Below, one piece after another: positions 1-64,000 of a stretch of 64,000 nucleotides of DNA. The stretch's first letter is position 1. Each line of letters starts with the position of its first letter. Source of the DNA: Eubacteriaceae bacterium (lineage in GTDB: Bacteria; Bacillota; Clostridia; Lachnospirales; Lachnospiraceae); the NCBI GenBank assembly GCA_902362875.1, contig CABIYF010000002.1, positions 62,001-126,000 of the forward strand. Reading direction: 5' to 3'. The notes beneath the pieces are model-generated. The model worked only from the letters and a program-made list of their open reading frames with translations, ran no database searches and was not told the origin of the DNA. Position numbers and translations under genes: made by a program.

Positions 1-1
1 A

Positions 2-421
2 AAAATCATCACCGATTATGAACTGGATGTGCAATTTATTCTTTACGATCCGCATAATGCGTCAGCTTTCCTGACTGATCTGGAAGCATTGGGATTCGAC
101 AGCGTGGCTGTAACACAGTCAGCAAAGGCACTGAATGATGCAACGGTTGATTTCAAACTTGAAATTGAATCCGGAAATGTGGAACACGATGGAAACGCGA
201 TGATCAAATGGTCGATCGCGAATGCAAAGACAACTTCCAACAGTTTCGGAGAAATCAAGATCGACAAAGAGTATCAGACAGAACGAATCGACGTGATAGA
301 TGCGATTATTGACGCATGGACAGCTGCAATGAAAGGTGAAGTGAAACAGAATACAGCAGAATCGGTCGAAGAATGGCTGAAACTATATGAAGCAAGCAAG
401 AAAAAACAGGCGAGGGGGTGA
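2..421 (+). CDS. Phage terminase large subunit, C-terminal part (cut by window edge)
   Basis: The reading frame is open from base 2, so the gene starts upstream of the window; the GTG at 29 is internal. About 139 residues remain. They fit the C-terminal nuclease domain of a large terminase, which cuts phage DNA during packaging into proheads. The stretch DVIDAIIDAW near the end matches the last metal-binding Asp region of that domain. Its place directly before a portal gene (7-bp gap) is the standard terminase-portal order. The ATPase part is not visible, so the call rests on this motif and on synteny. Confidence 0.8.
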   Translation, partial: KIITDYELDVQFILYDPHNASAFLTDLEALGFDSVAVTQSAKALNDATVDFKLEIESGNVEHDGNAMIKWSIANAKTTSNSFGEIKIDKEYQTERIDVIDAIIDAWTAAMKGEVKQNTAESVEEWLKLYEASKKKQARG

Positions 422-427
422 TGCAGG

Positions 428-1843
428 TTGAATGTATGGCAGAAGTTCAAAGGATGGATTGCGAAAAAAATGAACTTCACCGTGGAAACATCGCCAGCGA
501 TGAAGGAAGAATCATTTCTTGAATGGCTTGGAGTGAAAAGAAAAAACAAGGATGTGATGGCGGAAGTAACGTACTTCACATGCTTGAAAATGATGTCTGA
601 AACGCTGGCAAAAATACCGTGGAAATATTATCAAAAAACAGACAAAGGGATCATTGAACCAGAATTGTCGGATGTTGCGAAACTGCTGAAAAACAGACCG
701 AATCCATTTATGACGCCCACAGCTTTCTGGAATGCTGTGGAGATGAACCGAAACCACTTCGGAAATGCGTATGTATATGTCAGGTCGAAGTTCAAAAGAA
801 AAAAATACGGCGGAGAATACAAAGTCATGGACTTGTGGATCATGCCGTCGAACTGCGTGCAGATCGTAGTGGATGATGAAGGATACTTCGGAGGAAGGGG
901 AAAGATCTGGTACGTCTACAACGATAAATACAGCGGGCAGCAATATGTGTTCGGGACAGATGAAGTCCTGCATTTCAAGACATCACACAGCTTGGATGGT
1001 ATTACGGGGCTTCCTGTGCAGGCAATATTGAAGACAACTGTGGAGGGCGCAGCGGCATCACAGGACTATCTGAACAGTTTATATGAAAGCGGACTGACTG
1101 GGAAAGCAACGCTGGAATACACAGGAGATCTGAACAAAGATTTGAAAGAAAAACTGGTGCAGGCATTTGAAGAATTCGGATCAGGTGCAAAAAATGCCGG
1201 AAAAATCATTCCGGTTCCACTTGGGATGAAACTGACGCCGCTGGATATTAAACTTTCGGACAGCCAGTTCATCGAATTAAAGAAATATTCAGCACTTCAG
1301 ATTGCAGCTGCATTCGGAATCAAGCCGAATCAGATCAATGATTATACAAAATCTTCGTACAGCAACAGCGAAATGCAGCAGTTGTCATTCCTGACAGATA
1401 CGATGCTTTTTGTGTTAAAGCAGTACGAAGAAGAAGTCAATTATAAGTTATTGACAGATGAAGAAGCCTTCAGCGAAGGAAAATATTACAAACTGAATGA
1501 AAAAGTTCTGCTAAGAACTGACAGCAAGACACAGATGGAGATTTTCGCAACAGGTGTCCAGAATGGAATTCAAAAAGTGAATGAATGCCGACGAAAACTG
1601 GATCTGATGGATGCAGAAGGCGGTGATCAGCTGATCGTGAACGGAAATTATATTCCGATCACAGAAGTTGGAAAGCAGTACGAAAAAGCGGGAAATGCAC
1701 AGCAGCAAAGCGTGCTTCCTATACAGCCGGAAACGGATCAGAAAACGCAGAAGGATCTGGAAGAAGGAGATCAGGCAGACACGACCGGAACAGAACCTGA
1801 TGAAAAAGAATCGCAGGAAGGAGGGGAAAACGATGAAGAATAA
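428..1843 (+). CDS. HK97-family portal protein
   Basis: Protein of 471 aa that would form the dodecameric ring at the unique capsid vertex through which DNA enters and leaves. The N-terminal pattern (VTYFTCLKMMSETLAKIPW, then RPNPFMTPTAFW) is typical of HK97-type portals. The last ~60 residues are acidic and low in complexity. The best start is a TTG at 428, about 9 nt after a GAGGGGG ribosome-binding site; the ATG at 421 is in another frame. The 3' end overlaps the protease gene by 11 bp, which suggests translational coupling. Length is normal for the family. Confidence 0.9.
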   Translation: MNVWQKFKGWIAKKMNFTVETSPAMKEESFLEWLGVKRKNKDVMAEVTYFTCLKMMSETLAKIPWKYYQKTDKGIIEPELSDVAKLLKNRPNPFMTPTAFWNAVEMNRNHFGNAYVYVRSKFKRKKYGGEYKVMDLWIMPSNCVQIVVDDEGYFGGRGKIWYVYNDKYSGQQYVFGTDEVLHFKTSHSLDGITGLPVQAILKTTVEGAAASQDYLNSLYESGLTGKATLEYTGDLNKDLKEKLVQAFEEFGSGAKNAGKIIPVPLGMKLTPLDIKLSDSQFIELKKYSALQIAAAFGIKPNQINDYTKSSYSNSEMQQLSFLTDTMLFVLKQYEEEVNYKLLTDEEAFSEGKYYKLNEKVLLRTDSKTQMEIFATGVQNGIQKVNECRRKLDLMDAEGGDQLIVNGNYIPITEVGKQYEKAGNAQQQSVLPIQPETDQKTQKDLEEGDQADTTGTEPDEKESQEGGENDEE

Positions 1844-2591
1844 ATTCAATTTTTCACGGAGAAATCCAAAAACAAAGAAGATTGAAAATACTGGATTTAT
1901 GGAATTCAGAAATGTATCGAATAATGCAGCAGACCTGTATATATACGGTGACATTGTTTCTTCAACATGGGAAGCATGGTGCGATGAAGATACATGCCCG
2001 CAGGATATATCGGATTTTATGAATCAGATTGAACCGGGGGCTGAACTGACGGTGTACATCAACAGTGGCGGTGGTGACGTATTTGCCGGGATAGCGATTC
2101 ACAGCATTTTATCACGGCATACCGGACATAAAACAGGCATCGTGGACGGAATGGCTGCGTCGATCGCATCCGTGATCCTGATGGCTTGTGATTCGATTGT
2201 AATGTCATCGGGAGCGCAGATCATGATTCACAAACCGCTGTCATGGGCATATGGAAATGCGGATGATTTTCAGCGGCTGATCAGTGAACTGGATAAATGT
2301 CAGAAAAGCATCACGGACATATATATGGGACGAGTGAAAGAAGGCGTGACAGAAGAACAAGTCACAGATCTGATCAATGCCGAAACATGGATGACGGCAG
2401 AGGAAGCAAAGGAAATCTTCGATGTGCAGATCGAAGAACGTCCAGCGGTCGCCGCCTGTGTTGGCTGGATGATGGAGAATTTCAAAAAAGCACCAGAAGG
2501 CATTAAAACACAAAGCGCAGATGATGTGACGGCGAAGATTACAGCCGAAGAAGAAGCAATCATCGAAGAAATGGAACTTTTCGGAATCTAA
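1833..2591 (+). CDS. ClpP-like prohead maturation protease
   Basis: Protein of 252 aa, started at the ATG at 1833 because it follows GGAGGGG closely; an upstream extension in the same frame runs inside the portal gene. It is a serine peptidase of the ClpP/S49 type that trims capsid protein or scaffold during head maturation. Visible motifs are the oxyanion-loop INSGGGDVFAG, the nucleophile region GMAASIASV and the His region IMIHKPLSWA. It lies between portal and capsid genes, the canonical place. It probably also acts on the N-terminal scaffold-like region of the next protein. Confidence 0.9.
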   Translation: MKNKFNFSRRNPKTKKIENTGFMEFRNVSNNAADLYIYGDIVSSTWEAWCDEDTCPQDISDFMNQIEPGAELTVYINSGGGDVFAGIAIHSILSRHTGHKTGIVDGMAASIASVILMACDSIVMSSGAQIMIHKPLSWAYGNADDFQRLISELDKCQKSITDIYMGRVKEGVTEEQVTDLINAETWMTAEEAKEIFDVQIEERPAVAACVGWMMENFKKAPEGIKTQSADDVTAKITAEEEAIIEEMELFGI

Positions 2592-2604
2592 GGAGGAAAA
2601 CAGA

Positions 2605-3846
2605 ATGAGCAAAGCAGCAAGGGCATTGCTGAAGAAGATCAATGACAAGAAAAATGCGATCAGAGGTCTTCAGGGGCAGGGAAAAACACAGGAAATGAAG
2701 GATCAGATGGCGGAACTTCGTGAGATGCAGGAAGAATTCGACATGCTGATGGAAATGGAAGAAGACGATGACGATGGTATCAAGGATTCTTTGCACAATG
2801 GGAAGGCGAAGGAAATTGAAGATGGTCAGAAGTCTAAAAAGTACAGCAAAGCGCAGGTGTGCAAAGCGTTTGTAAACAGGATCGTATATGGTCTTCGTAA
2901 ACGTGCTATGCCGGAAGAAGATCAGGAGATCATGGACAGCTTCAAAAACATGATGAAGGAAGACGTAGACGAGGATGGAGGTTTTACGGTTCCGGAGGAT
3001 GTAAGCACAGACATCATTGAACTGCGCCGTACAGAAAACGATCTGGAACAGTACGTCAATGTCGAAAAGGTAGCGACAATGAGTGGATCCCGTGTGATCG
3101 AAGTTGATGCAGACAGTACACCTTGGGGCGACGTGGATGAAGGTGGAGAATTCGGAGAGGAAGAAACACCGAACCTGAAACAGATCAAGTATGCAATCAA
3201 GAAAAAGGGCGGAATTCTGAAGACAACACGCGAACTGCTTCAGGACACTGCTACGAATATCCTTGCATATCTGAATAAGTGGATCGCAAAGAAGTCAAGA
3301 GCGACAAGAAATGCTGCAATTCTGAATGTGATTAACACAATCACAAAAGGAAAAGAAGTTGCGGTTGCGACTTTTGATGATTTCAAAGATGTATTCAACG
3401 TGAAGCTGGATCCGGCGATTGCAGTAAGTTCTATTGTATTGACGAATCAGGATGGCTTTAACTACATGGACAAGCTGAAGGATAAGGATAGCAAGTACAT
3501 CATGCAGCCGGATCCGACAGATGCAACAAAGACACTTCTTTTTGGCAAGTATCCGGTAAAGGTTGTGAGCAATAAGACACTGAAAAGCACAAATGTATTA
3601 AAAGGCGGAACAGGATCTGACAAAAACGATGTGACTGGCTACAAATATCCGGTATACATGGGAGATCTGAAGGAAGCTGTTACCTTGTTTGACCGTGAGA
3701 AAATGACGATCGAACTTTCTACTGAAGCGGGAGATCTGTGGGCGAAGGATCTGACGGGAATCAAGGTTCGTGACAGATTTGACGTTCAGTCTGTCGATGA
3801 AACTGCGGTTGTTAAAGGAGAAATCAGCGTTGCTGTGGCTGGCTAA
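2605..3846 (+). CDS. HK97-fold major capsid protein
   Basis: Protein of 413 aa preceded by AAGGAGG. The first ~110 residues are highly charged and predicted coiled coil (MKDQMAELREMQEEFDMLME), like the delta domain that acts as an internal scaffold and is removed by the prohead protease. The rest, from about DEDGGFTVPEDVSTDI, is the capsid shell domain, with the typical stretch TLLFGKYPVKVVSNK and a C-terminal region ending in a beta-rich tail. Position after the protease and before the connector genes supports the call. No frameshift or decoration domain is seen. Confidence 0.9.
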   Translation: MSKAARALLKKINDKKNAIRGLQGQGKTQEMKDQMAELREMQEEFDMLMEMEEDDDDGIKDSLHNGKAKEIEDGQKSKKYSKAQVCKAFVNRIVYGLRKRAMPEEDQEIMDSFKNMMKEDVDEDGGFTVPEDVSTDIIELRRTENDLEQYVNVEKVATMSGSRVIEVDADSTPWGDVDEGGEFGEEETPNLKQIKYAIKKKGGILKTTRELLQDTATNILAYLNKWIAKKSRATRNAAILNVINTITKGKEVAVATFDDFKDVFNVKLDPAIAVSSIVLTNQDGFNYMDKLKDKDSKYIMQPDPTDATKTLLFGKYPVKVVSNKTLKSTNVLKGGTGSDKNDVTGYKYPVYMGDLKEAVTLFDREKMTIELSTEAGDLWAKDLTGIKVRDRFDVQSVDETAVVKGEISVAVAG

Positions 3847-3866
3847 CAAAAAAGGGGCGTGATGAT

Positions 3867-4154
3867 ATGAGCCTAAAGGAATTGAAACAGTATCTGCGCG
3901 TCGATTATACAGACGATGACAGCATGATCGAACTAATGCATGATGCTGTCATCGACGAAATGAAGGAACTGATTCCGTCATTCGATCCGGAAAAGCCAAC
4001 AAATAGGCAGAAAATACTGATCTGTTCGTATGTGAAGGAATTATACGATCACAGGGATCGAATGTACAACAACGGGAAAATCACATCTGATTCAACGGAA
4101 CGCATCAGGTACGCGATTCAGTCAATGATGCTGAAAGAAACGTTAAGGGGATAG
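3867..4154 (+). CDS. Head-tail connector protein (gp6-like)
   Basis: Small protein of 95 aa with the family opening MSLKELKQYLRVDYTDDDSM and a helical body (MIELMHDAVIDEMKELI). HK97 gp6-type proteins form a ring below the portal and connect it to the tail. The gene follows GGGGCGTGATG and lies 1 bp before the next gene. Assignment is from the opening motif plus position; sequence conservation in this family is low. Confidence 0.8.
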   Translation: MSLKELKQYLRVDYTDDDSMIELMHDAVIDEMKELIPSFDPEKPTNRQKILICSYVKELYDHRDRMYNNGKITSDSTERIRYAIQSMMLKETLRG

Positions 4155-4155
4155 C

Positions 4156-4479
4156 ATGGCAACAGCAAGGATCAAATTTTATAAGCGAAACAAAAGTCTG
4201 GAAAACGGACGGCAGCAGGAAAAAGAACCGACACTGTTTTATGAAGCATGGTGTGAGATCAGAAACCTTTACGGGCAGGAATTGTACGAAGCACTGGATG
4301 TCAGGCTGGAAAATGCAATCGTATTTGAAGTGAGATATTGCAGACGTATAAAAGAGATTAAAGTACATGCAAAAGATTTCTTGATCGAATTTGAAGGCGA
4401 CAGATATGACATTTATGCAACGGATTTCAAACAAAATGACATGCAGTATGTGCAACTGAAAGCCAACAGACACGACTGA
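4156..4479 (+). CDS. Head-tail joining / head closure protein
   Basis: Protein of 107 aa of the SPP1 gp16 / phage head-tail joining type. The pattern LFYEAWCEIRNLYGQELYEA and IEFEGDRYDIYATDF resembles the beta-barrel stopper protein that closes the capsid after packaging. It starts one base after the connector gene ends, so the two are probably translationally coupled. The function rests on order in the morphogenesis operon and on moderate motif similarity. Confidence 0.75.
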   Translation: MATARIKFYKRNKSLENGRQQEKEPTLFYEAWCEIRNLYGQELYEALDVRLENAIVFEVRYCRRIKEIKVHAKDFLIEFEGDRYDIYATDFKQNDMQYVQLKANRHD

Positions 4480-4494
4480 CAGGAGGAAATAGAG

Positions 4495-4926
4495 ATGGAA
4501 ATATCGTTCCGATTTGAAGGATTTGAGGAAGTACAGCGTGGTGTGGAAGCCCTGTCGTCAAGTGCTGAAATCGGAGCGATCAATAAAAAAATATTTCAGA
4601 GATCCGCCGATATTACAGAACCGAAGATGAAAGCACACATGGCAAGATCTGCTGACAATTCGAAGTCAGGACGGAATGGATACAGACCGCCGGGACATGC
4701 GCGGGACAACATTCCTAAGAAGGTAACGACCAAAAAAGGCGAAGTCGGATGGGAATTGAATGGCGACGCGCAAAACTGGTTTTACATGAAGTTTGTGGAG
4801 TGGGGGACATCGAAAATGCCGCCGCGGGACTTCCTGAACAATACGAAATCGGAGTGTGAAAGTGAATATCACATGATAGCTGATCAAGAGTACCAGAAAG
4901 CATTAAACGAAAAACTGGGAGGATAA
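4495..4926 (+). CDS. HK97 gp10-like tail component
   Basis: Protein of 143 aa with the HK97-gp10 signature: an N-terminal FRFEGFEEVQRGVEALSSS, a central basic region with GYRPPGHARDNIP, and a C-terminal WGTSKMPPRDFL stretch that is very characteristic. These proteins sit at the neck or take part in tail completion of siphophages. A good ribosome-binding site (CAGGAGGAAA) precedes the ATG. It is the fourth gene of the connector set, as in other siphophages. Confidence 0.85.
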   Translation: MEISFRFEGFEEVQRGVEALSSSAEIGAINKKIFQRSADITEPKMKAHMARSADNSKSGRNGYRPPGHARDNIPKKVTTKKGEVGWELNGDAQNWFYMKFVEWGTSKMPPRDFLNNTKSECESEYHMIADQEYQKALNEKLGG

Positions 4927-4930
4927 AACA

Positions 4931-5287
4931 GTGGATGTTATTGGATTGGCAGCGGAAGCATTGAAGCCGATTTCGGATGAAGGAACAATCGTACAGCAAG
5001 GATGGTATGACGAAAGCCTGAAACGGCTTCATGTGACACTGTGGAAGCTACGAGACACAGAAGATGCACATTCAGATGATGAATGTGAAATTGAAGCAGC
5101 AAGCATACAAGTGAATATCTGGTCGCGGAGCGATCAGCAGACGCTTGTGAAAAGAATAAAAAGACTGATGAAGAAAAACGGATTTCTATTTCAGGAAGGA
5201 AATGATCAGACTGAAACAGATACGGGGATCTTTATCAATGCGATGCGATTTTTAATTTTGAAAGAAGCAGAGGAAACGGAGGAATAA
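4931..5287 (+). CDS. Tail terminator / tail completion protein
   Basis: Protein of 118 aa starting at a GTG (4931) after GGAGGATAAAACA, 4 bp beyond the previous stop. It holds a beta-rich central region (IEAASIQVNIWSR) and a C-terminal strand (FINAMRFLILKEAEE) as in gpU-like tail terminators, which cap the tail tube and join it to the head. The role is inferred from the position between the gp10-like gene and the major tail protein, because this family is poorly conserved. Confidence 0.7.
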   Translation: MDVIGLAAEALKPISDEGTIVQQGWYDESLKRLHVTLWKLRDTEDAHSDDECEIEAASIQVNIWSRSDQQTLVKRIKRLMKKNGFLFQEGNDQTETDTGIFINAMRFLILKEAEETEE

Positions 5288-5289
5288 AC

Positions 5290-5901
5290 ATGGCAGGAGA
5301 AAAAGAAAAGATCGTGCGAAGCAGGACTGTATCGTTCAGAGATATTCATATCGCAAAAGTTACAACGAATACAGAAACAGAATACACGGCAGAAACACCG
5401 TCAAAGCTGGCACGCGCGATCACGGGAAAGATCAGCGATGAATTTGAAACTGAAAAAATTTACAGTGATGATTCGGTTGAAGATGTAAACATGTCATATA
5501 AAGGGACAAGTGTGGAACTGGAAGTGAACAGTTTGGCACCGCAGGATAAGTCGCAGGTGTTCGGGCATCTGTATGAAAAAGGCTTCCTGATTAAGACGAA
5601 GGATGACAAAGCACCGGAACTTGCGCTTGGATGGCGTGCGAAGAAGCTGAATGGCAAGTATGAATTCAAATGGCTGTACTGTGGAAGATTCGGTCAGGGA
5701 TTTGAAGATAATTACGAAACAGAAGGGGAAACAAAAACAACGCAGACAGCAACATTGAAGGGCGATTTTTATGCCCGTCAGATGGATGGAAGATATGAAT
5801 GCAGCGTTGATGAAAGCAATCTTCTTGCGGAACATACAGAAGCAGCGGCAGCGATCAAAGACTGGTTTTCAAAAGTTCAGGAAAAACCGGATGCAGCATA
5901 A
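5290..5901 (+). CDS. Major tail tube protein (phi13-type)
   Basis: Protein of 203 aa. Short, beta-rich and neutral, with the phi13-type start (FRDIHIAKVT, then YTAETPSKLARAITGKI) and central ELALGWRAKKLNGKYEFKWL. It would polymerise as rings into the non-contractile tail tube around the tape measure. It is followed by the tail chaperone pair and then the tape-measure gene, which is the fixed order in siphophages. No Ig-like extension at the C-terminus. Confidence 0.88.
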   Translation: MAGEKEKIVRSRTVSFRDIHIAKVTTNTETEYTAETPSKLARAITGKISDEFETEKIYSDDSVEDVNMSYKGTSVELEVNSLAPQDKSQVFGHLYEKGFLIKTKDDKAPELALGWRAKKLNGKYEFKWLYCGRFGQGFEDNYETEGETKTTQTATLKGDFYARQMDGRYECSVDESNLLAEHTEAAAAIKDWFSKVQEKPDAA

Positions 5902-5918
5902 AACAGGAGGGAAAAGAA

Positions 5919-6269
5919 ATGGCAGCAGCTAAAACAAAGAAAAGATCAATTATCATCGGCAACAAAGAATATACGATGCCGCAGAAGATGTCCACGATGG
6001 CATATTTGCGCTATCTGGAAGTGCGCGACAGCATTATGGACACAGAAGCGAAACAGGCGTTGTACACAAGACAGCAGTTCATGGATATGATGGACGTTAT
6101 TGTTGAAATGTACGGAAACCAGTTCACAACAGATGACATGCTGGATGCTGAAACCGGAATGACACCGGATTCGATCGTGATGGAATTTGCATTGATGGAT
6201 GTATCAGTGGGTGAAAAGGTTGATAAAAGAACGGAAGACTTCGCGAAAAATTTTACAAATGGCAAGTGA
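5919..6269 (+). CDS. Tail assembly chaperone, G-like product
   Basis: Protein of 116 aa between the major tail protein and the tape measure, the place of lambda G/T-type chaperones, which coat the tape measure during tail tube assembly. The core reads IIIGNKEYTMPQKMSTMAYL followed by mostly helical sequence. A good ribosome-binding site (AGGAGGGAAA) precedes the ATG. The codons just before the stop contain a possible -1 slippery heptamer (6248-6254) that would join this product to the next frame. The short form would be the abundant product. Confidence 0.8.
   Translation: MAAAKTKKRSIIIGNKEYTMPQKMSTMAYLRYLEVRDSIMDTEAKQALYTRQQFMDMMDVIVEMYGNQFTTDDMLDAETGMTPDSIVMEFALMDVSVGEKVDKRTEDFAKNFTNGK
6248..6254 (+). 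promoter_or_regulatory. Candidate -1 ribosomal frameshift site (A AAT TTT)
   Basis: In the zero frame the codons are gcg aaa aat ttt aca, so A-AAT-TTT fits the X XXY YYZ slippery pattern. A -1 slip continues as tac aaa tgg caa gtg atg, exactly in the frame of the next gene and without a stop. The fused product would have about 288 residues (112 from the first frame plus 176). Programmed frameshifting here is conserved in many siphophage tail chaperone genes. No stimulatory structure was worked out. Confidence 0.65.
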
Positions 6270-6784
6270 TGCCAGAACTGATCTTGTCGTGTGGACACAA
6301 AGAATATGTCTGCACGACGATTTCAGTGGAAATGTATCGCAGATATACGGAAATCATGGAACGGAATGACAGTGATTCGATCAGTGATGCTTTTGAAGCG
6401 AATACGAAGATCTTAATGACAGTATTCGGAGCAAGACAGCGGGAGGTGGAAGAAGCCGATCCGGAAGATGTATTGTCAGCTGTGAAAGAAATCCATTTCA
6501 TGATGCAGGATGTGATCACGAAGAAATTTCTGGATCTTAATCCAGAACATCCTGAAAAGATACAGAAAGAAAAATCTGCTTTCGACGAATATGACGAAGA
6601 AAATGGATATAACGATGAAGATCCGGGTGAAAACCTGTGGAAGATATGCAGGGAAAATGTGGATCGGATAGTGAAGATCTGTATCAATCTTATGAAAAAC
6701 TCATATCAGCAGTGCATAGAAGCGGACATCATGAGCCTTTTAGATCATGCGGCATTCGAGATTAGGACGGTCGATGAGAAGTAA
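6266..6784 (+). CDS. Tail assembly chaperone, T-like frame
   Basis: Frame of 172 codons overlapping the G-like stop (GTG at 6266, ATG at 6269). No Shine-Dalgarno sequence lies before these codons, so expression by -1 frameshifting from 6248-6254 is more likely than a separate start; stop-start reinitiation is the alternative. Its N-terminal region (CGHKEYVCTTISVEMYRRY) resembles the G-like product (GNKEYTMPQKMSTMAYLRY) by eye, so the two may be distant duplicates. The C-terminal part is acidic and helical. It would recruit the tape-measure protein during tail assembly. Confidence 0.75.
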   Translation: MMPELILSCGHKEYVCTTISVEMYRRYTEIMERNDSDSISDAFEANTKILMTVFGARQREVEEADPEDVLSAVKEIHFMMQDVITKKFLDLNPEHPEKIQKEKSAFDEYDEENGYNDEDPGENLWKICRENVDRIVKICINLMKNSYQQCIEADIMSLLDHAAFEIRTVDEK

Positions 6785-6801
6785 AGAAAGGAACGCGAAA
6801 C

Positions 6802-9800
6802 ATGGCTAAGACCTTAATTGAGATTAGGGCAGAAACGTCGCAGTATCAGCAGGCGATGCGTCAGGCAGCAGCAGAGATGAAAAACCTGACAGCACAGCAT
6901 TCGCTGGCTGCGGCACAAGCAAAGTTAAGCGGATCCGCGCAGGACGCCCTGCGTGCAAGAGTGACCGAACTGACATCGAAGATAGATGTTCAAAAGGGGA
7001 TCGTGCAACAGAATGGACAACAGTATGACAACTTAAAACAGAAGTTGGAACTGCAAAAAACAGCGCACGATCAGCTGAAGACAAAGGTTGAAGCAGCAAA
7101 AAAAGCATATGAAGATAGTGCGAAAGCGACAGGCGAAGACAGCGAAGAAACACAGAAGCTGAAGGCAGAATATGAAAAGTTGTCTTCGCAGCTGTCCACC
7201 AGTGAAAGCCAGATCACAAAAACAGAAACAGCGATCACGAAGCAGGAAGCGGCAGTGAATCAGTCGAAAGCTGCACTGACTGAAATGGAAGCGGAATTGA
7301 AAAATGTGAACGCAGAACTTGCGCGTGCGCCGTTTGATGAATATGCAGCAAAAGCAGAAAAGGTTGGCGGCACATTAACGAGTGTGGGGCAGAAACTTCT
7401 TCCGTTATCGACCGGTATTGCAGGGCTTGGAGTTGCGGCTGTTAAGACGACAGCGGATTTTGACAGTGAAATGTCGAAAGTATCAGCAATTTCCGGAGCA
7501 ACAGGAACGGATCTTGATAAACTGCGAGGAAAAGCCCGTGAAATGGGCGCAAAAACAAAGTTCAGCGCATCAGAAGCTGCACAGGGGATGCAGTACATGG
7601 CGATGGCTGGATGGAAGACGCAGGACATGATGGACGGCTTGGAGGGCATCATGAATCTTGCGGCAGCATCAGGAGAAGATCTTGCATCGACATCCGACAT
7701 CGTAACAGATGCCCTGACCGCCTTCGGACTTTCGGCAAAAGATTCCAGTCATTTTTCTGATATTTTGGCGGCAGCATCATCGAATGCAAATACCAACGTG
7801 TCGATGATGGGTGAAACGTTTAAATACGCAGCCCCGGTTCTCGGATCGTTAGGATACACAGCAGAAGATGCTGCGCTTGCGATCGGATTGATGGCAAATG
7901 CAGGTATCAAGTCCAGCCAGGCGGGAACAGCTTTGCGAGGAGCCATCACGAACCTTGCGAAGCCAACAGATACTGTCGCGGCTGCGATGGATAAGTATGG
8001 AATATCATTGACAGATAGTTCCGGTAAGATGCTTTCGCTGCGTGAACTGATGGAACAGCTGCGGCAGAAGCTGGGTGGACTGTCAGAAGCGGAACAGGCA
8101 CAGGCAGCAGCGGCATTATTCGGAAAGGAAGCAATGTCCGGAATGCTGGCGATCATAAACGGATCAGATAAAGATTTTGAGAAGCTGGCAGGAGCGATCG
8201 ACAACTGCGATGGATCATCTGAAAAGATGGCAAACACAATGAATGACAATCTTCAGGGACAGATCACGATCCTGATGTCACAGCTTCAGGAACTTGCTAT
8301 CAGCTTCGGGGAAATTCTGATGCCAAAAATCCGTGATATTGTGACACATATTCAGAACTTTGTGGACAAACTGAATGCAATGGACGAAGGACAAAAAGAA
8401 ACAATTCTTCGCATCGGAATGTTTGTGGCAGCACTTGCACCGATGCTGATGGGATTGGGGAAAGTGATCACGTTCAGCGCAAATGTATCACGCGCACTTG
8501 GAACGCTGTCAGCCGGACTTGTAAAAGCAGGCGGATTTTCAGGAGTATTCACGAAAGCACTGGGATTGATTACATCACCAGCGGCGATTGTAGTGGGAGT
8601 GATTGCAGCAATTACAGCAGTCATTATTCATTTATGGAATACGAATGAGGATTTCAGAAATACGATCACGGCGATCTGGCAGAAAATCAAAGATGCATTC
8701 ACAACATTTGCAGCAGGAATCAGTGAAAGACTGTCAGCGTTAGGAATTACATTCAGCGACGTGACGTCAGCAATAAAAACAATCTGGGACGGATTCTGTA
8801 ATTTGCTTGCACCAGTGTTGGAAGCTGCCTTCAGTACGATTGCAATCGCATTACAAACAGCTTTCAATGTCATTCTTGGAATATGGGATGTATTTTCTGC
8901 TGTATTCAGTGGCGACTGGTCTGGTGCGTGGGAAGCTATAAAAGGAATTTTTTCAAGCATCTGGGATGGTCTGAAAGAATATTTTTCAACAATAATCGGA
9001 GCAGTCAAAGGTGTAGCGGATGTTTTTCTTGGATGGTTTGGAACTAACTGGGAAACTGTCTGGAATGGAGTGAAAACCTTTTTTGAAGGAATCTGGAACG
9101 GAATTTCTTCGTTTTTTGAAGGAATCTGGAATGGGATTTCAACATTCTGCACAACGGTGTGGAATGGAATTGTTACAAACGTGACGGCGTTCTGCACGAC
9201 CGTACACGATACGATCAGCACAATCTTTAATGCTGTGAAAGATGTCGTGTCTAATGTGTGGGAAACAATAAAGAATGTGGTTCAGGTTGCGATCATGTTC
9301 ATAGTGGAAGTTGTCAAAGCAGCATTTGAATTGATAACCGTACCGTTCCGGTTTATCTGGGAAAATTGTCGAGATACGATCATAAGCGTATGGGAAACAA
9401 TCAAAAGCGCGGTACAGACAGCAATCAATTTTGTGAAAGATAATATCATCACGCCAGTGATGAATGCGATCAGCGCAACGATCACGACGGTATGGAATGC
9501 GATTCAGACGACATTCACGACAGTGATAAATGCAATAAAGTCTGCGGTACAGACGGCATGGAATTTCATGAAGGATAATGTGGTCACACCAGTGATGAAT
9601 GCGATCAGCACAACGATCTCGACGGTGTGGAACACCATTAAAACAACATTCACGACAGTGATAAATGCAATAAAGTCCGCGGTACAGACGGCATGGAATT
9701 TCATGAAAAACAGCGTGATCACGCCAGTAATGAATGGAATAAAAACAGTCATCACAACAGTGTGGAATGCGATCAAAACGGCGGTGCAGACTGTCGTAAA

Positions 9801-10488
9801 TGCGATCAAAACGACGGTGCAGACTGTATTCAACGCAGTAAAGACAACAGTGACAACAATCTGGAATGCGATCAAAACAGGAACATCGACGGCATGGAAT
9901 GCAGTGAAGACTGCGGTGACAACACCGATCAATGCCGCAAAGTCAGCAGTGACATCTGCGATTAACGGGATTAAGTCAACGATAAGTTCTGTATGGAATA
10001 GCGTGAAATCAGCAACGTCTTCGACATGGAATGCAATCAAGAGAGCGATCACAACACCGATCAATGCTGCAAAAACTGCGGTAGGAAATGCGATCAGTGC
10101 GATCCGATCAAAATTCAACTTCAGCTGGTCATTACCGCATTTGAGACTGCCTCATCCGTCTATCAGCGGATCATTCAGCTTGAATCCGCCATCAGTTCCA
10201 CATTTCAGCATTAGCTGGTATAAGAACGGCGGTATTATGACGAAACCGACCGCATTCGGGGCGGCAGGCGACACATTGCTGGCAGGAGGAGAAGCGGGAG
10301 CAGAAGCAATCCTTCCATTGAAACAGTTCTATGACAGGCTGGGCGACATGCTGGATAAAAAGTTGGATGCAATTATGACAGGAACAACGGTATATGTCTA
10401 TGTAACAATGGACGGCGAAGTCGTGGCAACGAAAGTATATTCAAAAGTGGAAGAAAAATTCACAGATGAAATAAAACGGAGGAGGTAA
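6802..10488 (+). CDS. Tape measure protein (TP901 type)
   Basis: Protein of 1228 aa, the largest phage gene here, preceded by AAAGGAACG. Residues 1-180 are a long coiled coil rich in Gln, Ala and Lys. The TP901 core follows (ATGTDLDKLRGKAREMGAKT, then TKFSASEAAQGMQYMAMAGW). Hydrophobic segments lie near residues 530-610. From about residue 620 to 1110 there is a Trp-punctuated array of the type TVWNAIKTT or TAWNFMKDN; at DNA level part of it repeats with a period of 135 bp (9511 vs 9646). Tape measures set tail length; at ~1.5 Å per residue this predicts roughly 180 nm (inference from the general rule). Confidence 0.92.
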   Translation: MAKTLIEIRAETSQYQQAMRQAAAEMKNLTAQHSLAAAQAKLSGSAQDALRARVTELTSKIDVQKGIVQQNGQQYDNLKQKLELQKTAHDQLKTKVEAAKKAYEDSAKATGEDSEETQKLKAEYEKLSSQLSTSESQITKTETAITKQEAAVNQSKAALTEMEAELKNVNAELARAPFDEYAAKAEKVGGTLTSVGQKLLPLSTGIAGLGVAAVKTTADFDSEMSKVSAISGATGTDLDKLRGKAREMGAKTKFSASEAAQGMQYMAMAGWKTQDMMDGLEGIMNLAAASGEDLASTSDIVTDALTAFGLSAKDSSHFSDILAAASSNANTNVSMMGETFKYAAPVLGSLGYTAEDAALAIGLMANAGIKSSQAGTALRGAITNLAKPTDTVAAAMDKYGISLTDSSGKMLSLRELMEQLRQKLGGLSEAEQAQAAAALFGKEAMSGMLAIINGSDKDFEKLAGAIDNCDGSSEKMANTMNDNLQGQITILMSQLQELAISFGEILMPKIRDIVTHIQNFVDKLNAMDEGQKETILRIGMFVAALAPMLMGLGKVITFSANVSRALGTLSAGLVKAGGFSGVFTKALGLITSPAAIVVGVIAAITAVIIHLWNTNEDFRNTITAIWQKIKDAFTTFAAGISERLSALGITFSDVTSAIKTIWDGFCNLLAPVLEAAFSTIAIALQTAFNVILGIWDVFSAVFSGDWSGAWEAIKGIFSSIWDGLKEYFSTIIGAVKGVADVFLGWFGTNWETVWNGVKTFFEGIWNGISSFFEGIWNGISTFCTTVWNGIVTNVTAFCTTVHDTISTIFNAVKDVVSNVWETIKNVVQVAIMFIVEVVKAAFELITVPFRFIWENCRDTIISVWETIKSAVQTAINFVKDNIITPVMNAISATITTVWNAIQTTFTTVINAIKSAVQTAWNFMKDNVVTPVMNAISTTISTVWNTIKTTFTTVINAIKSAVQTAWNFMKNSVITPVMNGIKTVITTVWNAIKTAVQTVVNAIKTTVQTVFNAVKTTVTTIWNAIKTGTSTAWNAVKTAVTTPINAAKSAVTSAINGIKSTISSVWNSVKSATSSTWNAIKRAITTPINAAKTAVGNAISAIRSKFNFSWSLPHLRLPHPSISGSFSLNPPSVPHFSISWYKNGGIMTKPTAFGAAGDTLLAGGEAGAEAILPLKQFYDRLGDMLDKKLDAIMTGTTVYVYVTMDGEVVATKVYSKVEEKFTDEIKRRR

Positions 10489-10491
10489 AGC

Positions 10492-11190
10492 ATGATCATA
10501 AACGGGATTGACGTCAGAAGATACGGGGCGACATTACTGACGGCAGAAACAAAGCCCCCGAAGATGACGGCAAACTATGAAATGATGTCAAAAGCACTTC
10601 TTCCGACAGAGTACGACACAGAAATTCCACTGGGTTCTATGACAATGACCATATACTTCAGGGGAAAGAACAGGGCGACACTGGAAAGAACAATGTCATC
10701 TTTTATGCAGAATTTCAGGTCATCCTGCATTATGGAAGAAATCAGAGGATTCAAAGGAAAATACAAAGGTTTTCTGGCTGGCGATGATTACGAAAAAACG
10801 CTTGAAAAGGAAAAAAGAATTCTGACATTAGAATTTGATGGATTCTTTTTTGACGATGAAGCAGAAGGGATATTTGATCAGGAACTGGAAGGAAAGCTGT
10901 ACGCAGAAGGAAGCCGGGATACACCTTGCATTATTGAAGTGACAGCAAAAGCGGATCTGACAAACTATAAGATAACACTAAACGGGGAACCGTACACTAT
11001 TGAAAGCCTGATGGATGGCGAAACGATTGTGATTAACGGGAAGACCGGAAAAATAACAAAGGAAGGGGATAACGCTTTCGGATCCGTGGATCTGTGGGCG
11101 TTCCCTAAACTGAAAACGGGAAGAAATGACCTTGCGTTTTCAACGAATGGCGCAAGGGTAACAGTTAGGTATTCCCCGATGTGGTTATAA
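10492..11190 (+). CDS. Distal tail protein (Dit-like)
   Basis: Protein of 232 aa directly after the tape measure (3-bp gap, GGAGG just before). Dit proteins form the hexameric hub at the tail tip that joins the tube to the baseplate. The N-terminal part (MIINGIDVRRYGATLLTAET, then FRGKNRATLERTMSSF) matches the N-terminal domain of siphophage tail-family proteins. The C-terminal half is beta-rich (TNYKITLNGEPYTIESLMDG), as in the galectin-like domain of Dit. Position before the tail endopeptidase supports the call. Confidence 0.82.
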   Translation: MIINGIDVRRYGATLLTAETKPPKMTANYEMMSKALLPTEYDTEIPLGSMTMTIYFRGKNRATLERTMSSFMQNFRSSCIMEEIRGFKGKYKGFLAGDDYEKTLEKEKRILTLEFDGFFFDDEAEGIFDQELEGKLYAEGSRDTPCIIEVTAKADLTNYKITLNGEPYTIESLMDGETIVINGKTGKITKEGDNAFGSVDLWAFPKLKTGRNDLAFSTNGARVTVRYSPMWL

Positions 11191-11204
11191 AGGGGGGATG
11201 ATAT

Positions 11205-12917
11205 ATGCTTCAGATATATGATGATCAGCACAGGAGAATTGCAGGAATAGATGATCCGGATGATCTAAAAATTGAAAAAACATTATCATCCGGAGATAAG
11301 CAGATTTCATTCAGTTATCCGAAAACAGGATCAGAAATTGAAAATTTGCGGGCTGAATATTATATCAGGACAAAAGATGATGAATATGTTCTGAAGGAAA
11401 TAAACACAGGAGAAAATAAAAACAGTTATGTAGCACAGCTGAATATAGAAGAACTGGAATCACAGGAATTTCTGTACGGATTTGAGAGTGTAACACAGAC
11501 GGCGCGCGCCTGCTTGGAATTCGCTTTTGATGGAACGGGTTGGACGGTTGGAATTTGTACAGTAACAAAGCGAAGAACAGTCAGCATTGATGAAACGTGC
11601 AATGCTTGGGATGTACTTCAGGAGGTTATGGACACATACAGATGCGAATGCAAGATCGACAACATCAAGAAGAGAATAGACCTATATGAAGCGATCGGAA
11701 TGGATCGCGGAGCGTATTTCATAGAAGGATTAAACCTGCGGAAATTGACACTGAAATCAGATACATATGATTTCTATACAAGGATTTATCCAGTGGGAAA
11801 AGATGGGATCACACCGGAAATTATGCTGGGGGTTCCGTATATTGACAATCATCAGTATTCAGATAAAGTGATTCCGCGCTATTGGAAAGATGAACGATAC
11901 ACCATCACTGAAAATCTGATCGAAGATGCGACTGCGAAGCTGGACACAGCATCGAAGCCGTATACAGCATATACTGCTGACGTTGCGGATCTAGCATCAC
12001 AGAAAAAGGAATACAGCATTCTGGAATATGACATCGGTGATACAGTGCATCTGATTTCAAAAACGGAAGCTACAAAAGAAAAACAGCGGATCGTGAAGAT
12101 GACGGAATATCCGCAACATCCGGATAAAAACACCTGTGAACTTTCTAATGCGACAAAGAGTTTTGCACAGCTTCAGGAAGAAACAGAAGAAAAAATGAAG
12201 TCCGATGCAGTGGATCAGGCACAGGCAAGGACAAGGAAAACGCTGAATGAAGGATACTGGACAATCGAACAGGCACAGGCTGCAATTAAATCTTCAGAAA
12301 GCGGAATCATGACATCAGTTCAACAGGTTAGAACAGAACAAAGGGATCTGACCTATGCAGCAGAACAGGAAGCGAAAGACTATGCTTCACAGCTGAATGA
12401 AAAGACCATTGAAAGAATGACAAATGAATATTCAACAGCGCTGAATCAGACTGCAAATTCATTTGATATGTCTATTAAGTCGGTCGAAGAAACTGTGACA
12501 TCGCAGGGCGACGAACTGGAAGAATTCAGAAAAGAGAATGAAACATATTTCCATTACACGGATGATGGAATGGAAATCGGAAAAAAGCAGGATGGCGGGG
12601 CGTTGCCGTTTTCAACATTGCTATCTAACAAAAGACTGGAATTCAGACAGGAAGGCGTTCCGGTGGCATATGTGCAGTACAACAAGCTGCACATTGAAAA
12701 TGTCGAAACGGTGCGAAGATGGTCAGTCGGAGCAGCAGACGACGGAGGATACTTTGATTTCATATCTACACAGTACGGGATGGGCGTGAAATGGAGAGAA
12801 GCGGAGCAGGTGGAAGAAACGGCAACACAGAGCGTCAAAAGGCAAAAACAGAAACAGAAACAGGAATACAGACAGCTGATCGACGATGATGGAATATTCG
12901 AGGTAGTAAAAGTATGA
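11205..12917 (+). CDS. Tail-associated endopeptidase-type protein (Tal / gp18-like)
   Basis: Protein of 570 aa. The first ~330 residues have the gp27-like hub fold seen in prophage tail endopeptidases (MLQIYDDQHRRIAGIDDPDD, later YDIGDTVHLISK). After that there is a helical stalk (QAQARTRKTLNEGYWTIEQA onward) and a small C-terminal domain. It would cap the tail tube and may carry wall-degrading or baseplate-anchoring activity; no catalytic residues could be identified with confidence. It overlaps the next gene by 4 bp (ATGA), so translation is coupled. Confidence 0.8.
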   Translation: MLQIYDDQHRRIAGIDDPDDLKIEKTLSSGDKQISFSYPKTGSEIENLRAEYYIRTKDDEYVLKEINTGENKNSYVAQLNIEELESQEFLYGFESVTQTARACLEFAFDGTGWTVGICTVTKRRTVSIDETCNAWDVLQEVMDTYRCECKIDNIKKRIDLYEAIGMDRGAYFIEGLNLRKLTLKSDTYDFYTRIYPVGKDGITPEIMLGVPYIDNHQYSDKVIPRYWKDERYTITENLIEDATAKLDTASKPYTAYTADVADLASQKKEYSILEYDIGDTVHLISKTEATKEKQRIVKMTEYPQHPDKNTCELSNATKSFAQLQEETEEKMKSDAVDQAQARTRKTLNEGYWTIEQAQAAIKSSESGIMTSVQQVRTEQRDLTYAAEQEAKDYASQLNEKTIERMTNEYSTALNQTANSFDMSIKSVEETVTSQGDELEEFRKENETYFHYTDDGMEIGKKQDGGALPFSTLLSNKRLEFRQEGVPVAYVQYNKLHIENVETVRRWSVGAADDGGYFDFISTQYGMGVKWREAEQVEETATQSVKRQKQKQKQEYRQLIDDDGIFEVVKV

Positions 12918-14428
12918 GTACGACAAGAAGAGAAGTACCAGTCACAAGTATATATGCAAAGGCTGTCTTCACTGGGAACGTCAGCGGAGATGTGACAACA
13001 ATCACATCCGTAACGTTCACGCAAAATGAAGACGACTGGATGCTGGGCGTAAAAAAAGAAGATATGCCATCAGTCATGATCATTGATGGAAAACAATACA
13101 GATGGACAGTGCATTCCTACTTTACATTAAATACCATCGTAGCACAAGGAACATGGGTAAAAAAAGCAACACTGAACATTGGAACAAAGCTGACGATCAG
13201 AAAACCATTCTTCAAAATTGTATACGGTCAGAATCCGACACAAGAAGGAACAGAAATGACCTTTTCATTTTACGATCTGGGATCATTTGTGCCATACGGA
13301 TTTGATCCGGGGGCTTCGGAATTTGAAATTGATGGAAAGACGGCAGTTCCTATCAATATAGAAAATGCAGATGAAGATTCACTGTTTTCTGTGAAACTGT
13401 CATCTGATGCAACGTACAGATTCAAGTGGGCGATTGGATCAAAGTCGTATACGCTGGACAAAAAAACGTCCGGAGCGACAAGGATCAATACAAGCTATAC
13501 TATACCGAAAAGCTGGAATAAAGAGATAAAAAACAGTACAGCGGGTTCCTGCATACTTTCAGTTCAGGTGCTGTTTGGATCGCAGGTATATCAATCAAGG
13601 GAAACTGCGGTGAGGGCGACAGTCCCGGATGATTGCGTCCCGGTGATCAATTCTATATCCATCGCAGATACAAAAGGGCGTGTCCCTGCGGCGTGGGGGA
13701 TGTTCGTGGAACATAACAGCAATATAGCCATTACAGCAGCGAATATCACAAAGTCATATGGTGCGGATATTGTATCAGTCAATATGGAACTGAATGACAG
13801 GACATATTATGGAACGCCTTCTGCATTGCCACAGTCATATACATTGGAAGACTATGGGATCATGGACGTGACAGTGAAGATCCGTGATACAAGAGGACGG
13901 ACGGCAGAAAAAACTGCAAAAGTGACAGTCGTGGAATATAATCCGCCGACGATTCAGGTGGATTCTATGAGGTGCGGACAGGATGGAACACTGGAAAATG
14001 AAGGCGTATATTTTTTAGCGACGACAGACAGCACATATTCAACCTGCAACGGAAAGAATAAAGCAACACTTCAGATGCAGTATAAACTTTCAAGTCAGGG
14101 AGTATATACGTCAGCAGTAAAAGAACTTCCGATCGGGGAAGCGACAACTGTTTGCGGCGGGGATCTGAATACAGAATTTTCATATGATGTTCGTTATGTG
14201 CTGAAAGATACATTCAATACAGTGACCGTCATTGACTTCGTATCAACAGCGGTATATGCAATGCATTTTTTACATGGTGGGCGCGGTGTGGCTTTTGGAT
14301 CGAAGGCAACCGTGGAAAACGCAGTGGATTTTACGTTTGATGCGATATTCAGGCATGGGGTGAAATTCATAAAATCAGATGGATCCGAAGTGACAATGCA
14401 GCAGATCCTGAACAAACTCGGATTATAG
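12914..14428 (+). CDS. Baseplate / minor structural protein (DUF859-like)
   Basis: Protein of 504 aa starting at ATGA overlap with the previous stop. It is almost entirely beta-rich, with Ig-like strands in the middle (VPVINSISIADTKGRVPAAW and VTVKIRDTRGRTAEKTAKVT). The C-terminus contains FLHGGRGVAFGSKATVENAV, typical of DUF859 siphophage structural proteins. These lie between the tail tip and the receptor-binding proteins. A precise role (baseplate arm or fibre shaft) cannot be read from the sequence. Confidence 0.75.
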   Translation: MSTTRREVPVTSIYAKAVFTGNVSGDVTTITSVTFTQNEDDWMLGVKKEDMPSVMIIDGKQYRWTVHSYFTLNTIVAQGTWVKKATLNIGTKLTIRKPFFKIVYGQNPTQEGTEMTFSFYDLGSFVPYGFDPGASEFEIDGKTAVPINIENADEDSLFSVKLSSDATYRFKWAIGSKSYTLDKKTSGATRINTSYTIPKSWNKEIKNSTAGSCILSVQVLFGSQVYQSRETAVRATVPDDCVPVINSISIADTKGRVPAAWGMFVEHNSNIAITAANITKSYGADIVSVNMELNDRTYYGTPSALPQSYTLEDYGIMDVTVKIRDTRGRTAEKTAKVTVVEYNPPTIQVDSMRCGQDGTLENEGVYFLATTDSTYSTCNGKNKATLQMQYKLSSQGVYTSAVKELPIGEATTVCGGDLNTEFSYDVRYVLKDTFNTVTVIDFVSTAVYAMHFLHGGRGVAFGSKATVENAVDFTFDAIFRHGVKFIKSDGSEVTMQQILNKLGL

Positions 14429-14443
14429 AAAGGAGGGAAGACA

Positions 14444-15250
14444 GTGGCACTTGGAAAAGTAATTCAGCGAATTGAAATTGAAATGTCGGGTGGGACAAAA
14501 CAGTATATGGTGTCTGCAAAACAGGGAGATCGGGCAACAAGATATGTCGAAACCGTACTACTGAATCATGGGGAACCGTACACGATCCCGGCAGGATCCA
14601 GCGTCACAGCTTTCATCAGAAAACCAGATAGACACAGGGTATATACACCGTGTGAATTCACGGACAATGTTGTGATGGTGGAATTGGACAGTCAGGCACT
14701 GGCAGCAGCGGGAACGGCATTGTGTGAAGTGGAAGTGAAATCTTCAGATCTGATGCAGGTGGTAACATCGGTCACTTTTGAAATAGAGATTGAAGCAAAG
14801 GTGAAAGATGAAGATGCGATCGTTTCGGGCGATGAACTTTCTATCTTCGATAAGACAATGAAACAGTATGCTGATCAGGAAACGAAACGTGTGAACGCAG
14901 AAGAAGCCAGAGTGCAGGCAGAAACAGGTCGCGTGAAGGCAGAGGAAGCCAGAGTGCAGGCAGAAACAGGTCGCGTGAAGGCAGAGAAAGCCAGAGCGCA
15001 GGCAGAAACAGGTCGTGTGAACGCGGAAAAAAGCAGAGTGTCAGCAGAAAGTGATCGAGTCACGGCAGAACAGGAAAGACAGAAGCAGGCGAATGAAGTT
15101 CTGGATAAGGCAAATGAAGCTGTAAAAATTGCGGGGCAGATCAATGAAGCGTCATATATGTTGGATAAAGATGAAAATATCAAATATGCATATGCAATTT
15201 ATACAGAACGGGGGATCCCGCATCTGGCATTAACACCGATCAATGAGTAA
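14444..15250 (+). CDS. Baseplate upper protein, BppU N-terminal type
   Basis: Protein of 268 aa starting at GTG 14444 after AAAGGAGGG. Residues 1-130 look like the BppU N-terminal domain (a beta sandwich that attaches to the tail). Residues ~150-210 are a coiled coil built from a 14-residue repeat (VQAETGRVKAEEAR and variants), followed by a short C-terminal domain. In lactococcal phages BppU anchors receptor-binding proteins, and here the next gene is the receptor-binding protein, so it probably links that protein to the tail tip. Confidence 0.78.
   Translation: MALGKVIQRIEIEMSGGTKQYMVSAKQGDRATRYVETVLLNHGEPYTIPAGSSVTAFIRKPDRHRVYTPCEFTDNVVMVELDSQALAAAGTALCEVEVKSSDLMQVVTSVTFEIEIEAKVKDEDAIVSGDELSIFDKTMKQYADQETKRVNAEEARVQAETGRVKAEEARVQAETGRVKAEKARAQAETGRVNAEKSRVSAESDRVTAEQERQKQANEVLDKANEAVKIAGQINEASYMLDKDENIKYAYAIYTERGIPHLALTPINE
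14903..15070 (+). repeat. 42-bp in-frame tandem repeat (coiled-coil stalk)
   Basis: A 42-bp unit starting GAAGCCAGAGTGCAGGCAG recurs at 14903, 14945, 14987 and, more divergent, 15029. The first two copies are nearly identical. It codes for 14 residues (two heptads) per unit, so gain or loss of a unit keeps frame and would change stalk length by two heptads. Confidence 0.85.
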
Positions 15251-15267
15251 ACAGGAGGAAAAGAAGA

Positions 15268-16977
15268 ATGGAAGGAATTGATTTATCATTTCCGTCTTAT
15301 GCACAGCATGAGAGAATGGCGGCGGCACTGGAAGCGATCGCACTGAATGGCGGACAGAATTCGGCGGAAGCACTTGACGCTGCGTGCAGACAATTACTTG
15401 ACGGAACAAATACAACACGGGTTTTCTGGTCATGGTATCCGCGTGCGCTGGCAGCAGGAGAAACAGACAAGTATAAATTGCTTTCACGGTTTGCAACAGC
15501 AGCAGCGCAGGCATGGAATGGAAAGACGTATACACTGCGAAGCTATGATCCGTCAGTATCAGGAATAACAAAAATGACACCGATGGATGATCTGGCAGAT
15601 AAAGCGGCAGCACAGCTATGTACAGAAAATACTGAAGCGGTCGAGGACTGGGCGGATGAAGATCCGATGACATGGTATATCAGAGCAAACGCGCTGTCAC
15701 TGGAAGACGGAACCATGAACATCACATATTTTGAAGGTGAAGACGGTTTTGACATCACTGGTGAAGATGCACCAGTATATACATTTGCGCTTGCATTATG
15801 GATTAAAGAATGGAATGACGGTGCATACGATTATATTTCATTCAGAACAACAAGGGGATCCGGATATTATCCGGATGCGGGGGATGTGGATCCGAAAAAT
15901 AAAAAGCGACTGATCACATGGCACGCAACATTCCCCGGTGGCCTGGACAGCAAAGGCGCGTTGACATCCGGCGCAGGGATCAAGGCATATAACTTCGCAT
16001 CAGCAACGGCAGGGATCCAGAAGGCACGACAGAAAACAATTTATGAAGGACTGTGGAATGACTGCGATACAAGATGGATTCTTCGTATGTGGCAGTTAAG
16101 GCATTTTGATCTGGAAAACTCAAACATTGCCGAAGGATGCACAAATTACAACTATCAGTACATGGCGGCGTTGCCGGAAGAAAATGTGAAAAGGGTTCTT
16201 CTGTCTGCAAGTCAGGCAGCAGGATTCATTGTCGGATCCACGGTATCGGTTGGTGATATGGGCGCACAGTCGAATAAAGACAGATGGAATGCATGGATGC
16301 GTAACCTTGCGGATCTGGTGAAAGTATCTTCAATCGAAAAAGTAACAGTAAACGGAACGGAATACACAGCGATCAATCTTGACATCAGCGGAACGATCAC
16401 AACGACAGCAACAACGTGTATTTCAACTATGCCGTGGCATTCGGGCGCAACAGAAGCATTGCCGGGACATAAAGACGGATGCACATTCAGCCTGACAGCA
16501 GGAAAGACACCGCTTCGTGTTGCTGGTGTAGAAGTTTTGGATGGATCATATACGATCGGGCTGGATCCACTGTATGACACGACTGCAAACGAAGCAGGAG
16601 GATTTGATTATACTGTGTATCAGTGCCGCGACAGTCAGAAACTGTCAGGATCAATCACAGCGGACTATGAAGATACAGGCATTGTATATTCCGGTATGCC
16701 GTCCGGATGGAACTATGTGAAAGCATTTATCAAGTCAAAGTTGGGTATGCTGTTTCCGAAGCTGATCGGCGGATCTTCAACGACTTATTTTAAGTCGGCT
16801 TTCTACGGTACCAGCTCCGCCGGGGTTCGCTGCCCGTGGCGTTTTGCGAGCTTGAGCAATGGCGGGGCTGCTGGTCTGGCTGCGGAGGATGGCAACGCTG
16901 CGCCGGGTAACTCGCACTGGATCAGTCGTCCGCGGCTTTGTGGCGCGGGTAAAAAGCGGGGTGAATGGTCTGCGTAA
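15268..16977 (+). CDS. Receptor-binding tail protein, DGR target (C-type-lectin-like C-terminus)
   Basis: Protein of 569 aa started at an ATG after CAGGAGGAAAAG. Its last ~60 residues carry the DGR variable repeat (residues 510-558) and the end pattern SRPRLCG common in DGR targets with a C-type-lectin/FGE-like fold. Compared with the template, residues 516, 528, 530, 534, 541, 544, 550 and 552 have changed from Asn codons to Ser, Ser, Ser, Ala, Asp, Ala, His and Ile. The N-terminal ~450 residues would attach to the baseplate and form the lectin-fold scaffold. By analogy with the Bordetella phage Mtd protein it should bind a host surface receptor. The stop codon is inside the hairpin at 16966-16985. 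Confidence 0.9.
   Translation: MEGIDLSFPSYAQHERMAAALEAIALNGGQNSAEALDAACRQLLDGTNTTRVFWSWYPRALAAGETDKYKLLSRFATAAAQAWNGKTYTLRSYDPSVSGITKMTPMDDLADKAAAQLCTENTEAVEDWADEDPMTWYIRANALSLEDGTMNITYFEGEDGFDITGEDAPVYTFALALWIKEWNDGAYDYISFRTTRGSGYYPDAGDVDPKNKKRLITWHATFPGGLDSKGALTSGAGIKAYNFASATAGIQKARQKTIYEGLWNDCDTRWILRMWQLRHFDLENSNIAEGCTNYNYQYMAALPEENVKRVLLSASQAAGFIVGSTVSVGDMGAQSNKDRWNAWMRNLADLVKVSSIEKVTVNGTEYTAINLDISGTITTTATTCISTMPWHSGATEALPGHKDGCTFSLTAGKTPLRVAGVEVLDGSYTIGLDPLYDTTANEAGGFDYTVYQCRDSQKLSGSITADYEDTGIVYSGMPSGWNYVKAFIKSKLGMLFPKLIGGSSTTYFKSAFYGTSSAGVRCPWRFASLSNGGAAGLAAEDGNAAPGNSHWISRPRLCGAGKKRGEWSA
16795..16942 (+). repeat. DGR variable repeat (VR)
   Basis: 148 bp that aligns without gaps to the template at 17052-17199 (offset 257). 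Differences are at 16814, 16850, 16856, 16867, 16868, 16888, 16897, 16898, 16915, 16922, 16935, 16936 and 16940: 8 A to G, 4 A to C and 1 A to T. All 119 non-adenine template positions are identical. The last three differences and the divergence after 16942 may belong to the IMH/IMH* initiation segment rather than to mutagenesis. The invariant GC-rich block before them is 16923-16934. Confidence 0.97.
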
Positions 16978-16985
16978 GCAGACCA
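16966..16985 (+). promoter_or_regulatory. DGR target hairpin/cruciform downstream of VR
   Basis: Perfect 8-bp inverted repeat TGGTCTGC / GCAGACCA around a GTAA tetraloop, 23 bp after the VR end. The loop holds the stop codon of the target gene (16975-16977). DNA hairpins of 7-10 bp with 4-nt loops just after VR are known to help target recognition during DGR retrohoming. No such hairpin follows the template repeat, which fits a mark that tells the target from the template. Confidence 0.88.
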
Positions 16986-17051
16986 GAGGGGCAAGACCAC
17001 TCATACACACCTAACAGGAAAAGAAAATAAAAAGGGTATGCAGGCGCGGGA

Positions 17052-17199
17052 TCGGCTTTCTACGGTACCAACTCCGCCGGGGTTCGCTGCCCGTGGCGTT
17101 TTGCGAACTTGAACAATGGCGGGAATGCTGGTCTGGCTGCGGAGAATGGCAACAATGCGCCGGGTAACTCGAACTGGAACAGTCGTCCGCGAATTTATG
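17052..17199 (+). repeat. DGR template repeat (TR)
   Basis: Source copy for the variable repeat, 110 bp after it and 195 bp before the reverse transcriptase. It contains 29 adenines in 148 bp. Read in the target frame it has 11 AAY (Asn) codons, the codon type that gives the widest amino-acid change under adenine-specific mutagenesis and never a stop. Eight of the 11 have changed in VR (those for residues 531, 543 and 548 have not). It is non-coding in function and is copied as RNA. Confidence 0.96.
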
Positions 17200-17394
17200 T
17201 ATTTATGAAGGCAGGTGAAAACTTGCTGAAATGCGTCTGTATATCCGCGCATAAGCGAAAATCAGTAAAACCGGAAGCCGGGAAACTGGCATGTATAACC
17301 GTGGGTTATGCGTGCGACAAGTAGTAACAAGACGAATCCTGATTCAAGGATCTGTCGCAACCGAAAGTCGCTTCACACATAAAGTAAAAATAAG
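17200..17394 (+). ncRNA. DGR RNA 3' portion between TR and reverse transcriptase
   Basis: 195 bp with no credible gene. It contains a small hairpin (ATAACC-GTG-GGTTAT near 17297-17311) and possible pairing around 17334-17353. In studied DGRs the RNA just 3' of TR is structured and is needed for cDNA priming, so this stretch is the expected place for that function. Exact RNA ends are not visible, and no promoter of its own was found; it is probably part of the late transcript. Confidence 0.6.
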
Positions 17395-18789
17395 ATGGCA
17401 CATAAAAAGAGATATAAAAAGTTAAGCAGGCAGCTGTGCGAACAGGCAGTTGTTGAATGTTTCAAAGGAAAATGGAGAAGAAACGATGTACTGACGTTTA
17501 TTGAAAAGTATGCAGGAATTCCACGCGACGATATAAAAATAGATGATTTATCCGGATCGTGGAAGTATAAAAATGAAGCTGTTGAAGCGATTGGCTTGGC
17601 AATGCTTGGGATTGTGGAAGATCTGGTCGATCACGGAATAGAACCGGATGATATGGAACCAGTGACGATCCGGCAGCGTCCGGATGGAATGACAGGAAAG
17701 ATCAGGGACATTGCACTGTTGTGCATTATGCATCAGCTGATCGGTCATATTACGAAATTGATGATAGAACCATTGATTCAGGCGCGATTGCTTCCGACGC
17801 AACACGCAAGCATTCCGGGACACGGGCAGACAATGCTGAAAGATCAGATGTTGCGTTATTTCCTGAAGGAATCGCTGGGAATAGAATATGTGAGAAAAAC
17901 AGATGTTGTACATGCATATGCTTCACTTCAATATGATGTATGTATAGATCTGGTGATGATGGAAATCCCGAAAGCAAGATATGCGATCGGACTGCTGAAA
18001 TATTTAAAGAGCGTCGCACCGGGCGGACATCTGATCATCGGCGGGTATCTTGATGCATGGCTCTTTAATTTTACGATGTCGTATGCGATCCGCTATCTGT
18101 ATACACTGGGATCGACGCGAAGAGGGAAAAAGATACCATATGTTATACGCTGCGGAACATTTATGGATGATTTTTCGATAGGATCCGGATCCATAAAAGG
18201 AGAACAGCGGGCAGTGAAAGCATTGGACAAGTGGATGACAAAGAATCAGCACTTGCAAATAAAAGAAACGACAGGAATTGTCAAGCTGTTGCCGATTGAA
18301 GAAGAAAAGCGAAGGCGGAACCTGCCACGTCCGGGGCAAAGGGGCGTACCAATGCTGGACATGGCAGGATACAGAATCAGCAGAACACACATCACGATCC
18401 GGCGTCGCGTATTCAAAAGGGCAAGACGACAGCTGATCCGTGGATATAGAGAGCTGAAGCGTGATGGAACACTGCGCCGTGAACGGGCGCAGAAGATAAT
18501 ATCGTATAACAGCTATATTGAACAATCTGATTCATTCCATTTACAAGAAAGATACCACACGGAAGAACTGCTTCAGGTGGCACATCGCGTAAATGGATTC
18601 TATGGACAACTGGAATATCAGAAAAGAATGGAGGAATTGCATGATTTACTTGAACGTAGATGCAGATCAGAAGCCGGAAAAGGTAATGATGGAAAATCTT
18701 CCGGGTGGCGCAATGACCGTCAGGATGGCGGACAATATCAAGGAATACCGTCAGGAAGACGCAAAGGATCGGAAGATGTACCGTTTTGA
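17395..18789 (+). CDS. DGR reverse transcriptase (divergent motif 4)
   Basis: Protein of 464 aa that would copy the TR RNA into A-mutagenised cDNA. Motif A reads KTDVVHAYASL (Asp170), the catalytic box is FMDD (256-259) and a long basic thumb follows (residues ~300-425). The usual DGR motif 4 [I/V/L]GxxxSQ appears as IGGYLDA (215-221), so Ser-Gln is replaced by Asp-Ala. The N-terminal ~100 residues are helical and basic. The ATG at 17395 lacks a clear ribosome-binding site, consistent with low expression. The last 50 codons overlap the next gene in another frame. Assignment to a DGR is secured by the adjacent TR/VR pair; group II intron or retron identity is unlikely because no such RNA is seen. 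Confidence 0.92.
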   Translation: MAHKKRYKKLSRQLCEQAVVECFKGKWRRNDVLTFIEKYAGIPRDDIKIDDLSGSWKYKNEAVEAIGLAMLGIVEDLVDHGIEPDDMEPVTIRQRPDGMTGKIRDIALLCIMHQLIGHITKLMIEPLIQARLLPTQHASIPGHGQTMLKDQMLRYFLKESLGIEYVRKTDVVHAYASLQYDVCIDLVMMEIPKARYAIGLLKYLKSVAPGGHLIIGGYLDAWLFNFTMSYAIRYLYTLGSTRRGKKIPYVIRCGTFMDDFSIGSGSIKGEQRAVKALDKWMTKNQHLQIKETTGIVKLLPIEEEKRRRNLPRPGQRGVPMLDMAGYRISRTHITIRRRVFKRARRQLIRGYRELKRDGTLRRERAQKIISYNSYIEQSDSFHLQERYHTEELLQVAHRVNGFYGQLEYQKRMEELHDLLERRCRSEAGKGNDGKSSGWRNDRQDGGQYQGIPSGRRKGSEDVPF

Positions 18790-19042
18790 TGAAGTAGTGT
18801 TTGAACTTCCGGCGGACAGCACGATCACGACAAAACAGATCGAAGATGACTTTGAAAAATACTGGGAGTACGGGAAGACTGATCAGGCTGGAAAAGACGA
18901 AGACATGAAAGATGATGAACCGGATCCGGAAAGTGGGGGAATGACGCGGGCAGAAATGACCGTTGAAATTCAGAAACTTCAGGAAAAGAATGAAATGCTG
19001 GAATCCTGTCTGCTGGAAATGTCGGAGCTTGTATATGCTTAA
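18641..19042 (+). CDS. Tail-region protein upstream of XkdX, unknown role
   Basis: Protein of 133 aa, started at the ATG at 18641 after ATGGAGGAATTGC. The first 149 bp overlap the 3' end of the reverse transcriptase gene in a different frame. The N-terminal half is beta-rich (MIYLNVDADQKPEKVMMENL); a charged linker and a C-terminal coiled coil (KLQEKNEMLESCLLEMSEL) follow. Proteins of this type often precede XkdX in Firmicutes siphophages. It was considered as an Avd accessory protein and does not fit: Avd is a basic four-helix bundle, whereas this is acidic and starts with strands. Confidence 0.65.
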   Translation: MIYLNVDADQKPEKVMMENLPGGAMTVRMADNIKEYRQEDAKDRKMYRFDEVVFELPADSTITTKQIEDDFEKYWEYGKTDQAGKDEDMKDDEPDPESGGMTRAEMTVEIQKLQEKNEMLESCLLEMSELVYA

Positions 19043-19094
19043 TTTTGTTAGGCATTCAATATACAAAATTTTATTCGGAAAGGAGGGCGAAACG

Positions 19095-19256
19095 ATGATG
19101 GCTATGTTATGGGCGCAGAAGATCATGTATGCGGAAACAAAAGAAGAAGCGATTGCACTGTACAAAAGAGTGCCGCGCCTTCTGAAAGACAAGGTCGAAC
19201 AGATCCTGATCGAAAGTGGATGCGAAGATCTGATCAAAGAGAGCGAAGAACAGTAA
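19095..19256 (+). CDS. XkdX family protein
   Basis: Protein of 53 aa started at ATG 19095 (a second ATG follows at once) after AAAGGAGGG. The sequence MWAQ-like opening, YAETKEEAIALYKRVPRLL and VEQILIESG are of the XkdX type, small proteins found just after receptor-binding genes in many Gram-positive phages. Their molecular role is unknown. The position between the fibre genes and the lysis genes is as expected. Confidence 0.75.
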   Translation: MMAMLWAQKIMYAETKEEAIALYKRVPRLLKDKVEQILIESGCEDLIKESEEQ

Positions 19257-19268
19257 GGAGGGGCAGAC

Positions 19269-19496
19269 ATGGGCGAAGTGAAGGAACCGTATGAAGGCGG
19301 AACCGGAAGCCTGCTGGAAGTCGTCGACATGATGTGCGGCGTAACGGAAAAGCTGGCAGACATCGTCAGAAAACAGGCTGTCCTGATCGAGCAGGAGAGG
19401 ATCGCGGGCGCGGTCTTCCCTGCCGATCTTTCGGAAGAAAGAAAACAGGCAGAAGATGATCTTGACAGGATCGAAATGAAACTAAGGAGGATATGA
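19269..19496 (+). CDS. Small coiled-coil phage protein, unknown
   Basis: Protein of 75 aa, ATG after AGGAGGGGCAG, one base before the holin gene. Nearly all helix-forming (VVDMMCGVTEKLADIVRKQA, then EERKQAEDDLDRIEMKLRRI), with no membrane segment. Short soluble helical proteins at this place are common in siphophages of Clostridia. They have been suggested as tail or lysis accessories, but nothing in the sequence decides this. Confidence 0.6.
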   Translation: MGEVKEPYEGGTGSLLEVVDMMCGVTEKLADIVRKQAVLIEQERIAGAVFPADLSEERKQAEDDLDRIEMKLRRI

Positions 19497-19497
19497 C

Positions 19498-19929
19498 ATG
19501 AAAGAAGGAATCTGCACTGCTGTTGGAGTAGTGGGAAGCGCGATTGCAGCTGCTTTCGGTGGATGGGATCAGGCACTTGTGACGTTGGTGATCTTTATGG
19601 TGATTGATTATTTATCGGGGCTGATTGTTGCGGGAATTTTTCACAACAGCAGAAAAACAGAAAACGGAGCGTTGGAAAGCAGAGCCGGATGGAAGGGGCT
19701 GTGCAGAAAAGGTGTGACATTGCTGTTTGTGTTGATCGCATACCGTCTGGATCTTGCGTTGGGTGTAAATTATATTCGCAATGCAGTGATCATTGGATTC
19801 ATGGCAAATGAATTGATCAGCATCACGGAAAATGCCGGACTGATGGGAATTCCACTTCCGACAGTGATCCAGAATGCAATCGAAGTTTTGACACGAAAAG
19901 CATCTGTGTCAAAGGATGGTGAACAGTAA
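19498..19929 (+). CDS. Phage holin (holin family 4 / TcdE-like)
   Basis: Protein of 143 aa with several hydrophobic segments: about residues 5-40 (VGSAIAAAFGGWDQALVTLV onward), 75-90 (KGVTLLFVLIAYRLDLALGV) and 95-120. The phrase IDYLSGLIVAGI is characteristic of the holin family that includes the TcdE/Cph1 type. It would form membrane holes at the end of the lytic cycle. AGGAGGATATGAC precedes the ATG, and the stop overlaps the endolysin start by one base. Confidence 0.88.
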   Translation: MKEGICTAVGVVGSAIAAAFGGWDQALVTLVIFMVIDYLSGLIVAGIFHNSRKTENGALESRAGWKGLCRKGVTLLFVLIAYRLDLALGVNYIRNAVIIGFMANELISITENAGLMGIPLPTVIQNAIEVLTRKASVSKDGEQ

Positions 19930-21572
19930 TGAAAAAAGAATATCTGACAATTTTGACCAACATTATCGGCGGCGTGGAATCTGGCGGGCAGACATACGGA
20001 AAAAGAAAATATGGTGCGTATGCCGGAAAAGCAGCAAATGCAGACAATGAAAAAACGTGTACATTAGGCTGGGCGCAAAATTATGGGAATGAAGGCAGAA
20101 GATTGTGTCAGATGATCCTGAAGGCAGATCCGAAAGCCTTCAGGACTGCTGATACAGCAGGAATCGAAAAGAAACTGTCAGTAGACTGGGAAGCTACAAG
20201 ATGGAATCCGACAGCAAAAGAAAAGGCTGCATTGATTGCGATTATCACAACGGATGCAGGAAAGAAGTGTCAGGATGATTTATTCAAGGAACTGATGGAA
20301 AAATACATCGCTGAAGCTGAAGCATATGGCGTTGATAATATACAGGCACAGATGATGTGGTGCGAAGTAGAACATCTTGGTGGTTTGAAACCAGTAAAAC
20401 GAATTTTTGCGAGAGCGAAAAAGCCATATACACCTGATACAGTGTATGCATCATTGATCTTGGATCAGAAGGATACAAGCAATGATAATCAGGTGGGGGA
20501 TAAAAAGTTTGAAAGCAGACATCAGTGTTGCGTGCGGTGGATTAAACAGTATGTTGTGGACAATGTGGATAAATCAGGGGAAGAAGGTGTAAAAATGTAT
20601 TCAAGACAAGCAGTTGTGAATCTGGTAGAAAGCTGGATCGGAAAAAATGAAGCGGATGGATCATATAAATCAATTATTGATATTTACAATAGTTTCACAG
20701 GTGCATTCCCACGCGGGACAAAAATGGCGTATGAATGGGAGTGGTGCGCTTGCACTTGGTCGGCGCTTGCCGTTGCGTTAAAATATACGGCAATTATGCC
20801 GATTGAAATCAGCTGCTATTATCTGATTGAAAGAGCGAAGCAGATGGGCGTATGGGAAGAAAATGACGCACACGTTCCGAAGCTGGGCGAAGCGACGCTG
20901 TATGATTGGCAGGATAACGGTGTGGGCGACAATACCGGAACACCGCGTCATGTTGGAACGGTTACATACGTTAATCAAGCAGCAGGATATTTTGTCGTTA
21001 CCGAAGGCAATTACAGCGACAGCGTGAAGAAAAGAACTGTATCACTGAATGGAAGATATATTCGAGGATTTATCACACCAAAATATGACAGTGATCAGGC
21101 GGAAAGCAAGCCAGTAAATACGCCGGGAAAGAGCGTGTCAACCGTAGCGCATGAAGTAATTGCGGGACAGTGGGGGAACGGAGAAGCAAGAAGAAAAGCA
21201 CTTTCGGCAAGCGGTTATGATCCGGATACTATTCAGAAAGAAGTAAACAGAATTCTGAATGGATCAGCGGCAACAACTGCGAAGCCACAGCCAGCAGATC
21301 AGACCATCAGCAAAACAGTCAAGTCAACATGCTATGCGAGAGAGTACGACAAGAAGCTGGCGGGATCCTACGTCACAACAGCTGATCTGTATTGCAGAAA
21401 CGACGCTGGAAAGAACAAAAAGGCTTTGTGCTGCATTCCGAAAGGAACCACAGTGCATAATTACGGCTATTATAATACATCGAATGGAACGAAATGGTTA
21501 TACATTACTGTGACGCTTGATGGAGTGGAGTATATCGGATTCAGTTCAATCAGTTACCTGAAAGCAAAATAG
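19929..21572 (+). CDS. Multidomain endolysin (glycosidase-like + CHAP + CW_7 + SH3-like)
   Basis: Protein of 547 aa, coupled to the holin. Residues 1-200 look like a lysozyme- or chitosanase-fold glycosidase (IIGGVESGGQTYGKRKYGAY, with candidate acid Glu17). Residues ~225-385 form a CHAP amidase/endopeptidase domain: WCACTW (Cys273 or Cys275), HVGTVTYV (His341) and VVTEGNYS. Residues ~403-445 are a CW_7 cell-wall-binding repeat (VAHEVIAGQWGNGEARRKAL). The C-terminal ~90 residues are SH3-like. Two catalytic activities in one lysin would cleave both glycan and peptide. No signal peptide, so export depends on the holin. Confidence 0.88.
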   Translation: MKKEYLTILTNIIGGVESGGQTYGKRKYGAYAGKAANADNEKTCTLGWAQNYGNEGRRLCQMILKADPKAFRTADTAGIEKKLSVDWEATRWNPTAKEKAALIAIITTDAGKKCQDDLFKELMEKYIAEAEAYGVDNIQAQMMWCEVEHLGGLKPVKRIFARAKKPYTPDTVYASLILDQKDTSNDNQVGDKKFESRHQCCVRWIKQYVVDNVDKSGEEGVKMYSRQAVVNLVESWIGKNEADGSYKSIIDIYNSFTGAFPRGTKMAYEWEWCACTWSALAVALKYTAIMPIEISCYYLIERAKQMGVWEENDAHVPKLGEATLYDWQDNGVGDNTGTPRHVGTVTYVNQAAGYFVVTEGNYSDSVKKRTVSLNGRYIRGFITPKYDSDQAESKPVNTPGKSVSTVAHEVIAGQWGNGEARRKALSASGYDPDTIQKEVNRILNGSAATTAKPQPADQTISKTVKSTCYAREYDKKLAGSYVTTADLYCRNDAGKNKKALCCIPKGTTVHNYGYYNTSNGTKWLYITVTLDGVEYIGFSSISYLKAK

Positions 21573-21587
21573 GAAGGAGGGAAACAG

Positions 21588-22343
21588 ATGTTTTATGTTG
21601 GAAACACTTTCGATAAAAAAGTAAATAAGGGATACAAAACAATCAAGAACGCAAAAAAGGAAGCAGAAAAGAATGGCTTGTCAGTATGGGATGAAGAAGG
21701 TGTAAAGCTGTATTCGTTGAAAGTTGAAGTGACAGATGACGTTCCTGATGATGCGGCATTGGAAGAAAAACCGGATGGATCTGTGAATGCATATGATGAA
21801 AACGGGGAAAAAGTTGGCGAAGTTCCGGCTGAAGAAGTGAAAGAAATAATGGATGAAATCACAGCAGAAGGCATTGAAGCAGCGGCGGCAGCAGCAAGAA
21901 GCGAAGAAGAAGTACAAGGTGTAAAGCTGTATCCGTTGAAAGTTGAAGTGACAGATGACGTTCCTGATGATGCGGCATTGGAAGAAAAACCGGATGGATC
22001 TGTGAATGCATATGATGAAAACGGGGAAAAAGTTGGCGAAGTTCCGGCTGAAGAAGTGAAAGAAATAATGGATGAAATCACAGCAGAAGACATTGAAGCA
22101 GCGGCGGCAGCAGCAAGAAGCGAAGAAGAAGTACATGGAACGATCCGCAGAGTGTTTGATGGAAGGCTTCGCCTTCGCAGAAGACCTTCGCTTGAAGACG
22201 ATGCAATTTGTGGCGTGACGATGTTTGATGAAAAGAATGTCGAGAAGAAAGCAAAGATCGGTGACAGGGTACTTTACAAGACGACAGACGGGTACTGGAT
22301 TTCAGGAGATCCAGAACACACAGAATTTATTCCGGAGGAATAA
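21588..22343 (+). CDS. Lysis-module protein with tandem duplication and SH3-like end
   Basis: Protein of 251 aa after AGGAAGGAGGGAAAC. Residues 1-36 (MFYVGNTFDKKVNKGYKTIK) form a short basic module. Residues ~38-110 and 111-183 are two almost identical 73-aa acidic units (containing VTDDVPDDAALEEKPDGSVN). The C-terminal ~65 residues (TIRRVFDGRLRLRRRPSLED, then YKTTDGYWISGD) look like an SH3-type wall-binding domain. No catalytic residues were recognised. Position right after the endolysin suggests a wall-associated or lysis-modulating role; this is inference only. Confidence 0.7.
   Translation: MFYVGNTFDKKVNKGYKTIKNAKKEAEKNGLSVWDEEGVKLYSLKVEVTDDVPDDAALEEKPDGSVNAYDENGEKVGEVPAEEVKEIMDEITAEGIEAAAAAARSEEEVQGVKLYPLKVEVTDDVPDDAALEEKPDGSVNAYDENGEKVGEVPAEEVKEIMDEITAEDIEAAAAAARSEEEVHGTIRRVFDGRLRLRRRPSLEDDAICGVTMFDEKNVEKKAKIGDRVLYKTTDGYWISGDPEHTEFIPEE
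21699..22136 (+). repeat. Tandem 219-bp duplication inside a phage gene
   Basis: Copy 1 is 21699-21917 and copy 2 is 21918-22136. Only a few substitutions are visible (TATTCG vs TATCCG, GGCATT vs GACATT, and one in the last codons). The unit is 73 codons, so frame is kept. The near identity at silent sites shows that the duplication is recent. Confidence 0.93.
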
Positions 22344-22345
22344 CG

Positions 22346-22504
22346 ATGGTTCCGGTATCGTACATCGTCACAGCGATCGTGTCTGCGGCGTTTGGATCTG
22401 TGACAACTATTTTTATGTTATCAATAACAGCGGCAGCAAAGAAAGCGGACGAAGAGGAAGACAAGCTGTTTTGTGAGTATCTAAAAGGTAAGAAAATGGA
22501 ATAA
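22346..22504 (+). CDS. Small single-span membrane protein of the phage
   Basis: Protein of 52 aa, 2 bp after the previous stop with GGAGGAATAACG before the ATG. One hydrophobic segment (YIVTAIVSAAFGSVTTIFML) is followed by a charged tail rich in Lys and Glu. Its place at the end of the lysis module would fit a second holin, antiholin or spanin-like small membrane protein, but no family was recognised. Confidence 0.65.
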   Translation: MVPVSYIVTAIVSAAFGSVTTIFMLSITAAAKKADEEEDKLFCEYLKGKKME

Positions 22505-22506
22505 TG

Positions 22507-22542
22507 AAAAGGCAGCGATCAAAGAACGGTCGCTGCCTTTTG
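22507..22542 (+). terminator. Rho-independent terminator of the late operon
   Basis: Strong hairpin AAGGCAGCGATC / GGTCGCTGCCTT with a 7-nt loop, followed by TTTT. It lies 3 bp after the last lysis-module gene and ends the late transcript. The A-run on the other side means it may also work for the minus-strand gene at 22624-22947. Confidence 0.9.
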
Positions 22543-22623
22543 TGCAATATCACGAAAACAGATTAAATACATGATACTGATCGGGATCTATGCGATGACA
22601 ATATGTACAAAAAAAGAAGAAAA

Positions 22624-22947
22624 TTATTTTTCTGCGATCTGTTTCAACAGGCGGATAATTTCTTCATTCTGACGCATAAGAATGAAATTCTGTTCAACCT
22701 GTGCGCGTGACATTTCAAGTGCGAAAGTTTCATTTGAATTTCCGCTTAAAAGACTTCCGAAAGAATACATTTTTGAACCTGCAAGACTGGATGCGATTTC
22801 TTTAAGGGATGCGACATTCTTTTCTTTGATGTCGTCCGAAGTGTAACTGTCGAAATCAACACCGAATTTTTCCATAGCCGCCTTGTCTTTTGCTTCCTGC
22901 TCCGCCTGTTTCTTGGCGATTTTGTCATCTGCTTTTTTACCAAACAT
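22624..22947 (-). CDS. Unknown phage protein, helical, minus strand
   Basis: Protein of 107 aa, started at ATG 22947 because AAAGGGGGC lies just upstream on its strand; a longer frame back to 23097 would run through the intergenic operator. It begins MFGKKADDKIAKKQAEQEAK and is mostly helical, ending in EEIIRLLKQIAEK. No HTH or membrane segment is seen. It is the only minus-strand phage gene here and is divergent from the XRE repressor, the arrangement of a gene expressed in the lysogen (lysogenic conversion or superinfection control). Function unknown. Confidence 0.7.
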   Translation of the reverse strand: MFGKKADDKIAKKQAEQEAKDKAAMEKFGVDFDSYTSDDIKEKNVASLKEIASSLAGSKMYSFGSLLSGNSNETFALEMSRAQVEQNFILMRQNEEIIRLLKQIAEK

Positions 22948-22979
22948 AGGAAAAGCCCCCTTTGTTATATAATAATATT

Positions 22980-23005
22980 TGATCAGTTTTCCGTAATTCT
23001 GATCA
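22980..23005. promoter_or_regulatory. Inverted repeat between divergent phage genes (candidate operator)
   Basis: Perfect TGATCAG-N12-CTGATCA in the 136-bp gap between the minus-strand gene (22947) and the XRE gene (23084). The dyad symmetry and position suggest a binding site for a dimeric repressor that acts on one or both divergent promoters. No clear -35/-10 pair was resolved here. Confidence 0.5.
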
Positions 23006-23083
23006 TTAACACAAATATAGGTGAAAAAAGTGCTAATGTCAAGAATGATGCTGAATATTAACACAAGGGATTGAGAATGAAGG

Positions 23084-23341
23084 ATGAAGATATACACCTA
23101 TAAAGGCAAAAAGAATCTATGCGGTGACAGGATTCGGATTGAACGATTGAAAAAGCGAATGACGCAGATGGAACTGGCTGCGAAAATTCAGTTGCAAGGG
23201 ATAACACTGGAACGCGACAGTATAAGTAGAATTGAAATAGGGACAAGGTTTGTGACCGATTACGAATTGAAGCTATTTGCAAAGGTTCTGAATGTGACGG
23301 TTGATGATCTGCTGGAAGAAGATGACACTATGGAATCATAG
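23084..23341 (+). CDS. XRE-family transcriptional regulator (candidate phage repressor)
   Basis: Protein of 85 aa with a Cro/C1-type HTH: IRIERLKKRMTQMELAAKIQ, then ISRIEIGTRFVTDYELKLFA. It consists of little more than the DNA-binding domain plus an acidic tail, so it lacks a peptidase or oligomerisation domain of the LexA type. It lies between the operator at 22980 and a strong promoter with paired operator-like sites at 23365-23407, so it probably controls both. The stop codon lies inside the terminator hairpin 23325-23349. Confidence 0.85.
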   Translation: MKIYTYKGKKNLCGDRIRIERLKKRMTQMELAAKIQLQGITLERDSISRIEIGTRFVTDYELKLFAKVLNVTVDDLLEEDDTMES

Positions 23342-23349
23342 TGTTTTTT
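23325..23349 (+). terminator. Terminator overlapping the XRE gene stop
   Basis: ACACTATG-GAAT-CATAGTGT followed by TTTTT. The hairpin includes the last codons and the TAG stop of the repressor gene (23339-23341), so coding sequence and terminator share the same bases. It insulates the repressor transcript from the next promoter. Confidence 0.85.
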
Positions 23350-23364
23350 CTTTGCAAAAAAGTA

Positions 23365-23413
23365 GCTCAATGAGTAAAAAAAGATTGACATATAGGCTCA
23401 ATGGGTATATAAT
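23365..23413 (+). promoter_or_regulatory. Strong phage promoter with two flanking operator-like sites
   Basis: TTGACA (23385-23390), 17-bp spacer, TATAAT (23408-23413): a consensus sigma-A promoter. Two near-identical 12-bp sites, GCTCAATGAGTA (23365-23376) and GCTCAATGGGTA (23396-23407), are spaced 31 bp apart, three helical turns, one upstream of -35 and one abutting -10. CTCA-A-TGAG is a perfect dyad. The layout is typical of a lytic or regulatory promoter repressed by a dimeric XRE protein. Confidence 0.85.
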
Positions 23414-23451
23414 ATAATTGTAACAAGGGAACAGCAGGAAAGGAGAAAACA

Positions 23452-23583
23452 ATGGAGAACGAAGAAATGAGCAAAGCAGATTTAATAGCGATGTTGGTAT
23501 CAATTAGAGAAGTAGCAAGGACAAACGGAGAAATACATACCGTGGAACATATTGATAAAATACTTGAAGAAATAAGAAAATAA
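23452..23583 (+). CDS. Small 43-aa phage protein downstream of the repressed promoter
   Basis: Short frame of 43 residues with an excellent ribosome-binding site (AAAGGAGAAAAC) before the ATG. The sequence starts MENEEMSKADLIAMLVSIRE and ends EHIDKILEEIRK; helical, acidic, no HTH or membrane segment. It is the first gene of the transcript from the promoter at 23385. A Cro-like or antirepressor role is possible from position but nothing in the sequence shows it. Confidence 0.65.
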   Translation: MENEEMSKADLIAMLVSIREVARTNGEIHTVEHIDKILEEIRK

Positions 23584-23605
23584 AATAGAATAAGGGATCA
23601 CACAG

Positions 23606-23667
23606 GGGGCGGATACCTAAACATTCCTGCTAACCGCCCCAAGTGCTTAATTAGATTATAGCAGGAA
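23606..23667 (+). ncRNA. Predicted H-type RNA pseudoknot, function unknown
   Basis: Stem 1: GGGGCGG (23606-23612) with CCGCCCC (23634-23640), 7 bp. Stem 2: TTCCTGCTA (23624-23632) with TAGCAGGAA (23659-23667), 9 bp. The left arm of stem 2 lies in the loop of stem 1 and is separated from stem 1's right arm by one base, the geometry of an H-type pseudoknot (loops of 11 and 18 nt). It is followed by an A-rich stretch and then a ribosome-binding site for the gene at 23697. It has no U-tract, so it is not a simple terminator. Confidence 0.6.
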
Positions 23668-23696
23668 AAAAATAAAAGACAAGAGGTGCAAAGAAA

Positions 23697-23975
23697 ATGA
23701 AAGCTGTAAAAGGATACACAAAGCATGATTATACCATGATATGCAAAGAAGAAGGCGGGGAAGTTTTTAGTTTTGCATCAATAGATGAAGCTGCTGGTTA
23801 TTTTTCAATGTTCGGGCATGAGGTGCCGATCAATGTTGCACTTGATGGAATTTTAAATGATACTAATTGTGACTGGATAGTATTTGACGATGGAAGCGTT
23901 ATCTTCAAATATTACGGAAGCGGTTATGACGGAAACATTATCAATGAAATGATTGAAAAAGGATGCAGAATATAA
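23697..23975 (+). CDS. Unknown small phage protein
   Basis: Protein of 92 aa after AAGAGGTGCAAAG. The sequence begins MKAVKGYTKHDYTMICKEEG and has a middle part DWIVFDDGSVIFKYYGSGYD that looks like a small alpha/beta domain. No recognised family. It lies downstream of the predicted pseudoknot and upstream of an HTH gene, so it belongs to the early/regulatory transcript from 23385. Confidence 0.65.
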   Translation: MKAVKGYTKHDYTMICKEEGGEVFSFASIDEAAGYFSMFGHEVPINVALDGILNDTNCDWIVFDDGSVIFKYYGSGYDGNIINEMIEKGCRI

Positions 23976-23988
23976 GGAAGCGGATAGA

Positions 23989-24153
23989 ATGAAAATAGAA
24001 GAAGCACGCAAACAGAAAAATATGAGCAGAAAAGAATTGTCAGAGTGGCTAGAAATTCCATATAGAACGCTGACAAACTGGGAAAATGGGGAAAGAAGTT
24101 GCCCTGACTATATTGAAAAACTAATTGTCGAAAAAATATTAAGGGATAAATAA
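23989..24153 (+). CDS. Small XRE-type HTH protein
   Basis: Protein of 54 aa, started at ATG 23989 because AAGGAAGCGGA lies right before; an upstream ATG at 23953 is inside the previous gene. The sequence MKIEEARKQKNMSRKELSEW, then IPYRTLTNWENGERSCP is a clear HTH of the type that binds phage operators. So small a protein is probably a Cro-like or modulating DNA-binding protein. A strong terminator follows. Confidence 0.8.
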   Translation: MKIEEARKQKNMSRKELSEWLEIPYRTLTNWENGERSCPDYIEKLIVEKILRDK

Positions 24154-24174
24154 GGCTGTATAAATTACAAGGAA

Positions 24175-24211
24175 CCGCAGACGATCATGATCATCGCCTG
24201 CGGCTTCTTTT
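24175..24211 (+). terminator. Terminator after the phage regulatory genes
   Basis: CCGCAG / CTGCGG stem with an inner CGAT / ATCG extension, followed by CTTCTTTTA. It closes the transcript from 23385 and separates it from the transposase gene 20 bp on. Confidence 0.85.
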
Positions 24212-24230
24212 ATAGAAGGAGAAAGCGGAG

Positions 24231-25280
24231 ATGGAAAGAACGTTCAAACATTTGACAAAAGCAGACCGGATCAGAATTGAAGCATTGATAAAAGCGGGAG
24301 TAAAAATCAAAGAGATCGCGGACATGCTACATGTGCATAGAAGCACGATATACAGAGAGTTAAAAAGAGGACGTTTTACTGCGCTTAATTCAGATCTGAC
24401 AACGGAAGAAAGATACAGCCCTGATATTGCACATGATAAATATGAAGAAAATCTGAAAAGCAAAGGGGGCAGTCTGAAGATCGGGAATGACATCAAACTG
24501 GCAAATTATATTGAAGAAAAGATCGTGAAAGAAGATTACAGTCCGGCGGCGGTACTGGGGGAAATTAAGGCACAACAAAAAGAAAGCGAATTCAGCGTGA
24601 TGATCTGCACAACAACACTGTACAGTTATATTGATAAAGGGATCTTTCTACACCTGACAAATAAAAATCTTCCGGTTAAAAAGAATAAGAAACGCACATA
24701 CAAAAAGGTCAAGAAAACGCAGGCAAGAGCGTCAGCGGGTGAAAGTATAGAAAAAAGACCGGAAGAAATTGAAACACGCGAAGAGTTTGGACACTGGGAG
24801 ATGGACACGGTAAAAGGAAAGCGCGGGAAATCAAAGAACAGTCTTCTTGTGTTGACTGAAAGAAAAACACGCGATGAAATTGTGATGAAGTTGCCAGAGC
24901 ATACGGCGGCAGCAGTTGTCAACGCGCTGGATGTGATCGAAAGAAAGTGGGGCGATATGTTCAAACAAGTATTTAAAACGATTACGATGGATAACGGAAG
25001 TGAATTTGCAGACTGTGAAGGAATTGAACGGTCAGCACTGGGAGCAGGCAGCAGGACAAAGACATATTATTGCCATCCGTACAGCAGCTATGAAAGAGGA
25101 AGCAACGAAGTGACAAATAAAATGATCAGAAGACATATTCCAAAAGGAACAAACTTCGATGAAAAAACGGATGAAGAAATATCTGCGATTGAAAGCTGGG
25201 TGAATAATTATCCGCGTAAGATCCACGGCTATCATTCAGCGGGCGAACTGTTTGAAGAGGAGATCCGGAAAATCAGTTGA
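24231..25280 (+). CDS. IS30-family DDE transposase (possible phage recombinase)
   Basis: Intact protein of 349 aa. The N-terminal HTH (LTKADRIRIEALIKAGVKIK, then ADMLHVHRSTIYRELKRG) is the IS30-type end-binding domain. The catalytic triad is visible as MDTVKG (Asp192), TMDNGSEF (Asp254) and SSYERGSNE (Glu288), with 33 residues between Asp254 and Glu288, the IS30 DD(33)E spacing. A ribosome-binding site (AAGGAGAAAGCGG) precedes the ATG. No matching inverted repeat was found just upstream, so it does not look like a free 1.1-kb insertion sequence. It is the last gene of the prophage, and no tyrosine or serine integrase is in the window, so it may move the phage itself. Confidence 0.9.
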   Translation: MERTFKHLTKADRIRIEALIKAGVKIKEIADMLHVHRSTIYRELKRGRFTALNSDLTTEERYSPDIAHDKYEENLKSKGGSLKIGNDIKLANYIEEKIVKEDYSPAAVLGEIKAQQKESEFSVMICTTTLYSYIDKGIFLHLTNKNLPVKKNKKRTYKKVKKTQARASAGESIEKRPEEIETREEFGHWEMDTVKGKRGKSKNSLLVLTERKTRDEIVMKLPEHTAAAVVNALDVIERKWGDMFKQVFKTITMDNGSEFADCEGIERSALGAGSRTKTYYCHPYSSYERGSNEVTNKMIRRHIPKGTNFDEKTDEEISAIESWVNNYPRKIHGYHSAGELFEEEIRKIS

Positions 25281-25346
25281 AAAAAGTTAAAAAGTGTCGC
25301 ATTTAATATTGACATTTTTAATTCGAACAGAAGAGGTATCACTTCC
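25281..25346. other. Probable right end of the prophage / junction with chromosome
   Basis: Non-coding stretch after the transposase stop. It contains AAAGTGTCGCATTTAATATT (25292-25311), which resembles terminal sequences of IS30-type elements as I remember them; no database check was possible. Codon style changes from phage to host across this gap. The exact junction base cannot be fixed without the left end or an uninterrupted relative. Confidence 0.5.
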
Positions 25347-25375
25347 TTGACTTTTATGTTAAAAACATATAAAAT
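25347..25375 (+). promoter_or_regulatory. rny promoter
   Basis: TTGACT (25347-25352), 17-bp spacer, TAAAAT (25370-25375), 44 bp before the GTG start of rny. A second TTGACA at 25310 lacks a matching -10. The prophage ends at most ~65 bp upstream, so the host promoter appears to have survived insertion. Confidence 0.75.
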
Positions 25376-25419
25376 TAGATAAGTGTGAATACACAAAAAA
25401 TTGAATAAGGAGGAAACCT

Positions 25420-26967
25420 GTGGTTGGTATTATTATAGCCATTATCGCAACTCTGGTTATCTCAGTTCCAGTATCTGCCTATGTTGCTAATACAAGAAGC
25501 AAGAAGGCCATGGAGATTACGATCGGGAACGCAGAAGATAAGGCAAGAGAGATTATAGATGAAGCGATCAAAGCAGCCGATGCGAAGAAACGTGAAGCTT
25601 CTTTGGAAGTAAAAGAAGAAACTATAAAAGCGAGACATGACTTTGAAAAAGAGACAAAAGAACGCAGGGCAGAACTGCAGAAGTATGAGCAGAGAGTTCT
25701 CTCTAAAGAAGAAACTGTTGAGAAGAAAGCTACAACATTAGAGCGCAAAGAACAGTCATTAGCATCCAAAGAGAAGAACATTGAGACAGAGAAAGCTCAG
25801 TTGCAGGAACTGCAGGCAAAACATCTACAGGAACTGGAAAGAATTTCCGGGTTGACCTCTGATCAGGCAAAAGAGCAATTATTATCAGCAGTAAAAGAAG
25901 ATGTGAAACACGAGACAGCAATGTATGTCAAAGAAATGGAGACAAGAGCGAAAGAAGATGCCCGAAAGAAAGCCAAGGAATATGTGGTGACTGCAATCCA
26001 GAAGTGTGCAGTTGATCATGTGGCAGAGACAACGATTTCGCTGGTACAGCTTCCAAACGATGAGATGAAGGGAAGAATCATCGGTCGTGAAGGACGTAAT
26101 ATCCGTTCAATTGAGAACATTACCGGCGTTGAATTGATTATCGACGATACACCGGAAGCAGTTGTACTGTCAAGCTTTAATCCGGTTCGAAGAGAAATCG
26201 CAAGAATCGCCTTAGAGAAACTGATCGTGGATGGAAGAATCCATCCGGCACGCATCGAGGAGATGGTCGAGAAAGCGACAAAAGAAGTCGAGACTATGAT
26301 GCGCGAAGAAGGAGAAGCAGCAACATTAGAACTTGGGGTTCATGGAATCCATCCAGAACTTGTCAGACTTCTTGGTAGAATGAAGTTCCGTACAAGTTAT
26401 GGACAGAATGCATTAAAACATTCCATGGAAGTTGCACAGCTGTCCGGACTTTTAGCAGCAGAGATCGGTGTCGATGTAAGAATGGCCAAGAGAGCAGGTC
26501 TGCTTCATGACATCGGTAAAGCAATCGACCACGAAGTAGAAGGTTCTCATGTAGAACTCGGTGTGAATCTGTGTAAGAAGTATAAGGAGAATCCAATTGT
26601 CATCAATGCAGTGGCATCTCATCATGGGGATGAAGAACCAGAATCATTGATCGCATGTCTTGTACAGGCAGCTGATGCAATCTCAGCAGCACGTCCAGGT
26701 GCAAGAAGCGAGACACTGGAAAGTTATACAACAAGATTAAAACAGCTGGAAGAGATCGCAGACTCCTTCCAGGGTGTTGATAAAACTTTTGCAATTCAGG
26801 CAGGTCGAGAAATTCGAGTTATGGTAGTTCCTGAACAAATTAGTGACGATGATATGATCTTACTGGCAAGAGATATTTCAAACCAGATCGAAGAGAATCT
26901 GGATTATCCAGGACAGATCAAGGTCAATGTAATCAGAGAGTCACGAGTTGTTGACTATGCGAAATAA
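25420..26967 (+). CDS. rny: Ribonuclease Y
   Basis: Protein of 515 aa starting at GTG 25420 after AAGGAGGAAACC. An N-terminal membrane anchor ([20 protein letters not shown]) is followed by a long charged coiled coil (residues ~30-200), a KH domain ([20 protein letters not shown]) and an HD domain ([15 protein letters not shown]). RNase Y is the membrane-bound endonuclease that starts mRNA decay in Firmicutes. Length and domain order are normal. It has its own promoter and a terminator after it. Confidence 0.97.
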
Positions 26968-26972
26968 CAAGA

Positions 26973-26998
26973 AGCGATAGAGAAATCTATCGCTTTTT
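26973..26998 (+). terminator. Terminator after rny
   Basis: AGCGATAG / CTATCGCT stem with a 6-nt loop followed by a T-run, 5 bp after the rny stop. Confidence 0.9.
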
Positions 26999-27067
26999 CC
27001 AATTAAGAAATAATTCGAACAAAAAGGCATTCATAGAAAAGGATTTAAGAAAAAAGGAGACAAATTC

Positions 27068-27598
27068 ATGAAAGGATACGAGAAACTGGAACAACACCTG
27101 ATGCATCAGGGAAAAGTTGTCGGATTTTATGAAGATATTGTAAAACTTCCAAGTGGAAAAGTAGTCACATGGGATCTTGTGAAACACAAAGGTGCAGCAG
27201 CAGTAGTTCCTGTCACTGACAAAGGAACGATCTTACTTGTAAGACAGTACCGTAATGCTTTAGATCAGGAGACATTAGAGATTCCAGCCGGGGGAATTGA
27301 GCCGGGTGAGACACCGCTTGAGTGTGTGACAAGGGAGATTGAAGAAGAAACAGGATATATTGCAGGAAATATGGAACATTTGATGACGATTATCACTGCA
27401 ATCGGTTTTTGTGATGAAAAGATTCCAATCTATGTTGCAACAGACTTAAAACCATCCAGACAGCATTTGGATGAAGACGAATTCATCGATGTGGAAGAAT
27501 ATACGACAGATCAGATCAAAGAGATGATTTTTTCTGGAAAGATCATTGATGCCAAGACAATCTCTGGAGTCCTTGGATATTTGAATATGGAGAAATAA
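27068..27598 (+). CDS. NUDIX hydrolase (ADP-ribose pyrophosphatase type)
   Basis: Protein of 176 aa. The Nudix box is present (GIEPGETPLECVTREIEEE, followed by TGY), preceded by the ADP-ribose pyrophosphatase-like AVVPVTDKGTILLVRQYRNA. It would hydrolyse ADP-ribose to AMP and ribose phosphate as a housekeeping or NAD-salvage step. The substrate is a family-level inference. AAAAGGAGAC precedes the ATG; a terminator follows. Confidence 0.9.
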   Translation: MKGYEKLEQHLMHQGKVVGFYEDIVKLPSGKVVTWDLVKHKGAAAVVPVTDKGTILLVRQYRNALDQETLEIPAGGIEPGETPLECVTREIEEETGYIAGNMEHLMTIITAIGFCDEKIPIYVATDLKPSRQHLDEDEFIDVEEYTTDQIKEMIFSGKIIDAKTISGVLGYLNMEK

Positions 27599-27617
27599 AA
27601 CAGAATATAAAAGACAG

Positions 27618-27649
27618 GCACCGCATAAGATATGATGCGGTGCTTTTTT
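27618..27649 (+). terminator. Terminator after the NUDIX gene
   Basis: GCACCGCAT / ATGCGGTGC stem followed by six T, 20 bp after the stop. Confidence 0.92.
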
Positions 27650-27672
27650 GACTTTATAGGGAGGAGAAATCT

Positions 27673-28236
27673 GTGGATAAAGAGAAATTTTTTTCAGGAT
27701 TGTGGATCATTGCAGGTCTGATTCTTGGAAGCTTATTTACGAATTTTGTATATCAGGATTATCTTGCATATGGTGGACAGGTAAAATCTCTCGTATTTCA
27801 TAATGAGAAATTATACAGTGCGAGTATAAGTTTGTTTTTTTATATCTTCTTTAAAAGGATAAAACAGTATGCAATGATCTATCTGGCTGGATATCTGCTG
27901 AAACCATGGATCTTTTTATATGGATTTACGTTTTGTACAGCATTTTTCTTAGGATCAATGTTATCACTTCAGATCATACAGATGGGAATCAGAGGATTAT
28001 GTCTGGTGATCTTAAGTCTGTTTCCACATTTTATTTTGTATGGGATGAGCCTGATCCTGCTTGTAAAACGGAATTTTATAGAAGAAAAAAAGGAAGAAAT
28101 GCTTTATGAAACAAGCAGTTCCTTCCTTTTACGCTTCAGTATTTTGTTTGAAATAACATTTATGATACTGGGATGCATCCTGGAAAGTTTCGTAAGCCCA
28201 TCGATCATGTCAGGGATTCTGAAACTTTGGAAGTGA
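27673..28236 (+). CDS. SpoIIM-like integral membrane protein
   Basis: Protein of 187 aa starting at GTG 27673 after AGGGAGGAGAAAT. It has about five hydrophobic segments (e.g. LWIIAGLILGSLFTNFVYQD, LVILSLFPHFILYGMSLILL and a C-terminal one). Size, topology and its place near the NUDIX gene fit stage II sporulation protein M-like proteins of Clostridia, part of the engulfment machinery. Sequence identity to SpoIIM was judged by eye only, so it could be another membrane protein. Confidence 0.6.
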   Translation: MDKEKFFSGLWIIAGLILGSLFTNFVYQDYLAYGGQVKSLVFHNEKLYSASISLFFYIFFKRIKQYAMIYLAGYLLKPWIFLYGFTFCTAFFLGSMLSLQIIQMGIRGLCLVILSLFPHFILYGMSLILLVKRNFIEEKKEEMLYETSSSFLLRFSILFEITFMILGCILESFVSPSIMSGILKLWK

Positions 28237-28260
28237 TGTACCTAGAATCTGGTATTCATT

Positions 28261-29289
28261 CTATACATAGTCAGCCATACGGTAAAGCAGTGCAGCGGAT
28301 TTGTCCCATCCGAGGCATGGATCAGTGATAGACTGTCCATAAACACCATTACCGATGGACTGATTTCCATCTTCGATGTAACTTTCGATCATGATACCTT
28401 TCACAAGGTCTTTGATCTCAGGTAAGAAACTTCTGCTGTGAAGAACTTCCTGTACGATACGAGGCTGCTGATCCCATTGTTTTGCAGAATTGGAGTGGTT
28501 AGCATCAACGATAACAGCAGGATTCTTAAGCTGGAATTTCTCATACATATAAGCAACACGAGTCAGATCTTCATAATGATAGTTTGGAATATTATTTCCA
28601 TGACGGTTGACAGAACCACGTAAAATGGCATGTGTCAGAGGGTTACCATCTGTTTTGACTTCGTATCCGTTTGCAATGAAATCATGCTGGTGCTGTCCGG
28701 CAGTGATAGAATTCATCATAACTGTCAGGTCTCCACCAGTAGGATTCTTCATTCCTGCAGGGATATCAAATCCGCTGACTGTTAAACGATGCTGCTGGTT
28801 CTCTACAGAACGTGCTCCAACGGCAACGTAGGATAAAAGGTCTTCCATATATGGCCAGTTTCCTGGATAAAGCATCTCGTCTGCGGCAGGCATATGGAAT
28901 TCTTCCAATGCTTCCATATGAAGTTTACGGACAGAACGAAGACCACTTGCCATATCTGGTGCTTTCTCTGGGTCTGGCTGATGAACCATACCTTTGTATC
29001 CGTCACCTGTAGTACGAGGTTTGTTTGTGTAGATACGAGGGATGATCAGTAACTTGTCAGCAAGATCTTTCTGAACTCTTGCCAGACGTCCGAGATAATC
29101 CATAACAGCAGTTTCATTATCTGCTGAGCAAGGCCCGATGATAACTAAGAATTTATCAGATTTACCTGTAAATACGTCTCGGATCTCTTTGTCTCTGGCA
29201 GCTTTGATTTGTTTTGCTTCTTCACTCAGAGGCATCTCTTCTTTTAATTCCTCTGGAGAAGGCATCTTCGCGATTTTGTGCATTCCCAT
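28261..29289 (-). CDS. aroF: 3-deoxy-7-phosphoheptulonate (DAHP) synthase
   Basis: Protein of 342 aa on the minus strand, with AAGGAGAAAACA before the ATG. It catalyses the first step of the shikimate pathway (PEP plus erythrose 4-phosphate). Motifs of the AroF/G/H class are visible: IIGPCSADNETA, IPRIYTNKPRTTGDGYKG, MKNPTGGD and VDANHSNSAKQW. This class is usually feedback-regulated by an aromatic amino acid, but which one cannot be read here. It is a single gene in this orientation. Another shikimate gene, aroC, lies at 44.7 kb in the same window. Confidence 0.96.
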   Translation of the reverse strand: MGMHKIAKMPSPEELKEEMPLSEEAKQIKAARDKEIRDVFTGKSDKFLVIIGPCSADNETAVMDYLGRLARVQKDLADKLLIIPRIYTNKPRTTGDGYKGMVHQPDPEKAPDMASGLRSVRKLHMEALEEFHMPAADEMLYPGNWPYMEDLLSYVAVGARSVENQQHRLTVSGFDIPAGMKNPTGGDLTVMMNSITAGQHQHDFIANGYEVKTDGNPLTHAILRGSVNRHGNNIPNYHYEDLTRVAYMYEKFQLKNPAVIVDANHSNSAKQWDQQPRIVQEVLHSRSFLPEIKDLVKGIMIESYIEDGNQSIGNGVYGQSITDPCLGWDKSAALLYRMADYV

Positions 29290-29391
29290 AGTTGTTTTCT
29301 CCTTAACAATTCATACAATAAAGCATTTTGCTTGCGTATATTTTAGCAAATAATAATCTTTGTGTAAAGACAGGGAAATGTGAAATGAGAC

Positions 29392-29420
29392 TTTACAAAT
29401 AAAACAGAAGTTATTATAAT
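29392..29420 (+). promoter_or_regulatory. Promoter of the FMN riboswitch-ribU transcript
   Basis: TTTACA (29392-29397), 17-bp spacer, TATAAT (29415-29420), about 70 bp before the riboswitch. It diverges from the DAHP synthase gene. Confidence 0.8.
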
Positions 29421-29490
29421 AGGAAATGTAAACAGAAAACACTTTCATTTTCTGGTAATTGAATATTGAAGTAGAGAAGATTGATTCTCC

Positions 29491-29630
29491 AACTTCAGGG
29501 CAGAGTGAGATATCGAAGATATCAATTCTCGACTGGCGGTGATACTCCAAGAGAGGTAAGTCCGCGAGCGCTAAGCCGATCAGGTTAGAATCCTGAACCA
29601 ACAGTATAGTCTGGATGAAAGAAGTAGTTG
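29491..29630 (+). ncRNA. FMN riboswitch (RFN element)
   Basis: Conserved RFN blocks are visible in order: AGGGCAGAGTGAGAT, CTGGCGGTGAT, AAGTCCGCGAGCGC, GGTTAGAATCCTGAACC, CAACAGTATAGTCTGGATG and a closing GAAGTAG that pairs with ACTTC at 29492-29496 (P1). It senses FMN and controls the riboflavin transporter downstream, together with the terminator at 29686-29727. Confidence 0.96.
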
Positions 29631-29685
29631 GATGACATATCTTAAGATGTTACGCAGATACAAGATATGTGATCAAGTCAGAAGC

Positions 29686-29727
29686 CCTGTCGTTTATTTT
29701 ATGTAGATAAATGGACAGGATTTTTTA
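29686..29727 (+). terminator. Riboswitch expression-platform terminator
   Basis: CCTGTC (29686-29691) pairs with GACAGG (29714-29719), with an inner A/T stem, followed by six T. A separate perfect inverted repeat ACATATCTT / AAGATATGT (29635-29670) lies between the aptamer and the terminator and may help switch. FMN binding would favour termination before ribU. Confidence 0.88.
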
Positions 29728-29801
29728 TTTATATGATAAAATTTCGCAAAAGCTTCTGGCGGACAAATTTAAGATCTTTAAATCAGAAAGGGAGAATTAT
29801 C

Positions 29802-30419
29802 ATGGCAGGAGACACAATGACAATGAAAAGAACAAAGTTCAATATCAGAACGATCGCAGTGACAGGTATGTTAGGAGCATTAGCAACTGTGTTGATGTTT
29901 TTGGAATTTCCGATTCCGATGTTAATACCACCATTTATCAAGTTTGATTTTTCAGAACTTCCAGCTTTATTAGCAGCTTATGCGATGGGACCTGTATCAG
30001 GAATTGCAGTATGCTTTATCAAGAATGCGATCAACCTTCTTCATACACAGACAGGAGGAGTCGGAGAACTTTCTAACTTTATCTTAGGTGTATGTTTTGT
30101 ATTACCAGCAGGACTTATCTATAAGAGAAACAAGACACAGAAGAGTGCAATGATCGGAGCATTATTAGGAGCAGTCCTGATGTCAGTGATCAGCGTATTT
30201 TCAAACTACTTTGTTGTATATCCAGTATACACAAACTTTATGCCAATGCAGGCGATCATTGGAGCATATCAGGCGATCAACAAGAACGTCAAGACATTAT
30301 GGGATGCATTGATCTGGTTTAACATGCCATTCACATTTATTAAAGGAATGTGTAGTGTTGTGATCACATTCTTTATTTATAAGAAGATTTCCCCAATTTT
30401 AAAGGGAACAAACAGATAA
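29802..30419 (+). CDS. ribU: Riboflavin ECF transporter S component
   Basis: Protein of 205 aa started at ATG 29802 after AAAGGGAGAATT; the longer frame from 29733 would begin immediately after the terminator and lacks a ribosome-binding site. It has about five to six membrane segments with RibU-type sequence (FPIPMLIPPFIKFDFSELPA, LLAAYAMGPVSGIAVCFIKN). It binds riboflavin and works with the shared ECF ATPase module encoded elsewhere. The FMN riboswitch upstream gives direct support for the substrate. Confidence 0.95.
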   Translation: MAGDTMTMKRTKFNIRTIAVTGMLGALATVLMFLEFPIPMLIPPFIKFDFSELPALLAAYAMGPVSGIAVCFIKNAINLLHTQTGGVGELSNFILGVCFVLPAGLIYKRNKTQKSAMIGALLGAVLMSVISVFSNYFVVYPVYTNFMPMQAIIGAYQAINKNVKTLWDALIWFNMPFTFIKGMCSVVITFFIYKKISPILKGTNR

Positions 30420-30429
30420 GAAGATAAGA

Positions 30430-30463
30430 AAAAGGTGTCGGAATATGAATTCCGACACCTTTT
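30430..30463. terminator. Bidirectional terminator between ribU and the thioesterase gene
   Basis: AAAAGGTGTCGGAAT / ATTCCGACACCTTTT, a long perfect stem with A and T runs on both sides. It can end ribU on the plus strand and the gene at 30484-30876 on the minus strand. Confidence 0.9.
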
Positions 30464-30483
30464 GTTGTACATAGAGTTAAAAA

Positions 30484-30876
30484 CTAATCTTCTAATTTCT
30501 TAGCTGCTTTTTCCATAAAAGGTTCACTGGCAACGATAAATCTCTCATGAGTACCGATACCAACACGACCTTTGTTATCTGTAACTTCAACATGGAATAC
30601 CAGACGTTTGCGGTCGATCTCTGTTAAAGAACAATGACATTTGATTGTTCCACCAACAGGAGTTGCGGAAACATGTGCAATGTTTAAGTTTGTTCCAACG
30701 CTTGTCTGACCTTCATCAAGTTTGCCGTCTAATAATTTAACAGCAGTTTTCTCAACTAATAAGATCATAGCAGGTGTTGCATAAACAGGAAGACTTCCGC
30801 TTCCCCATTTCTCTGCAGTGTTTTCTGGAACTACTTCTTCTGTTAATTCAATTTCGTCTCCAACATGAATGTTCAT
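30484..30876 (-). CDS. Hotdog-fold thioesterase (FlK-like)
   Basis: Protein of 130 aa, AGGAGAGAAAAA before the ATG. The sequence (VYATPAMILLVEKTAVKLLD, then VGTNLNIAHVSATPVGGTIK) follows the fluoroacetyl-CoA thioesterase-like hotdog family. These cleave short or small acyl-CoA thioesters; in gut Clostridia the true substrate is unknown. It is a single minus-strand gene. Confidence 0.85.
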   Translation of the reverse strand: MNIHVGDEIELTEEVVPENTAEKWGSGSLPVYATPAMILLVEKTAVKLLDGKLDEGQTSVGTNLNIAHVSATPVGGTIKCHCSLTEIDRKRLVFHVEVTDNKGRVGIGTHERFIVASEPFMEKAAKKLED

Positions 30877-31045
30877 AATTTTTCTCTCCTAAAAATTTCA
30901 TTTAATATGTATATTCTTAGTATAGCAAAGTTCGATAAAAATTCCATAGTTTTTTCACAATTTGGCAAAAAAATGCATAAAGAAGAAAGACTAGACTCGA
31001 ATAAAAAAATAAGGTATGCTATTGTTAAATTGGAGGTAAAGTGCT

Positions 31046-31666
31046 GTGAAGTTATATTTGATCAGACATGGAGAAACAGATTGGAATAAAGTACATAGAA
31101 TTCAGGGAAGCTCAGACATCGAATTAAATGAATATGGAAGAGAACTTGCATTTATGACAAGAGAAGGACTTCGCCATGTTCCATTTGATATTGGATATAC
31201 CAGTCCGTTAAAGAGAGCAAAAGAAACGGGAGAGATCATTTTAGGTGGAAGGAATGTTCCATTATATGAAGATGACAGAGTGAGGGAAGCTTGTTTTGGA
31301 GCATTTGAAGGAGCTACATTGAAAGAATTGGAAGACAGGGATGATCCATTTCTTAAATTTTTTGATGATCCAGTGCATTTTGAAAGAACTGGAGGGTGTG
31401 AGACACATAGTGAGGTCATAGACAGAGCAAAAGAATTTTTGGAAGATATGATCCTGCCGAACGAGAATAAATATCAGCATGTGGCAGTCTTTTCCCACGG
31501 AGCATGGATACATAGTTTATTGACACATATTTATGGAAGAGATATTGATGAATTCTGGCATGCCCCAAGACAGGAAAATTGTGGTGTGACAACGATCGAG
31601 GTAAAAGGTGGAGAATGCCATGTATTAAAAGAATCAGAGATTTTCTACAATAAGGATGGAGAATAA
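31046..31666 (+). CDS. Histidine phosphatase family protein
   Basis: Protein of 206 aa starting at GTG 31046 after TGGAGGTAAAGT. The phosphohistidine motif LIRHGETDWNK opens the protein and the second His lies in FSHGAWIHSL. The family contains phosphoglycerate mutases, alpha-ribazole phosphatase and other phosphatases; substrate cannot be read. The next gene follows at 4 bp, so they are co-transcribed. Confidence 0.9.
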   Translation: MKLYLIRHGETDWNKVHRIQGSSDIELNEYGRELAFMTREGLRHVPFDIGYTSPLKRAKETGEIILGGRNVPLYEDDRVREACFGAFEGATLKELEDRDDPFLKFFDDPVHFERTGGCETHSEVIDRAKEFLEDMILPNENKYQHVAVFSHGAWIHSLLTHIYGRDIDEFWHAPRQENCGVTTIEVKGGECHVLKESEIFYNKDGE

Positions 31667-31669
31667 TTT

Positions 31670-32125
31670 ATGACAAAAAAACAATTTCTGGAGGAATTAA
31701 AAACTTCTTTAGAGGGAATGGTGTCACCGATGGTGGTACAGCAGAATATGAATTACTATGAGAATTACATCAGTGAGCAGATCAGGAATGGAAAGAGTGA
31801 ACAAGATGTATTAAATGAATTGGGCAATCCAAGACTGATTGCAAAGTCGATCATTGATGCAGCAGGTCAAGATGATGATCATGTACAGACAGAGTACTAC
31901 GAGGAAGAACAGGAGACAGATCCAGAGGATATGTTTGGCGGGAATACACATATCTTCACGATGAATTCTACAAAGTTTAAACTTGGATGTCTTTTATCTG
32001 TAATTATTTTTATTTTCATTATGTATTTACTGTTTCATGTACTAAGTGCAGCGATGGTTGTGTTAGGACCAGTGATCATCGTTGGTCTGATCGTTGCCTT
32101 GATCATGAATTTTACAGGAAGGTAG
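31670..32125 (+). CDS. DUF1700 / HAAS-domain membrane protein
   Basis: Protein of 151 aa. The N-terminal HAAS-type helical domain has the signature KKQFLEELKTSL, then YYENYISEQI and DVLNELGNPRLIAKSII. The C-terminal part has a hydrophobic hairpin (CLLSVIIFIFIMYLLFHVLS, then VVLGPVIIVGLIVALIMNF). These proteins often work with PadR regulators, but none is next to it here. Function unknown. Confidence 0.82.
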   Translation: MTKKQFLEELKTSLEGMVSPMVVQQNMNYYENYISEQIRNGKSEQDVLNELGNPRLIAKSIIDAAGQDDDHVQTEYYEEEQETDPEDMFGGNTHIFTMNSTKFKLGCLLSVIIFIFIMYLLFHVLSAAMVVLGPVIIVGLIVALIMNFTGR

Positions 32126-32146
32126 TCAGCTAAGAAAGGAAGTAAT

Positions 32147-33283
32147 ATGGACATAAATCAGGAAGCATATGCAATTGAAGATGAAGTCATAGAATTTCGC
32201 AGGGCACTGCATCGCTGCCCAGAGACAGCATTTCATGAGACGATGACGATGGAATATATCAGAGAACATCTGGAAGAATGGGAGATCTCCTATAAGATTT
32301 TTGATCCGTCAGGAATCATCGCAGTGGTAGGAAGTGGAAAGAAAGACAGCATTGCACTGCGTGCGGATATGGATGCTTTGGAAGTGGAAGAAGAAACAGG
32401 ACTTGATTTTGCATCATTAAATCATGGTTGTATGCATGCATGTGGACATGATGGACATACAGCAATCCTTATGGCAACAGCGAAGATCTTAAAGATGCAT
32501 GAGGCAGAATTAAACCGCAGAGTTTATCTTGTCTTCCAGCCTGCGGAGGAAACTGCAGAAGGTGCCAAATTTATGCTAAAGACAGGAATTCTTGACAGTG
32601 TAAAACGAATTTACGGAGTTCATATTTTTAATGGGATTCCATCAGGAAAGATTTCGCTGGAAGCAGGACCAAGAATGGCCGCAACAAACTGGCTGGCAGT
32701 TCATTTATACGGAAAATCCGGACATGCAGGGAAACCGCATGAAGGAATCGATACAGCAGTGGCAGTGTCATCTATGGTAATGAATCTGCAAAGTATTGTG
32801 AGCAGGAATCTAAATCCATTAGACCCGGCAGTTTTGACGATCGGAAAGATCGAAGCAGGAACAGCAAGAAATGTTATTGCAGGAGAGGCTAAGATCGAAG
32901 GGACAGCAAGAACATTTTCCAAACAGGCACAGGAAATGATCGAAGAGAGAGTCAAAGATATCGCAAAAGCACATGAGCAGATGTATGGTGTTGATGTCAC
33001 AGTCGATTTTCAGCCATCCAGCCATGGTGCGTTGATCAATGCCCCAGAAGTTGTGGAAGATGTGATGGAGAGAGCAGGAGAAGTATTTGATCCATCCGAA
33101 TTTACACACGTACCAGCAATGATGTTAGGAGAAGACTTCGCTAATTATTTAGAAGAAATTGATGGATGTTTTGCATTTATCGGAGGCGGAGATCATCCGG
33201 CAAATCATCATGGAAAGTTCGATTTTGACGAAAAAGCACTGATCAGTGGTGTCCGTCTCATGCTGACATTTGTAATTGTATAA
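32147..33283 (+). CDS. M20 family amidohydrolase / peptidase
   Basis: Protein of 378 aa after AAAGGAAGTAAT. Metal and catalytic motifs of the M20D branch are present: ALRADMDALEVEEETGL, MHACGHDGHTAILM, FQPAEETAEGAKFML and MLGEDFANYL. Members hydrolyse N-acyl amino acids, such as N-acetyl-diaminopimelate or auxin-type conjugates. The precise substrate is open. Confidence 0.93.
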   Translation: MDINQEAYAIEDEVIEFRRALHRCPETAFHETMTMEYIREHLEEWEISYKIFDPSGIIAVVGSGKKDSIALRADMDALEVEEETGLDFASLNHGCMHACGHDGHTAILMATAKILKMHEAELNRRVYLVFQPAEETAEGAKFMLKTGILDSVKRIYGVHIFNGIPSGKISLEAGPRMAATNWLAVHLYGKSGHAGKPHEGIDTAVAVSSMVMNLQSIVSRNLNPLDPAVLTIGKIEAGTARNVIAGEAKIEGTARTFSKQAQEMIEERVKDIAKAHEQMYGVDVTVDFQPSSHGALINAPEVVEDVMERAGEVFDPSEFTHVPAMMLGEDFANYLEEIDGCFAFIGGGDHPANHHGKFDFDEKALISGVRLMLTFVIV

Positions 33284-33304
33284 GATATAGTTCATGAAAA
33301 TCGG

Positions 33305-33333
33305 TTGTAGATGGATACAACATATGATATAAT
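33305..33333 (+). promoter_or_regulatory. thrC promoter
   Basis: TTGTAG (33305-33310), 17-bp spacer, TATAAT (33328-33333), 50 bp before the thrC start. No riboswitch or leader peptide fits in the short leader. Confidence 0.7.
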
Positions 33334-33382
33334 CAGAAACCAAAAGAAGCACAGTATTTGATAGAAGAAAAGGTAGGGAAAT

Positions 33383-34873
33383 ATGAATTTAGTATACCAC
33401 AGCACAAGAAACAGTGAAGAAACAGCAACCGCCTCTGAAGCTATTTTAAAAGGGTTAACAAGCGATGGAGGATTATTTGTACCAGACAGTATTCCAAAGT
33501 TAAATGTATCCTTGGAAGATCTGACAAAGATGTCCTATCAGGAAATTGCTTATGCTGTCATGAAAGAATTCCTTACAGATTTTACAGAAGAGGAATTAAA
33601 GACATGTATCAATAATGCATACGACAGCAAATTCGATACAGAAGAGATCGCAGTAACAAAGAAAGTGGACGGAGCATATTATCTGGAATTATTCCATGGT
33701 GCAACGATCGCATTTAAAGATATGGCATTATCTATTCTGCCACATTTACTTGTAACTTCTGCAAGAAAGAATAACGTAAAGAATGAGATCGTAATCTTAA
33801 CTGCAACATCTGGAGATACAGGAAAGGCAGCTTTAGCAGGATTTGCTGACGTACCAGGAACAAAGATCATCGTCTTTTATCCTAAGTCTGGTGTCAGTCC
33901 AATTCAGGAAAAACAGATGGTAACACAGAAGGGTGACAATACATATGTAATCGGAATCAAAGGAAACTTTGACGATGCCCAGACAGGTGTTAAAAAGATG
34001 TTCTCTAACAAAGAGTTAGCGAAAGTGATGAACGATAACGGATTTCAGTTCTCATCTGCAAACTCTATCAATATCGGACGTTTAGTGCCACAGGTTGTAT
34101 ACTATGTGAAAGCTTACGCAGATTTATTAAAACAGGGTGCATTAAAGGCCGGAGAACCTATGAATGTAGTAGTTCCAACAGGAAACTTTGGTAACATTTT
34201 AGCATCCTACTATGCAAAACAGATGGGTATTCCAATCGGTAAATTTGTCTGCGCATCTAACAAGAATAAAGTATTATTTGACTTCTTTGAGACAGGAAAA
34301 TACGATCGTAACAGAGAATTCTATGTTACAACATCTCCATCTATGGATATCCTGATCTCAAGCAACTTAGAGCGTATGATCTACAGAATCGCAGGAAATG
34401 ATGCAAAACAGTGTGCCGAGTTTATGGCAGCTCTGACAAAAGACGGTGAATATGTGATCACAGATGCGATGAAAGCAGAATTATCTGAGTTCTTTGGAGC
34501 TTTCGGAAGCGAAGAAGAAACAGCAGTGAAGATCAAAGAAGTATATGACAAAGAAGGATATGTAATGGATACACATACAGCAGTCGCAGCCGTTGCATAT
34601 GACAAATACAAAGCAACAACAGGAGACGACAAGACTCCAACAGTCATTGCTTCTACAGCAAGTCCATACAAATTCACAAGAAGTGTTATGGATGCGATCG
34701 ATCCAGCATATGATGCAGAAGATGATTTTGAATTAGTCGATGAACTTAACAAAGTATCAAAGACAGTAGTTCCAAAAGCAATCGAAGAGATCAGAACAGC
34801 ACCAGTTCTCCATGACACAGTATGCGAGACAGCAGCTATGGAAGACGAAGTGAAGAAGATTCTTGGAATCTAA
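33383..34873 (+). CDS. thrC: Threonine synthase
   Basis: Protein of 496 aa. It converts O-phosphohomoserine to threonine with PLP. The PLP lysine is in the motif ELFHGATIAFKDMAL, and the PLP phosphate loop reads TATSGDTGKAAL. The opening YHSTRNSEE and the length fit the long, fungal-like class of threonine synthases that is common in Clostridia. It is monocistronic, with its own promoter and terminator. Confidence 0.96.
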   Translation: MNLVYHSTRNSEETATASEAILKGLTSDGGLFVPDSIPKLNVSLEDLTKMSYQEIAYAVMKEFLTDFTEEELKTCINNAYDSKFDTEEIAVTKKVDGAYYLELFHGATIAFKDMALSILPHLLVTSARKNNVKNEIVILTATSGDTGKAALAGFADVPGTKIIVFYPKSGVSPIQEKQMVTQKGDNTYVIGIKGNFDDAQTGVKKMFSNKELAKVMNDNGFQFSSANSINIGRLVPQVVYYVKAYADLLKQGALKAGEPMNVVVPTGNFGNILASYYAKQMGIPIGKFVCASNKNKVLFDFFETGKYDRNREFYVTTSPSMDILISSNLERMIYRIAGNDAKQCAEFMAALTKDGEYVITDAMKAELSEFFGAFGSEEETAVKIKEVYDKEGYVMDTHTAVAAVAYDKYKATTGDDKTPTVIASTASPYKFTRSVMDAIDPAYDAEDDFELVDELNKVSKTVVPKAIEEIRTAPVLHDTVCETAAMEDEVKKILGI

Positions 34874-34911
34874 TTTGCAGGATCAGTACTTATAATTAAA
34901 TGAATAAAAAT

Positions 34912-34950
34912 AAAAAAGCAACTCATGAAAGAAAATGGGTTGCTTTTTTT
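34912..34950 (+). terminator. Terminator after thrC
   Basis: AAAAAAGCAACTCAT / ATGGGTTGCTTTTTT, strong stem with T-run. Confidence 0.9.
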
Positions 34951-35382
34951 GTACGATAATGTTATGATAAACCAAGATAGGGAATAAATGGAAGAGAATA
35001 CAATATCAGAAAATTCTAAAAACAAATCAAAATGATAATCGATCAATCGAATCAGACAATCCATTCACGACAAGATGATCAAATGATGAATCCAAGGGAA
35101 GTTTTGACAACTGAATAAGACCATTTTCCGGTACGGTCCGAAGAGGACATATCCCGCCATGATCTGTGTAATCTATTTATGAGAGAAGCTTATAATACAA
35201 GATTCTGCTTTTGATACCGGGCAGAAGACAGGGAGCGAACAAGGATATGATAATGAGACTTCTGCATGGTCATGGAGGTGAGTGCAGCCTGTCATAAGAA
35301 TGAGGGGAGCTGGGATGCTATGAGACGATTCTGTCTGCTGGAGAATGAGGGAAAGACGATAACAACAAGGAGGGCAGTATTC
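34951..35382 (+). promoter_or_regulatory. Long leader of the 35.4-kb surface protein gene
   Basis: 432 bp without a convincing gene. A TATAAT lies at 35191-35196 but has no good -35 at 17 bp, so the promoter may depend on an activator or another sigma factor. From there a leader of ~180 nt with several possible hairpins (CTGC/GCAG at 35205-35224, GAAG/CTTC at 35224-35262) runs to the gene. The related phrases GAATGAGGGGAGC and GAATGAGGGAAAG occur at 35298 and 35343. It matches no riboswitch that I know; the c-di-GMP-I core was looked for and not found. Confidence 0.4.
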
Positions 35383-38300
35383 ATGAAAAAAACAAGAAGA
35401 AGTCTTATGGCATTAGGTGTTGCAGTATTTTCTTTATCGGCAATACTGACTGGGAGAATGAAGGAAAAGCCTGTGCTGGCGCAGTTAAATTGCCAGAAAG
35501 CTGTACCAATCACAAGCAGGTGGGCGGATGATACACATATTTTTTCATCATTTGATGATCAGAAAGCATTGAGTGTAGATGCATCTTATGGATTTAAGAT
35601 GCATGAAACGAATCAGACAAAGACAACGATCACCAAAGGAAAAGAGACAAAGAAGCTTCCGGATATCTCTATGCCGGCATTTTTAAAACGATATATATGG
35701 TTTGACACTTCAGAAAATACTTCTGGAAATATACAGATCAAGAAAACGAATATGGAGATTTATCAGTGTGACAAAGATGGAAATCATGGGAAGTGGCAGA
35801 CATTTGATCTGGTTATGACGATTACAGGAATCGAAAAGTATAAGAACAAGGATGGATATGTGGCAATTGGAAATGATCTCAGCGGATGTTCCTATATCGG
35901 AATTGAAGAAATGACGATGAAAAGCCAGTTTTTCAAAGCGGGAACTAATATTCCGGTGACGATCAAAAGCAATATGACATTGCAGGATATTGACACACAC
36001 CAATATATCGGAGTAAAAGCTGATGATATACACGGGGAATATGTTTCAAAAAATACAAAATTAAGTTATAAGAAAGATGGAAACATGAGTATCTATTACG
36101 CTGATTTCGAAGAAAATTATGACAGCGAAGATTTTACCTGTGCAGGATTTACATTTGCTTCCGATACGTTTGAATATACATTTGGAAGAATCAGAGATGA
36201 CGGGCCGACAAATCAGGAACAATATGTCGGATATGGACAGAACATGATAAAATTCGATCCGCCAAGTCCAAAAAAAGAGATCATCACATCCAAGGGAGAA
36301 TCAACCGAGCATTATACCTGTCCGGATCTTTCCAAAACATGGACATATGAGGTAAGCCAGATGATCGCGGGTGATATTCCGAAAGCTCATTATTTTACTG
36401 GATTTGCGTTTGAAGATAATGTGGAAGAATGTCAGAAAATCCTTGATATCAAAGTGTATGGAGACGAGCAGGATGTCAGTGATGAATTTGATATCTCACA
36501 AAATGGAAATCTTGTGAAAGCCAGATTAAAAAATCCGGGTGATCCACAATTTTATAAGCGGGGAATTTATGTTCTTAAGATCAAAACAAAGATGAATATT
36601 ATGAAGGATGCAACAAAAGAGCAGCTGACTGAATTAAGAAATCTTTGGGAAAAACACGGACATTACAATGAAAATAAAACTGTTCTGACAGAAAAGAACA
36701 CAGCAAAGACGATCATCGATGGAAAAAATGCAATGACAAATGAAGTAAAGATTGACATTGATCTTCCTAAAAGAGATGAAAATAATCCGGGACTTATGAT
36801 CACAAAGGAAACAAAACAGTATGAATATCAGGCAAAAGATGAGATCACATACAAGGTCACTGTGAAAAATGAAAACGAAAAAGCGGGAACTGCGTATTTT
36901 AAGGTTCAGGACAGATCGCTTGCCGGCGTTTCGAAAGTTTCATTAAAAGATGTCAAAGTATTTGGAATCCCTGAAGATTCTTACATCTTGCAGGAGGAAG
37001 GAAACAGCTGGATCTTAAAGTCAAAAGATGATTATGTTCTGCCATATGAAAACAAGATAGAAATTGTATATACGGTCAAAACGTCAGTGGCAGCAAATGG
37101 ACAGTTGATCGACAATGAAGCATCTGCCTGGGCAGCAGGAATTCCAGAGACGAAAGATCAGGCACAAGTCTATATCAATTCGCCAAAGAATGATGTTATA
37201 AAATCTGCACCGGCACAGATTTATAAAAAGGGTGATCATGTGGCATACAAAGCAGTCATAACAAATCCAAATCAGGGAACATTTATGAGAGATGTTAAGA
37301 TTGAAGATGAAATAAAGGCAGAGGGAATCCGAATAATACCAGGAACCTTGTCAATTATGGCAGATGGAAAAAATATCATTTCAAAATGCCAGGTCGATTT
37401 TGATAAGAATGAACGTGCTTATACGATTCAGACACCAATCGCATTGAAGAATGGAGAAATTCCAGTATATTCTTCAGAATGTGGAAAAAGGGATGAAAAT
37501 TACAAGAATCTGTGGATGACAGACAAGATTGAGATCAGTTATCAGGCTGTGATCGAGCAGGATGGTCTGGAAGGGAAAGACATAAAGAATGTGTTAAAAG
37601 TTCCAGCAACAAGAAACAGCAATCAGGAACTGATCCTGGAAGATACGGAGATTCCATCAGGAAGCGGTATGGCAGAGGAAGTGATCAAGATCAAAGCACC
37701 AAAACTTCAGATTCTCAAGCAGTCTGATAAAAAGATTTACAGTGTCGGAGAGACAGGAACCTATAAGCTTCACATTATACAGGGAAAGGAAGGAGTGACA
37801 GCAAGAAATATCATGGTAACGGATGAATTTGAGAAAGAAGGAATGAAGATTTCAGAGATTCAGGTTCTATATAATGAACAAGATATTACAGATGAGTGCA
37901 AAATAGAAGCAGGAGCCGGGCAGTTTGAGATAGAAACAGGAAAAGATCTCGGGGACAGTGATTTTATAGACATCCTGTATAAAGTATTGTTTGAAAAAAG
38001 AATTGACGGTGCAATAAAAAATACGGCCGTTGTACAAAGTGATAATACAGAGGCTGCCAAGGATGAGAATACAGTGGTTGTAAAGCCGCCGATGTTAAAA
38101 ATCGAGAAAACATCCGGACGTAAAATTTATAAAGAAGGGCAGACAGGAGCCTATAAGATTCGTGTGACACAGAAAAATGAAGGGATGACAGCACACAAAG
38201 TTGTCATAGAAGATGCATTTGAGAAGAAAGGAATGGAAATAGGCATGATTCGTGTAAAGATCAATGGCGAAGATATCACGAATCAGTGTGAGATCAGCAA

Positions 38301-39069
38301 AGATGATTCCGGCAGGAAGTTTAAGATCATGACAGGCAGGGATTTAAGTGATCAGGATGAAATGATCGTGTCCTATGATACTGCATTTCCTGCAATGATC
38401 GAGGGAGATATTAAAAATACAGCTTACGCTTATGGTGAAGATGCAGATAAAGTGAAAGATGATCTTATCGTGACGATGGAGAAAAATACTCCAGAACTTT
38501 TGATCACAAAGAAAAGTGATAAAACAGTATATAAATCAGGTGGTGTATGTGAATATCAGATTTTTGTATCACAGATTGTGAAAGATGCACTCGCAAAGAA
38601 TGTTGTGATCGAGGATAAGATCGATCACAAATATGCGAAGATCATCAAAGGAAGTGTTCATGTTTTTTCACCAGATGAATCAGATATCACTTCAAAATGC
38701 AGAATTGTTTTAGCACAAAACAGTTTCCGAATTGAAACGAGAGAAAATCTTGCAGATGATCAGAAAATAAAAGTGCTGTATCAAGTGAAGTTAAGCAACC
38801 GAAACTGGAAAGATCAGACCGTAAAGAATATTGCAAAAGCAAAAGCGGATAATACAAAAGAAGTATCAGCAGTTCGTGAGATCAAAGTAAAGAATCAGAA
38901 AACTGTAGAGAATAAGACATATACTAAAAAGACAGGAAAAGATTCACAAAATACTGGAACTTCTTCTGGAGTTTCAACCGGAGATAAGAGTGATTTTCGC
39001 TGGATTTTTATAATGGTGGCAGCAGCTTTTTCAGGAGTTTTTATTTTGTACAGAAAGAGGAAACATTAG
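35383..39069 (+). CDS. Large surface protein with DUF11-like repeats and sortase-type anchor
   Basis: Protein of 1228 aa, started at ATG 35383 because AACAAGGAGGG precedes it and a signal peptide follows at once (MKKTRRSLMALGVAVFSLSA); a frame back to 35266 lacks both. Residues ~35-470 are a non-repetitive beta-rich region. At least five DUF11/isopeptide-like domains follow, three of which open alike: PKLQILKQSDKKIY, PMLKIEKTSGRKIY and PELLITKKSDKTVY. The C-terminus has VSTGD, a membrane segment (FIMVAAAFSGVFILY) and RKRKH, a non-LPXTG but sortase-like anchor. Probably a wall-attached fibrous adhesin or structural protein. Confidence 0.85.
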   Translation: MKKTRRSLMALGVAVFSLSAILTGRMKEKPVLAQLNCQKAVPITSRWADDTHIFSSFDDQKALSVDASYGFKMHETNQTKTTITKGKETKKLPDISMPAFLKRYIWFDTSENTSGNIQIKKTNMEIYQCDKDGNHGKWQTFDLVMTITGIEKYKNKDGYVAIGNDLSGCSYIGIEEMTMKSQFFKAGTNIPVTIKSNMTLQDIDTHQYIGVKADDIHGEYVSKNTKLSYKKDGNMSIYYADFEENYDSEDFTCAGFTFASDTFEYTFGRIRDDGPTNQEQYVGYGQNMIKFDPPSPKKEIITSKGESTEHYTCPDLSKTWTYEVSQMIAGDIPKAHYFTGFAFEDNVEECQKILDIKVYGDEQDVSDEFDISQNGNLVKARLKNPGDPQFYKRGIYVLKIKTKMNIMKDATKEQLTELRNLWEKHGHYNENKTVLTEKNTAKTIIDGKNAMTNEVKIDIDLPKRDENNPGLMITKETKQYEYQAKDEITYKVTVKNENEKAGTAYFKVQDRSLAGVSKVSLKDVKVFGIPEDSYILQEEGNSWILKSKDDYVLPYENKIEIVYTVKTSVAANGQLIDNEASAWAAGIPETKDQAQVYINSPKNDVIKSAPAQIYKKGDHVAYKAVITNPNQGTFMRDVKIEDEIKAEGIRIIPGTLSIMADGKNIISKCQVDFDKNERAYTIQTPIALKNGEIPVYSSECGKRDENYKNLWMTDKIEISYQAVIEQDGLEGKDIKNVLKVPATRNSNQELILEDTEIPSGSGMAEEVIKIKAPKLQILKQSDKKIYSVGETGTYKLHIIQGKEGVTARNIMVTDEFEKEGMKISEIQVLYNEQDITDECKIEAGAGQFEIETGKDLGDSDFIDILYKVLFEKRIDGAIKNTAVVQSDNTEAAKDENTVVVKPPMLKIEKTSGRKIYKEGQTGAYKIRVTQKNEGMTAHKVVIEDAFEKKGMEIGMIRVKINGEDITNQCEISKDDSGRKFKIMTGRDLSDQDEMIVSYDTAFPAMIEGDIKNTAYAYGEDADKVKDDLIVTMEKNTPELLITKKSDKTVYKSGGVCEYQIFVSQIVKDALAKNVVIEDKIDHKYAKIIKGSVHVFSPDESDITSKCRIVLAQNSFRIETRENLADDQKIKVLYQVKLSNRNWKDQTVKNIAKAKADNTKEVSAVREIKVKNQKTVENKTYTKKTGKDSQNTGTSSGVSTGDKSDFRWIFIMVAAAFSGVFILYRKRKH

Positions 39070-39148
39070 GCATAAGAAGGAGCTTTTAGACTTTACGAAA
39101 GCAGCGTTATAAGGTACAATGAAAGAAAAACGTTGGGAGTGAGCGTAT

Positions 39149-39460
39149 ATGGCAAAAGATTTTTTCGGACGTCTGGAAGAAACTATTTCAACAACAGGAA
39201 AAGCAGCTGCCCAGAAGGCAAAAGAAGTGGCAGATTCTGCGAAGAGACACAATGATCTGCGAGTGGCGAAGAGAGATCTGAATGATCTGTACCGCCAGGT
39301 GGGAGAGAAGTATTTTGAAGAACATATGGATTACCCACAGGCAGAATATATCGATCTGTTCAATCTGATTGAGAAACTTCGAGGAGATATCGAGATTCTT
39401 GAACAGGAGATCGAAGGAGAAGACGATGAATTCGAGGATGGAGAAGACATCGAAGAATAA
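39149..39460 (+). CDS. Small coiled-coil acidic protein
   Basis: Protein of 103 aa after TTGGGAGTGAGCG. The sequence MAKDFFGRLEETISTTGKAA is amphipathic and predicted helical; the end is a Glu/Asp-rich tail (EDDEFEDGEDIEE). No membrane segment. It sits between the surface protein and the phosphatase-kinase pair with a terminator on its far side. Function unknown. Confidence 0.7.
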   Translation: MAKDFFGRLEETISTTGKAAAQKAKEVADSAKRHNDLRVAKRDLNDLYRQVGEKYFEEHMDYPQAEYIDLFNLIEKLRGDIEILEQEIEGEDDEFEDGEDIEE

Positions 39461-39480
39461 TGAAACAAAATGAGCGGAGA

Positions 39481-39516
39481 AAGCTTGTAAAGACTAGTCT
39501 TTACAGGCTTTTTTCT
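39481..39516 (+). terminator. Terminator between the small protein and PP2C genes
   Basis: AAGCTTGTAAAGAC / GTCTTTACAGGCTT stem with TTTTTT. It reduces read-through into the phosphatase-kinase genes. Confidence 0.88.
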
Positions 39517-39543
39517 ATTATTAAGAATTTTTTGGAGGAATAT

Positions 39544-40305
39544 ATGATAGATACGATTGGAATGACAGACATTGGAAATGGAAGACCATCGAATCAGGAT
39601 GCTTATTTATTGAGGCAGAAGGAAAAGGATGGAAAGCTCTATCTGCTGGCAGTAGTATGCGATGGAATGGGAGGACTGAAGAAAGGAGAGATTGCCAGCC
39701 GTTACATTGTAGAGGTATTAAAACAGTGGTTTGATGAAACTTTGTTTGAAGGATTATCAGAGATGGGGATTGATATGATCGAGCAGAATCTGATCGACCT
39801 GATCCGCAAGATCAATCAGAATCTTTTGCTGATGAGCAGGAGGATGGAGGAAGTCAAATCAATGGGAAGTACTTTGACTTTATTATTTGTGGAAGACCAT
39901 GAGTTTTTTGTGCTGAATGTTGGCGATTCAAGAACCTACTGGTTTGACAGAGACAGAAAATTTGTGACGACAGATCATACATTAGTTGAACTTGAACTTC
40001 GAGCAGGACATCTAACGAAAGAGCAGGCACGAAAAGACCCAAGACGCCATATTCTCGTACAGTGTGTTGGCGTCACAAAAGATATCAGGGTAGACTGCTA
40101 CAAAGGAAGGCTTCATCCGGGAATGGAATTTTTATTATGTACGGATGGATTTTATGGACTTTTGGAGGAAGAAGAAATCTATCAGGTGGAAGCATCAAAA
40201 GAACAAATGAAAGAATGGGTAGAAAGATGTTTTCGAAAAGTAAAAAGCCGTGGAGAATTGGACAATCTATCCTGTGTGATCGTCAAAGTTCCGAAAGAAA
40301 AATAG
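39544..40305 (+). CDS. PP2C-family Ser/Thr protein phosphatase
   Basis: Protein of 253 aa, started at ATG 39544 after TTGGAGGAATAT; the frame open from 39460 would cross the terminator. PP2C motifs are complete: VVCDGMGGLKKGE, NVGDSRTYWF, LLCTDGFYG and ELDNLSCVIVK. It would dephosphorylate Ser/Thr targets in the cytoplasm, in balance with the adjacent kinase. The two genes overlap, so they are expressed together. Confidence 0.95.
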   Translation: MIDTIGMTDIGNGRPSNQDAYLLRQKEKDGKLYLLAVVCDGMGGLKKGEIASRYIVEVLKQWFDETLFEGLSEMGIDMIEQNLIDLIRKINQNLLLMSRRMEEVKSMGSTLTLLFVEDHEFFVLNVGDSRTYWFDRDRKFVTTDHTLVELELRAGHLTKEQARKDPRRHILVQCVGVTKDIRVDCYKGRLHPGMEFLLCTDGFYGLLEEEEIYQVEASKEQMKEWVERCFRKVKSRGELDNLSCVIVKVPKEK

Positions 40306-41813
40306 CAAAGCTGTACCATGATCGTTATCTGGAGCAGAAACTTCTGGGGGAAGGCGGAATGGGCAAAGTCTTTCTTGCAAAAGATCTGAAAACAGGAAAA
40401 CAGGTTGCAGTAAAAGTGCTGAAAAATGAAATTCAATGGAAACGGGAAAAGGAGATACTGGAAAAATTAAAAAATATGAAAGGCGTTCCAGAATTAATTT
40501 TTGCAGAAAATGCGGCAGAACCTTTTCTGGTAATGGAATATATCAAAGGAGAGTCCTTGAAAACCTACAGAGTAATGCATGGAAAGATTTCAGAAAAAAC
40601 TTTGATCCGGTTTATGTATAAAACGTGCAAGGTATTAGAAAAGATTCATAAAAGAGGCGTCGTACATATGGATTTAAAGCCAGAGAATATCATACTGCAT
40701 CCATCAGGAAGGATATACCTGATCGATTTTGGAGTATCTTTGATGGAAGGTGATCTCCTGACAGGATATGGAACGAGAACGTATGCCTCAAAAAGTCAGG
40801 CAGAAGCAGGCGGAAGGGCTGCGTTTGGCATGGATATTTATAGTATTGGGAAGATCATGCAGTTAAATGCAGAACAAAATAAGATAGATACTGTCAGACG
40901 GATCATACAGAAATGTCTTTGTGAAGATGATAAGGAAAACTATCAGAATGTCGGAAAGATAAGGAGAGATCTTGGATTTATTCTACGGAAAAGAATCTTA
41001 GAAAAAAGTGCAGTTTTATTGGTTTGTGCAGGAATGACAGGGATATTGTGTTTTTCGCTAAATGGAGAAAAAACGAAACCAGACATTCAGTCAGTGCAGG
41101 TGCGTCAGGAGATTCATGAAAAAGGAATCATTTATTTTTATGGGAACGAAAAGACGGAGAAAGATCTGATGCTGGCAGAGCAGTATTTTAAGAAAGAACG
41201 TACGAATAAGAAGAGGACAGAGGCTTATCTGCTGCTTATATCGTTGTTAAATGATCCTGAAAAGGAGGTAGAACAAAAGGATCTGGTGTCTGCATTGAAA
41301 ATCTGCCAGCAAGATGTCTGTGATTTCTGGTCTGCATATTTTTTCATCGATCATTATATTTTATGGCAGGAAAAACTTCCAGAGGGCTTTCTAAATACAT
41401 CCAGAGAACTGATTTATAAAATGCAAAAGTTAAAGCTTAGCAAAGATCAAAAAAAGATGTTAGAAGAACAACGGATAAATCTATATGAGATCATGGCTCA
41501 AAAGGGAGATACAAAGCTCTTTTTTCAAGAGACAGACCGTGTGTTTCATGAGAAGCTGAAGGGGAAGGATGCATGGGAAATATATGAAAGAAGGCTTTCG
41601 TATCTTCAGGAAAGATCCGTAGATATTGAGTACGACTATGAGCGTTTTATAAGGCATTATCCCAAAGTCATGGAACCATATATTGAATATGGAATTTATT
41701 TATGCCAGAAGAACAAGGGAAAGAAGGCAAAAGATATTTATCTGCAGGGATTAAAACAGACAGGAATGACAAGTGACAGAGCAAAAGCATTGAGGAGGAA
41801 ACTAGGATTATGA
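40227..41813 (+). CDS. Membrane Ser/Thr protein kinase without PASTA domains
   Basis: Hanks-type kinase of about 528 aa. The glycine loop LGEGGMGKVF, the ATP-binding Lys in VAVKVLK, the catalytic VHMDLKPENI and YLIDFGVSL are all present. A membrane segment follows (SAVLLVCAGMTGILCFSL) and then an extracellular helical, TPR-like part of ~230 residues in place of the PASTA repeats of PrkC/StkP. The start is uncertain (ATG at 40215 or 40227), either of which overlaps the phosphatase gene by ~80-90 bp. The 3' end overlaps the next gene by 4 bp. The external domain probably senses a cue at the wall. Confidence 0.9.
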   Translation: MFSKSKKPWRIGQSILCDRQSSERKIAKLYHDRYLEQKLLGEGGMGKVFLAKDLKTGKQVAVKVLKNEIQWKREKEILEKLKNMKGVPELIFAENAAEPFLVMEYIKGESLKTYRVMHGKISEKTLIRFMYKTCKVLEKIHKRGVVHMDLKPENIILHPSGRIYLIDFGVSLMEGDLLTGYGTRTYASKSQAEAGGRAAFGMDIYSIGKIMQLNAEQNKIDTVRRIIQKCLCEDDKENYQNVGKIRRDLGFILRKRILEKSAVLLVCAGMTGILCFSLNGEKTKPDIQSVQVRQEIHEKGIIYFYGNEKTEKDLMLAEQYFKKERTNKKRTEAYLLLISLLNDPEKEVEQKDLVSALKICQQDVCDFWSAYFFIDHYILWQEKLPEGFLNTSRELIYKMQKLKLSKDQKKMLEEQRINLYEIMAQKGDTKLFFQETDRVFHEKLKGKDAWEIYERRLSYLQERSVDIEYDYERFIRHYPKVMEPYIEYGIYLCQKNKGKKAKDIYLQGLKQTGMTSDRAKALRRKLGL

Positions 41814-43909
41814 CAAAAAAATATAAAATACTGTTGAGTATAACAGTGGTGTTGTTTCTTCTTTTAGCAGCAATACCCGCGGATACAAAAGGGATGGAAG
41901 AAACAGCGGTCTGGGATATTACATTTAAGGGAACAGGAACAGAACCTTTTTTTCGAAGCAGTGTGACAATGGAGCTGGATCTGAAGGGAACAGACACAAA
42001 AGATGATATTAATATTTTTATCAACAGGCAGAAATGGGAAGGAGAGTGGGACTATGAACAAAGTTTAAAAATGACATTTTATGAAGAGGGAAACTATGAG
42101 ATTCATCTGGTTCACAAAAATGGATATGAGGAGACACGAAAGATCATGGTGGAGCTTAACAATCCATCCGTTCCGAAAATTAAGAGTGGATCATATTCGG
42201 AAGGCAAATGGACCAGCCAGAATATTTTACTTGAAGCTTATGGTACGAAGGCTGTTTCAAAAATCTCTCATTATGAATATAGGACAGGTGAGAGTGAGTG
42301 GAAATCAATGAAAAAAGGTATGCTTGAGATGAAACAGGATATGGATGATATTGTTTTGGTAAGAGCTGTATCGAATGCAGGGAGGTACAGTGAGGTACAA
42401 AAAATCTGGTGTCGTTTATGGAAGAGAAACCCGAATCTGTCAAGGATCACATGCAGTGAAAAATCAAGGAATGGATGGTATCAGAAGATACCAGAATTTA
42501 CTTATGAATCAGAACAGACAGAAGGCCCTGTGATACATACCTATGCAAGATTAACACAGCTTCAGACAGGGCAGACACAGACAGAGACAGACAAGATTCC
42601 AAAGATCAAAAAAGATGGAAAATATCAGCTCAAAGTGTGGACAAAAGATGAAGCTGGAAACAGATCTGAAAATAGTTTTTATACGACTTGTTTTGTGGAT
42701 ACAAAGAAGCCAGAGATCTTCATAGAATATAAAAACAAAATTCAGGAAATCAGCAAATACCAGAGGGCAAAGATAAGGATCAAAGATCAGAATATTTTAA
42801 GAAAGTCAATGAAGATCATGACATCTGGAAAACAGATCAAAGGGTGGTCGCGGTCTGGAGAATACTATGAAAGTGAAGTGGTGTTTGACCACGATGGACA
42901 ACATAATCTTTCTGTGACAGCGGAGGATATGGCAGGGAATATATCGATCAGAGAAGAAAAAACATTGAAGATTGATACAAAAAAGCCAGAGATTCAGATT
43001 AGCGGGATACAAAATGGAAAGTCTTATAAAACTCCAGTCAGTATAAAACTTCAGGTAAAAGATGAGAATTCAAATATGAAGAAAACGAAAGTTTATCTGA
43101 ATGGAAAGAGATGGAACTTTGATCAGCTGAAAGAAGATGGGTATTATCTGTTGAGAGTAGAAGCGGAGGATCTCGCAGGGAATCAAAGTGTTGTGACAAA
43201 AAAATTCACGATCAACAAAAAAGGAGTTCAAATTCATTTTTTGCAGGAAAAACTGGAAGGAAAAGATGTTTCGCAAAAAAATCTCCGGCCGGGATTTCAT
43301 ATTGCAAGTCTGGAACCGGTGCAGGTAACAGGATTTTTGGTCAATGGACAGAAAGTTCCATATGAATGGAAAGGCGACAAGGTTTATATGAAACAGCCAG
43401 TTACGTTGAATGGAAAATACTGTATAAATCTTAATGTGACAGATGCAAATGGACTGCATGTATCAAGTAAAAAAATAACATTTATGTATGATACGAAACA
43501 GCCGGTAATACAGTTACGTGGACTTAATGCAAAGAATGAATGTGATTATGGAACAACGATTTTTATTTCTTTGGAAAATCAGAAAGACTACTGGACAAAG
43601 ATAAAACTGGATAAGAGAAACATAGCAGATTTGAAAAGTAAGATATCTTTAAAAAATCTGGAACCAGGAGTTCATGTACTGAAACTTGAAGCAAGAGATG
43701 CAGCCGGAAATACAACAAAGGAAAAAATCAAATTCGAGGTGACAAAAATACTTCCAGATCCGGTAAAGAAGATTGTCAAAAAAGATCAGAAAAGGGAGGG
43801 AAATGTAAATAAAAAAGATGAAAAAACAGAAGTCATTTTATGGATCGCAGCAGGTATGATTTTGGTTATATCAGCAGCAGGGCTGATTTATAGAAAACAT
43901 TCAAAATAA
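41810..43909 (+). CDS. Membrane-anchored Ig-like surface protein
   Basis: Protein of 699 aa coupled to the kinase (ATGA overlap). It has an N-terminal signal (ILLSITVVLFLLLAAIPAD), repeated bacterial Ig-like domains, and a C-terminal membrane segment (ILWIAAGMILVISAAGLIY) with a basic end. The Ig-like domains open with phrases such as DTKKPEIFIEYKNKIQ, DTKKPEIQISGIQNGK and DTKQPVIQLRGLNA. No LPXTG motif, so it stays in the membrane. Its coupling to the kinase suggests that it is the sensor partner or the phospho-controlled output; this is inference. Confidence 0.85.
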   Translation: MTKKYKILLSITVVLFLLLAAIPADTKGMEETAVWDITFKGTGTEPFFRSSVTMELDLKGTDTKDDINIFINRQKWEGEWDYEQSLKMTFYEEGNYEIHLVHKNGYEETRKIMVELNNPSVPKIKSGSYSEGKWTSQNILLEAYGTKAVSKISHYEYRTGESEWKSMKKGMLEMKQDMDDIVLVRAVSNAGRYSEVQKIWCRLWKRNPNLSRITCSEKSRNGWYQKIPEFTYESEQTEGPVIHTYARLTQLQTGQTQTETDKIPKIKKDGKYQLKVWTKDEAGNRSENSFYTTCFVDTKKPEIFIEYKNKIQEISKYQRAKIRIKDQNILRKSMKIMTSGKQIKGWSRSGEYYESEVVFDHDGQHNLSVTAEDMAGNISIREEKTLKIDTKKPEIQISGIQNGKSYKTPVSIKLQVKDENSNMKKTKVYLNGKRWNFDQLKEDGYYLLRVEAEDLAGNQSVVTKKFTINKKGVQIHFLQEKLEGKDVSQKNLRPGFHIASLEPVQVTGFLVNGQKVPYEWKGDKVYMKQPVTLNGKYCINLNVTDANGLHVSSKKITFMYDTKQPVIQLRGLNAKNECDYGTTIFISLENQKDYWTKIKLDKRNIADLKSKISLKNLEPGVHVLKLEARDAAGNTTKEKIKFEVTKILPDPVKKIVKKDQKREGNVNKKDEKTEVILWIAAGMILVISAAGLIYRKHSK

Positions 43910-43927
43910 CAGGAAATATGAGCGTTC

Positions 43928-43955
43928 TTGAATCTTTTTCATTCTATGTTATAAT
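43928..43955 (+). promoter_or_regulatory. Promoter of the S1-domain gene
   Basis: TTGAAT (43928-43933), 16-bp spacer, TATAAT (43950-43955), 42 bp before the ATG. Confidence 0.7.
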
Positions 43956-43997
43956 ATGAAATAAATGTTTAAGAAAATAAAGCGGAGGAAGATTATT

Positions 43998-44696
43998 ATG
44001 GCAGAAGAAGTAAAAGAAACAATGGAACAGTTTGAAACTCAGTTAGAAGAATCTTTAAATAAAGCAGCAACAAATGAAGATGCAGTATGGAATCATTTAG
44101 AAGAACTCAAAGAAAGTGGAGAAGTTCTTGCACTGACTGTTGGCGGAGTTGTCAATGGTGGAGTTATCGTTTATGTAGAAGGAATCCGTGGTTTCATTCC
44201 AGCTTCTTTATTATCAACAAAATATGTAGAAGATTTAAATGTCTGGTTACAGAAAGATGTAGAAGCAAAGATCATTACAGTAGAACCTGAAGATCAGAGA
44301 CTTGTATTATCAGCAAAAGCAGTAGAGCAGGATAAAGCAAGAAAAGAACGCGAAAATAAGATTAACGAATTAAAAGTTGGAACAGTTGTAGAAGGAACTG
44401 TAGAGAATATCATGCCTTATGGAGCGTTTGTTGATATCGGAGATGGAATCAGCGGATTAGTTCACATTTCACAGTTAAGCCAGAAGAGAGTAAAATCTCC
44501 AGAGGATGTTGTGAAAGAAGGAGAACAGGTAACTGTTAAGATCATCAAAGTTGCGAATGGTAAAGTAAGCTTAAGTATCAAAGCATTAGAAGATGACAAA
44601 GAAGCAGCCAAGAAAGCAGAAGAAACTGGAGTAGAATACACAGAAGATGCTGCTGGAACAAGTCTTGGAGATTTACTGGCAAATATCAAATTATAG
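43998..44696 (+). CDS. S1 RNA-binding domain protein (short S1-like)
   Basis: Protein of 232 aa started at ATG 43998 after GCGGAGGAAG. Two S1 domains are visible, one around ALTVGGVVNGGVIVYVEGIR and one around GTVVEGTVENIMPYGAFVDI followed by GISGLVHISQLS. It resembles the short S1-like proteins of Firmicutes rather than the six-domain E. coli ribosomal S1. Likely role is mRNA binding in translation. The next gene, aroC, follows after 12 bp. Confidence 0.88.
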   Translation: MAEEVKETMEQFETQLEESLNKAATNEDAVWNHLEELKESGEVLALTVGGVVNGGVIVYVEGIRGFIPASLLSTKYVEDLNVWLQKDVEAKIITVEPEDQRLVLSAKAVEQDKARKERENKINELKVGTVVEGTVENIMPYGAFVDIGDGISGLVHISQLSQKRVKSPEDVVKEGEQVTVKIIKVANGKVSLSIKALEDDKEAAKKAEETGVEYTEDAAGTSLGDLLANIKL

Positions 44697-44708
44697 GAAG
44701 GAAGTCAC

Positions 44709-45809
44709 ATGGCAGGATCAGGTTTTGGCACAAATTTCCGCATCACAACATGGGGAGAAACACATGGTGCTGGTGTAGGAGTCGTTGTAGATGGGTGTCC
44801 GGCAGGTTTATCATTAGAAAGAGAAGATGTTCAGAAATATCTGGACCGCAGAAAACCAGGACAGTCAAAGTATACAACACAGAGAAAGGAAGGAGATCAG
44901 GTAGAGATTCTTTCTGGAGTATTTGAAGGAAAGACAACAGGAACACCGATTTCCATGGTTGTATATAATAAGGATCAGAGATCAAAAGATTACAGTAACA
45001 TCAAAGATGTATACCGTCCGGGACATGCGGATTTTACTTTTGATATGAAATATGGTTTCAGGGATTATCGTGGTGGTGGAAGATCATCAGGACGAGAGAC
45101 GATCGGACGTGTTGCCGCAGGTGCGGTTGCAGCTAAAGTCCTTGAAGAACTTGGAATTTCTGTGAAGGCATACGCAAAAGCGATCGCAGGTATCGAGATT
45201 TCAGAGGACAGATTCGATTTAGAAGAGATGAATAACAATCCGTTTAATATGCCGGATAAAGAAGCAGCAGATCTTGTGGCACAGAAAGCAGATCAGATGA
45301 TCAAAGAACAAGATTCCATCGGAGGAATTATAGAGTGTCAGATCACAGGAATGCCGGTTGGTATCGGAGAAACTGTATTTGACAAGCTGGATGCTGAACT
45401 TTCAAAAGCAATTATGTCTATCGGGGCTGTCAAAGGATTTGAGATCGGAGATGGATTTGAAGCTGCAAATCTCAGAGGATCAGAGAATAATGATGATTTT
45501 GCCTGTGTTGATGGTAAAGTAGTAAAAGAAACGAATCACTCTGGTGGAGTTCTCGGAGGAATGAGTGATGGAAGTACGATCATATTCCGTGCGGCGGTCA
45601 AACCAACTCCATCGATCGCGAGAACACAGAAGACGATCAACCGCGATCTTGATAATGTAGACATTGAAATTCATGGCCGTCATGATCCTATGATTGTGCC
45701 AAGGGCTGTAGTTGTGGTAGAATCAATGGCAGCCGTTACGATTCTTGATGGTGTGTTAAAGAATCTGGGTGCAACAATGGACAATATCAAAAAGATTTAT
45801 GGTGAGTAA
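44709..45809 (+). CDS. aroC: Chorismate synthase
   Basis: Protein of 366 aa after AGGAAGGAAGTCAC. It converts 5-enolpyruvylshikimate 3-phosphate to chorismate with reduced FMN. Conserved motifs are seen: [48 protein letters not shown] and [12 protein letters not shown]. It lies 2 bp before tgt. Confidence 0.97.
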
Positions 45810-45811
45810 TA

Positions 45812-46939
45812 ATGTATGAATTAATTAAAAAAGACGGAAGAGCAAAAAGAGGAAGGTTAACGACCGTCCATGGAGTGATCGAGACACCGGTATTTATGAA
45901 TGTCGGAACAGTCGCAGCGATCAAAGGTGCAGTCAGCACAGATGATCTTAGAGAGATTGGAACACAGGTAGAGTTATCAAACACATATCATCTGCATGTA
46001 AGAACAGGAGATAAGCTGATCAAAGAATTTGGAGGACTTCATAAGTTTATGAACTGGGATCGTCCGATCCTTACAGATTCTGGCGGATTTCAGGTGTTTT
46101 CTCTGGCAAAACTTCGTAAGATCAAAGAAGAAGGAGTGTCTTTCTCTTCTCATATCGATGGAAGAAAGATCTTTATGGGACCAGAAGAAAGTATGCAGAT
46201 TCAGTCCAATCTTGGTTCTACGATCGCGATGGCATTTGATGAGTGCCCTCCACATCCTGCAACAAGAGAGTATATGCAGAAGTCTGTAGACCGTACGACA
46301 AGATGGTTAGTAAGATGCAAGAAGGAGATGGATCGACTGAATTCTTTAGAAGATACAGTGAATCCACATCAGATGTTATTCGGTATCAATCAGGGTGGAA
46401 CATTCGAAGATATCCGTATTGAACATGCCAAAGAGATATCAAAATTAAATCTCGACGGATACGCCTTAGGTGGTCTGGCAGTAGGAGAGACACATGATGA
46501 GATGTATCATATTATCGAGGAAACAGTTCCTTATCTTCCAGAAGACAAACCAACGTATCTGATGGGAGTAGGTACACCGATTAATATTCTTGAGTCTGTA
46601 GACCGTGGAATTGATTTCTTTGACTGCGTATATCCAACAAGAAATGGACGTCATGGACATGTATATACCAATCAGGGAAAACTGAATATGTTCAATAAAA
46701 AATATGAACTTGACCATCGCCCAATCGAGGAAGGATGCCAGTGCCCAGCCTGCAGAAGTTACAGCAGAGCCTACATCCGACACCTTCTCAAAGCAAAAGA
46801 AATGCTTGGAATGAGATTATGTGTCTTGCATAACTTGTATTTTTATAATACAATGATGAGTGAGATTCGTCAGGCAATCGAAGAAGGAAACTACAAAGAA
46901 TACAAGAAACGTAAGATTGATGGCATGATGAATCAGTAA
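45812..46939 (+). CDS. tgt: tRNA-guanine transglycosylase
   Basis: Protein of 375 aa that exchanges guanine for a queuosine precursor at the wobble position of tRNAs with GUN anticodons. The substrate motif DSGGFQVFSLAKLRKI, the nucleophile region DCVYPTRNGRHGHVY and the zinc motif CQCPACRSYSRAYIRHL are all present. It is coupled to aroC and precedes yajC, a common gene order. Confidence 0.97.
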   Translation: MYELIKKDGRAKRGRLTTVHGVIETPVFMNVGTVAAIKGAVSTDDLREIGTQVELSNTYHLHVRTGDKLIKEFGGLHKFMNWDRPILTDSGGFQVFSLAKLRKIKEEGVSFSSHIDGRKIFMGPEESMQIQSNLGSTIAMAFDECPPHPATREYMQKSVDRTTRWLVRCKKEMDRLNSLEDTVNPHQMLFGINQGGTFEDIRIEHAKEISKLNLDGYALGGLAVGETHDEMYHIIEETVPYLPEDKPTYLMGVGTPINILESVDRGIDFFDCVYPTRNGRHGHVYTNQGKLNMFNKKYELDHRPIEEGCQCPACRSYSRAYIRHLLKAKEMLGMRLCVLHNLYFYNTMMSEIRQAIEEGNYKEYKKRKIDGMMNQ

Positions 46940-46965
46940 TCTTATTAGAAAGATGGAGGAAGAAA

Positions 46966-47259
46966 ATGGATCAGGTTACAATGACAATTCTGATGCTGGT
47001 CATTTGTTTTGCATTAATGTACTTTTTAACAATCAGACCACAGAAGAAGAAAGATGAAGAGTTAAGACAGATGATGGAAGCTCTGGAAGTTGGAGACAGT
47101 GTGTTAACAACAAGTGGATTTTACGGAGTTGTTGTAGATAAAGTTGATGAAACTACAATCATTGTTGAATTTGGTAACGACAAACATTGTCGTATCCCAA
47201 TGGAGAAATCAGCGATTCAGGCAATGGAAAAAGCAAACGGATCATCTGACGACGAGTAA
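46966..47259 (+). CDS. yajC: Preprotein translocase subunit YajC
   Basis: Protein of 97 aa with one N-terminal membrane segment (MTILMLVICFALMYFLTIRP), the signature RPQKKKDEELRQMMEALEVG and the C-terminal KOW-like strand region (GFYGVVVDKVDETTIIVEFG). YajC associates with SecDF in protein export; secDF is 3 kb downstream. Confidence 0.95.
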   Translation: MDQVTMTILMLVICFALMYFLTIRPQKKKDEELRQMMEALEVGDSVLTTSGFYGVVVDKVDETTIIVEFGNDKHCRIPMEKSAIQAMEKANGSSDDE

Positions 47260-47274
47260 GATAATTTATGAATC

Positions 47275-47333
47275 AAAAAAGAATCTGGGAAGTATGAAGA
47301 TAAAATTCATATTTCTTACAGATTCTTTTTCTT
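47275..47333 (+). terminator. Terminator after yajC
   Basis: GAATCTG (47281-47287) pairs with CAGATTC (47319-47325) with an inner stem, followed by TTTTTCTTTT. Confidence 0.8.
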
Positions 47334-47410
47334 TTCTGAAAAAATTCTTTAGTATGAAAAAATTCTTTTATCAGAAATTTCTCTTATCTGGAATTTTGGA
47401 ATATCTGGCC

Positions 47411-48247
47411 TTATTTTTGATATTCCAGCAGTTCATCGAGAAGATGATCAGGAACATAAAGAGGTCCGCGGCCAGTACCAATATCAATATCGGGCTTATT
47501 TGTTCCATGAAAATCAGAACCGCCAGTGGCTAAAAGATCATATTCTTTCTGCCATTCTCTTAATTTCGCGACTTGTCCCTGATGATGGGAAGAATGATAG
47601 ACTTCGATTCCAGCCAGACCATATTCTTTTAGATCACGAATCAGATGTTTTGTATCTTTATTTGAGAATTTATATAAAAATGGATGAGCAAGAATCGGAA
47701 TTCCGCCAGCATCGAGAATGAGTTTCAGACAGTCTTTGGGATCAAAAAAAGTCTTTGGAATATAATATTTACATTTCTCACCTAGATATTTGGAAAATGC
47801 CTGATCTCTGGATGTACAGATACCTTCTTCTACAAGAACTCTTGAAAAATGTGCTCGTGTGATGACGGTATCAGGATCACCATGTTGTAATTTCTCCAGG
47901 GTGACAGGGTATCCGTCCTTCTGGAATAAATCGATCATATCAAGATTTCGTTGCATTCTTTTCTTTCTTAGATCGTTTAATGTTTTATTTAATTGTTGGT
48001 TTTTACAGTCAATTCCATAACCTAAAATATGAATTTCACGATGCAGTGCATCACATGAGATTTCAATTCCAGGAATGAATTTGAGATGTTCGGGCAGATT
48101 CATGGAAAGAATTTCTGAAATACCATCAACCGTATCATGGTCAGTAAGGGAAAAACCATATAAATTCTTTTCAATTACTTTATCTGTGATTTCTTTCGGA
48201 GCGAAAGTTCCGTCAGAACATGTAGAGTGTATGTGCAGATCGATCAT
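47411..48247 (-). CDS. PHP-domain phosphoesterase (TrpH / RNase AM-like)
   Basis: Protein of 278 aa on the minus strand after GGAAAGGAGTTTT. PHP metal motifs are clear: MIDLHIHSTCSDGTF, GFSLTDHDTVDGI, FIPGIEISC and ILAHPFLYK, ending TGGSDFHG. Such proteins hydrolyse 3',5'-nucleotide bisphosphate (pAp) or trim short RNA. It is the only minus-strand gene between 31 and 64 kb. Confidence 0.92.
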   Translation of the reverse strand: MIDLHIHSTCSDGTFAPKEITDKVIEKNLYGFSLTDHDTVDGISEILSMNLPEHLKFIPGIEISCDALHREIHILGYGIDCKNQQLNKTLNDLRKKRMQRNLDMIDLFQKDGYPVTLEKLQHGDPDTVITRAHFSRVLVEEGICTSRDQAFSKYLGEKCKYYIPKTFFDPKDCLKLILDAGGIPILAHPFLYKFSNKDTKHLIRDLKEYGLAGIEVYHSSHHQGQVAKLREWQKEYDLLATGGSDFHGTNKPDIDIGTGRGPLYVPDHLLDELLEYQK

Positions 48248-48345
48248 TTAAAAACTCCTTTCCTGTATTTAGTGTAAGTTTACCACAAAAAAGCATAGAA
48301 GCAAAACGGCAGACATATATTAAATGAAAGAAAGGAGTATGAGAT

Positions 48346-48711
48346 ATGGAGCCGGGAAAGAAAGGTTTATATGTTGTGCAGAGTCTGGTCGCTGCTTATA
48401 TTGTTACTGGGCTGCTGCTGTGCCTGCTTGCATTTATTGTTTACCAGAGTAATGCAGGAATGAAGACAGCCAGTCTTGGCATTACACTTACATACATTTT
48501 TGCATCAATTGTTGCAGGGATGATCATTGGGAAAAAAATCGGAAAACGCAGATTTTTATGGGGATTTCTTGTCGGAGTATTATATTTTGCAATTTTAACT
48601 TCAATATCCGTGGTATTTCAGAAAAATATAGTTATTTTTTCGACTGAACGGATCACTGCATTTTTCTTATGTATTGCAGGAGGAACTTTAGGTGGAATGC
48701 TTGCCATTTGA
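48346..48711 (+). CDS. TIGR04086-type membrane protein
   Basis: Protein of 121 aa with four hydrophobic segments (e.g. AAYIVTGLLLCLLAFIVYQS, IFASIVAGMIIGKKIGKRRF and a final one ending FLCIAGGTLGGMLAI). Proteins of this type lie just upstream of the SCIFF peptide in many Clostridia, which is the main reason for the name. Role unknown. AAAGGAGTATGAGAT precedes the ATG. Confidence 0.8.
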   Translation: MEPGKKGLYVVQSLVAAYIVTGLLLCLLAFIVYQSNAGMKTASLGITLTYIFASIVAGMIIGKKIGKRRFLWGFLVGVLYFAILTSISVVFQKNIVIFSTERITAFFLCIAGGTLGGMLAI

Positions 48712-48767
48712 CTAAAGATATGATACAATATAGCAAGTTATTTTATGAGAATCAGGAGGACGATAAG

Positions 48768-48911
48768 ATGAAACATATTAAAACTCTGACAAATAAAACA
48801 TTACAGAACACAGTTAAAAAAGGTGGATGTGGTGAATGCCAGACATCTTGCCAGTCAGCATGTAAGACATCTTGTACAGTAGGTAACCAGACCTGCGAAC
48901 ATAGCAAATAG
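48768..48911 (+). CDS. scfA: SCIFF ranthipeptide precursor (six cysteines in forty-five)
   Basis: Peptide of 47 aa, started at ATG 48768 after CAGGAGGACGATAAG. The leader MKHIKTLTNKTLQNTVKKGG is followed by a core with six Cys (CGECQTSCQSACKTSCTVG, then QTC). SCIFF peptides are almost universal in Clostridia. They are modified by the adjacent radical SAM enzyme, which forms Cys thioether bonds to other residues. Cellular role is still unclear. A terminator hairpin separates it from the maturase. Confidence 0.97.
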   Translation: MKHIKTLTNKTLQNTVKKGGCGECQTSCQSACKTSCTVGNQTCEHSK

Positions 48912-48936
48912 TCAAATCGAACAAAGACTTTATGCT

Positions 48937-48968
48937 TGAGGCGTTCCTTGTGGGCCGCCTCATTTTTT
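48937..48968 (+). terminator. Attenuator between SCIFF peptide and its maturase
   Basis: TGAGGCG (48937-48943) pairs with CGCCTCA (48956-48962), followed by six T. It lies between precursor and enzyme genes and would make the peptide mRNA more abundant than the maturase mRNA. Confidence 0.88.
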
Positions 48969-49006
48969 CGATGAAAGAAAATAACAGATAAAGGGAGAAG
49001 GAAACA

Positions 49007-50383
49007 ATGGTTCACCAGTATAAAAACAATGGATACAACATGGTCCTTGATGTAGCAAGCGGCTCTGTCCATGTTGTTGATGATCTGACTTATGAAGTGA
49101 TCGCATTATACGAGGATCACACATTAGAAGAGATCATCAAAGAATTATCATCATGGGATGAAAAAGATGTAAAAGAATCTTATGAGGAAGTTACAGAATT
49201 GAAAGATGCAGGTGTATTATTTACAGAAGACTGTTATGAAGAATACATTTGTGGATTTAAGAACAGACCAACAGTTGTAAAGGCACTTTGTCTTCATATT
49301 GCACATGACTGTAATCTTGCATGCAGATATTGCTTTGCAGAAGAAGGAGAGTACAAGGGAAGACGTGCTTTAATGAGTGCAGAAGTTGGTAAGAAAGCTT
49401 TGGATTTTCTTGTAGAGAATTCAGGAAACCGCAGAAATCTGGAAGTTGATTTCTTTGGTGGAGAGCCTTTAATGAACTTTGATGTAGTAAAAGAAATTGT
49501 TGCTTATGGACGTTCTTTAGAACAGACACATGATAAGAAGTTCCGTTTTACACTGACAACAAATGGTGTATTATTAAACGATGATATCATGGAATTTGCC
49601 AATAAAGAGATGGACAACGTTGTATTAAGTGTAGATGGAAGAAAAGAAGTTCACGATTACATGAGACCATTTAGAAATGGAAAAGGAAGCTATGATTTTG
49701 TTATTGACAAGTTCAAGAAATTTGCAGACAGCAGAAATCAGCAGAAATATTATGTAAGAGGAACTTTTACACATCATAATCTGGATTTCTCAAAAGACGT
49801 TATGCATTTAGCAGATGCAGGATTTGAACAGATTTCTGTAGAACCTGTAGTTGCACCAGATACAGCAGATTATGCGATCACAGAAGAAGATCTTCCAATC
49901 TTAATGGATGAATATGATCTTCTTGCCAAAGAGATGATCAAGAGAGAGAAAGAAGGAAAAGGATTTACATTCTTCCACTTTATGATCGATTTAACAGGTG
50001 GTCCATGTGTTGCAAAACGTTTATCTGGATGTGGATCAGGAACAGAATATCTTGCAGTGACTCCATGGGGAGATTTATATCCATGTCATCAGTTTGTTGG
50101 TGAGGAAGATTTCTTAATGGGTAATGTCTATGAAGGAGTCAAGAAGGATGAGATCGTCAAAGAATTCAAAGCATGTAACGTATATTCCAAAGAAGAATGT
50201 AAAAAATGTTTTGCAAGATTCTATTGCAGCGGTGGATGCAGTGCAAACTCTTATAACTTTAATGGAAAGATCGATGGAACTTATGAGATCGGATGTAAAT
50301 TAGAGCGTAAGAGGGTTGAATGTGCACTTATGGTGAAGGCAGCATTGGCATTAGAAGAGGAGACGGAGAATGAAGAAGCGTAA
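49007..50383 (+). CDS. scfB: SCIFF radical SAM maturase
   Basis: Protein of 458 aa after AAAGGGAGAAGGAAAC. The N-terminal ~90 residues form a RiPP recognition element-like region that binds the SCIFF leader. The radical SAM motif is CNLACRYC (Cys102, 106, 109). The C-terminal SPASM-type region carries additional iron-sulfur Cys (CVAKRLSGCGSG, CKKCFARFYCSGGC, then C in EIGCKLE). It forms thioether cross-links in the SCIFF peptide. The 3' end overlaps secDF by 14 bp. Confidence 0.97.
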   Translation: MVHQYKNNGYNMVLDVASGSVHVVDDLTYEVIALYEDHTLEEIIKELSSWDEKDVKESYEEVTELKDAGVLFTEDCYEEYICGFKNRPTVVKALCLHIAHDCNLACRYCFAEEGEYKGRRALMSAEVGKKALDFLVENSGNRRNLEVDFFGGEPLMNFDVVKEIVAYGRSLEQTHDKKFRFTLTTNGVLLNDDIMEFANKEMDNVVLSVDGRKEVHDYMRPFRNGKGSYDFVIDKFKKFADSRNQQKYYVRGTFTHHNLDFSKDVMHLADAGFEQISVEPVVAPDTADYAITEEDLPILMDEYDLLAKEMIKREKEGKGFTFFHFMIDLTGGPCVAKRLSGCGSGTEYLAVTPWGDLYPCHQFVGEEDFLMGNVYEGVKKDEIVKEFKACNVYSKEECKKCFARFYCSGGCSANSYNFNGKIDGTYEIGCKLERKRVECALMVKAALALEEETENEEA

Positions 50384-52664
50384 TAGCAGCGGCAAGTATA
50401 TTGCAGGGCTTATTTTACTGATCGCATTATGTGTATTTGGTGTATTTATCACAACCAAAGGTATCACCAAGAATAAGATCGGACGAGCAAGCAATATTGA
50501 GCTGGGATTAGACCTCGCAGGTGGAGTAAGTATCACATATGAAGTTGATGGTAAGAATGTATCGGACAGTGATATGAAAGATACCGTATATAAACTTCAG
50601 AAACGTGTGGAAGGGTATAGCACAGAAGCAGAAGTTTATCAGGAAGGAAAAGATCGTATCAACATCGAAATCCCCGGAGTAACAGATGCAAACAAGATCT
50701 TAGATGAACTTGGTAAACCAGGAACACTTTCTTTTGCAGTTCAGAAACAGGTAAAAGTAAAGCAGAATGGAAAAACAACAACACAGACTACTTTAGATAC
50801 CATTTTAACAGGACAGAATGTTAAGAAAGCAAAAGCTGTCACAAATCAGAATCAGACAACTGGTAAGAAAGAATATTTAGTTGCCCTTGAATTTGACTCC
50901 AAAGGAACAAAAGCTTTTGCCAAAGCTACAAAAGCAAACATCGGGAAACCAATTTATATCATCTATGATAACCAGGTGATCAGTGCACCAAATGTACAGG
51001 AAGCGATCACAAAAGGTGAATGTACGATCGATGGTATGGAAAGTTATGAAGCAGCCGAGAATCTTGCTTCATCTATTCGAATTGGTTCCTTACCAGTCAA
51101 ATTAAAAGAACTTCGTTCTAACGTAGTGTCTGCTAAGTTAGGAGTTAATGCGATCCAGACAACGATTAAGGCTGGAATCATCGGATTTGCCTTGGTATGC
51201 TTGATCATGATCGCATTTTATGCAGTGCCAGGTATCATTGCATGTGTAGCACTTGCAATTTATATGCTAATGATGTTACTTGCACTGAATGGATTTAATG
51301 CAACGTTGACATTGCCGGGACTTGCGGGTATCATCCTCGGTATCGGTATGGCGGTCGATGCCAATGTAATCATTTATGCAAGAATTCAGGAAGAAATCGG
51401 AGCAGGTAAGAGTACAGGAGCTGCGATCAAGTCTGGATTTGGAAAAGCAGCTTCAGCTATTATTGATGGTAATGTTACAACACTGATCGCAGTTTTAGTA
51501 CTGTGGTTTAAAGGATCAGGAACTGTCAAAGGATTTGCACAGACACTTGGAATGAGTGTACTGATCTCCATGTTTACAGCATTAGTGATCAGCAGATTCC
51601 TTGTATATGCAGCATATCACTTTGGACTTCGCGATAAGAAATGGTATGGAAAACCAAGAACGATCAAGACAAGAGATTTTGTTCGTGCAGGTAAGAAATA
51701 TGTTGCGGTTGCAGGTGTGATCATTTTAGTGGGACTTGCAGCACTTCCTATGAACAGAAGCAAGATTGGTACAATCTTAAATTATGACCTTGAATTCTCA
51801 GGAGGAACAGCATCTACGATCACATTTAAAGATGATCAGAAGGTAAATGATTCTCTGGAAAAACAGGTTGTGAAAGCTTATGAGAAAGTCAGCAAGTCAT
51901 CATCTGTACAGAGCCAGAAAGTAAAGGCAAACAATCAGATGGTTGTTAAGAGTGTAGAATTAAATCTTACACAGAGAAAACAGATTGAAAAGACTTTAAA
52001 GAAAGATTATAAAGTAAAATCAGTAACAACAGAGAATATCAGTTCAACGATCAGTAATGAGATGCAGAGAGATGCATTTATCTCAGTTGTGATTTCAGCA
52101 ATCTGTATGTTGATCTATATTGCGATCCGATTTAAAGATGTGAAGTTTGGATCAAGTGCGATCATCGCATTGTTAAATGACGTGTTAGTCGTATTTGCGG
52201 CATATTCTATCGGAAGATTATCTGTCGGTGGAACATTTATCGCATGTATGTTAACGATCATTGGATACTCTATCAACTCAACGATCGTCATCTTTGACCG
52301 TATCCGTGAGAATCTGAAACTTCAGACGATCCGAACAAGAGATGACATCAAAGCGTTGGTAAATCAGAGTATTTCAAGTACACTGGTTCGTACGATCAAT
52401 ACAAGTTTAACAACATTTGTTATGGTACTTGCGTTATTTATCTGTGGAGTATCATCCCTGAGAGAATTTGCACTGGCATTGATCGTTGGTGTAATCGGTG
52501 GAGCTTTCTCTTCCGTATTCTTAACAGGACCATTATGGTATATGATGAAGACTCGTATCGGATCTGATGCTGTAAAAGAGAGCAATGGACAAACTGCTGC
52601 ACAGCCAGAGAAGATTACAGCGAACCCTAATCGCAAGAAAAAGAAGAAAAAGAAAAGAAAATAA
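50370..52664 (+). CDS. secDF: Protein translocase SecD-SecF fusion
   Basis: Protein of 764 aa, with both halves in one chain as in many Firmicutes. SecD part: ELGLDLAGGVSITYEV, a periplasmic-type P1 region and LPGLAGIILGIGMAVDANVI. SecF part: LDYDLEFSGGTAST-like (NYDLEFSGGTASTITF), then GYSINSTIVIFDRIRENLK. It has 12 predicted membrane segments and pulls exported proteins using the ion gradient. The C-terminus is Lys-rich. A terminator follows. Confidence 0.97.
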   Translation: MKKRNSSGKYIAGLILLIALCVFGVFITTKGITKNKIGRASNIELGLDLAGGVSITYEVDGKNVSDSDMKDTVYKLQKRVEGYSTEAEVYQEGKDRINIEIPGVTDANKILDELGKPGTLSFAVQKQVKVKQNGKTTTQTTLDTILTGQNVKKAKAVTNQNQTTGKKEYLVALEFDSKGTKAFAKATKANIGKPIYIIYDNQVISAPNVQEAITKGECTIDGMESYEAAENLASSIRIGSLPVKLKELRSNVVSAKLGVNAIQTTIKAGIIGFALVCLIMIAFYAVPGIIACVALAIYMLMMLLALNGFNATLTLPGLAGIILGIGMAVDANVIIYARIQEEIGAGKSTGAAIKSGFGKAASAIIDGNVTTLIAVLVLWFKGSGTVKGFAQTLGMSVLISMFTALVISRFLVYAAYHFGLRDKKWYGKPRTIKTRDFVRAGKKYVAVAGVIILVGLAALPMNRSKIGTILNYDLEFSGGTASTITFKDDQKVNDSLEKQVVKAYEKVSKSSSVQSQKVKANNQMVVKSVELNLTQRKQIEKTLKKDYKVKSVTTENISSTISNEMQRDAFISVVISAICMLIYIAIRFKDVKFGSSAIIALLNDVLVVFAAYSIGRLSVGGTFIACMLTIIGYSINSTIVIFDRIRENLKLQTIRTRDDIKALVNQSISSTLVRTINTSLTTFVMVLALFICGVSSLREFALALIVGVIGGAFSSVFLTGPLWYMMKTRIGSDAVKESNGQTAAQPEKITANPNRKKKKKKKRK

Positions 52665-52682
52665 AAATAAGACAAGGAAAAG

Positions 52683-52714
52683 GAGTATTCAGTAGACACT
52701 GAATGCTCTTTTTC
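52683..52714 (+). terminator. Terminator after secDF
   Basis: GAGTATTCAGT / ACTGAATGCTC, 11-bp stem with an AGAC loop and a T-run. Confidence 0.9.
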
Positions 52715-52733
52715 TGGAAGATGGAGAAATAGG

Positions 52734-54461
52734 ATGGAACAGTGGTATCTGTATAAGAAAAAAGCCGACTTTACAAAAATCGGTGAGAAATTTCAGATTG
52801 ATCCCGTGATCGCAAGACTGATCAGAAACAGAGATGTGACTGGGGATGAAGAAATACATAAATATTTATATGGGAATCTTTCCGATATATCCGATCCATT
52901 TCTGATGAAAGGTGTCAGAGAGGGTGTGGATATCATAAGAGAGAAGATAAAAAGTGGAAAAACAATCCGTATCATCTCAGATTATGATGTAGATGGAGTG
53001 GTTTCGAATTATATTTTATGGAAAGCGATCCATGATCTTGGAGGAAAGATTGATTTTCAGATTCCGGATCGTATGAAAGATGGTTATGGGATCAACGAAA
53101 ATATCATTGAAAAGGCAGCAAAGGATCAGATAGATACGATCCTTACATGTGATAACGGAATTGCAGCGGGTGAGGCAGTCCGTTATGGAAAAGAGCATGG
53201 CCTTACAATGATCATTACAGACCACCACGATGTACCATTTGTGATGAATGACGATGGAAGTAAGGAAGAAATCCTTCCGCCGGCAGATGTTGTCATCAAT
53301 CCAAAACAAAAAGAATGTCAGTATCCATATCCGCTTCTTTGCGGAGCAGGCGTAGCATTCCAGTTCGTGAGAGCACTGTATAAAGATATGGGAGAAGATG
53401 AGAGCAGACTGGAAGAATTATTATCCATGCTTGCGATCGCTACCGTGTGTGATGTTGTGGATCTTACAGGAGAGAACAGGATTTTTGTAAAAGAAGGTCT
53501 GAAAAGAATGAAGGAGACGAAGAATGTTGGACTTCGAGCATTATTAGATGTACACGACCTCATGGAAAAGCAGATACAGTCTTATGCTCTTGGATTTATT
53601 ATCGGACCATGCATTAATGCAAGCGGGCGTCTAGAATCAGCAGAGAAAGCATTGAATTTATTTCTTGAGGACGATGAAGAGAAAGCATTGCAGACAGCGA
53701 AAGAGCTGAAAGAGCTGAATGATCTTAGAAAGAGCATGACAGAGAATGGTGTAAAAACAGCATTGGAGCAGGCATTAGAATATGAAGCAAAAGGTGATAA
53801 AGTACTTGTTTTATATTTGCCGGATTGTCATGAAAGTATTGCAGGTATCATTGCAGGAAGGATCAAAGACCGGCTGAATCATCCAGTTTTTGTTCTTACG
53901 GATGCCAAAGATGGATTGAAGGGTTCAGGGCGTTCGATCGAAGGATATTCTATGTTTGAAGAGATGATGAAAGTCAAAGAGGTGTTTACCAAATTTGGCG
54001 GACATCCGATGGCAGCTGGATGTTCTCTTGAGAAGGAGAATCTGGAGTCATTTCGTGAAAAGATCAATAAAAACTGTACACTAGATAAAAAAGATTTTGC
54101 AAAGAAGGTACAGATTGATATTGATATGCCGGTAGATTATATCACAATGGATCTGATCCGTCAGTTATCAGTGTTAGAGCCGTTTGGAAAAGAAAATAAA
54201 AAACCTCTGTTTGCACATCGCAAATTAAAGATCGAACGAGTCAATGTGTTTGGAAAAAGTAAAAATGTGATTAAATTAGCGTTAAAGAGTAGTCAGGGAA
54301 CACGAATTGATGGTATGATTTTTGAGGATGAAACAGAGTTTCGGGAGAAAATGGGGACAAGCAAGTATATTACCTGTACATATTATCCTGTGATCAATGA
54401 ATATCAGGGATATAAAAGTCTTCAGATCAATATTCAAAACTACTTTTTTGCGGAGGAATAA
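52734..54461 (+). CDS. recJ: Single-stranded-DNA exonuclease RecJ (DHH family)
   Basis: Protein of 575 aa. DHH motifs are intact: IISDYDVDGVVSNYI, TCDNGIAAGE, IITDHHDVPF and a DHHA1-type region (SIAGIIAGRIKDRLNHPVFV, then GSGRSIEGYS). It degrades single-stranded DNA 5' to 3' in recombination and repair. Length is a little shorter than in some Firmicutes (no long extra C-terminal domain). The next gene starts one base after the stop. Confidence 0.93.
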   Translation: MEQWYLYKKKADFTKIGEKFQIDPVIARLIRNRDVTGDEEIHKYLYGNLSDISDPFLMKGVREGVDIIREKIKSGKTIRIISDYDVDGVVSNYILWKAIHDLGGKIDFQIPDRMKDGYGINENIIEKAAKDQIDTILTCDNGIAAGEAVRYGKEHGLTMIITDHHDVPFVMNDDGSKEEILPPADVVINPKQKECQYPYPLLCGAGVAFQFVRALYKDMGEDESRLEELLSMLAIATVCDVVDLTGENRIFVKEGLKRMKETKNVGLRALLDVHDLMEKQIQSYALGFIIGPCINASGRLESAEKALNLFLEDDEEKALQTAKELKELNDLRKSMTENGVKTALEQALEYEAKGDKVLVLYLPDCHESIAGIIAGRIKDRLNHPVFVLTDAKDGLKGSGRSIEGYSMFEEMMKVKEVFTKFGGHPMAAGCSLEKENLESFREKINKNCTLDKKDFAKKVQIDIDMPVDYITMDLIRQLSVLEPFGKENKKPLFAHRKLKIERVNVFGKSKNVIKLALKSSQGTRIDGMIFEDETEFREKMGTSKYITCTYYPVINEYQGYKSLQINIQNYFFAEE

Positions 54462-54462
54462 C

Positions 54463-55293
54463 ATGAGTAAGATAAAACTGGTAGCAATGGACTTAGATAA
54501 CACATTATTAGACAGTAACAAACAGATTTCAGAACATACTATAGAAGTTTTAAAAGAAGCGATCAGACAGGGAGTTTATATTGTACCTGCAACAGGACGT
54601 ATTTTCAAATCAATTCCAGAGTTTTTGAGAAATATCGAAGGAGTTCGTTATGCGCTTTGTTGTAATGGTGCGACAGTCTATGATCAGTATGAAGATAAGA
54701 TCATCTACACGAACCATTTATCAGCAGATGCAACACTGCGATTATTTGAGATTCTTGAAAAATATCATTGTACACATGATATTTACCAGAACGGGCAGGG
54801 ATACATGGAGAAGCGCTATTTGGATCATCTTTCAGATTACAATGTATCAGGGCATTTATTGACACTTGTGAATGAAACAAGACTTCCAGTGGATGATCTT
54901 GAAAAACATATCAAAGAAAATCCAACAGGAATTGAAAAGATCAGTGCTTTTTTTGATGACATGGAAGAAAGATCAGCTGCAACAAAAGAATTGATTGAGA
55001 AAAATATTGCGAGTGTATCAAGTGCGCTTAATAATAATATCGAACTTAATCAGTTTGGATGTGATAAGGGAGATGGTTTGAAACATCTTGCGGCACATCT
55101 TGGATTAACAATGGATCAGGTGATGGCATGTGGTGATGCAGGAAATGATACGATGATGATCAAGGCGGCCGGAATCGGTGTTGTTATGGAAAATGGACGA
55201 GAAGAATTAAAAGAGATTGCAGATTTTGTCACGAAGACAAATGATGAAGATGGTGTGGCATATGCAATTGAGAAACTAGTTCTTGAAGCCTAA
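54463..55293 (+). CDS. HAD-superfamily (Cof-type) phosphatase
   Basis: Protein of 276 aa, ATG 54463 after GCGGAGGAATAAC. The HAD nucleophile motif LVAMDLDNTLLDSNK opens the protein, and motif IV is MACGDAGNDTMMIKAAG. The CofI/IIB type acts on sugar phosphates, FMN or other small phosphates. Substrate unknown. It is coupled to recJ by position. Confidence 0.92.
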   Translation: MSKIKLVAMDLDNTLLDSNKQISEHTIEVLKEAIRQGVYIVPATGRIFKSIPEFLRNIEGVRYALCCNGATVYDQYEDKIIYTNHLSADATLRLFEILEKYHCTHDIYQNGQGYMEKRYLDHLSDYNVSGHLLTLVNETRLPVDDLEKHIKENPTGIEKISAFFDDMEERSAATKELIEKNIASVSSALNNNIELNQFGCDKGDGLKHLAAHLGLTMDQVMACGDAGNDTMMIKAAGIGVVMENGREELKEIADFVTKTNDEDGVAYAIEKLVLEA

Positions 55294-55338
55294 AATGTGA
55301 AGAAAATGTGAAAAGTGAATTTCGGTCATTCTTTGTCC

Positions 55339-55366
55339 TTGACGATGGTATTTGAAGTGATATAAT
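55339..55366 (+). promoter_or_regulatory. Promoter of the C39-like peptidase gene
   Basis: TTGACG (55339-55344), 16-bp spacer, TATAAT (55361-55366), 36 bp before the ATG. It may also feed the pilus genes by read-through at 56689. Confidence 0.75.
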
Positions 55367-55401
55367 AAGTATGTTTTAAATAGTTAGGGGGAAATATAAG
55401 A

Positions 55402-56661
55402 ATGAGAAAAACGCGTAAAACAGCGGCTGTACTGGCTCTGTATGCGGTTTTGATGCTTGGTTCAGCGTCTGTAGTCAGCGCAGATCAGGCAGGCGATAAG
55501 ACATTTGCAAGGGAACAGGCAAGTGAACAGACTGACACAAGCAAGGATAATTCTGCCCAGACGACAGAAGCTTCAACAACGGAGACAACAACAGAGAAGA
55601 CGACAGAAGCTAAGCCAACGACAGAACAGAAAGACAAAACAGATACAAGTCATAAGAAGACAGTAACATCAAGCAAAAAAGAACGCAAAACAACAGAGAA
55701 ACAAAAGAAAGCAACAAATAAGAGAAAGAAAGACAAAAAAGACAAGAAGAAAGATACAAAGCAGATCATTCCAAAGGTTTACAACGACCACAGCATCGAG
55801 ATGAAAGGAAAAAAAGAAACCATAGAGGGATTTATTTATTTTAATCAGGCAGATGCAGCATGGAATGACAATGGGTATCAGATTCACAGCAGTGGATGCG
55901 GACCAACTGCAATGGCAGTCTGTATCAGTTCACTGACTGGAAAGTGGGTTACGCCTGTAGATACAACTATATGGGCATATAATCATGGCTACTATACAAG
56001 TGCAGGTGCAAGTCACGAGATGGTACCGGCATTAGCCAGACAATATAAACTTTCCTGCAATGGACTTGGAACAGATATCAATAAGATCCGCAGCGCATTG
56101 AAGAAGAAACATCCGGTAGTATCACTTATGGGTCCTGGATATTTTACAAAGAAAGGGCATTTTATTGTTCTTGTGGCGATCGATGACAATGATCAGGTAA
56201 CAGTAGCTGATGTTGGAAGCAGGGAACGCACACAGTACAAATACCCATTAAAAGATGTAGTAGCTCAGACAAAATCAGCTTCAGCAGGGGGTCCTTGCTG
56301 GGAGATTTACTCTAAGGATAAGAAAGTAAAGAAGACAAACAATACAAAAGCCAAAACAATTCAGGCGAAAAAAGAATTTAAAGATACATCAAAGATGTAT
56401 GCAGAGATCAAAGCAGTTTTGCAGAAGAATTATCACCTGACTGTACCGCTTAAGAAGGGAACATTGGTGAATAAGGATCAGTTTGTCACAGTGAGTTCTT
56501 TGACGATCAATGATAAAGTCACAGTTATGGATGTTTCAAAGAAACTTACAACGGATGTTGATCTTCAGAAAGTAGTATCTGAGATTAAGACAGATGCAGT
56601 GAAAGGTTCTTTTTGGAATACAGTAACGATTGAACCTAATAAAACAAATGTAACTGAATAA
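55402..56661 (+). CDS. Secreted C39-like cysteine peptidase
   Basis: Protein of 419 aa. A signal peptide (KTAAVLALYAVLMLGSASVV, cut near SADQ) is followed by a Thr/Lys-rich spacer (residues ~35-125) and a papain-like peptidase_C39_2 domain (residues ~140-310). Catalytic residues appear in HSSGCGPTAMAV (Cys), KKGHFIVLVAI (His) and VADVGSRER (Asp). The C-terminal ~100 residues are of unknown type. It would act in the wall or outside the cell, possibly on surface proteins of the neighbouring pilus. The spacer has biased codon use and low complexity. Confidence 0.88.
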   Translation: MRKTRKTAAVLALYAVLMLGSASVVSADQAGDKTFAREQASEQTDTSKDNSAQTTEASTTETTTEKTTEAKPTTEQKDKTDTSHKKTVTSSKKERKTTEKQKKATNKRKKDKKDKKKDTKQIIPKVYNDHSIEMKGKKETIEGFIYFNQADAAWNDNGYQIHSSGCGPTAMAVCISSLTGKWVTPVDTTIWAYNHGYYTSAGASHEMVPALARQYKLSCNGLGTDINKIRSALKKKHPVVSLMGPGYFTKKGHFIVLVAIDDNDQVTVADVGSRERTQYKYPLKDVVAQTKSASAGGPCWEIYSKDKKVKKTNNTKAKTIQAKKEFKDTSKMYAEIKAVLQKNYHLTVPLKKGTLVNKDQFVTVSSLTINDKVTVMDVSKKLTTDVDLQKVVSEIKTDAVKGSFWNTVTIEPNKTNVTE

Positions 56662-56688
56662 TTTAAAATTACACAGTAAGAGATGAGA

Positions 56689-56725
56689 AGTACAGAGAAT
56701 GTAAAAGTTTTCTGTGCTTTTTTTA
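56689..56725 (+). terminator. Terminator/attenuator before the pilin gene
   Basis: AGTACAGAGAA / TTTTCTGTGCT, 11-bp stem, followed by seven T. Only 33 bp remain to the pilin start and no promoter is visible there, so pilin expression may rest on read-through or on a promoter inside the peptidase gene. Confidence 0.85.
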
Positions 56726-56758
56726 TACTCATTTTTAGAGATTTCAGGAGGAAATATT

Positions 56759-58729
56759 ATGAATATTAAAAAAATGATAACAAAAATTACAGCAGGAGTA
56801 TTATGTGTAATGATGTTTGCGGCAACAACGGCATATGCTGCAACTTCAGTCCATGCAGCCACAACAGACGTAATCGATACAAGCAAAACAGGATCAATCA
56901 CAATCCACAAATATGACCTGACTGCAGCCAAAAAGGGTGGAGTCAATGTAGAACAGTTTACATCCACAGGAAAGAAGAACACAGCAGCAGAAGAAGCCTT
57001 AAGCAAATATGCCATCAAAGGCGTTGAGTTCAGCTATTTAAGAGTCGGGGATGTCGAACAGCTGAGTGAGAATGGAAAAGTCCAGATGATCTACGAAGTT
57101 CCAGAGGAACTACAGAAGATCTTAGACCTTGCAGATTCCGATGCAGCCAAAAAAGAAGGCAGCAAGACCTATTTCACAAGCCAGAAGATCAACGACAAGA
57201 TGGCATCTGCACTGGAGGATAACACGGTAACAAAAGACAAGTTAGAAGAATACATGGGAAAAAGCGGGACAGCCATGAGCCAGACTGATGCATCCGGAGT
57301 GACAAGCAAAGACAAGCTTGCTCTGGGACTTTATCTGATCGTTGAGACAAAAGTACCGGAAGATGTGACATATACAACAAATCCATGGTTCGTACAGCTG
57401 CCATCCACAGATGCCGAAGGTGATGACTGGTTCTATGATGTTGTATGTTATCCAAAGAATGAGACAGGGATTCCTACATTAGACAAGAGAGTCCGTAACA
57501 ATCCGGATCAGGATAATGTAACAACAGCAGAGCAGAACGCACTTGCTGACTTTACAAAGACAAGAGAGGAATATACTTACCAGAGTACTGTCACAGCATC
57601 CAAAGCAGAAAAGCTTGATTACCAGTTTATCTCAAAACTGCCACATATCACATCATCCACAACCTATCTTTCCACATACACATTTAACGATACGATGTCC
57701 AAAGGTATGACATATAACAAGGATGCGGTGATCGCGGTCTATGACAGCAAAGACGCTGCAGATACAACAAATGTAAACAACGTAGACAAGAGTGGTGCCA
57801 TTGCCGTATGGAAATCCACAGATAATGATCCAAACTTTGCAGTAACATACGGAACAAGCGGAGACGACTCCACCATGCAGGTTGCCATGACAAAGAAGGG
57901 GTTAAACGAGATCAACAAGAAATACTCCGACAAATACATCGTTGTATACTATACAGCCAACGTAAATACAGACGACAGCGTAACACTCGGTGACAAGGGA
58001 AATCCAAATGATGTATCCCTGACATGGAAGAGAACAAGCACAGATTATTACGATATCTTAAAAGATGAATGTATCATATACAGCTTTGGATACGATCTGA
58101 CAAAGAAATTCTCCGATGACAAGGGAGATGCCACAAAGGTTAAATTCGTGATCCAGAACAAATCTGATAACTACTATCTGGTTGCCACAGGAAGCAACGG
58201 AGTTTACCAGATCACAGGAAAATCAGCCACAGAAGAAGGAGCAACACAGTTTAGCCCATCCGCTGCAGGAAAACTCGTGATCAATGGTATCGAAGCAGAT
58301 AAATACGGATTTACAGAGACACACTCTGATGCAGGATACTCACTGCTTAAGAAAGAGATCATCGTAAACATCACATCAACAAAAGCAGCGATCACTCCAA
58401 CACAGGCAAATATCACAGGAATCCAGAGCAAAGCAGATACAGATTCCACTGCAAACGACGGTGTTGTCAACGGAACTGCATTAAAGAATGATGTCACAGT
58501 CCAGACAACTGCAGCAAGTGCCACAGTCGACGAAACAAAAGCAACAATGACAAAACACGGGGAATCCAATAATGCCTATGTCAACATGGAAGTTACAAAC
58601 CAGAAACAGTTCTTACTGCCAATGACAGGTGGAGCAGGAAGCTATGCACTGATCATTGCCGGAGTTGTGATCGCAGGATGCGGATTTATGATCGTAAAGA
58701 AGAACCAGAAACGTAAAGAGATTCAGTAA
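56759..58729 (+). CDS. Pilus backbone pilin (SpaA-type, LPMTG)
   Basis: Protein of 656 aa started at ATG 56759 after TCAGGAGGAAAT. It has a signal peptide (ITAGVLCVMMFAATTAYAAT), an N-terminal strand GSITIHKYDLT with a candidate isopeptide Lys, the E-box LIVETKVPED (Glu196), the pilin motif YPKN (231-234; its Lys is the cross-link site used by pilus sortases) and a C-terminal LPMTG (620-624) with membrane segment and KKNQKRK tail. It would polymerise covalently into the pilus shaft. Isopeptide-forming domains between these points are inferred. Confidence 0.95.
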   Translation: MNIKKMITKITAGVLCVMMFAATTAYAATSVHAATTDVIDTSKTGSITIHKYDLTAAKKGGVNVEQFTSTGKKNTAAEEALSKYAIKGVEFSYLRVGDVEQLSENGKVQMIYEVPEELQKILDLADSDAAKKEGSKTYFTSQKINDKMASALEDNTVTKDKLEEYMGKSGTAMSQTDASGVTSKDKLALGLYLIVETKVPEDVTYTTNPWFVQLPSTDAEGDDWFYDVVCYPKNETGIPTLDKRVRNNPDQDNVTTAEQNALADFTKTREEYTYQSTVTASKAEKLDYQFISKLPHITSSTTYLSTYTFNDTMSKGMTYNKDAVIAVYDSKDAADTTNVNNVDKSGAIAVWKSTDNDPNFAVTYGTSGDDSTMQVAMTKKGLNEINKKYSDKYIVVYYTANVNTDDSVTLGDKGNPNDVSLTWKRTSTDYYDILKDECIIYSFGYDLTKKFSDDKGDATKVKFVIQNKSDNYYLVATGSNGVYQITGKSATEEGATQFSPSAAGKLVINGIEADKYGFTETHSDAGYSLLKKEIIVNITSTKAAITPTQANITGIQSKADTDSTANDGVVNGTALKNDVTVQTTAASATVDETKATMTKHGESNNAYVNMEVTNQKQFLLPMTGGAGSYALIIAGVVIAGCGFMIVKKNQKRKEIQ

Positions 58730-58760
58730 GATGCTATTTAATAAAAAATGATTTTCATAC

Positions 58761-58784
58761 ACCCTGTCAGGAAACTGGCAGGGT
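58761..58784 (+). promoter_or_regulatory. Hairpin between pilin and sortase genes (dosage attenuator)
   Basis: Perfect 10-bp stem ACCCTGTCAG / CTGGCAGGGT (one G-U pair in RNA) around a GAAA tetraloop, without a proper T-run. It could stabilise the pilin mRNA or slow read-through. The sortase start 17 bp later has no clear ribosome-binding site other than the right arm of this hairpin. Confidence 0.7.
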
Positions 58785-58800
58785 ATTATAAAAAATAATT

Positions 58801-59619
58801 ATGAAACAAAAAATTATTCCAAGCATCATCATAATGTTTGGCTTTGCTTTATTATCTTATCCGTTTATCAGCAACTATATCTTTGAAAAAAGTGCTGGAT
58901 CAACGATTAAATCCTACGAAAAGCAGGTGAAGACCTATGATCAGAAACAAAAGGAGAAAGCATTTGAAGAAGCAAAAGAATACAATGAAGATCTCGCTAA
59001 ATCAGCAGTACAATTGACGGACCCGTTTAAAGTTACAAAAAGTAATGGTGAAACATTCATCTATAACAACATCTTAAACATCGATCATACAGGCATTATG
59101 GGATATCTGGAAATTCCATGTATCTCTGTCAATTTCCCTGTTTATCATGGAACAGATGCTAAAGTACTGGAACGTGGGATCGGCCACCTTGCAGCATCTT
59201 CAATGCCGGTCGGTGGGAAAAGTACACACAGTGTATTGACCGGGCATACGGGCTTAAGTTCAGCGAAGCTGTTTACTGATCTGACGGAGATGAAAAAAGG
59301 AGATTTGTTCTATCTTCATGTGTTAGACCGGATCTTGGCTTATAAAGTGGATCAGATATCGGTCATTAAACCGGAAGATACGGAAAAGCTTCAGATCGTA
59401 AAAGGAAAAGACTATGTGACACTTGTGACTTGTACACCATACGGAGTGAACGATCATCGTTTGCTGGTCCGGGGAGTCAGAACGAAATATAGCAAGAAAC
59501 AACAGGCATCGATACGCCCAAGAAATCAGGATTCTCAATGGATGGAAACTTACAAAAGGGCAATCGTCATCGGACTTATCATTGTTGTCATGCTGATCTT
59601 AGCAGGAAAGACATTTTAA
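58801..59619 (+). CDS. Class C (pilus) sortase, first copy
   Basis: Protein of 272 aa with an N-terminal membrane segment (IPSIIIMFGFALLSYPFISN) and a C-terminal one (AIVIGLIIVVMLILAGKTF). Catalytic His in VLTGHTGLSSA, Cys in TLVTCTPYGV and Arg in NDHRLLVRG. Two membrane segments and the phrase TCTPYGVNDHRL are typical for pilin-polymerising class C sortases. It lies right after the LPMTG pilin, its likely substrate. Weak translation signals suggest low dosage. Confidence 0.94.
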   Translation: MKQKIIPSIIIMFGFALLSYPFISNYIFEKSAGSTIKSYEKQVKTYDQKQKEKAFEEAKEYNEDLAKSAVQLTDPFKVTKSNGETFIYNNILNIDHTGIMGYLEIPCISVNFPVYHGTDAKVLERGIGHLAASSMPVGGKSTHSVLTGHTGLSSAKLFTDLTEMKKGDLFYLHVLDRILAYKVDQISVIKPEDTEKLQIVKGKDYVTLVTCTPYGVNDHRLLVRGVRTKYSKKQQASIRPRNQDSQWMETYKRAIVIGLIIVVMLILAGKTF

Positions 59620-59666
59620 AAGCTTCGGCAAAAGGCGGAACATGCCATAAATGAAGGGAGAAGGAA

Positions 59667-60521
59667 ATGAAAAGGAAACTGATCAATTTATTAGGTGTAA
59701 TCTTAATGGGAATCGGAACCTTTGTATTTCTTTCTCCCGATTTTTCTGCGTATCAACAGCAAAAAAATGCTGATCAGGAAATAAAAACCTTTGAGAAAGA
59801 AAAAAAGATTCCAAAAGGAAAAGATCCTTTGTATCAGGAATCCTTACAGTATAATCAAGAAATCTATAAGGAAGGGCAGAGAAACTTAAAGGATGTCCGG
59901 AGTTATCGTGCATCACCGATCCAATTAAAAGATGGCAGAAACAACTTTGGATATATCAGTATCAAAAAGATGAATGTAAAACTTCCATTATATCTTGGAG
60001 CAACGTTAGAAAACCTGAGAAAAGGTGCTGCGGTCATGGGAGAAACATCCCTGTCTCTTGGTACGAAAGATAGTAACTGTGTGATCGCTGCACATCGTGG
60101 ATATCAGGGGATTCCGTATTTCAGGGAGATTGAAAAACTGGAAATTGGAGACAAGGTGATCCTTCAAAATCCATGGGAAAAACTTTCATATCGGGTAGAA
60201 CAGATCAAGATCATAAAGCTCGATGATTCCGATCAGATCCGGATTCAGAAAGGAAAAGATATGATAACACTTCTTACGTGCCATCCATATCGAAGTCATG
60301 GGAAATTCCGATATGTGGTTTACTGCATAAGGGATCAGGGACAGAAAATTTCAGATCAAAAGATCCGTACAATGAATGATACTTATTTTGAGTCTTCCAG
60401 GTGGGATATTCAACGGGAAAAACTGGTTCATTATCTTGGAATCGGGATTTTGATCTTTTTTGGAATACAACTTATAAAAACAAACAAAAGGAAAGGAGGA
60501 AAAGGACGTGAAAAAGATTAG
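59667..60521 (+). CDS. Second sortase of the pilus locus
   Basis: Protein of 284 aa with membrane segments at both ends (LLGVILMGIGTFVFLSPDFS and YLGIGILIFFGIQLIKT). Catalytic His in VIAAHRGYQG, Cys in TLLTCHPYRSHG and Arg in KFRYVVYCIR. The active-site surroundings differ from the first copy (TCHPY vs TCTPY), so it may use another substrate, perhaps the tip protein. It overlaps the next gene by 14 bp. Confidence 0.92.
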   Translation: MKRKLINLLGVILMGIGTFVFLSPDFSAYQQQKNADQEIKTFEKEKKIPKGKDPLYQESLQYNQEIYKEGQRNLKDVRSYRASPIQLKDGRNNFGYISIKKMNVKLPLYLGATLENLRKGAAVMGETSLSLGTKDSNCVIAAHRGYQGIPYFREIEKLEIGDKVILQNPWEKLSYRVEQIKIIKLDDSDQIRIQKGKDMITLLTCHPYRSHGKFRYVVYCIRDQGQKISDQKIRTMNDTYFESSRWDIQREKLVHYLGIGILIFFGIQLIKTNKRKGGKGREKD

Positions 60522-61995
60522 CAGGAAGAAAAATAAAAAATGGTATTTTGTGTTGATCCCTGCTGTTGTGATCAGTTTTATTGCAGTCCTTGCATGGCAC
60601 AATTCGGTACAAGCAGCATATACCACGGAAAGCAATGCGGGAACTTCATCATTTCCAACCAACAATAAATACACGTATGTTGAAGTGAAAGGACCATCCG
60701 GCACTTCCACGTTAAAACTACAGGTAACCCATTCGGGATCGGCTTATAAGAATTATTCATTTGATAATGCGAGCCGGACGCTGAATATAAAGAAAGTATC
60801 TATCAGCAGTTCCGATCCGTATAAATTAAAGTTATCTACAACATCTGTAAAAACGACGAAATCTAATAGTGGATCATATTCATGGATCAGCATAAAAGTA
60901 AAATATACGGTTCCGGCTCATCAAAAATACAATAGTGTGACATATGATACGCCGTACAGCCAGTCCCATAAGCTGACAAATACGCCCGATCACAGCACGA
61001 AAGAACAAACAGATTTTGAAACCACGATCGGACTAAGTGCCTATGACACCGGGGTTGCACCGTATAGGAAACCAAGTGACAAGAAATATTACAGATACTA
61101 TGACTGTAAAGTTACAATTAATCTGAACAAAACGCAATACAAGGTGACTTACAAAGGGAACAATGGAACGATCGCATCTGGAGATTCCAGTAAAAGTTTT
61201 GCCTGTGGAAGTAAACTGACATTTCCAACAGCTGCAAGAAGCGGATATACCATTACCGGATGGAAGAATACGGCAGACAGCAGCGGAACATCTTATACGA
61301 CAAACAGTACAGTGTGTGAGAAAGACTTAACTTTATATGCCCAGTGGAAAGCCAATCAGTACAAGATCCATTATGATTCTAATGGTGGAAGCGGGACAAT
61401 GAATGACAGTACCGTGACATATGATGGTACATTCACGCTTCCTAAAAACACATTTACGAACAACGGCTATCAGTTCCTTGGATGGAGTAAGACAAAAGAC
61501 GGAGATGTCTCAGCATATGAAGATGAAGAATCGTTCAAATATCAGACAGCTTCGAACCTCACCTTATATGCAGTGTGGGGAAATGGACAGTATAAGATCA
61601 GCTTTCAGCCGAATGGAGCCCAAGGAGATGCAAAGATCACTCTGGTAAAGACAGGAGAATCTTATCAGCTGCCATCTGATCTGTTTACCAGAAAAGGATA
61701 TACGTTCCTTGGATGGGGAAAAACGCCGGATACAGTAAAAGCAGACTATACGGATGGATCGGAAGTTTCTGATCTTGCAGATGTTGGAAAGACCATAAGA
61801 CTGTATGCGATATGGAAAAAGAACGACGGAAGCATCAACAAAACAAACATCATTCATGATGAAAGTATGTTTACCGGGGGTATTGAGATCGAAGGACAGA
61901 ATGGTACCGGATACAGCAGTGCCCATACGGACTCTGAATATGCGAACATTGATAAAGCCAGTGAGCCTGGGTATTTTACAGACCGGTATCAATAA
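60508..61995 (+). CDS. Secreted Listeria-Bacteroides-repeat protein
   Basis: Protein of 495 aa starting at GTG 60508 after GAAAGGAGGAAAAGGAC. An N-terminal membrane/signal segment (WYFVLIPAVVISFIAVLAW) is followed by a Ser/Thr-rich beta domain and three or four Flg_new-type repeats (AARSGYTITGWKNTA, NTFTNNGYQFLGWSKT, DLFTRKGYTFLGWGKT), as in InlB B-repeats. It has no LPXTG. Its place between a sortase and the tip adhesin suggests a pilus-linked surface component. The C-terminus ends without membrane segment. Confidence 0.85.
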   Translation: MKKISRKKNKKWYFVLIPAVVISFIAVLAWHNSVQAAYTTESNAGTSSFPTNNKYTYVEVKGPSGTSTLKLQVTHSGSAYKNYSFDNASRTLNIKKVSISSSDPYKLKLSTTSVKTTKSNSGSYSWISIKVKYTVPAHQKYNSVTYDTPYSQSHKLTNTPDHSTKEQTDFETTIGLSAYDTGVAPYRKPSDKKYYRYYDCKVTINLNKTQYKVTYKGNNGTIASGDSSKSFACGSKLTFPTAARSGYTITGWKNTADSSGTSYTTNSTVCEKDLTLYAQWKANQYKIHYDSNGGSGTMNDSTVTYDGTFTLPKNTFTNNGYQFLGWSKTKDGDVSAYEDEESFKYQTASNLTLYAVWGNGQYKISFQPNGAQGDAKITLVKTGESYQLPSDLFTRKGYTFLGWGKTPDTVKADYTDGSEVSDLADVGKTIRLYAIWKKNDGSINKTNIIHDESMFTGGIEIEGQNGTGYSSAHTDSEYANIDKASEPGYFTDRYQ

Positions 61996-61998
61996 AGA

Positions 61999-62031
61999 TA
62001 ACAGCAGAACAGAGAAATCTTTCTGCTGTTA
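61999..62031 (+). terminator. Hairpin before the tip adhesin gene
   Basis: TAACAGCAGAA / TTCTGCTGTTA, 11-bp perfect stem with an 11-nt loop. It is followed by an A-rich stretch and TTTTTG, so it is a partial terminator at best on the plus strand. Confidence 0.6.
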
Positions 62032-62074
62032 AAACAAAAAATTTTTGTAAGATCAAATAGATCAGGAGGAGATT

Positions 62075-64000
62075 ATGAAATACAAGCTGATAAAAAATCT
62101 GAAAAAGATTGGCACGTTCTTCTTATCCTTAGTCATGCTTTTTTCTTCTATGTTTGGAGAAATGGTCGGAAGGTCTGTACCAATGGTGAATGTTTCAGCA
62201 AATGAAGGAACTGCAACCGTTGGTATGAGTCAGGTGATGAGCAGCAATAAGATCAGTACGTTAGACCGGCCGGCAAGTGAAGGATTATGGAAGATCACTG
62301 CAAATGGAAAAGGAACCTTTTGTTTAAACTCCGGGAAATCCATGTGCAATGGAGATAAGGTAAAATATAAGACACACAATGCTGTGACGTATAAGAATCA
62401 GGGGATCGCAAAAGCTTTGACCTATTATTACTGGAAGAGTTCAAAAAATAAAAAAGCGTTTGCCTTAACACAGGCATACATCTGGGCATGTGGAGCAGGT
62501 GTCAGCAAGCAGACAACGGTTTATCAGGCAGGAAAAAATCTTGACTCGAAGTTTTCCAACAGTGATGCAAAGGATTTTTGTAAGAAGATCAGCCAGACTG
62601 ATCCAAAAGGCACGATCTATTATTATACCGTAACACACTGTGTAAAAGGAAAGAATCATGATAAACATCAGATGTTATACAGCATGACGAAAGCACTACC
62701 TGCCGTTAAGACCGATTCTTATACATATTCAAACAGCACCTCTGAAAATGACAAAACAGAAGTAACGATCACAAAACGTGACCAAGAGACAAGCGTTGTG
62801 TTATCCGGTGTAAAGTTTGAGTTCTTCCGGGATGGAAAATCTGTCGGTACAGCGGTAACAAATGAAAAAGGGGTTGCCAGCCTCACATATAATGAGACCA
62901 TTTCCAGTGGAACAAGAACCGTAATAAAGAAGTATGTGAAAAACTGGAAAGAGTTATCAAAAGATGTGCAGGAACAATACACCAAGAAAGGATACTATGA
63001 CAGCAAAGCCACGGCAAAGGCTGCCGCTGAAAAAGAAGTGGCAAAGTTACTGCTGGGGCTCATCAATGATAAAAAGTCCAAAACTCATACATGGACAGCC
63101 AAAGAGGTTGATCCAGATGCAAGACATGAGAAGAATAGTGCTGTCAAAACAAAAAATGCAACAGGGAAAGCATCTTCGGTTGATCTTGGTACAATGTATG
63201 ATGAAGAAAAAACAGTCGATCTGGAACTCAATAAGAAGAGTATCATAGATAACTTTGGAGTAGATGCCACTTATGCCAATGCAGCATACGGAGTATATGC
63301 AAAAGAAGATATTCTGAAATCTGATAATAAAACGGTTCTGTATCCAAAAGATACAAGAGTTGCAACGATCATTACAGATGTGATCGGATATGGATGTGCC
63401 AAAGGGCTTCCTGTGGGAAATTACTACGTGAAAGAAGAAGTGAATCCCGATGGATTTGAATTAAGTAAAAGTATCACGGATGTAACCCTTGATCAGAACA
63501 AAACGATCACTGTATATGAAACACCGGTCAAAGGACAGCTGCAGATCCATAAAACCTATGATCATGACAAAAAATCAGAAAATGGAGCTGTGTTTGAAGT
63601 ATATAATAGTAAAGACCAGTTAGTGGATACGATCACAACCGGCGACGACGGAATGGCAACGACAAAAGAGCTTCCATATGGTTCGTACCGGTTACATCAG
63701 ACCAAGGGAACGGATGGATTCTCTCTGATCCAGGATATGACAAAAGTGATCGATGGTTCCATGAAAACCTATCAGATCGAAGCCAACAACCCAAGAGAAG
63801 CTGCCGGAATTTCTATTTCTAAAACAAAGGTCATCACGGACACACAGACATCAACGAATACAAAGAAACCAGAAGCCGGTGCAAAATTTGAGATCATCAA
63901 TAAGTCAAGCAAACAGGTGGTTGAAACACTGACAACGGGTGAAAACGGATATGCCGCATCCGGTGAATTAACCCCTGGTACTTATACCGTACACCAGATC
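62075..64000 (+). CDS. Pilus tip adhesin with thioester domain (cut by window edge)
   Basis: First 642 residues of a larger protein; the frame is open to the window end. ATG 62075 follows ATCAGGAGGAGAT. A signal peptide (GTFFLSLVMLFSSMFGEMVG) is followed by a thioester-type domain: TFCLNSGKSMC gives Cys83 and LTQAYIWACG gives Gln133, the pair expected to form an internal Cys-Gln thioester that can bind host surfaces covalently. From about residue 240 on there are SpaA/Cna-B-like domains (VTITKRDQETSVVLSGVKFE, LQIHKTYDHDKKSENGAVFE, ISISKTKVITDT). Operon position fits a pilus tip protein. Confidence 0.9.
   Translation, partial: MKYKLIKNLKKIGTFFLSLVMLFSSMFGEMVGRSVPMVNVSANEGTATVGMSQVMSSNKISTLDRPASEGLWKITANGKGTFCLNSGKSMCNGDKVKYKTHNAVTYKNQGIAKALTYYYWKSSKNKKAFALTQAYIWACGAGVSKQTTVYQAGKNLDSKFSNSDAKDFCKKISQTDPKGTIYYYTVTHCVKGKNHDKHQMLYSMTKALPAVKTDSYTYSNSTSENDKTEVTITKRDQETSVVLSGVKFEFFRDGKSVGTAVTNEKGVASLTYNETISSGTRTVIKKYVKNWKELSKDVQEQYTKKGYYDSKATAKAAAEKEVAKLLLGLINDKKSKTHTWTAKEVDPDARHEKNSAVKTKNATGKASSVDLGTMYDEEKTVDLELNKKSIIDNFGVDATYANAAYGVYAKEDILKSDNKTVLYPKDTRVATIITDVIGYGCAKGLPVGNYYVKEEVNPDGFELSKSITDVTLDQNKTITVYETPVKGQLQIHKTYDHDKKSENGAVFEVYNSKDQLVDTITTGDDGMATTKELPYGSYRLHQTKGTDGFSLIQDMTKVIDGSMKTYQIEANNPREAAGISISKTKVITDTQTSTNTKKPEAGAKFEIINKSSKQVVETLTTGENGYAASGELTPGTYTVHQI

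Follow-up and report, generated by a model that had tools for sequence, protein, structure and literature searches.

The prophage locus and the target gene

The first 22 kb of the window (the whole 64,000-nucleotide stretch of DNA that was analysed) are occupied by a prophage of a human-gut bacterium, recognizable by genes for portal, Clp-type protease, capsid, tape measure and Dit proteins, and by a BppU_N gene. Downstream of the BppU_N gene follow, in order, a gene for a target (variable) protein of 569 aa (15268-16977, an open ORF), a diversity-generating retroelement (DGR) cassette comprising variable repeat (VR), template repeat (TR) and reverse transcriptase (RT), then small genes, a holin gene and a gene for a CW_7 cell-wall-binding protein. 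Beyond the prophage genes lie two further genes, one with HTH_38 and rve domains (24231) and one for RNase Y (25420). The VR lies at the 3' end of the target gene, and all features described here are on the forward strand.

The target protein belongs to phrog_17147, a family with no assigned function. A Pfam scan of the protein returned nothing, and did not recognize it as Mtd; Foldseek gave no match in the PDB at E <= 0.001, and when the PDB was searched by sequence with the target alignment, the two hits obtained were weak and to unrelated proteins. A C-type lectin fold of the variable domain, as predicted in the initial annotation, may be present. The protein does resemble a DGR variable protein, and its matches among predicted viral structures are mostly tail fibres or unnamed proteins. 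We infer that it is a phage receptor-binding protein, variants of which would alter the cells that are bound. There is a modest chance that the element is active on a target with some other task, such as a structural or enzymatic part of the tail, as the unassigned family and the empty Pfam result would allow, but the location of the gene between the Dit/tail genes and the holin and cell-wall-binding genes speaks against this, as do the likeness to a DGR variable protein and the tail fibres among the structural matches. A change of host range through diversification of the VR would be plausible.

The VR/TR pair

The VR (16795-16942) and TR (17052-17199) align without gaps over 148 bp at an offset of 257 bp, and differ at 13 positions, every one of which is an adenine in the TR. 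The TR contains 29 A and 119 other bases, and none of the latter is mismatched (0/119); the probability that 13 of 13 mismatches would land on A by chance is 4.4e-11 (hypergeometric). There are 11 AAY codons in the TR, and eight of these are altered in the VR, giving Ser (three times), Ala (twice), Asp, His and Ile. Realignment and recounting returned exactly the coordinates, length, offset, adenine-only mismatches and residue changes given in the initial annotation, and the reverse transcriptase it had placed after the TR is an open ORF of 464 aa (17395-18789). When the exact VR-TR linker sequence was used to search viral contigs, there were no matches. Other direct repeats are present in these phages, for example at 14879-15088.

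Variation between strains and among target proteins

A related copy of the locus, on contig JAJEQR010000007.1 of Hominifimenecus microfluidus CLA-AA-H215 (L010), shares 98.4% identity with the window across 9.1 kb. The TR is identical in both (0/148 differences), as is the VR-TR linker (0/109), and there is one difference in the TR-RT spacer (1/195), two in the RT gene (2/1395) and 12 in the target gene upstream of the VR (12/1527). The VR differs at 17/148 positions, all of them at TR adenines (hypergeometric 6e-15). In a third copy, L049 (MT836832), which covers the VR partly, the part present shows no non-A differences from the TR, and the TR is unchanged in both L010 and L049. Such a comparison of VR and TR in related strains had been proposed as a check on the element, and in L010 it gave a constant template beside a VR changed at adenines only.

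A search for target homologs found 701 proteins, of which 120 were listed, and 79 of those 120 (P0121-P0199; all 569 aa, 96–99% identity) were compared together with the window protein, giving 80 near-identical sequences. The mean pairwise difference was 0.858 at the 11 AAY codons and 0.453 at the four other A-containing codons of the VR, 0.021 at its 31 A-free codons, and 0.011 over the 509 residues upstream, 59 of which are variable. It was 0.000 at residues 556-558 and 0.002 over the final 11 residues. The segments from the VR to the end of the protein are distinct in 79/79 homologs, and the upstream segments of the same proteins take 48 distinct forms. Residue 511, for which the TR codon is GCT and so free of A, varies in 17/80 proteins, an exception that weighs against the DGR reading. 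Since the VR differs from that of L010 at TR adenines only, and the variation among the 80 proteins sits at A codons, adenine-directed diversification has evidently run in this lineage, and the earlier claim that the element has been active is borne out by both lines of comparison.

An RT clade lacking the SQ motif

The RT carries the catalytic Asp residues and a [YF]xDD motif, which reads FMDD (18160-18171). Its motif 4 is IGGYLDAWLFN (18037-18069, with D220-A221 at 18052-18057), which stands in place of (I/V/L)GxxxSQ, so that the signature of DGR RTs is missing. The Pfam score is 20.9, under the cut-off of 29.6, and the Pfam label is attached to 25 of the 120 RT homologs listed (387 were found). 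In a fold search, the top match was bRT. A tree of 71 rows places the SQ-less (DA) sequences on one side of a branch with SH-aLRT 100, and they nest among SQ-type DGR RTs when it is rooted on BPP-1; the root itself is unsure because the tree contains DGR RTs only and the BPP-1 branch is very long. By fold and phylogeny, then, the RT adjacent to the repeats is of the DGR kind.

The IGGYLDA motif is present in 114/115 readable RT homologs. Among the 39 entries of the DA clade, all 36 that are of sufficient length for alignment keep D170, D258, D259, D220-A221, R104 and I215, the last two being at the positions of R74 and I181 of bRT, and G217, W222 and F224 are likewise fixed. Members of the clade come from Clostridia genomes and from gut or rumen-type virus contigs. 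The RT of one member (L048) is broken into two frames.

Adenine specificity was examined across 41 DA entries by taking, under uniform mismatch scoring, the highest-scoring direct repeat that precedes the RT gene. Leaving out three entries with short upstream sequence, two lacking a repeat (L009/L034, one contig), L040 and three identical pairs gave 32 distinct pairs, in which 478/849 TR adenines are changed versus 16/3657 other bases, with many of the pairs coming from near-identical phages and so not independent. When the last 14 bp of each pair are removed, the counts are 452/807 and 8/3251. In L040 the top-scoring repeat lies elsewhere, and its own VR/TR pair has 19/19 changes at A. The contig of L009/L034 has no separate VR and TR. 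Adenines are replaced by G, T and C in proportions of 0.48/0.30/0.22 in the DA clade versus 0.39/0.37/0.24 in SQ relatives. This difference is small, the pairs belong to related elements and were admitted only when 70% or more of their mismatches fell on one base, and an altered mutation spectrum is not concluded.

Judged by these repeats, the DA clade is still adenine-specific despite the replacement of SQ. Because an SQ-less clade changes TR adenines almost exclusively, the pattern argues that SQ is dispensable for adenine mutagenesis. It is likely that these sequences represent a clade of DGR RTs, widespread in phages of Clostridia, in which SQ has given way to an invariant DA, yet mutations fall on adenines only. 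If this is true, adenine mutagenesis would rest on residues other than SQ, and the equivalents of bRT R74 and I181, both of which are retained, are candidates.

The 3' boundary of the VR and the spacer RNA

The VR ends in an IMH-like segment (16925-16942). The last diversified A is at 16924, and the mismatches at 16935, 16936 and 16940 appear fixed: the window, L010 and L049 share the same bases at these sites while other A sites vary, and residues 556-558 are constant in 80/80 of the near-identical target proteins. Position 16935 is synonymous and was therefore judged from the three DNA copies alone. In 9/33 rows of the clade the TR itself reads GGCTTTC at this end, matching the VRs, and in the window and its closer kin (L001, L024 and L033) the TR has an A at this position. 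All 13 VR/TR differences had originally been read as mutagenesis, a reading that stands for ten of them, since the other three do not vary among the copies compared and resemble fixed TR/VR differences of the IMH-like end. Without these three sites, 10/26 adenines and 0/114 other bases are mismatched (p = 9e-9). With the last diversified A at 16924, transfer of the mutated cDNA would stop between 16924 and 16935.

A hairpin/cruciform-like site with an 8-bp stem and a GTAA loop (16966-16985) lies 23 nt 3' of the VR, and the DNA fold of positions 16943-17010 has a z of -5.1. A stem of at least 7 bp within 90 nt 3' of the VR is found in 27/33 DA-clade loci, five of the 27 carrying a different, later stem and many of the 33 rows being near-copies, versus 56/990 random windows from the same loci. 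In several of these post-VR stems the sequence has changed and the pairing has been kept. According to Guo et al. (PMC3240598), DGR hairpins have GC-rich stems of 7–10 bp and GRNA loops, and lie 4–34 bp after the VR. An IMH-like fixed 3' end and a downstream hairpin are thus both found at this locus, save that the GTAA loop differs from GRNA at the second base.

The 195 nt between the TR and the RT gene (17200-17394) are predicted to form a structured spacer RNA, with a fold more stable than that of all 200 shuffles (z -4.1). The spacers of 22 clade loci were aligned and 18 of them retained; L006 was dropped as a near-copy, and L020, L041 and L048 because of their long inserts. The RNAalifold consensus of the 18 has 17 pairs, 15 of which show double-sided compensatory change. 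Paired cells make up 91.4% of this alignment, versus 71.3% when shuffled and 36–51% when the structure is slid, a comparison in which the structure is favoured over its slid versions because it was derived from the same alignment. The spacer of BPP-1 is described as bringing in the RT-Avd complex and priming cDNA synthesis (PMC12875486), and by analogy the spacer RNA here may have a role in RT recruitment or cDNA priming. An Rfam scan of the cassette gave no family at the gathering score.

Accessory protein

The accessory protein bAvd (PF22296) is common, but not universal, in DGRs, and Avd is needed in BPP-1. No match to the bAvd profile was detected among the scanned genes neighbouring the cassette. 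In 29 records searched, it was found in two, BPP-1 (the positive control) and the host genome of L014, with none in 10 virus records of the clade (possibly fragments), four other clade host genomes, or 13 SQ-group records besides BPP-1. The L014 host genome carries bAvd twice, both copies lying outside the 8.1-kb L014 stretch according to a shared-word check, and one of them adjoins an SQ-type RT. A 106-aa gene between the VR and TR of L014 was considered as an Avd and rejected; it resembles by eye the window gene at 18593-19042, and has no Pfam match. It is possible that a divergent or unrelated accessory protein takes the place of bAvd. Since an Avd-like domain is reported to co-occur with 62% of non-redundant DGR RTs in complete genomes (PMC8934634), the missing bAvd is not disqualifying.

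Proposed mechanism and alternatives

A coding gene that ends in a VR, accompanied by a near-identical TR differing from it at adenines, and the features described above identify the locus as a genuine DGR of known kind with an unusual RT subtype, and we are highly confident that this prophage-borne element works by mutagenic retrohoming. By analogy with BPP-1, an RNA spanning the TR and the structured spacer would be copied by the RT, which would misincorporate opposite template adenines, and the cDNA would then replace the VR, with the IMH-like 3' end and the hairpin serving as guides.

It is very unlikely that the SQ-less RT is dead and the VR pattern either a relic or the product of an SQ-type DGR RT acting in trans. 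The loss of the conserved SQ and the low Pfam score are what such an enzyme might show, and broken members of the clade do exist (L009/L034 and L048), but VRs differ between near-identical strains with RTs just 2 nt apart, and the conservation of catalytic residues and motif described above is hardly that of a dead enzyme. No SQ-type RT that could act in trans was seen in 11 host and virus records (the viral ones maybe fragments), where the matches fall at RT loci of the clade itself (two in G004, L005 and L007) and at two RTs with QGGxLSP. These two are in the H. microfluidus assembly, which has three RTs in all and no other DGR-like RT: the cassette RT and two with QGGNLSP and QGGILSP, which we take to be of group II intron type, and because of these motifs an SQ-type RT in trans is unlikely in that strain. 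That VR and TR are an ordinary drifting duplication, with an A bias due to chance or composition, can practically be dismissed, as direct repeats do occur elsewhere in these phages (such as that at 14879-15088) but the chance probability of the VR/TR pair, the adenine excess in the 32 pairs of relatives, and the near absence of change in the TR and the upstream part of the target gene between strains all oppose it.

Comparison with known systems

The element falls within a familiar class. DGRs are the best-known natural case of programmed, adenine-targeted protein diversification, and they are well documented in phages of gut Firmicutes (PMC8144416, PMC11792537). No description of the DA clade turned up in the literature searched, a search that stopped short of large survey tables and supplements, and a prior listing is quite possible (e.g., in the data of Roux et al. 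2021). In the DiGReF account (PMC3521204), SQ is present in about 90% of 155 DGRs, so the signature is not an absolute criterion, and it was proposed there (2012) to set adenine infidelity. The same account describes 15/155 RTs whose final two motif residues depart from SQ (SP, SH, NQ, PA, AQ and VQ), with A exchanges still seen. DA is not among the exceptions named, which were suspected to be errors or recent inactivations, a view also expressed in PMC4244168 (probable inactivations or errors), whereas DA here is a conserved trait of a clade. The DGR of a crAssE-Sib phage is described as having a GxxxSP RT (PMC11054128), so it too is without SQ, but SP is reported there from one crAss-like phage group, and the RTs described here form a separate clade with DA. 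According to the same paper (2024, PMC11054128), a DGR with an SP-type RT escaped the finder myDGR, and finders keyed to the SQ motif or to Pfam RVT_1 can overlook such elements.

The DGR of Bordetella phage BPP-1 (mtd, avd, TR, brt) differs in having Avd, in an RT of 328 aa with IGSLTSQ as motif 4 (464 aa and IGGYLDA here), in a VR/TR of 134 bp by the record annotation (148 bp here), and in its target, Mtd, which Pfam does not recognize in the protein at this locus. The SQ-type DGRs of gut phages (L050, L051, L054, L056 and kin) are alike in having TR and VR upstream of the RT, adenine-only changes and, in the 13 SQ-group records searched besides BPP-1, no bAvd, but mostly have IGSYLSQ and VR/TR of mostly ~90–110 bp, versus IGGYLDA and ~145 bp in the DA clade. 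A natural group of RTs that has swapped its signature dipeptide throughout and kept the mutation pattern would offer a ready comparison for tracing the origin of adenine-only errors by these RTs.

Organization of DA-clade loci

Departures from the arrangement of separate variable (VR) and template (TR) repeats are found among loci of the DA clade, i.e., diversity-generating retroelements (DGR) whose reverse transcriptase (RT) carries IGGYLDA as motif 4. L034 and L009, which lie on one contig, have a DA-clade RT and a lone repeat (L034 4682-4845), where there are no separate VR and TR, and the target gene is directly continued by a tail resembling TR and then by the spacer RNA. The arrangement looks as if a deletion had fused VR with TR and would be a DGR broken in nature.

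In L014, a small gene (4020-4600) lies between VR and TR. By eye, this gene resembles the window gene at 18593-19042, downstream of the RT, so that the TR-RT block would have shifted its place relative to the target gene. A VR-TR spacing of 727-728 bp is common to L014, L023 and L046, the last being the same 39,571-base contig as L014.

The RT coding sequence of L048, a virus record, is in two frames (5001-6339), and despite this all changes in its VR/TR pair (16/16) are at adenines. The split frame would represent either an assembly error or a recent loss.

Variation in the target protein

Residue 511 varies in 17 of the 80 near-identical target proteins (the window protein and 79 homologs), and its VR codon is without adenine in the window TR; perhaps other TRs have an A at that codon.

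Other features of the window

Repeats of 21/42 nt occur at 14879-15088, within the BppU_N gene adjoining the target gene. Rfam matches include an FMN riboswitch (29487-29630; 90.2 bits) and a marginal pemK RNA (35250-35323; 37.2 bits versus a cut-off of 34.8) that overlaps the beginning of an ORF of 1267 aa. A gene with HTH_38 and rve domains (24231-25280), which we take to be an IS30-like transposase, lies between the prophage and the RNase Y gene.
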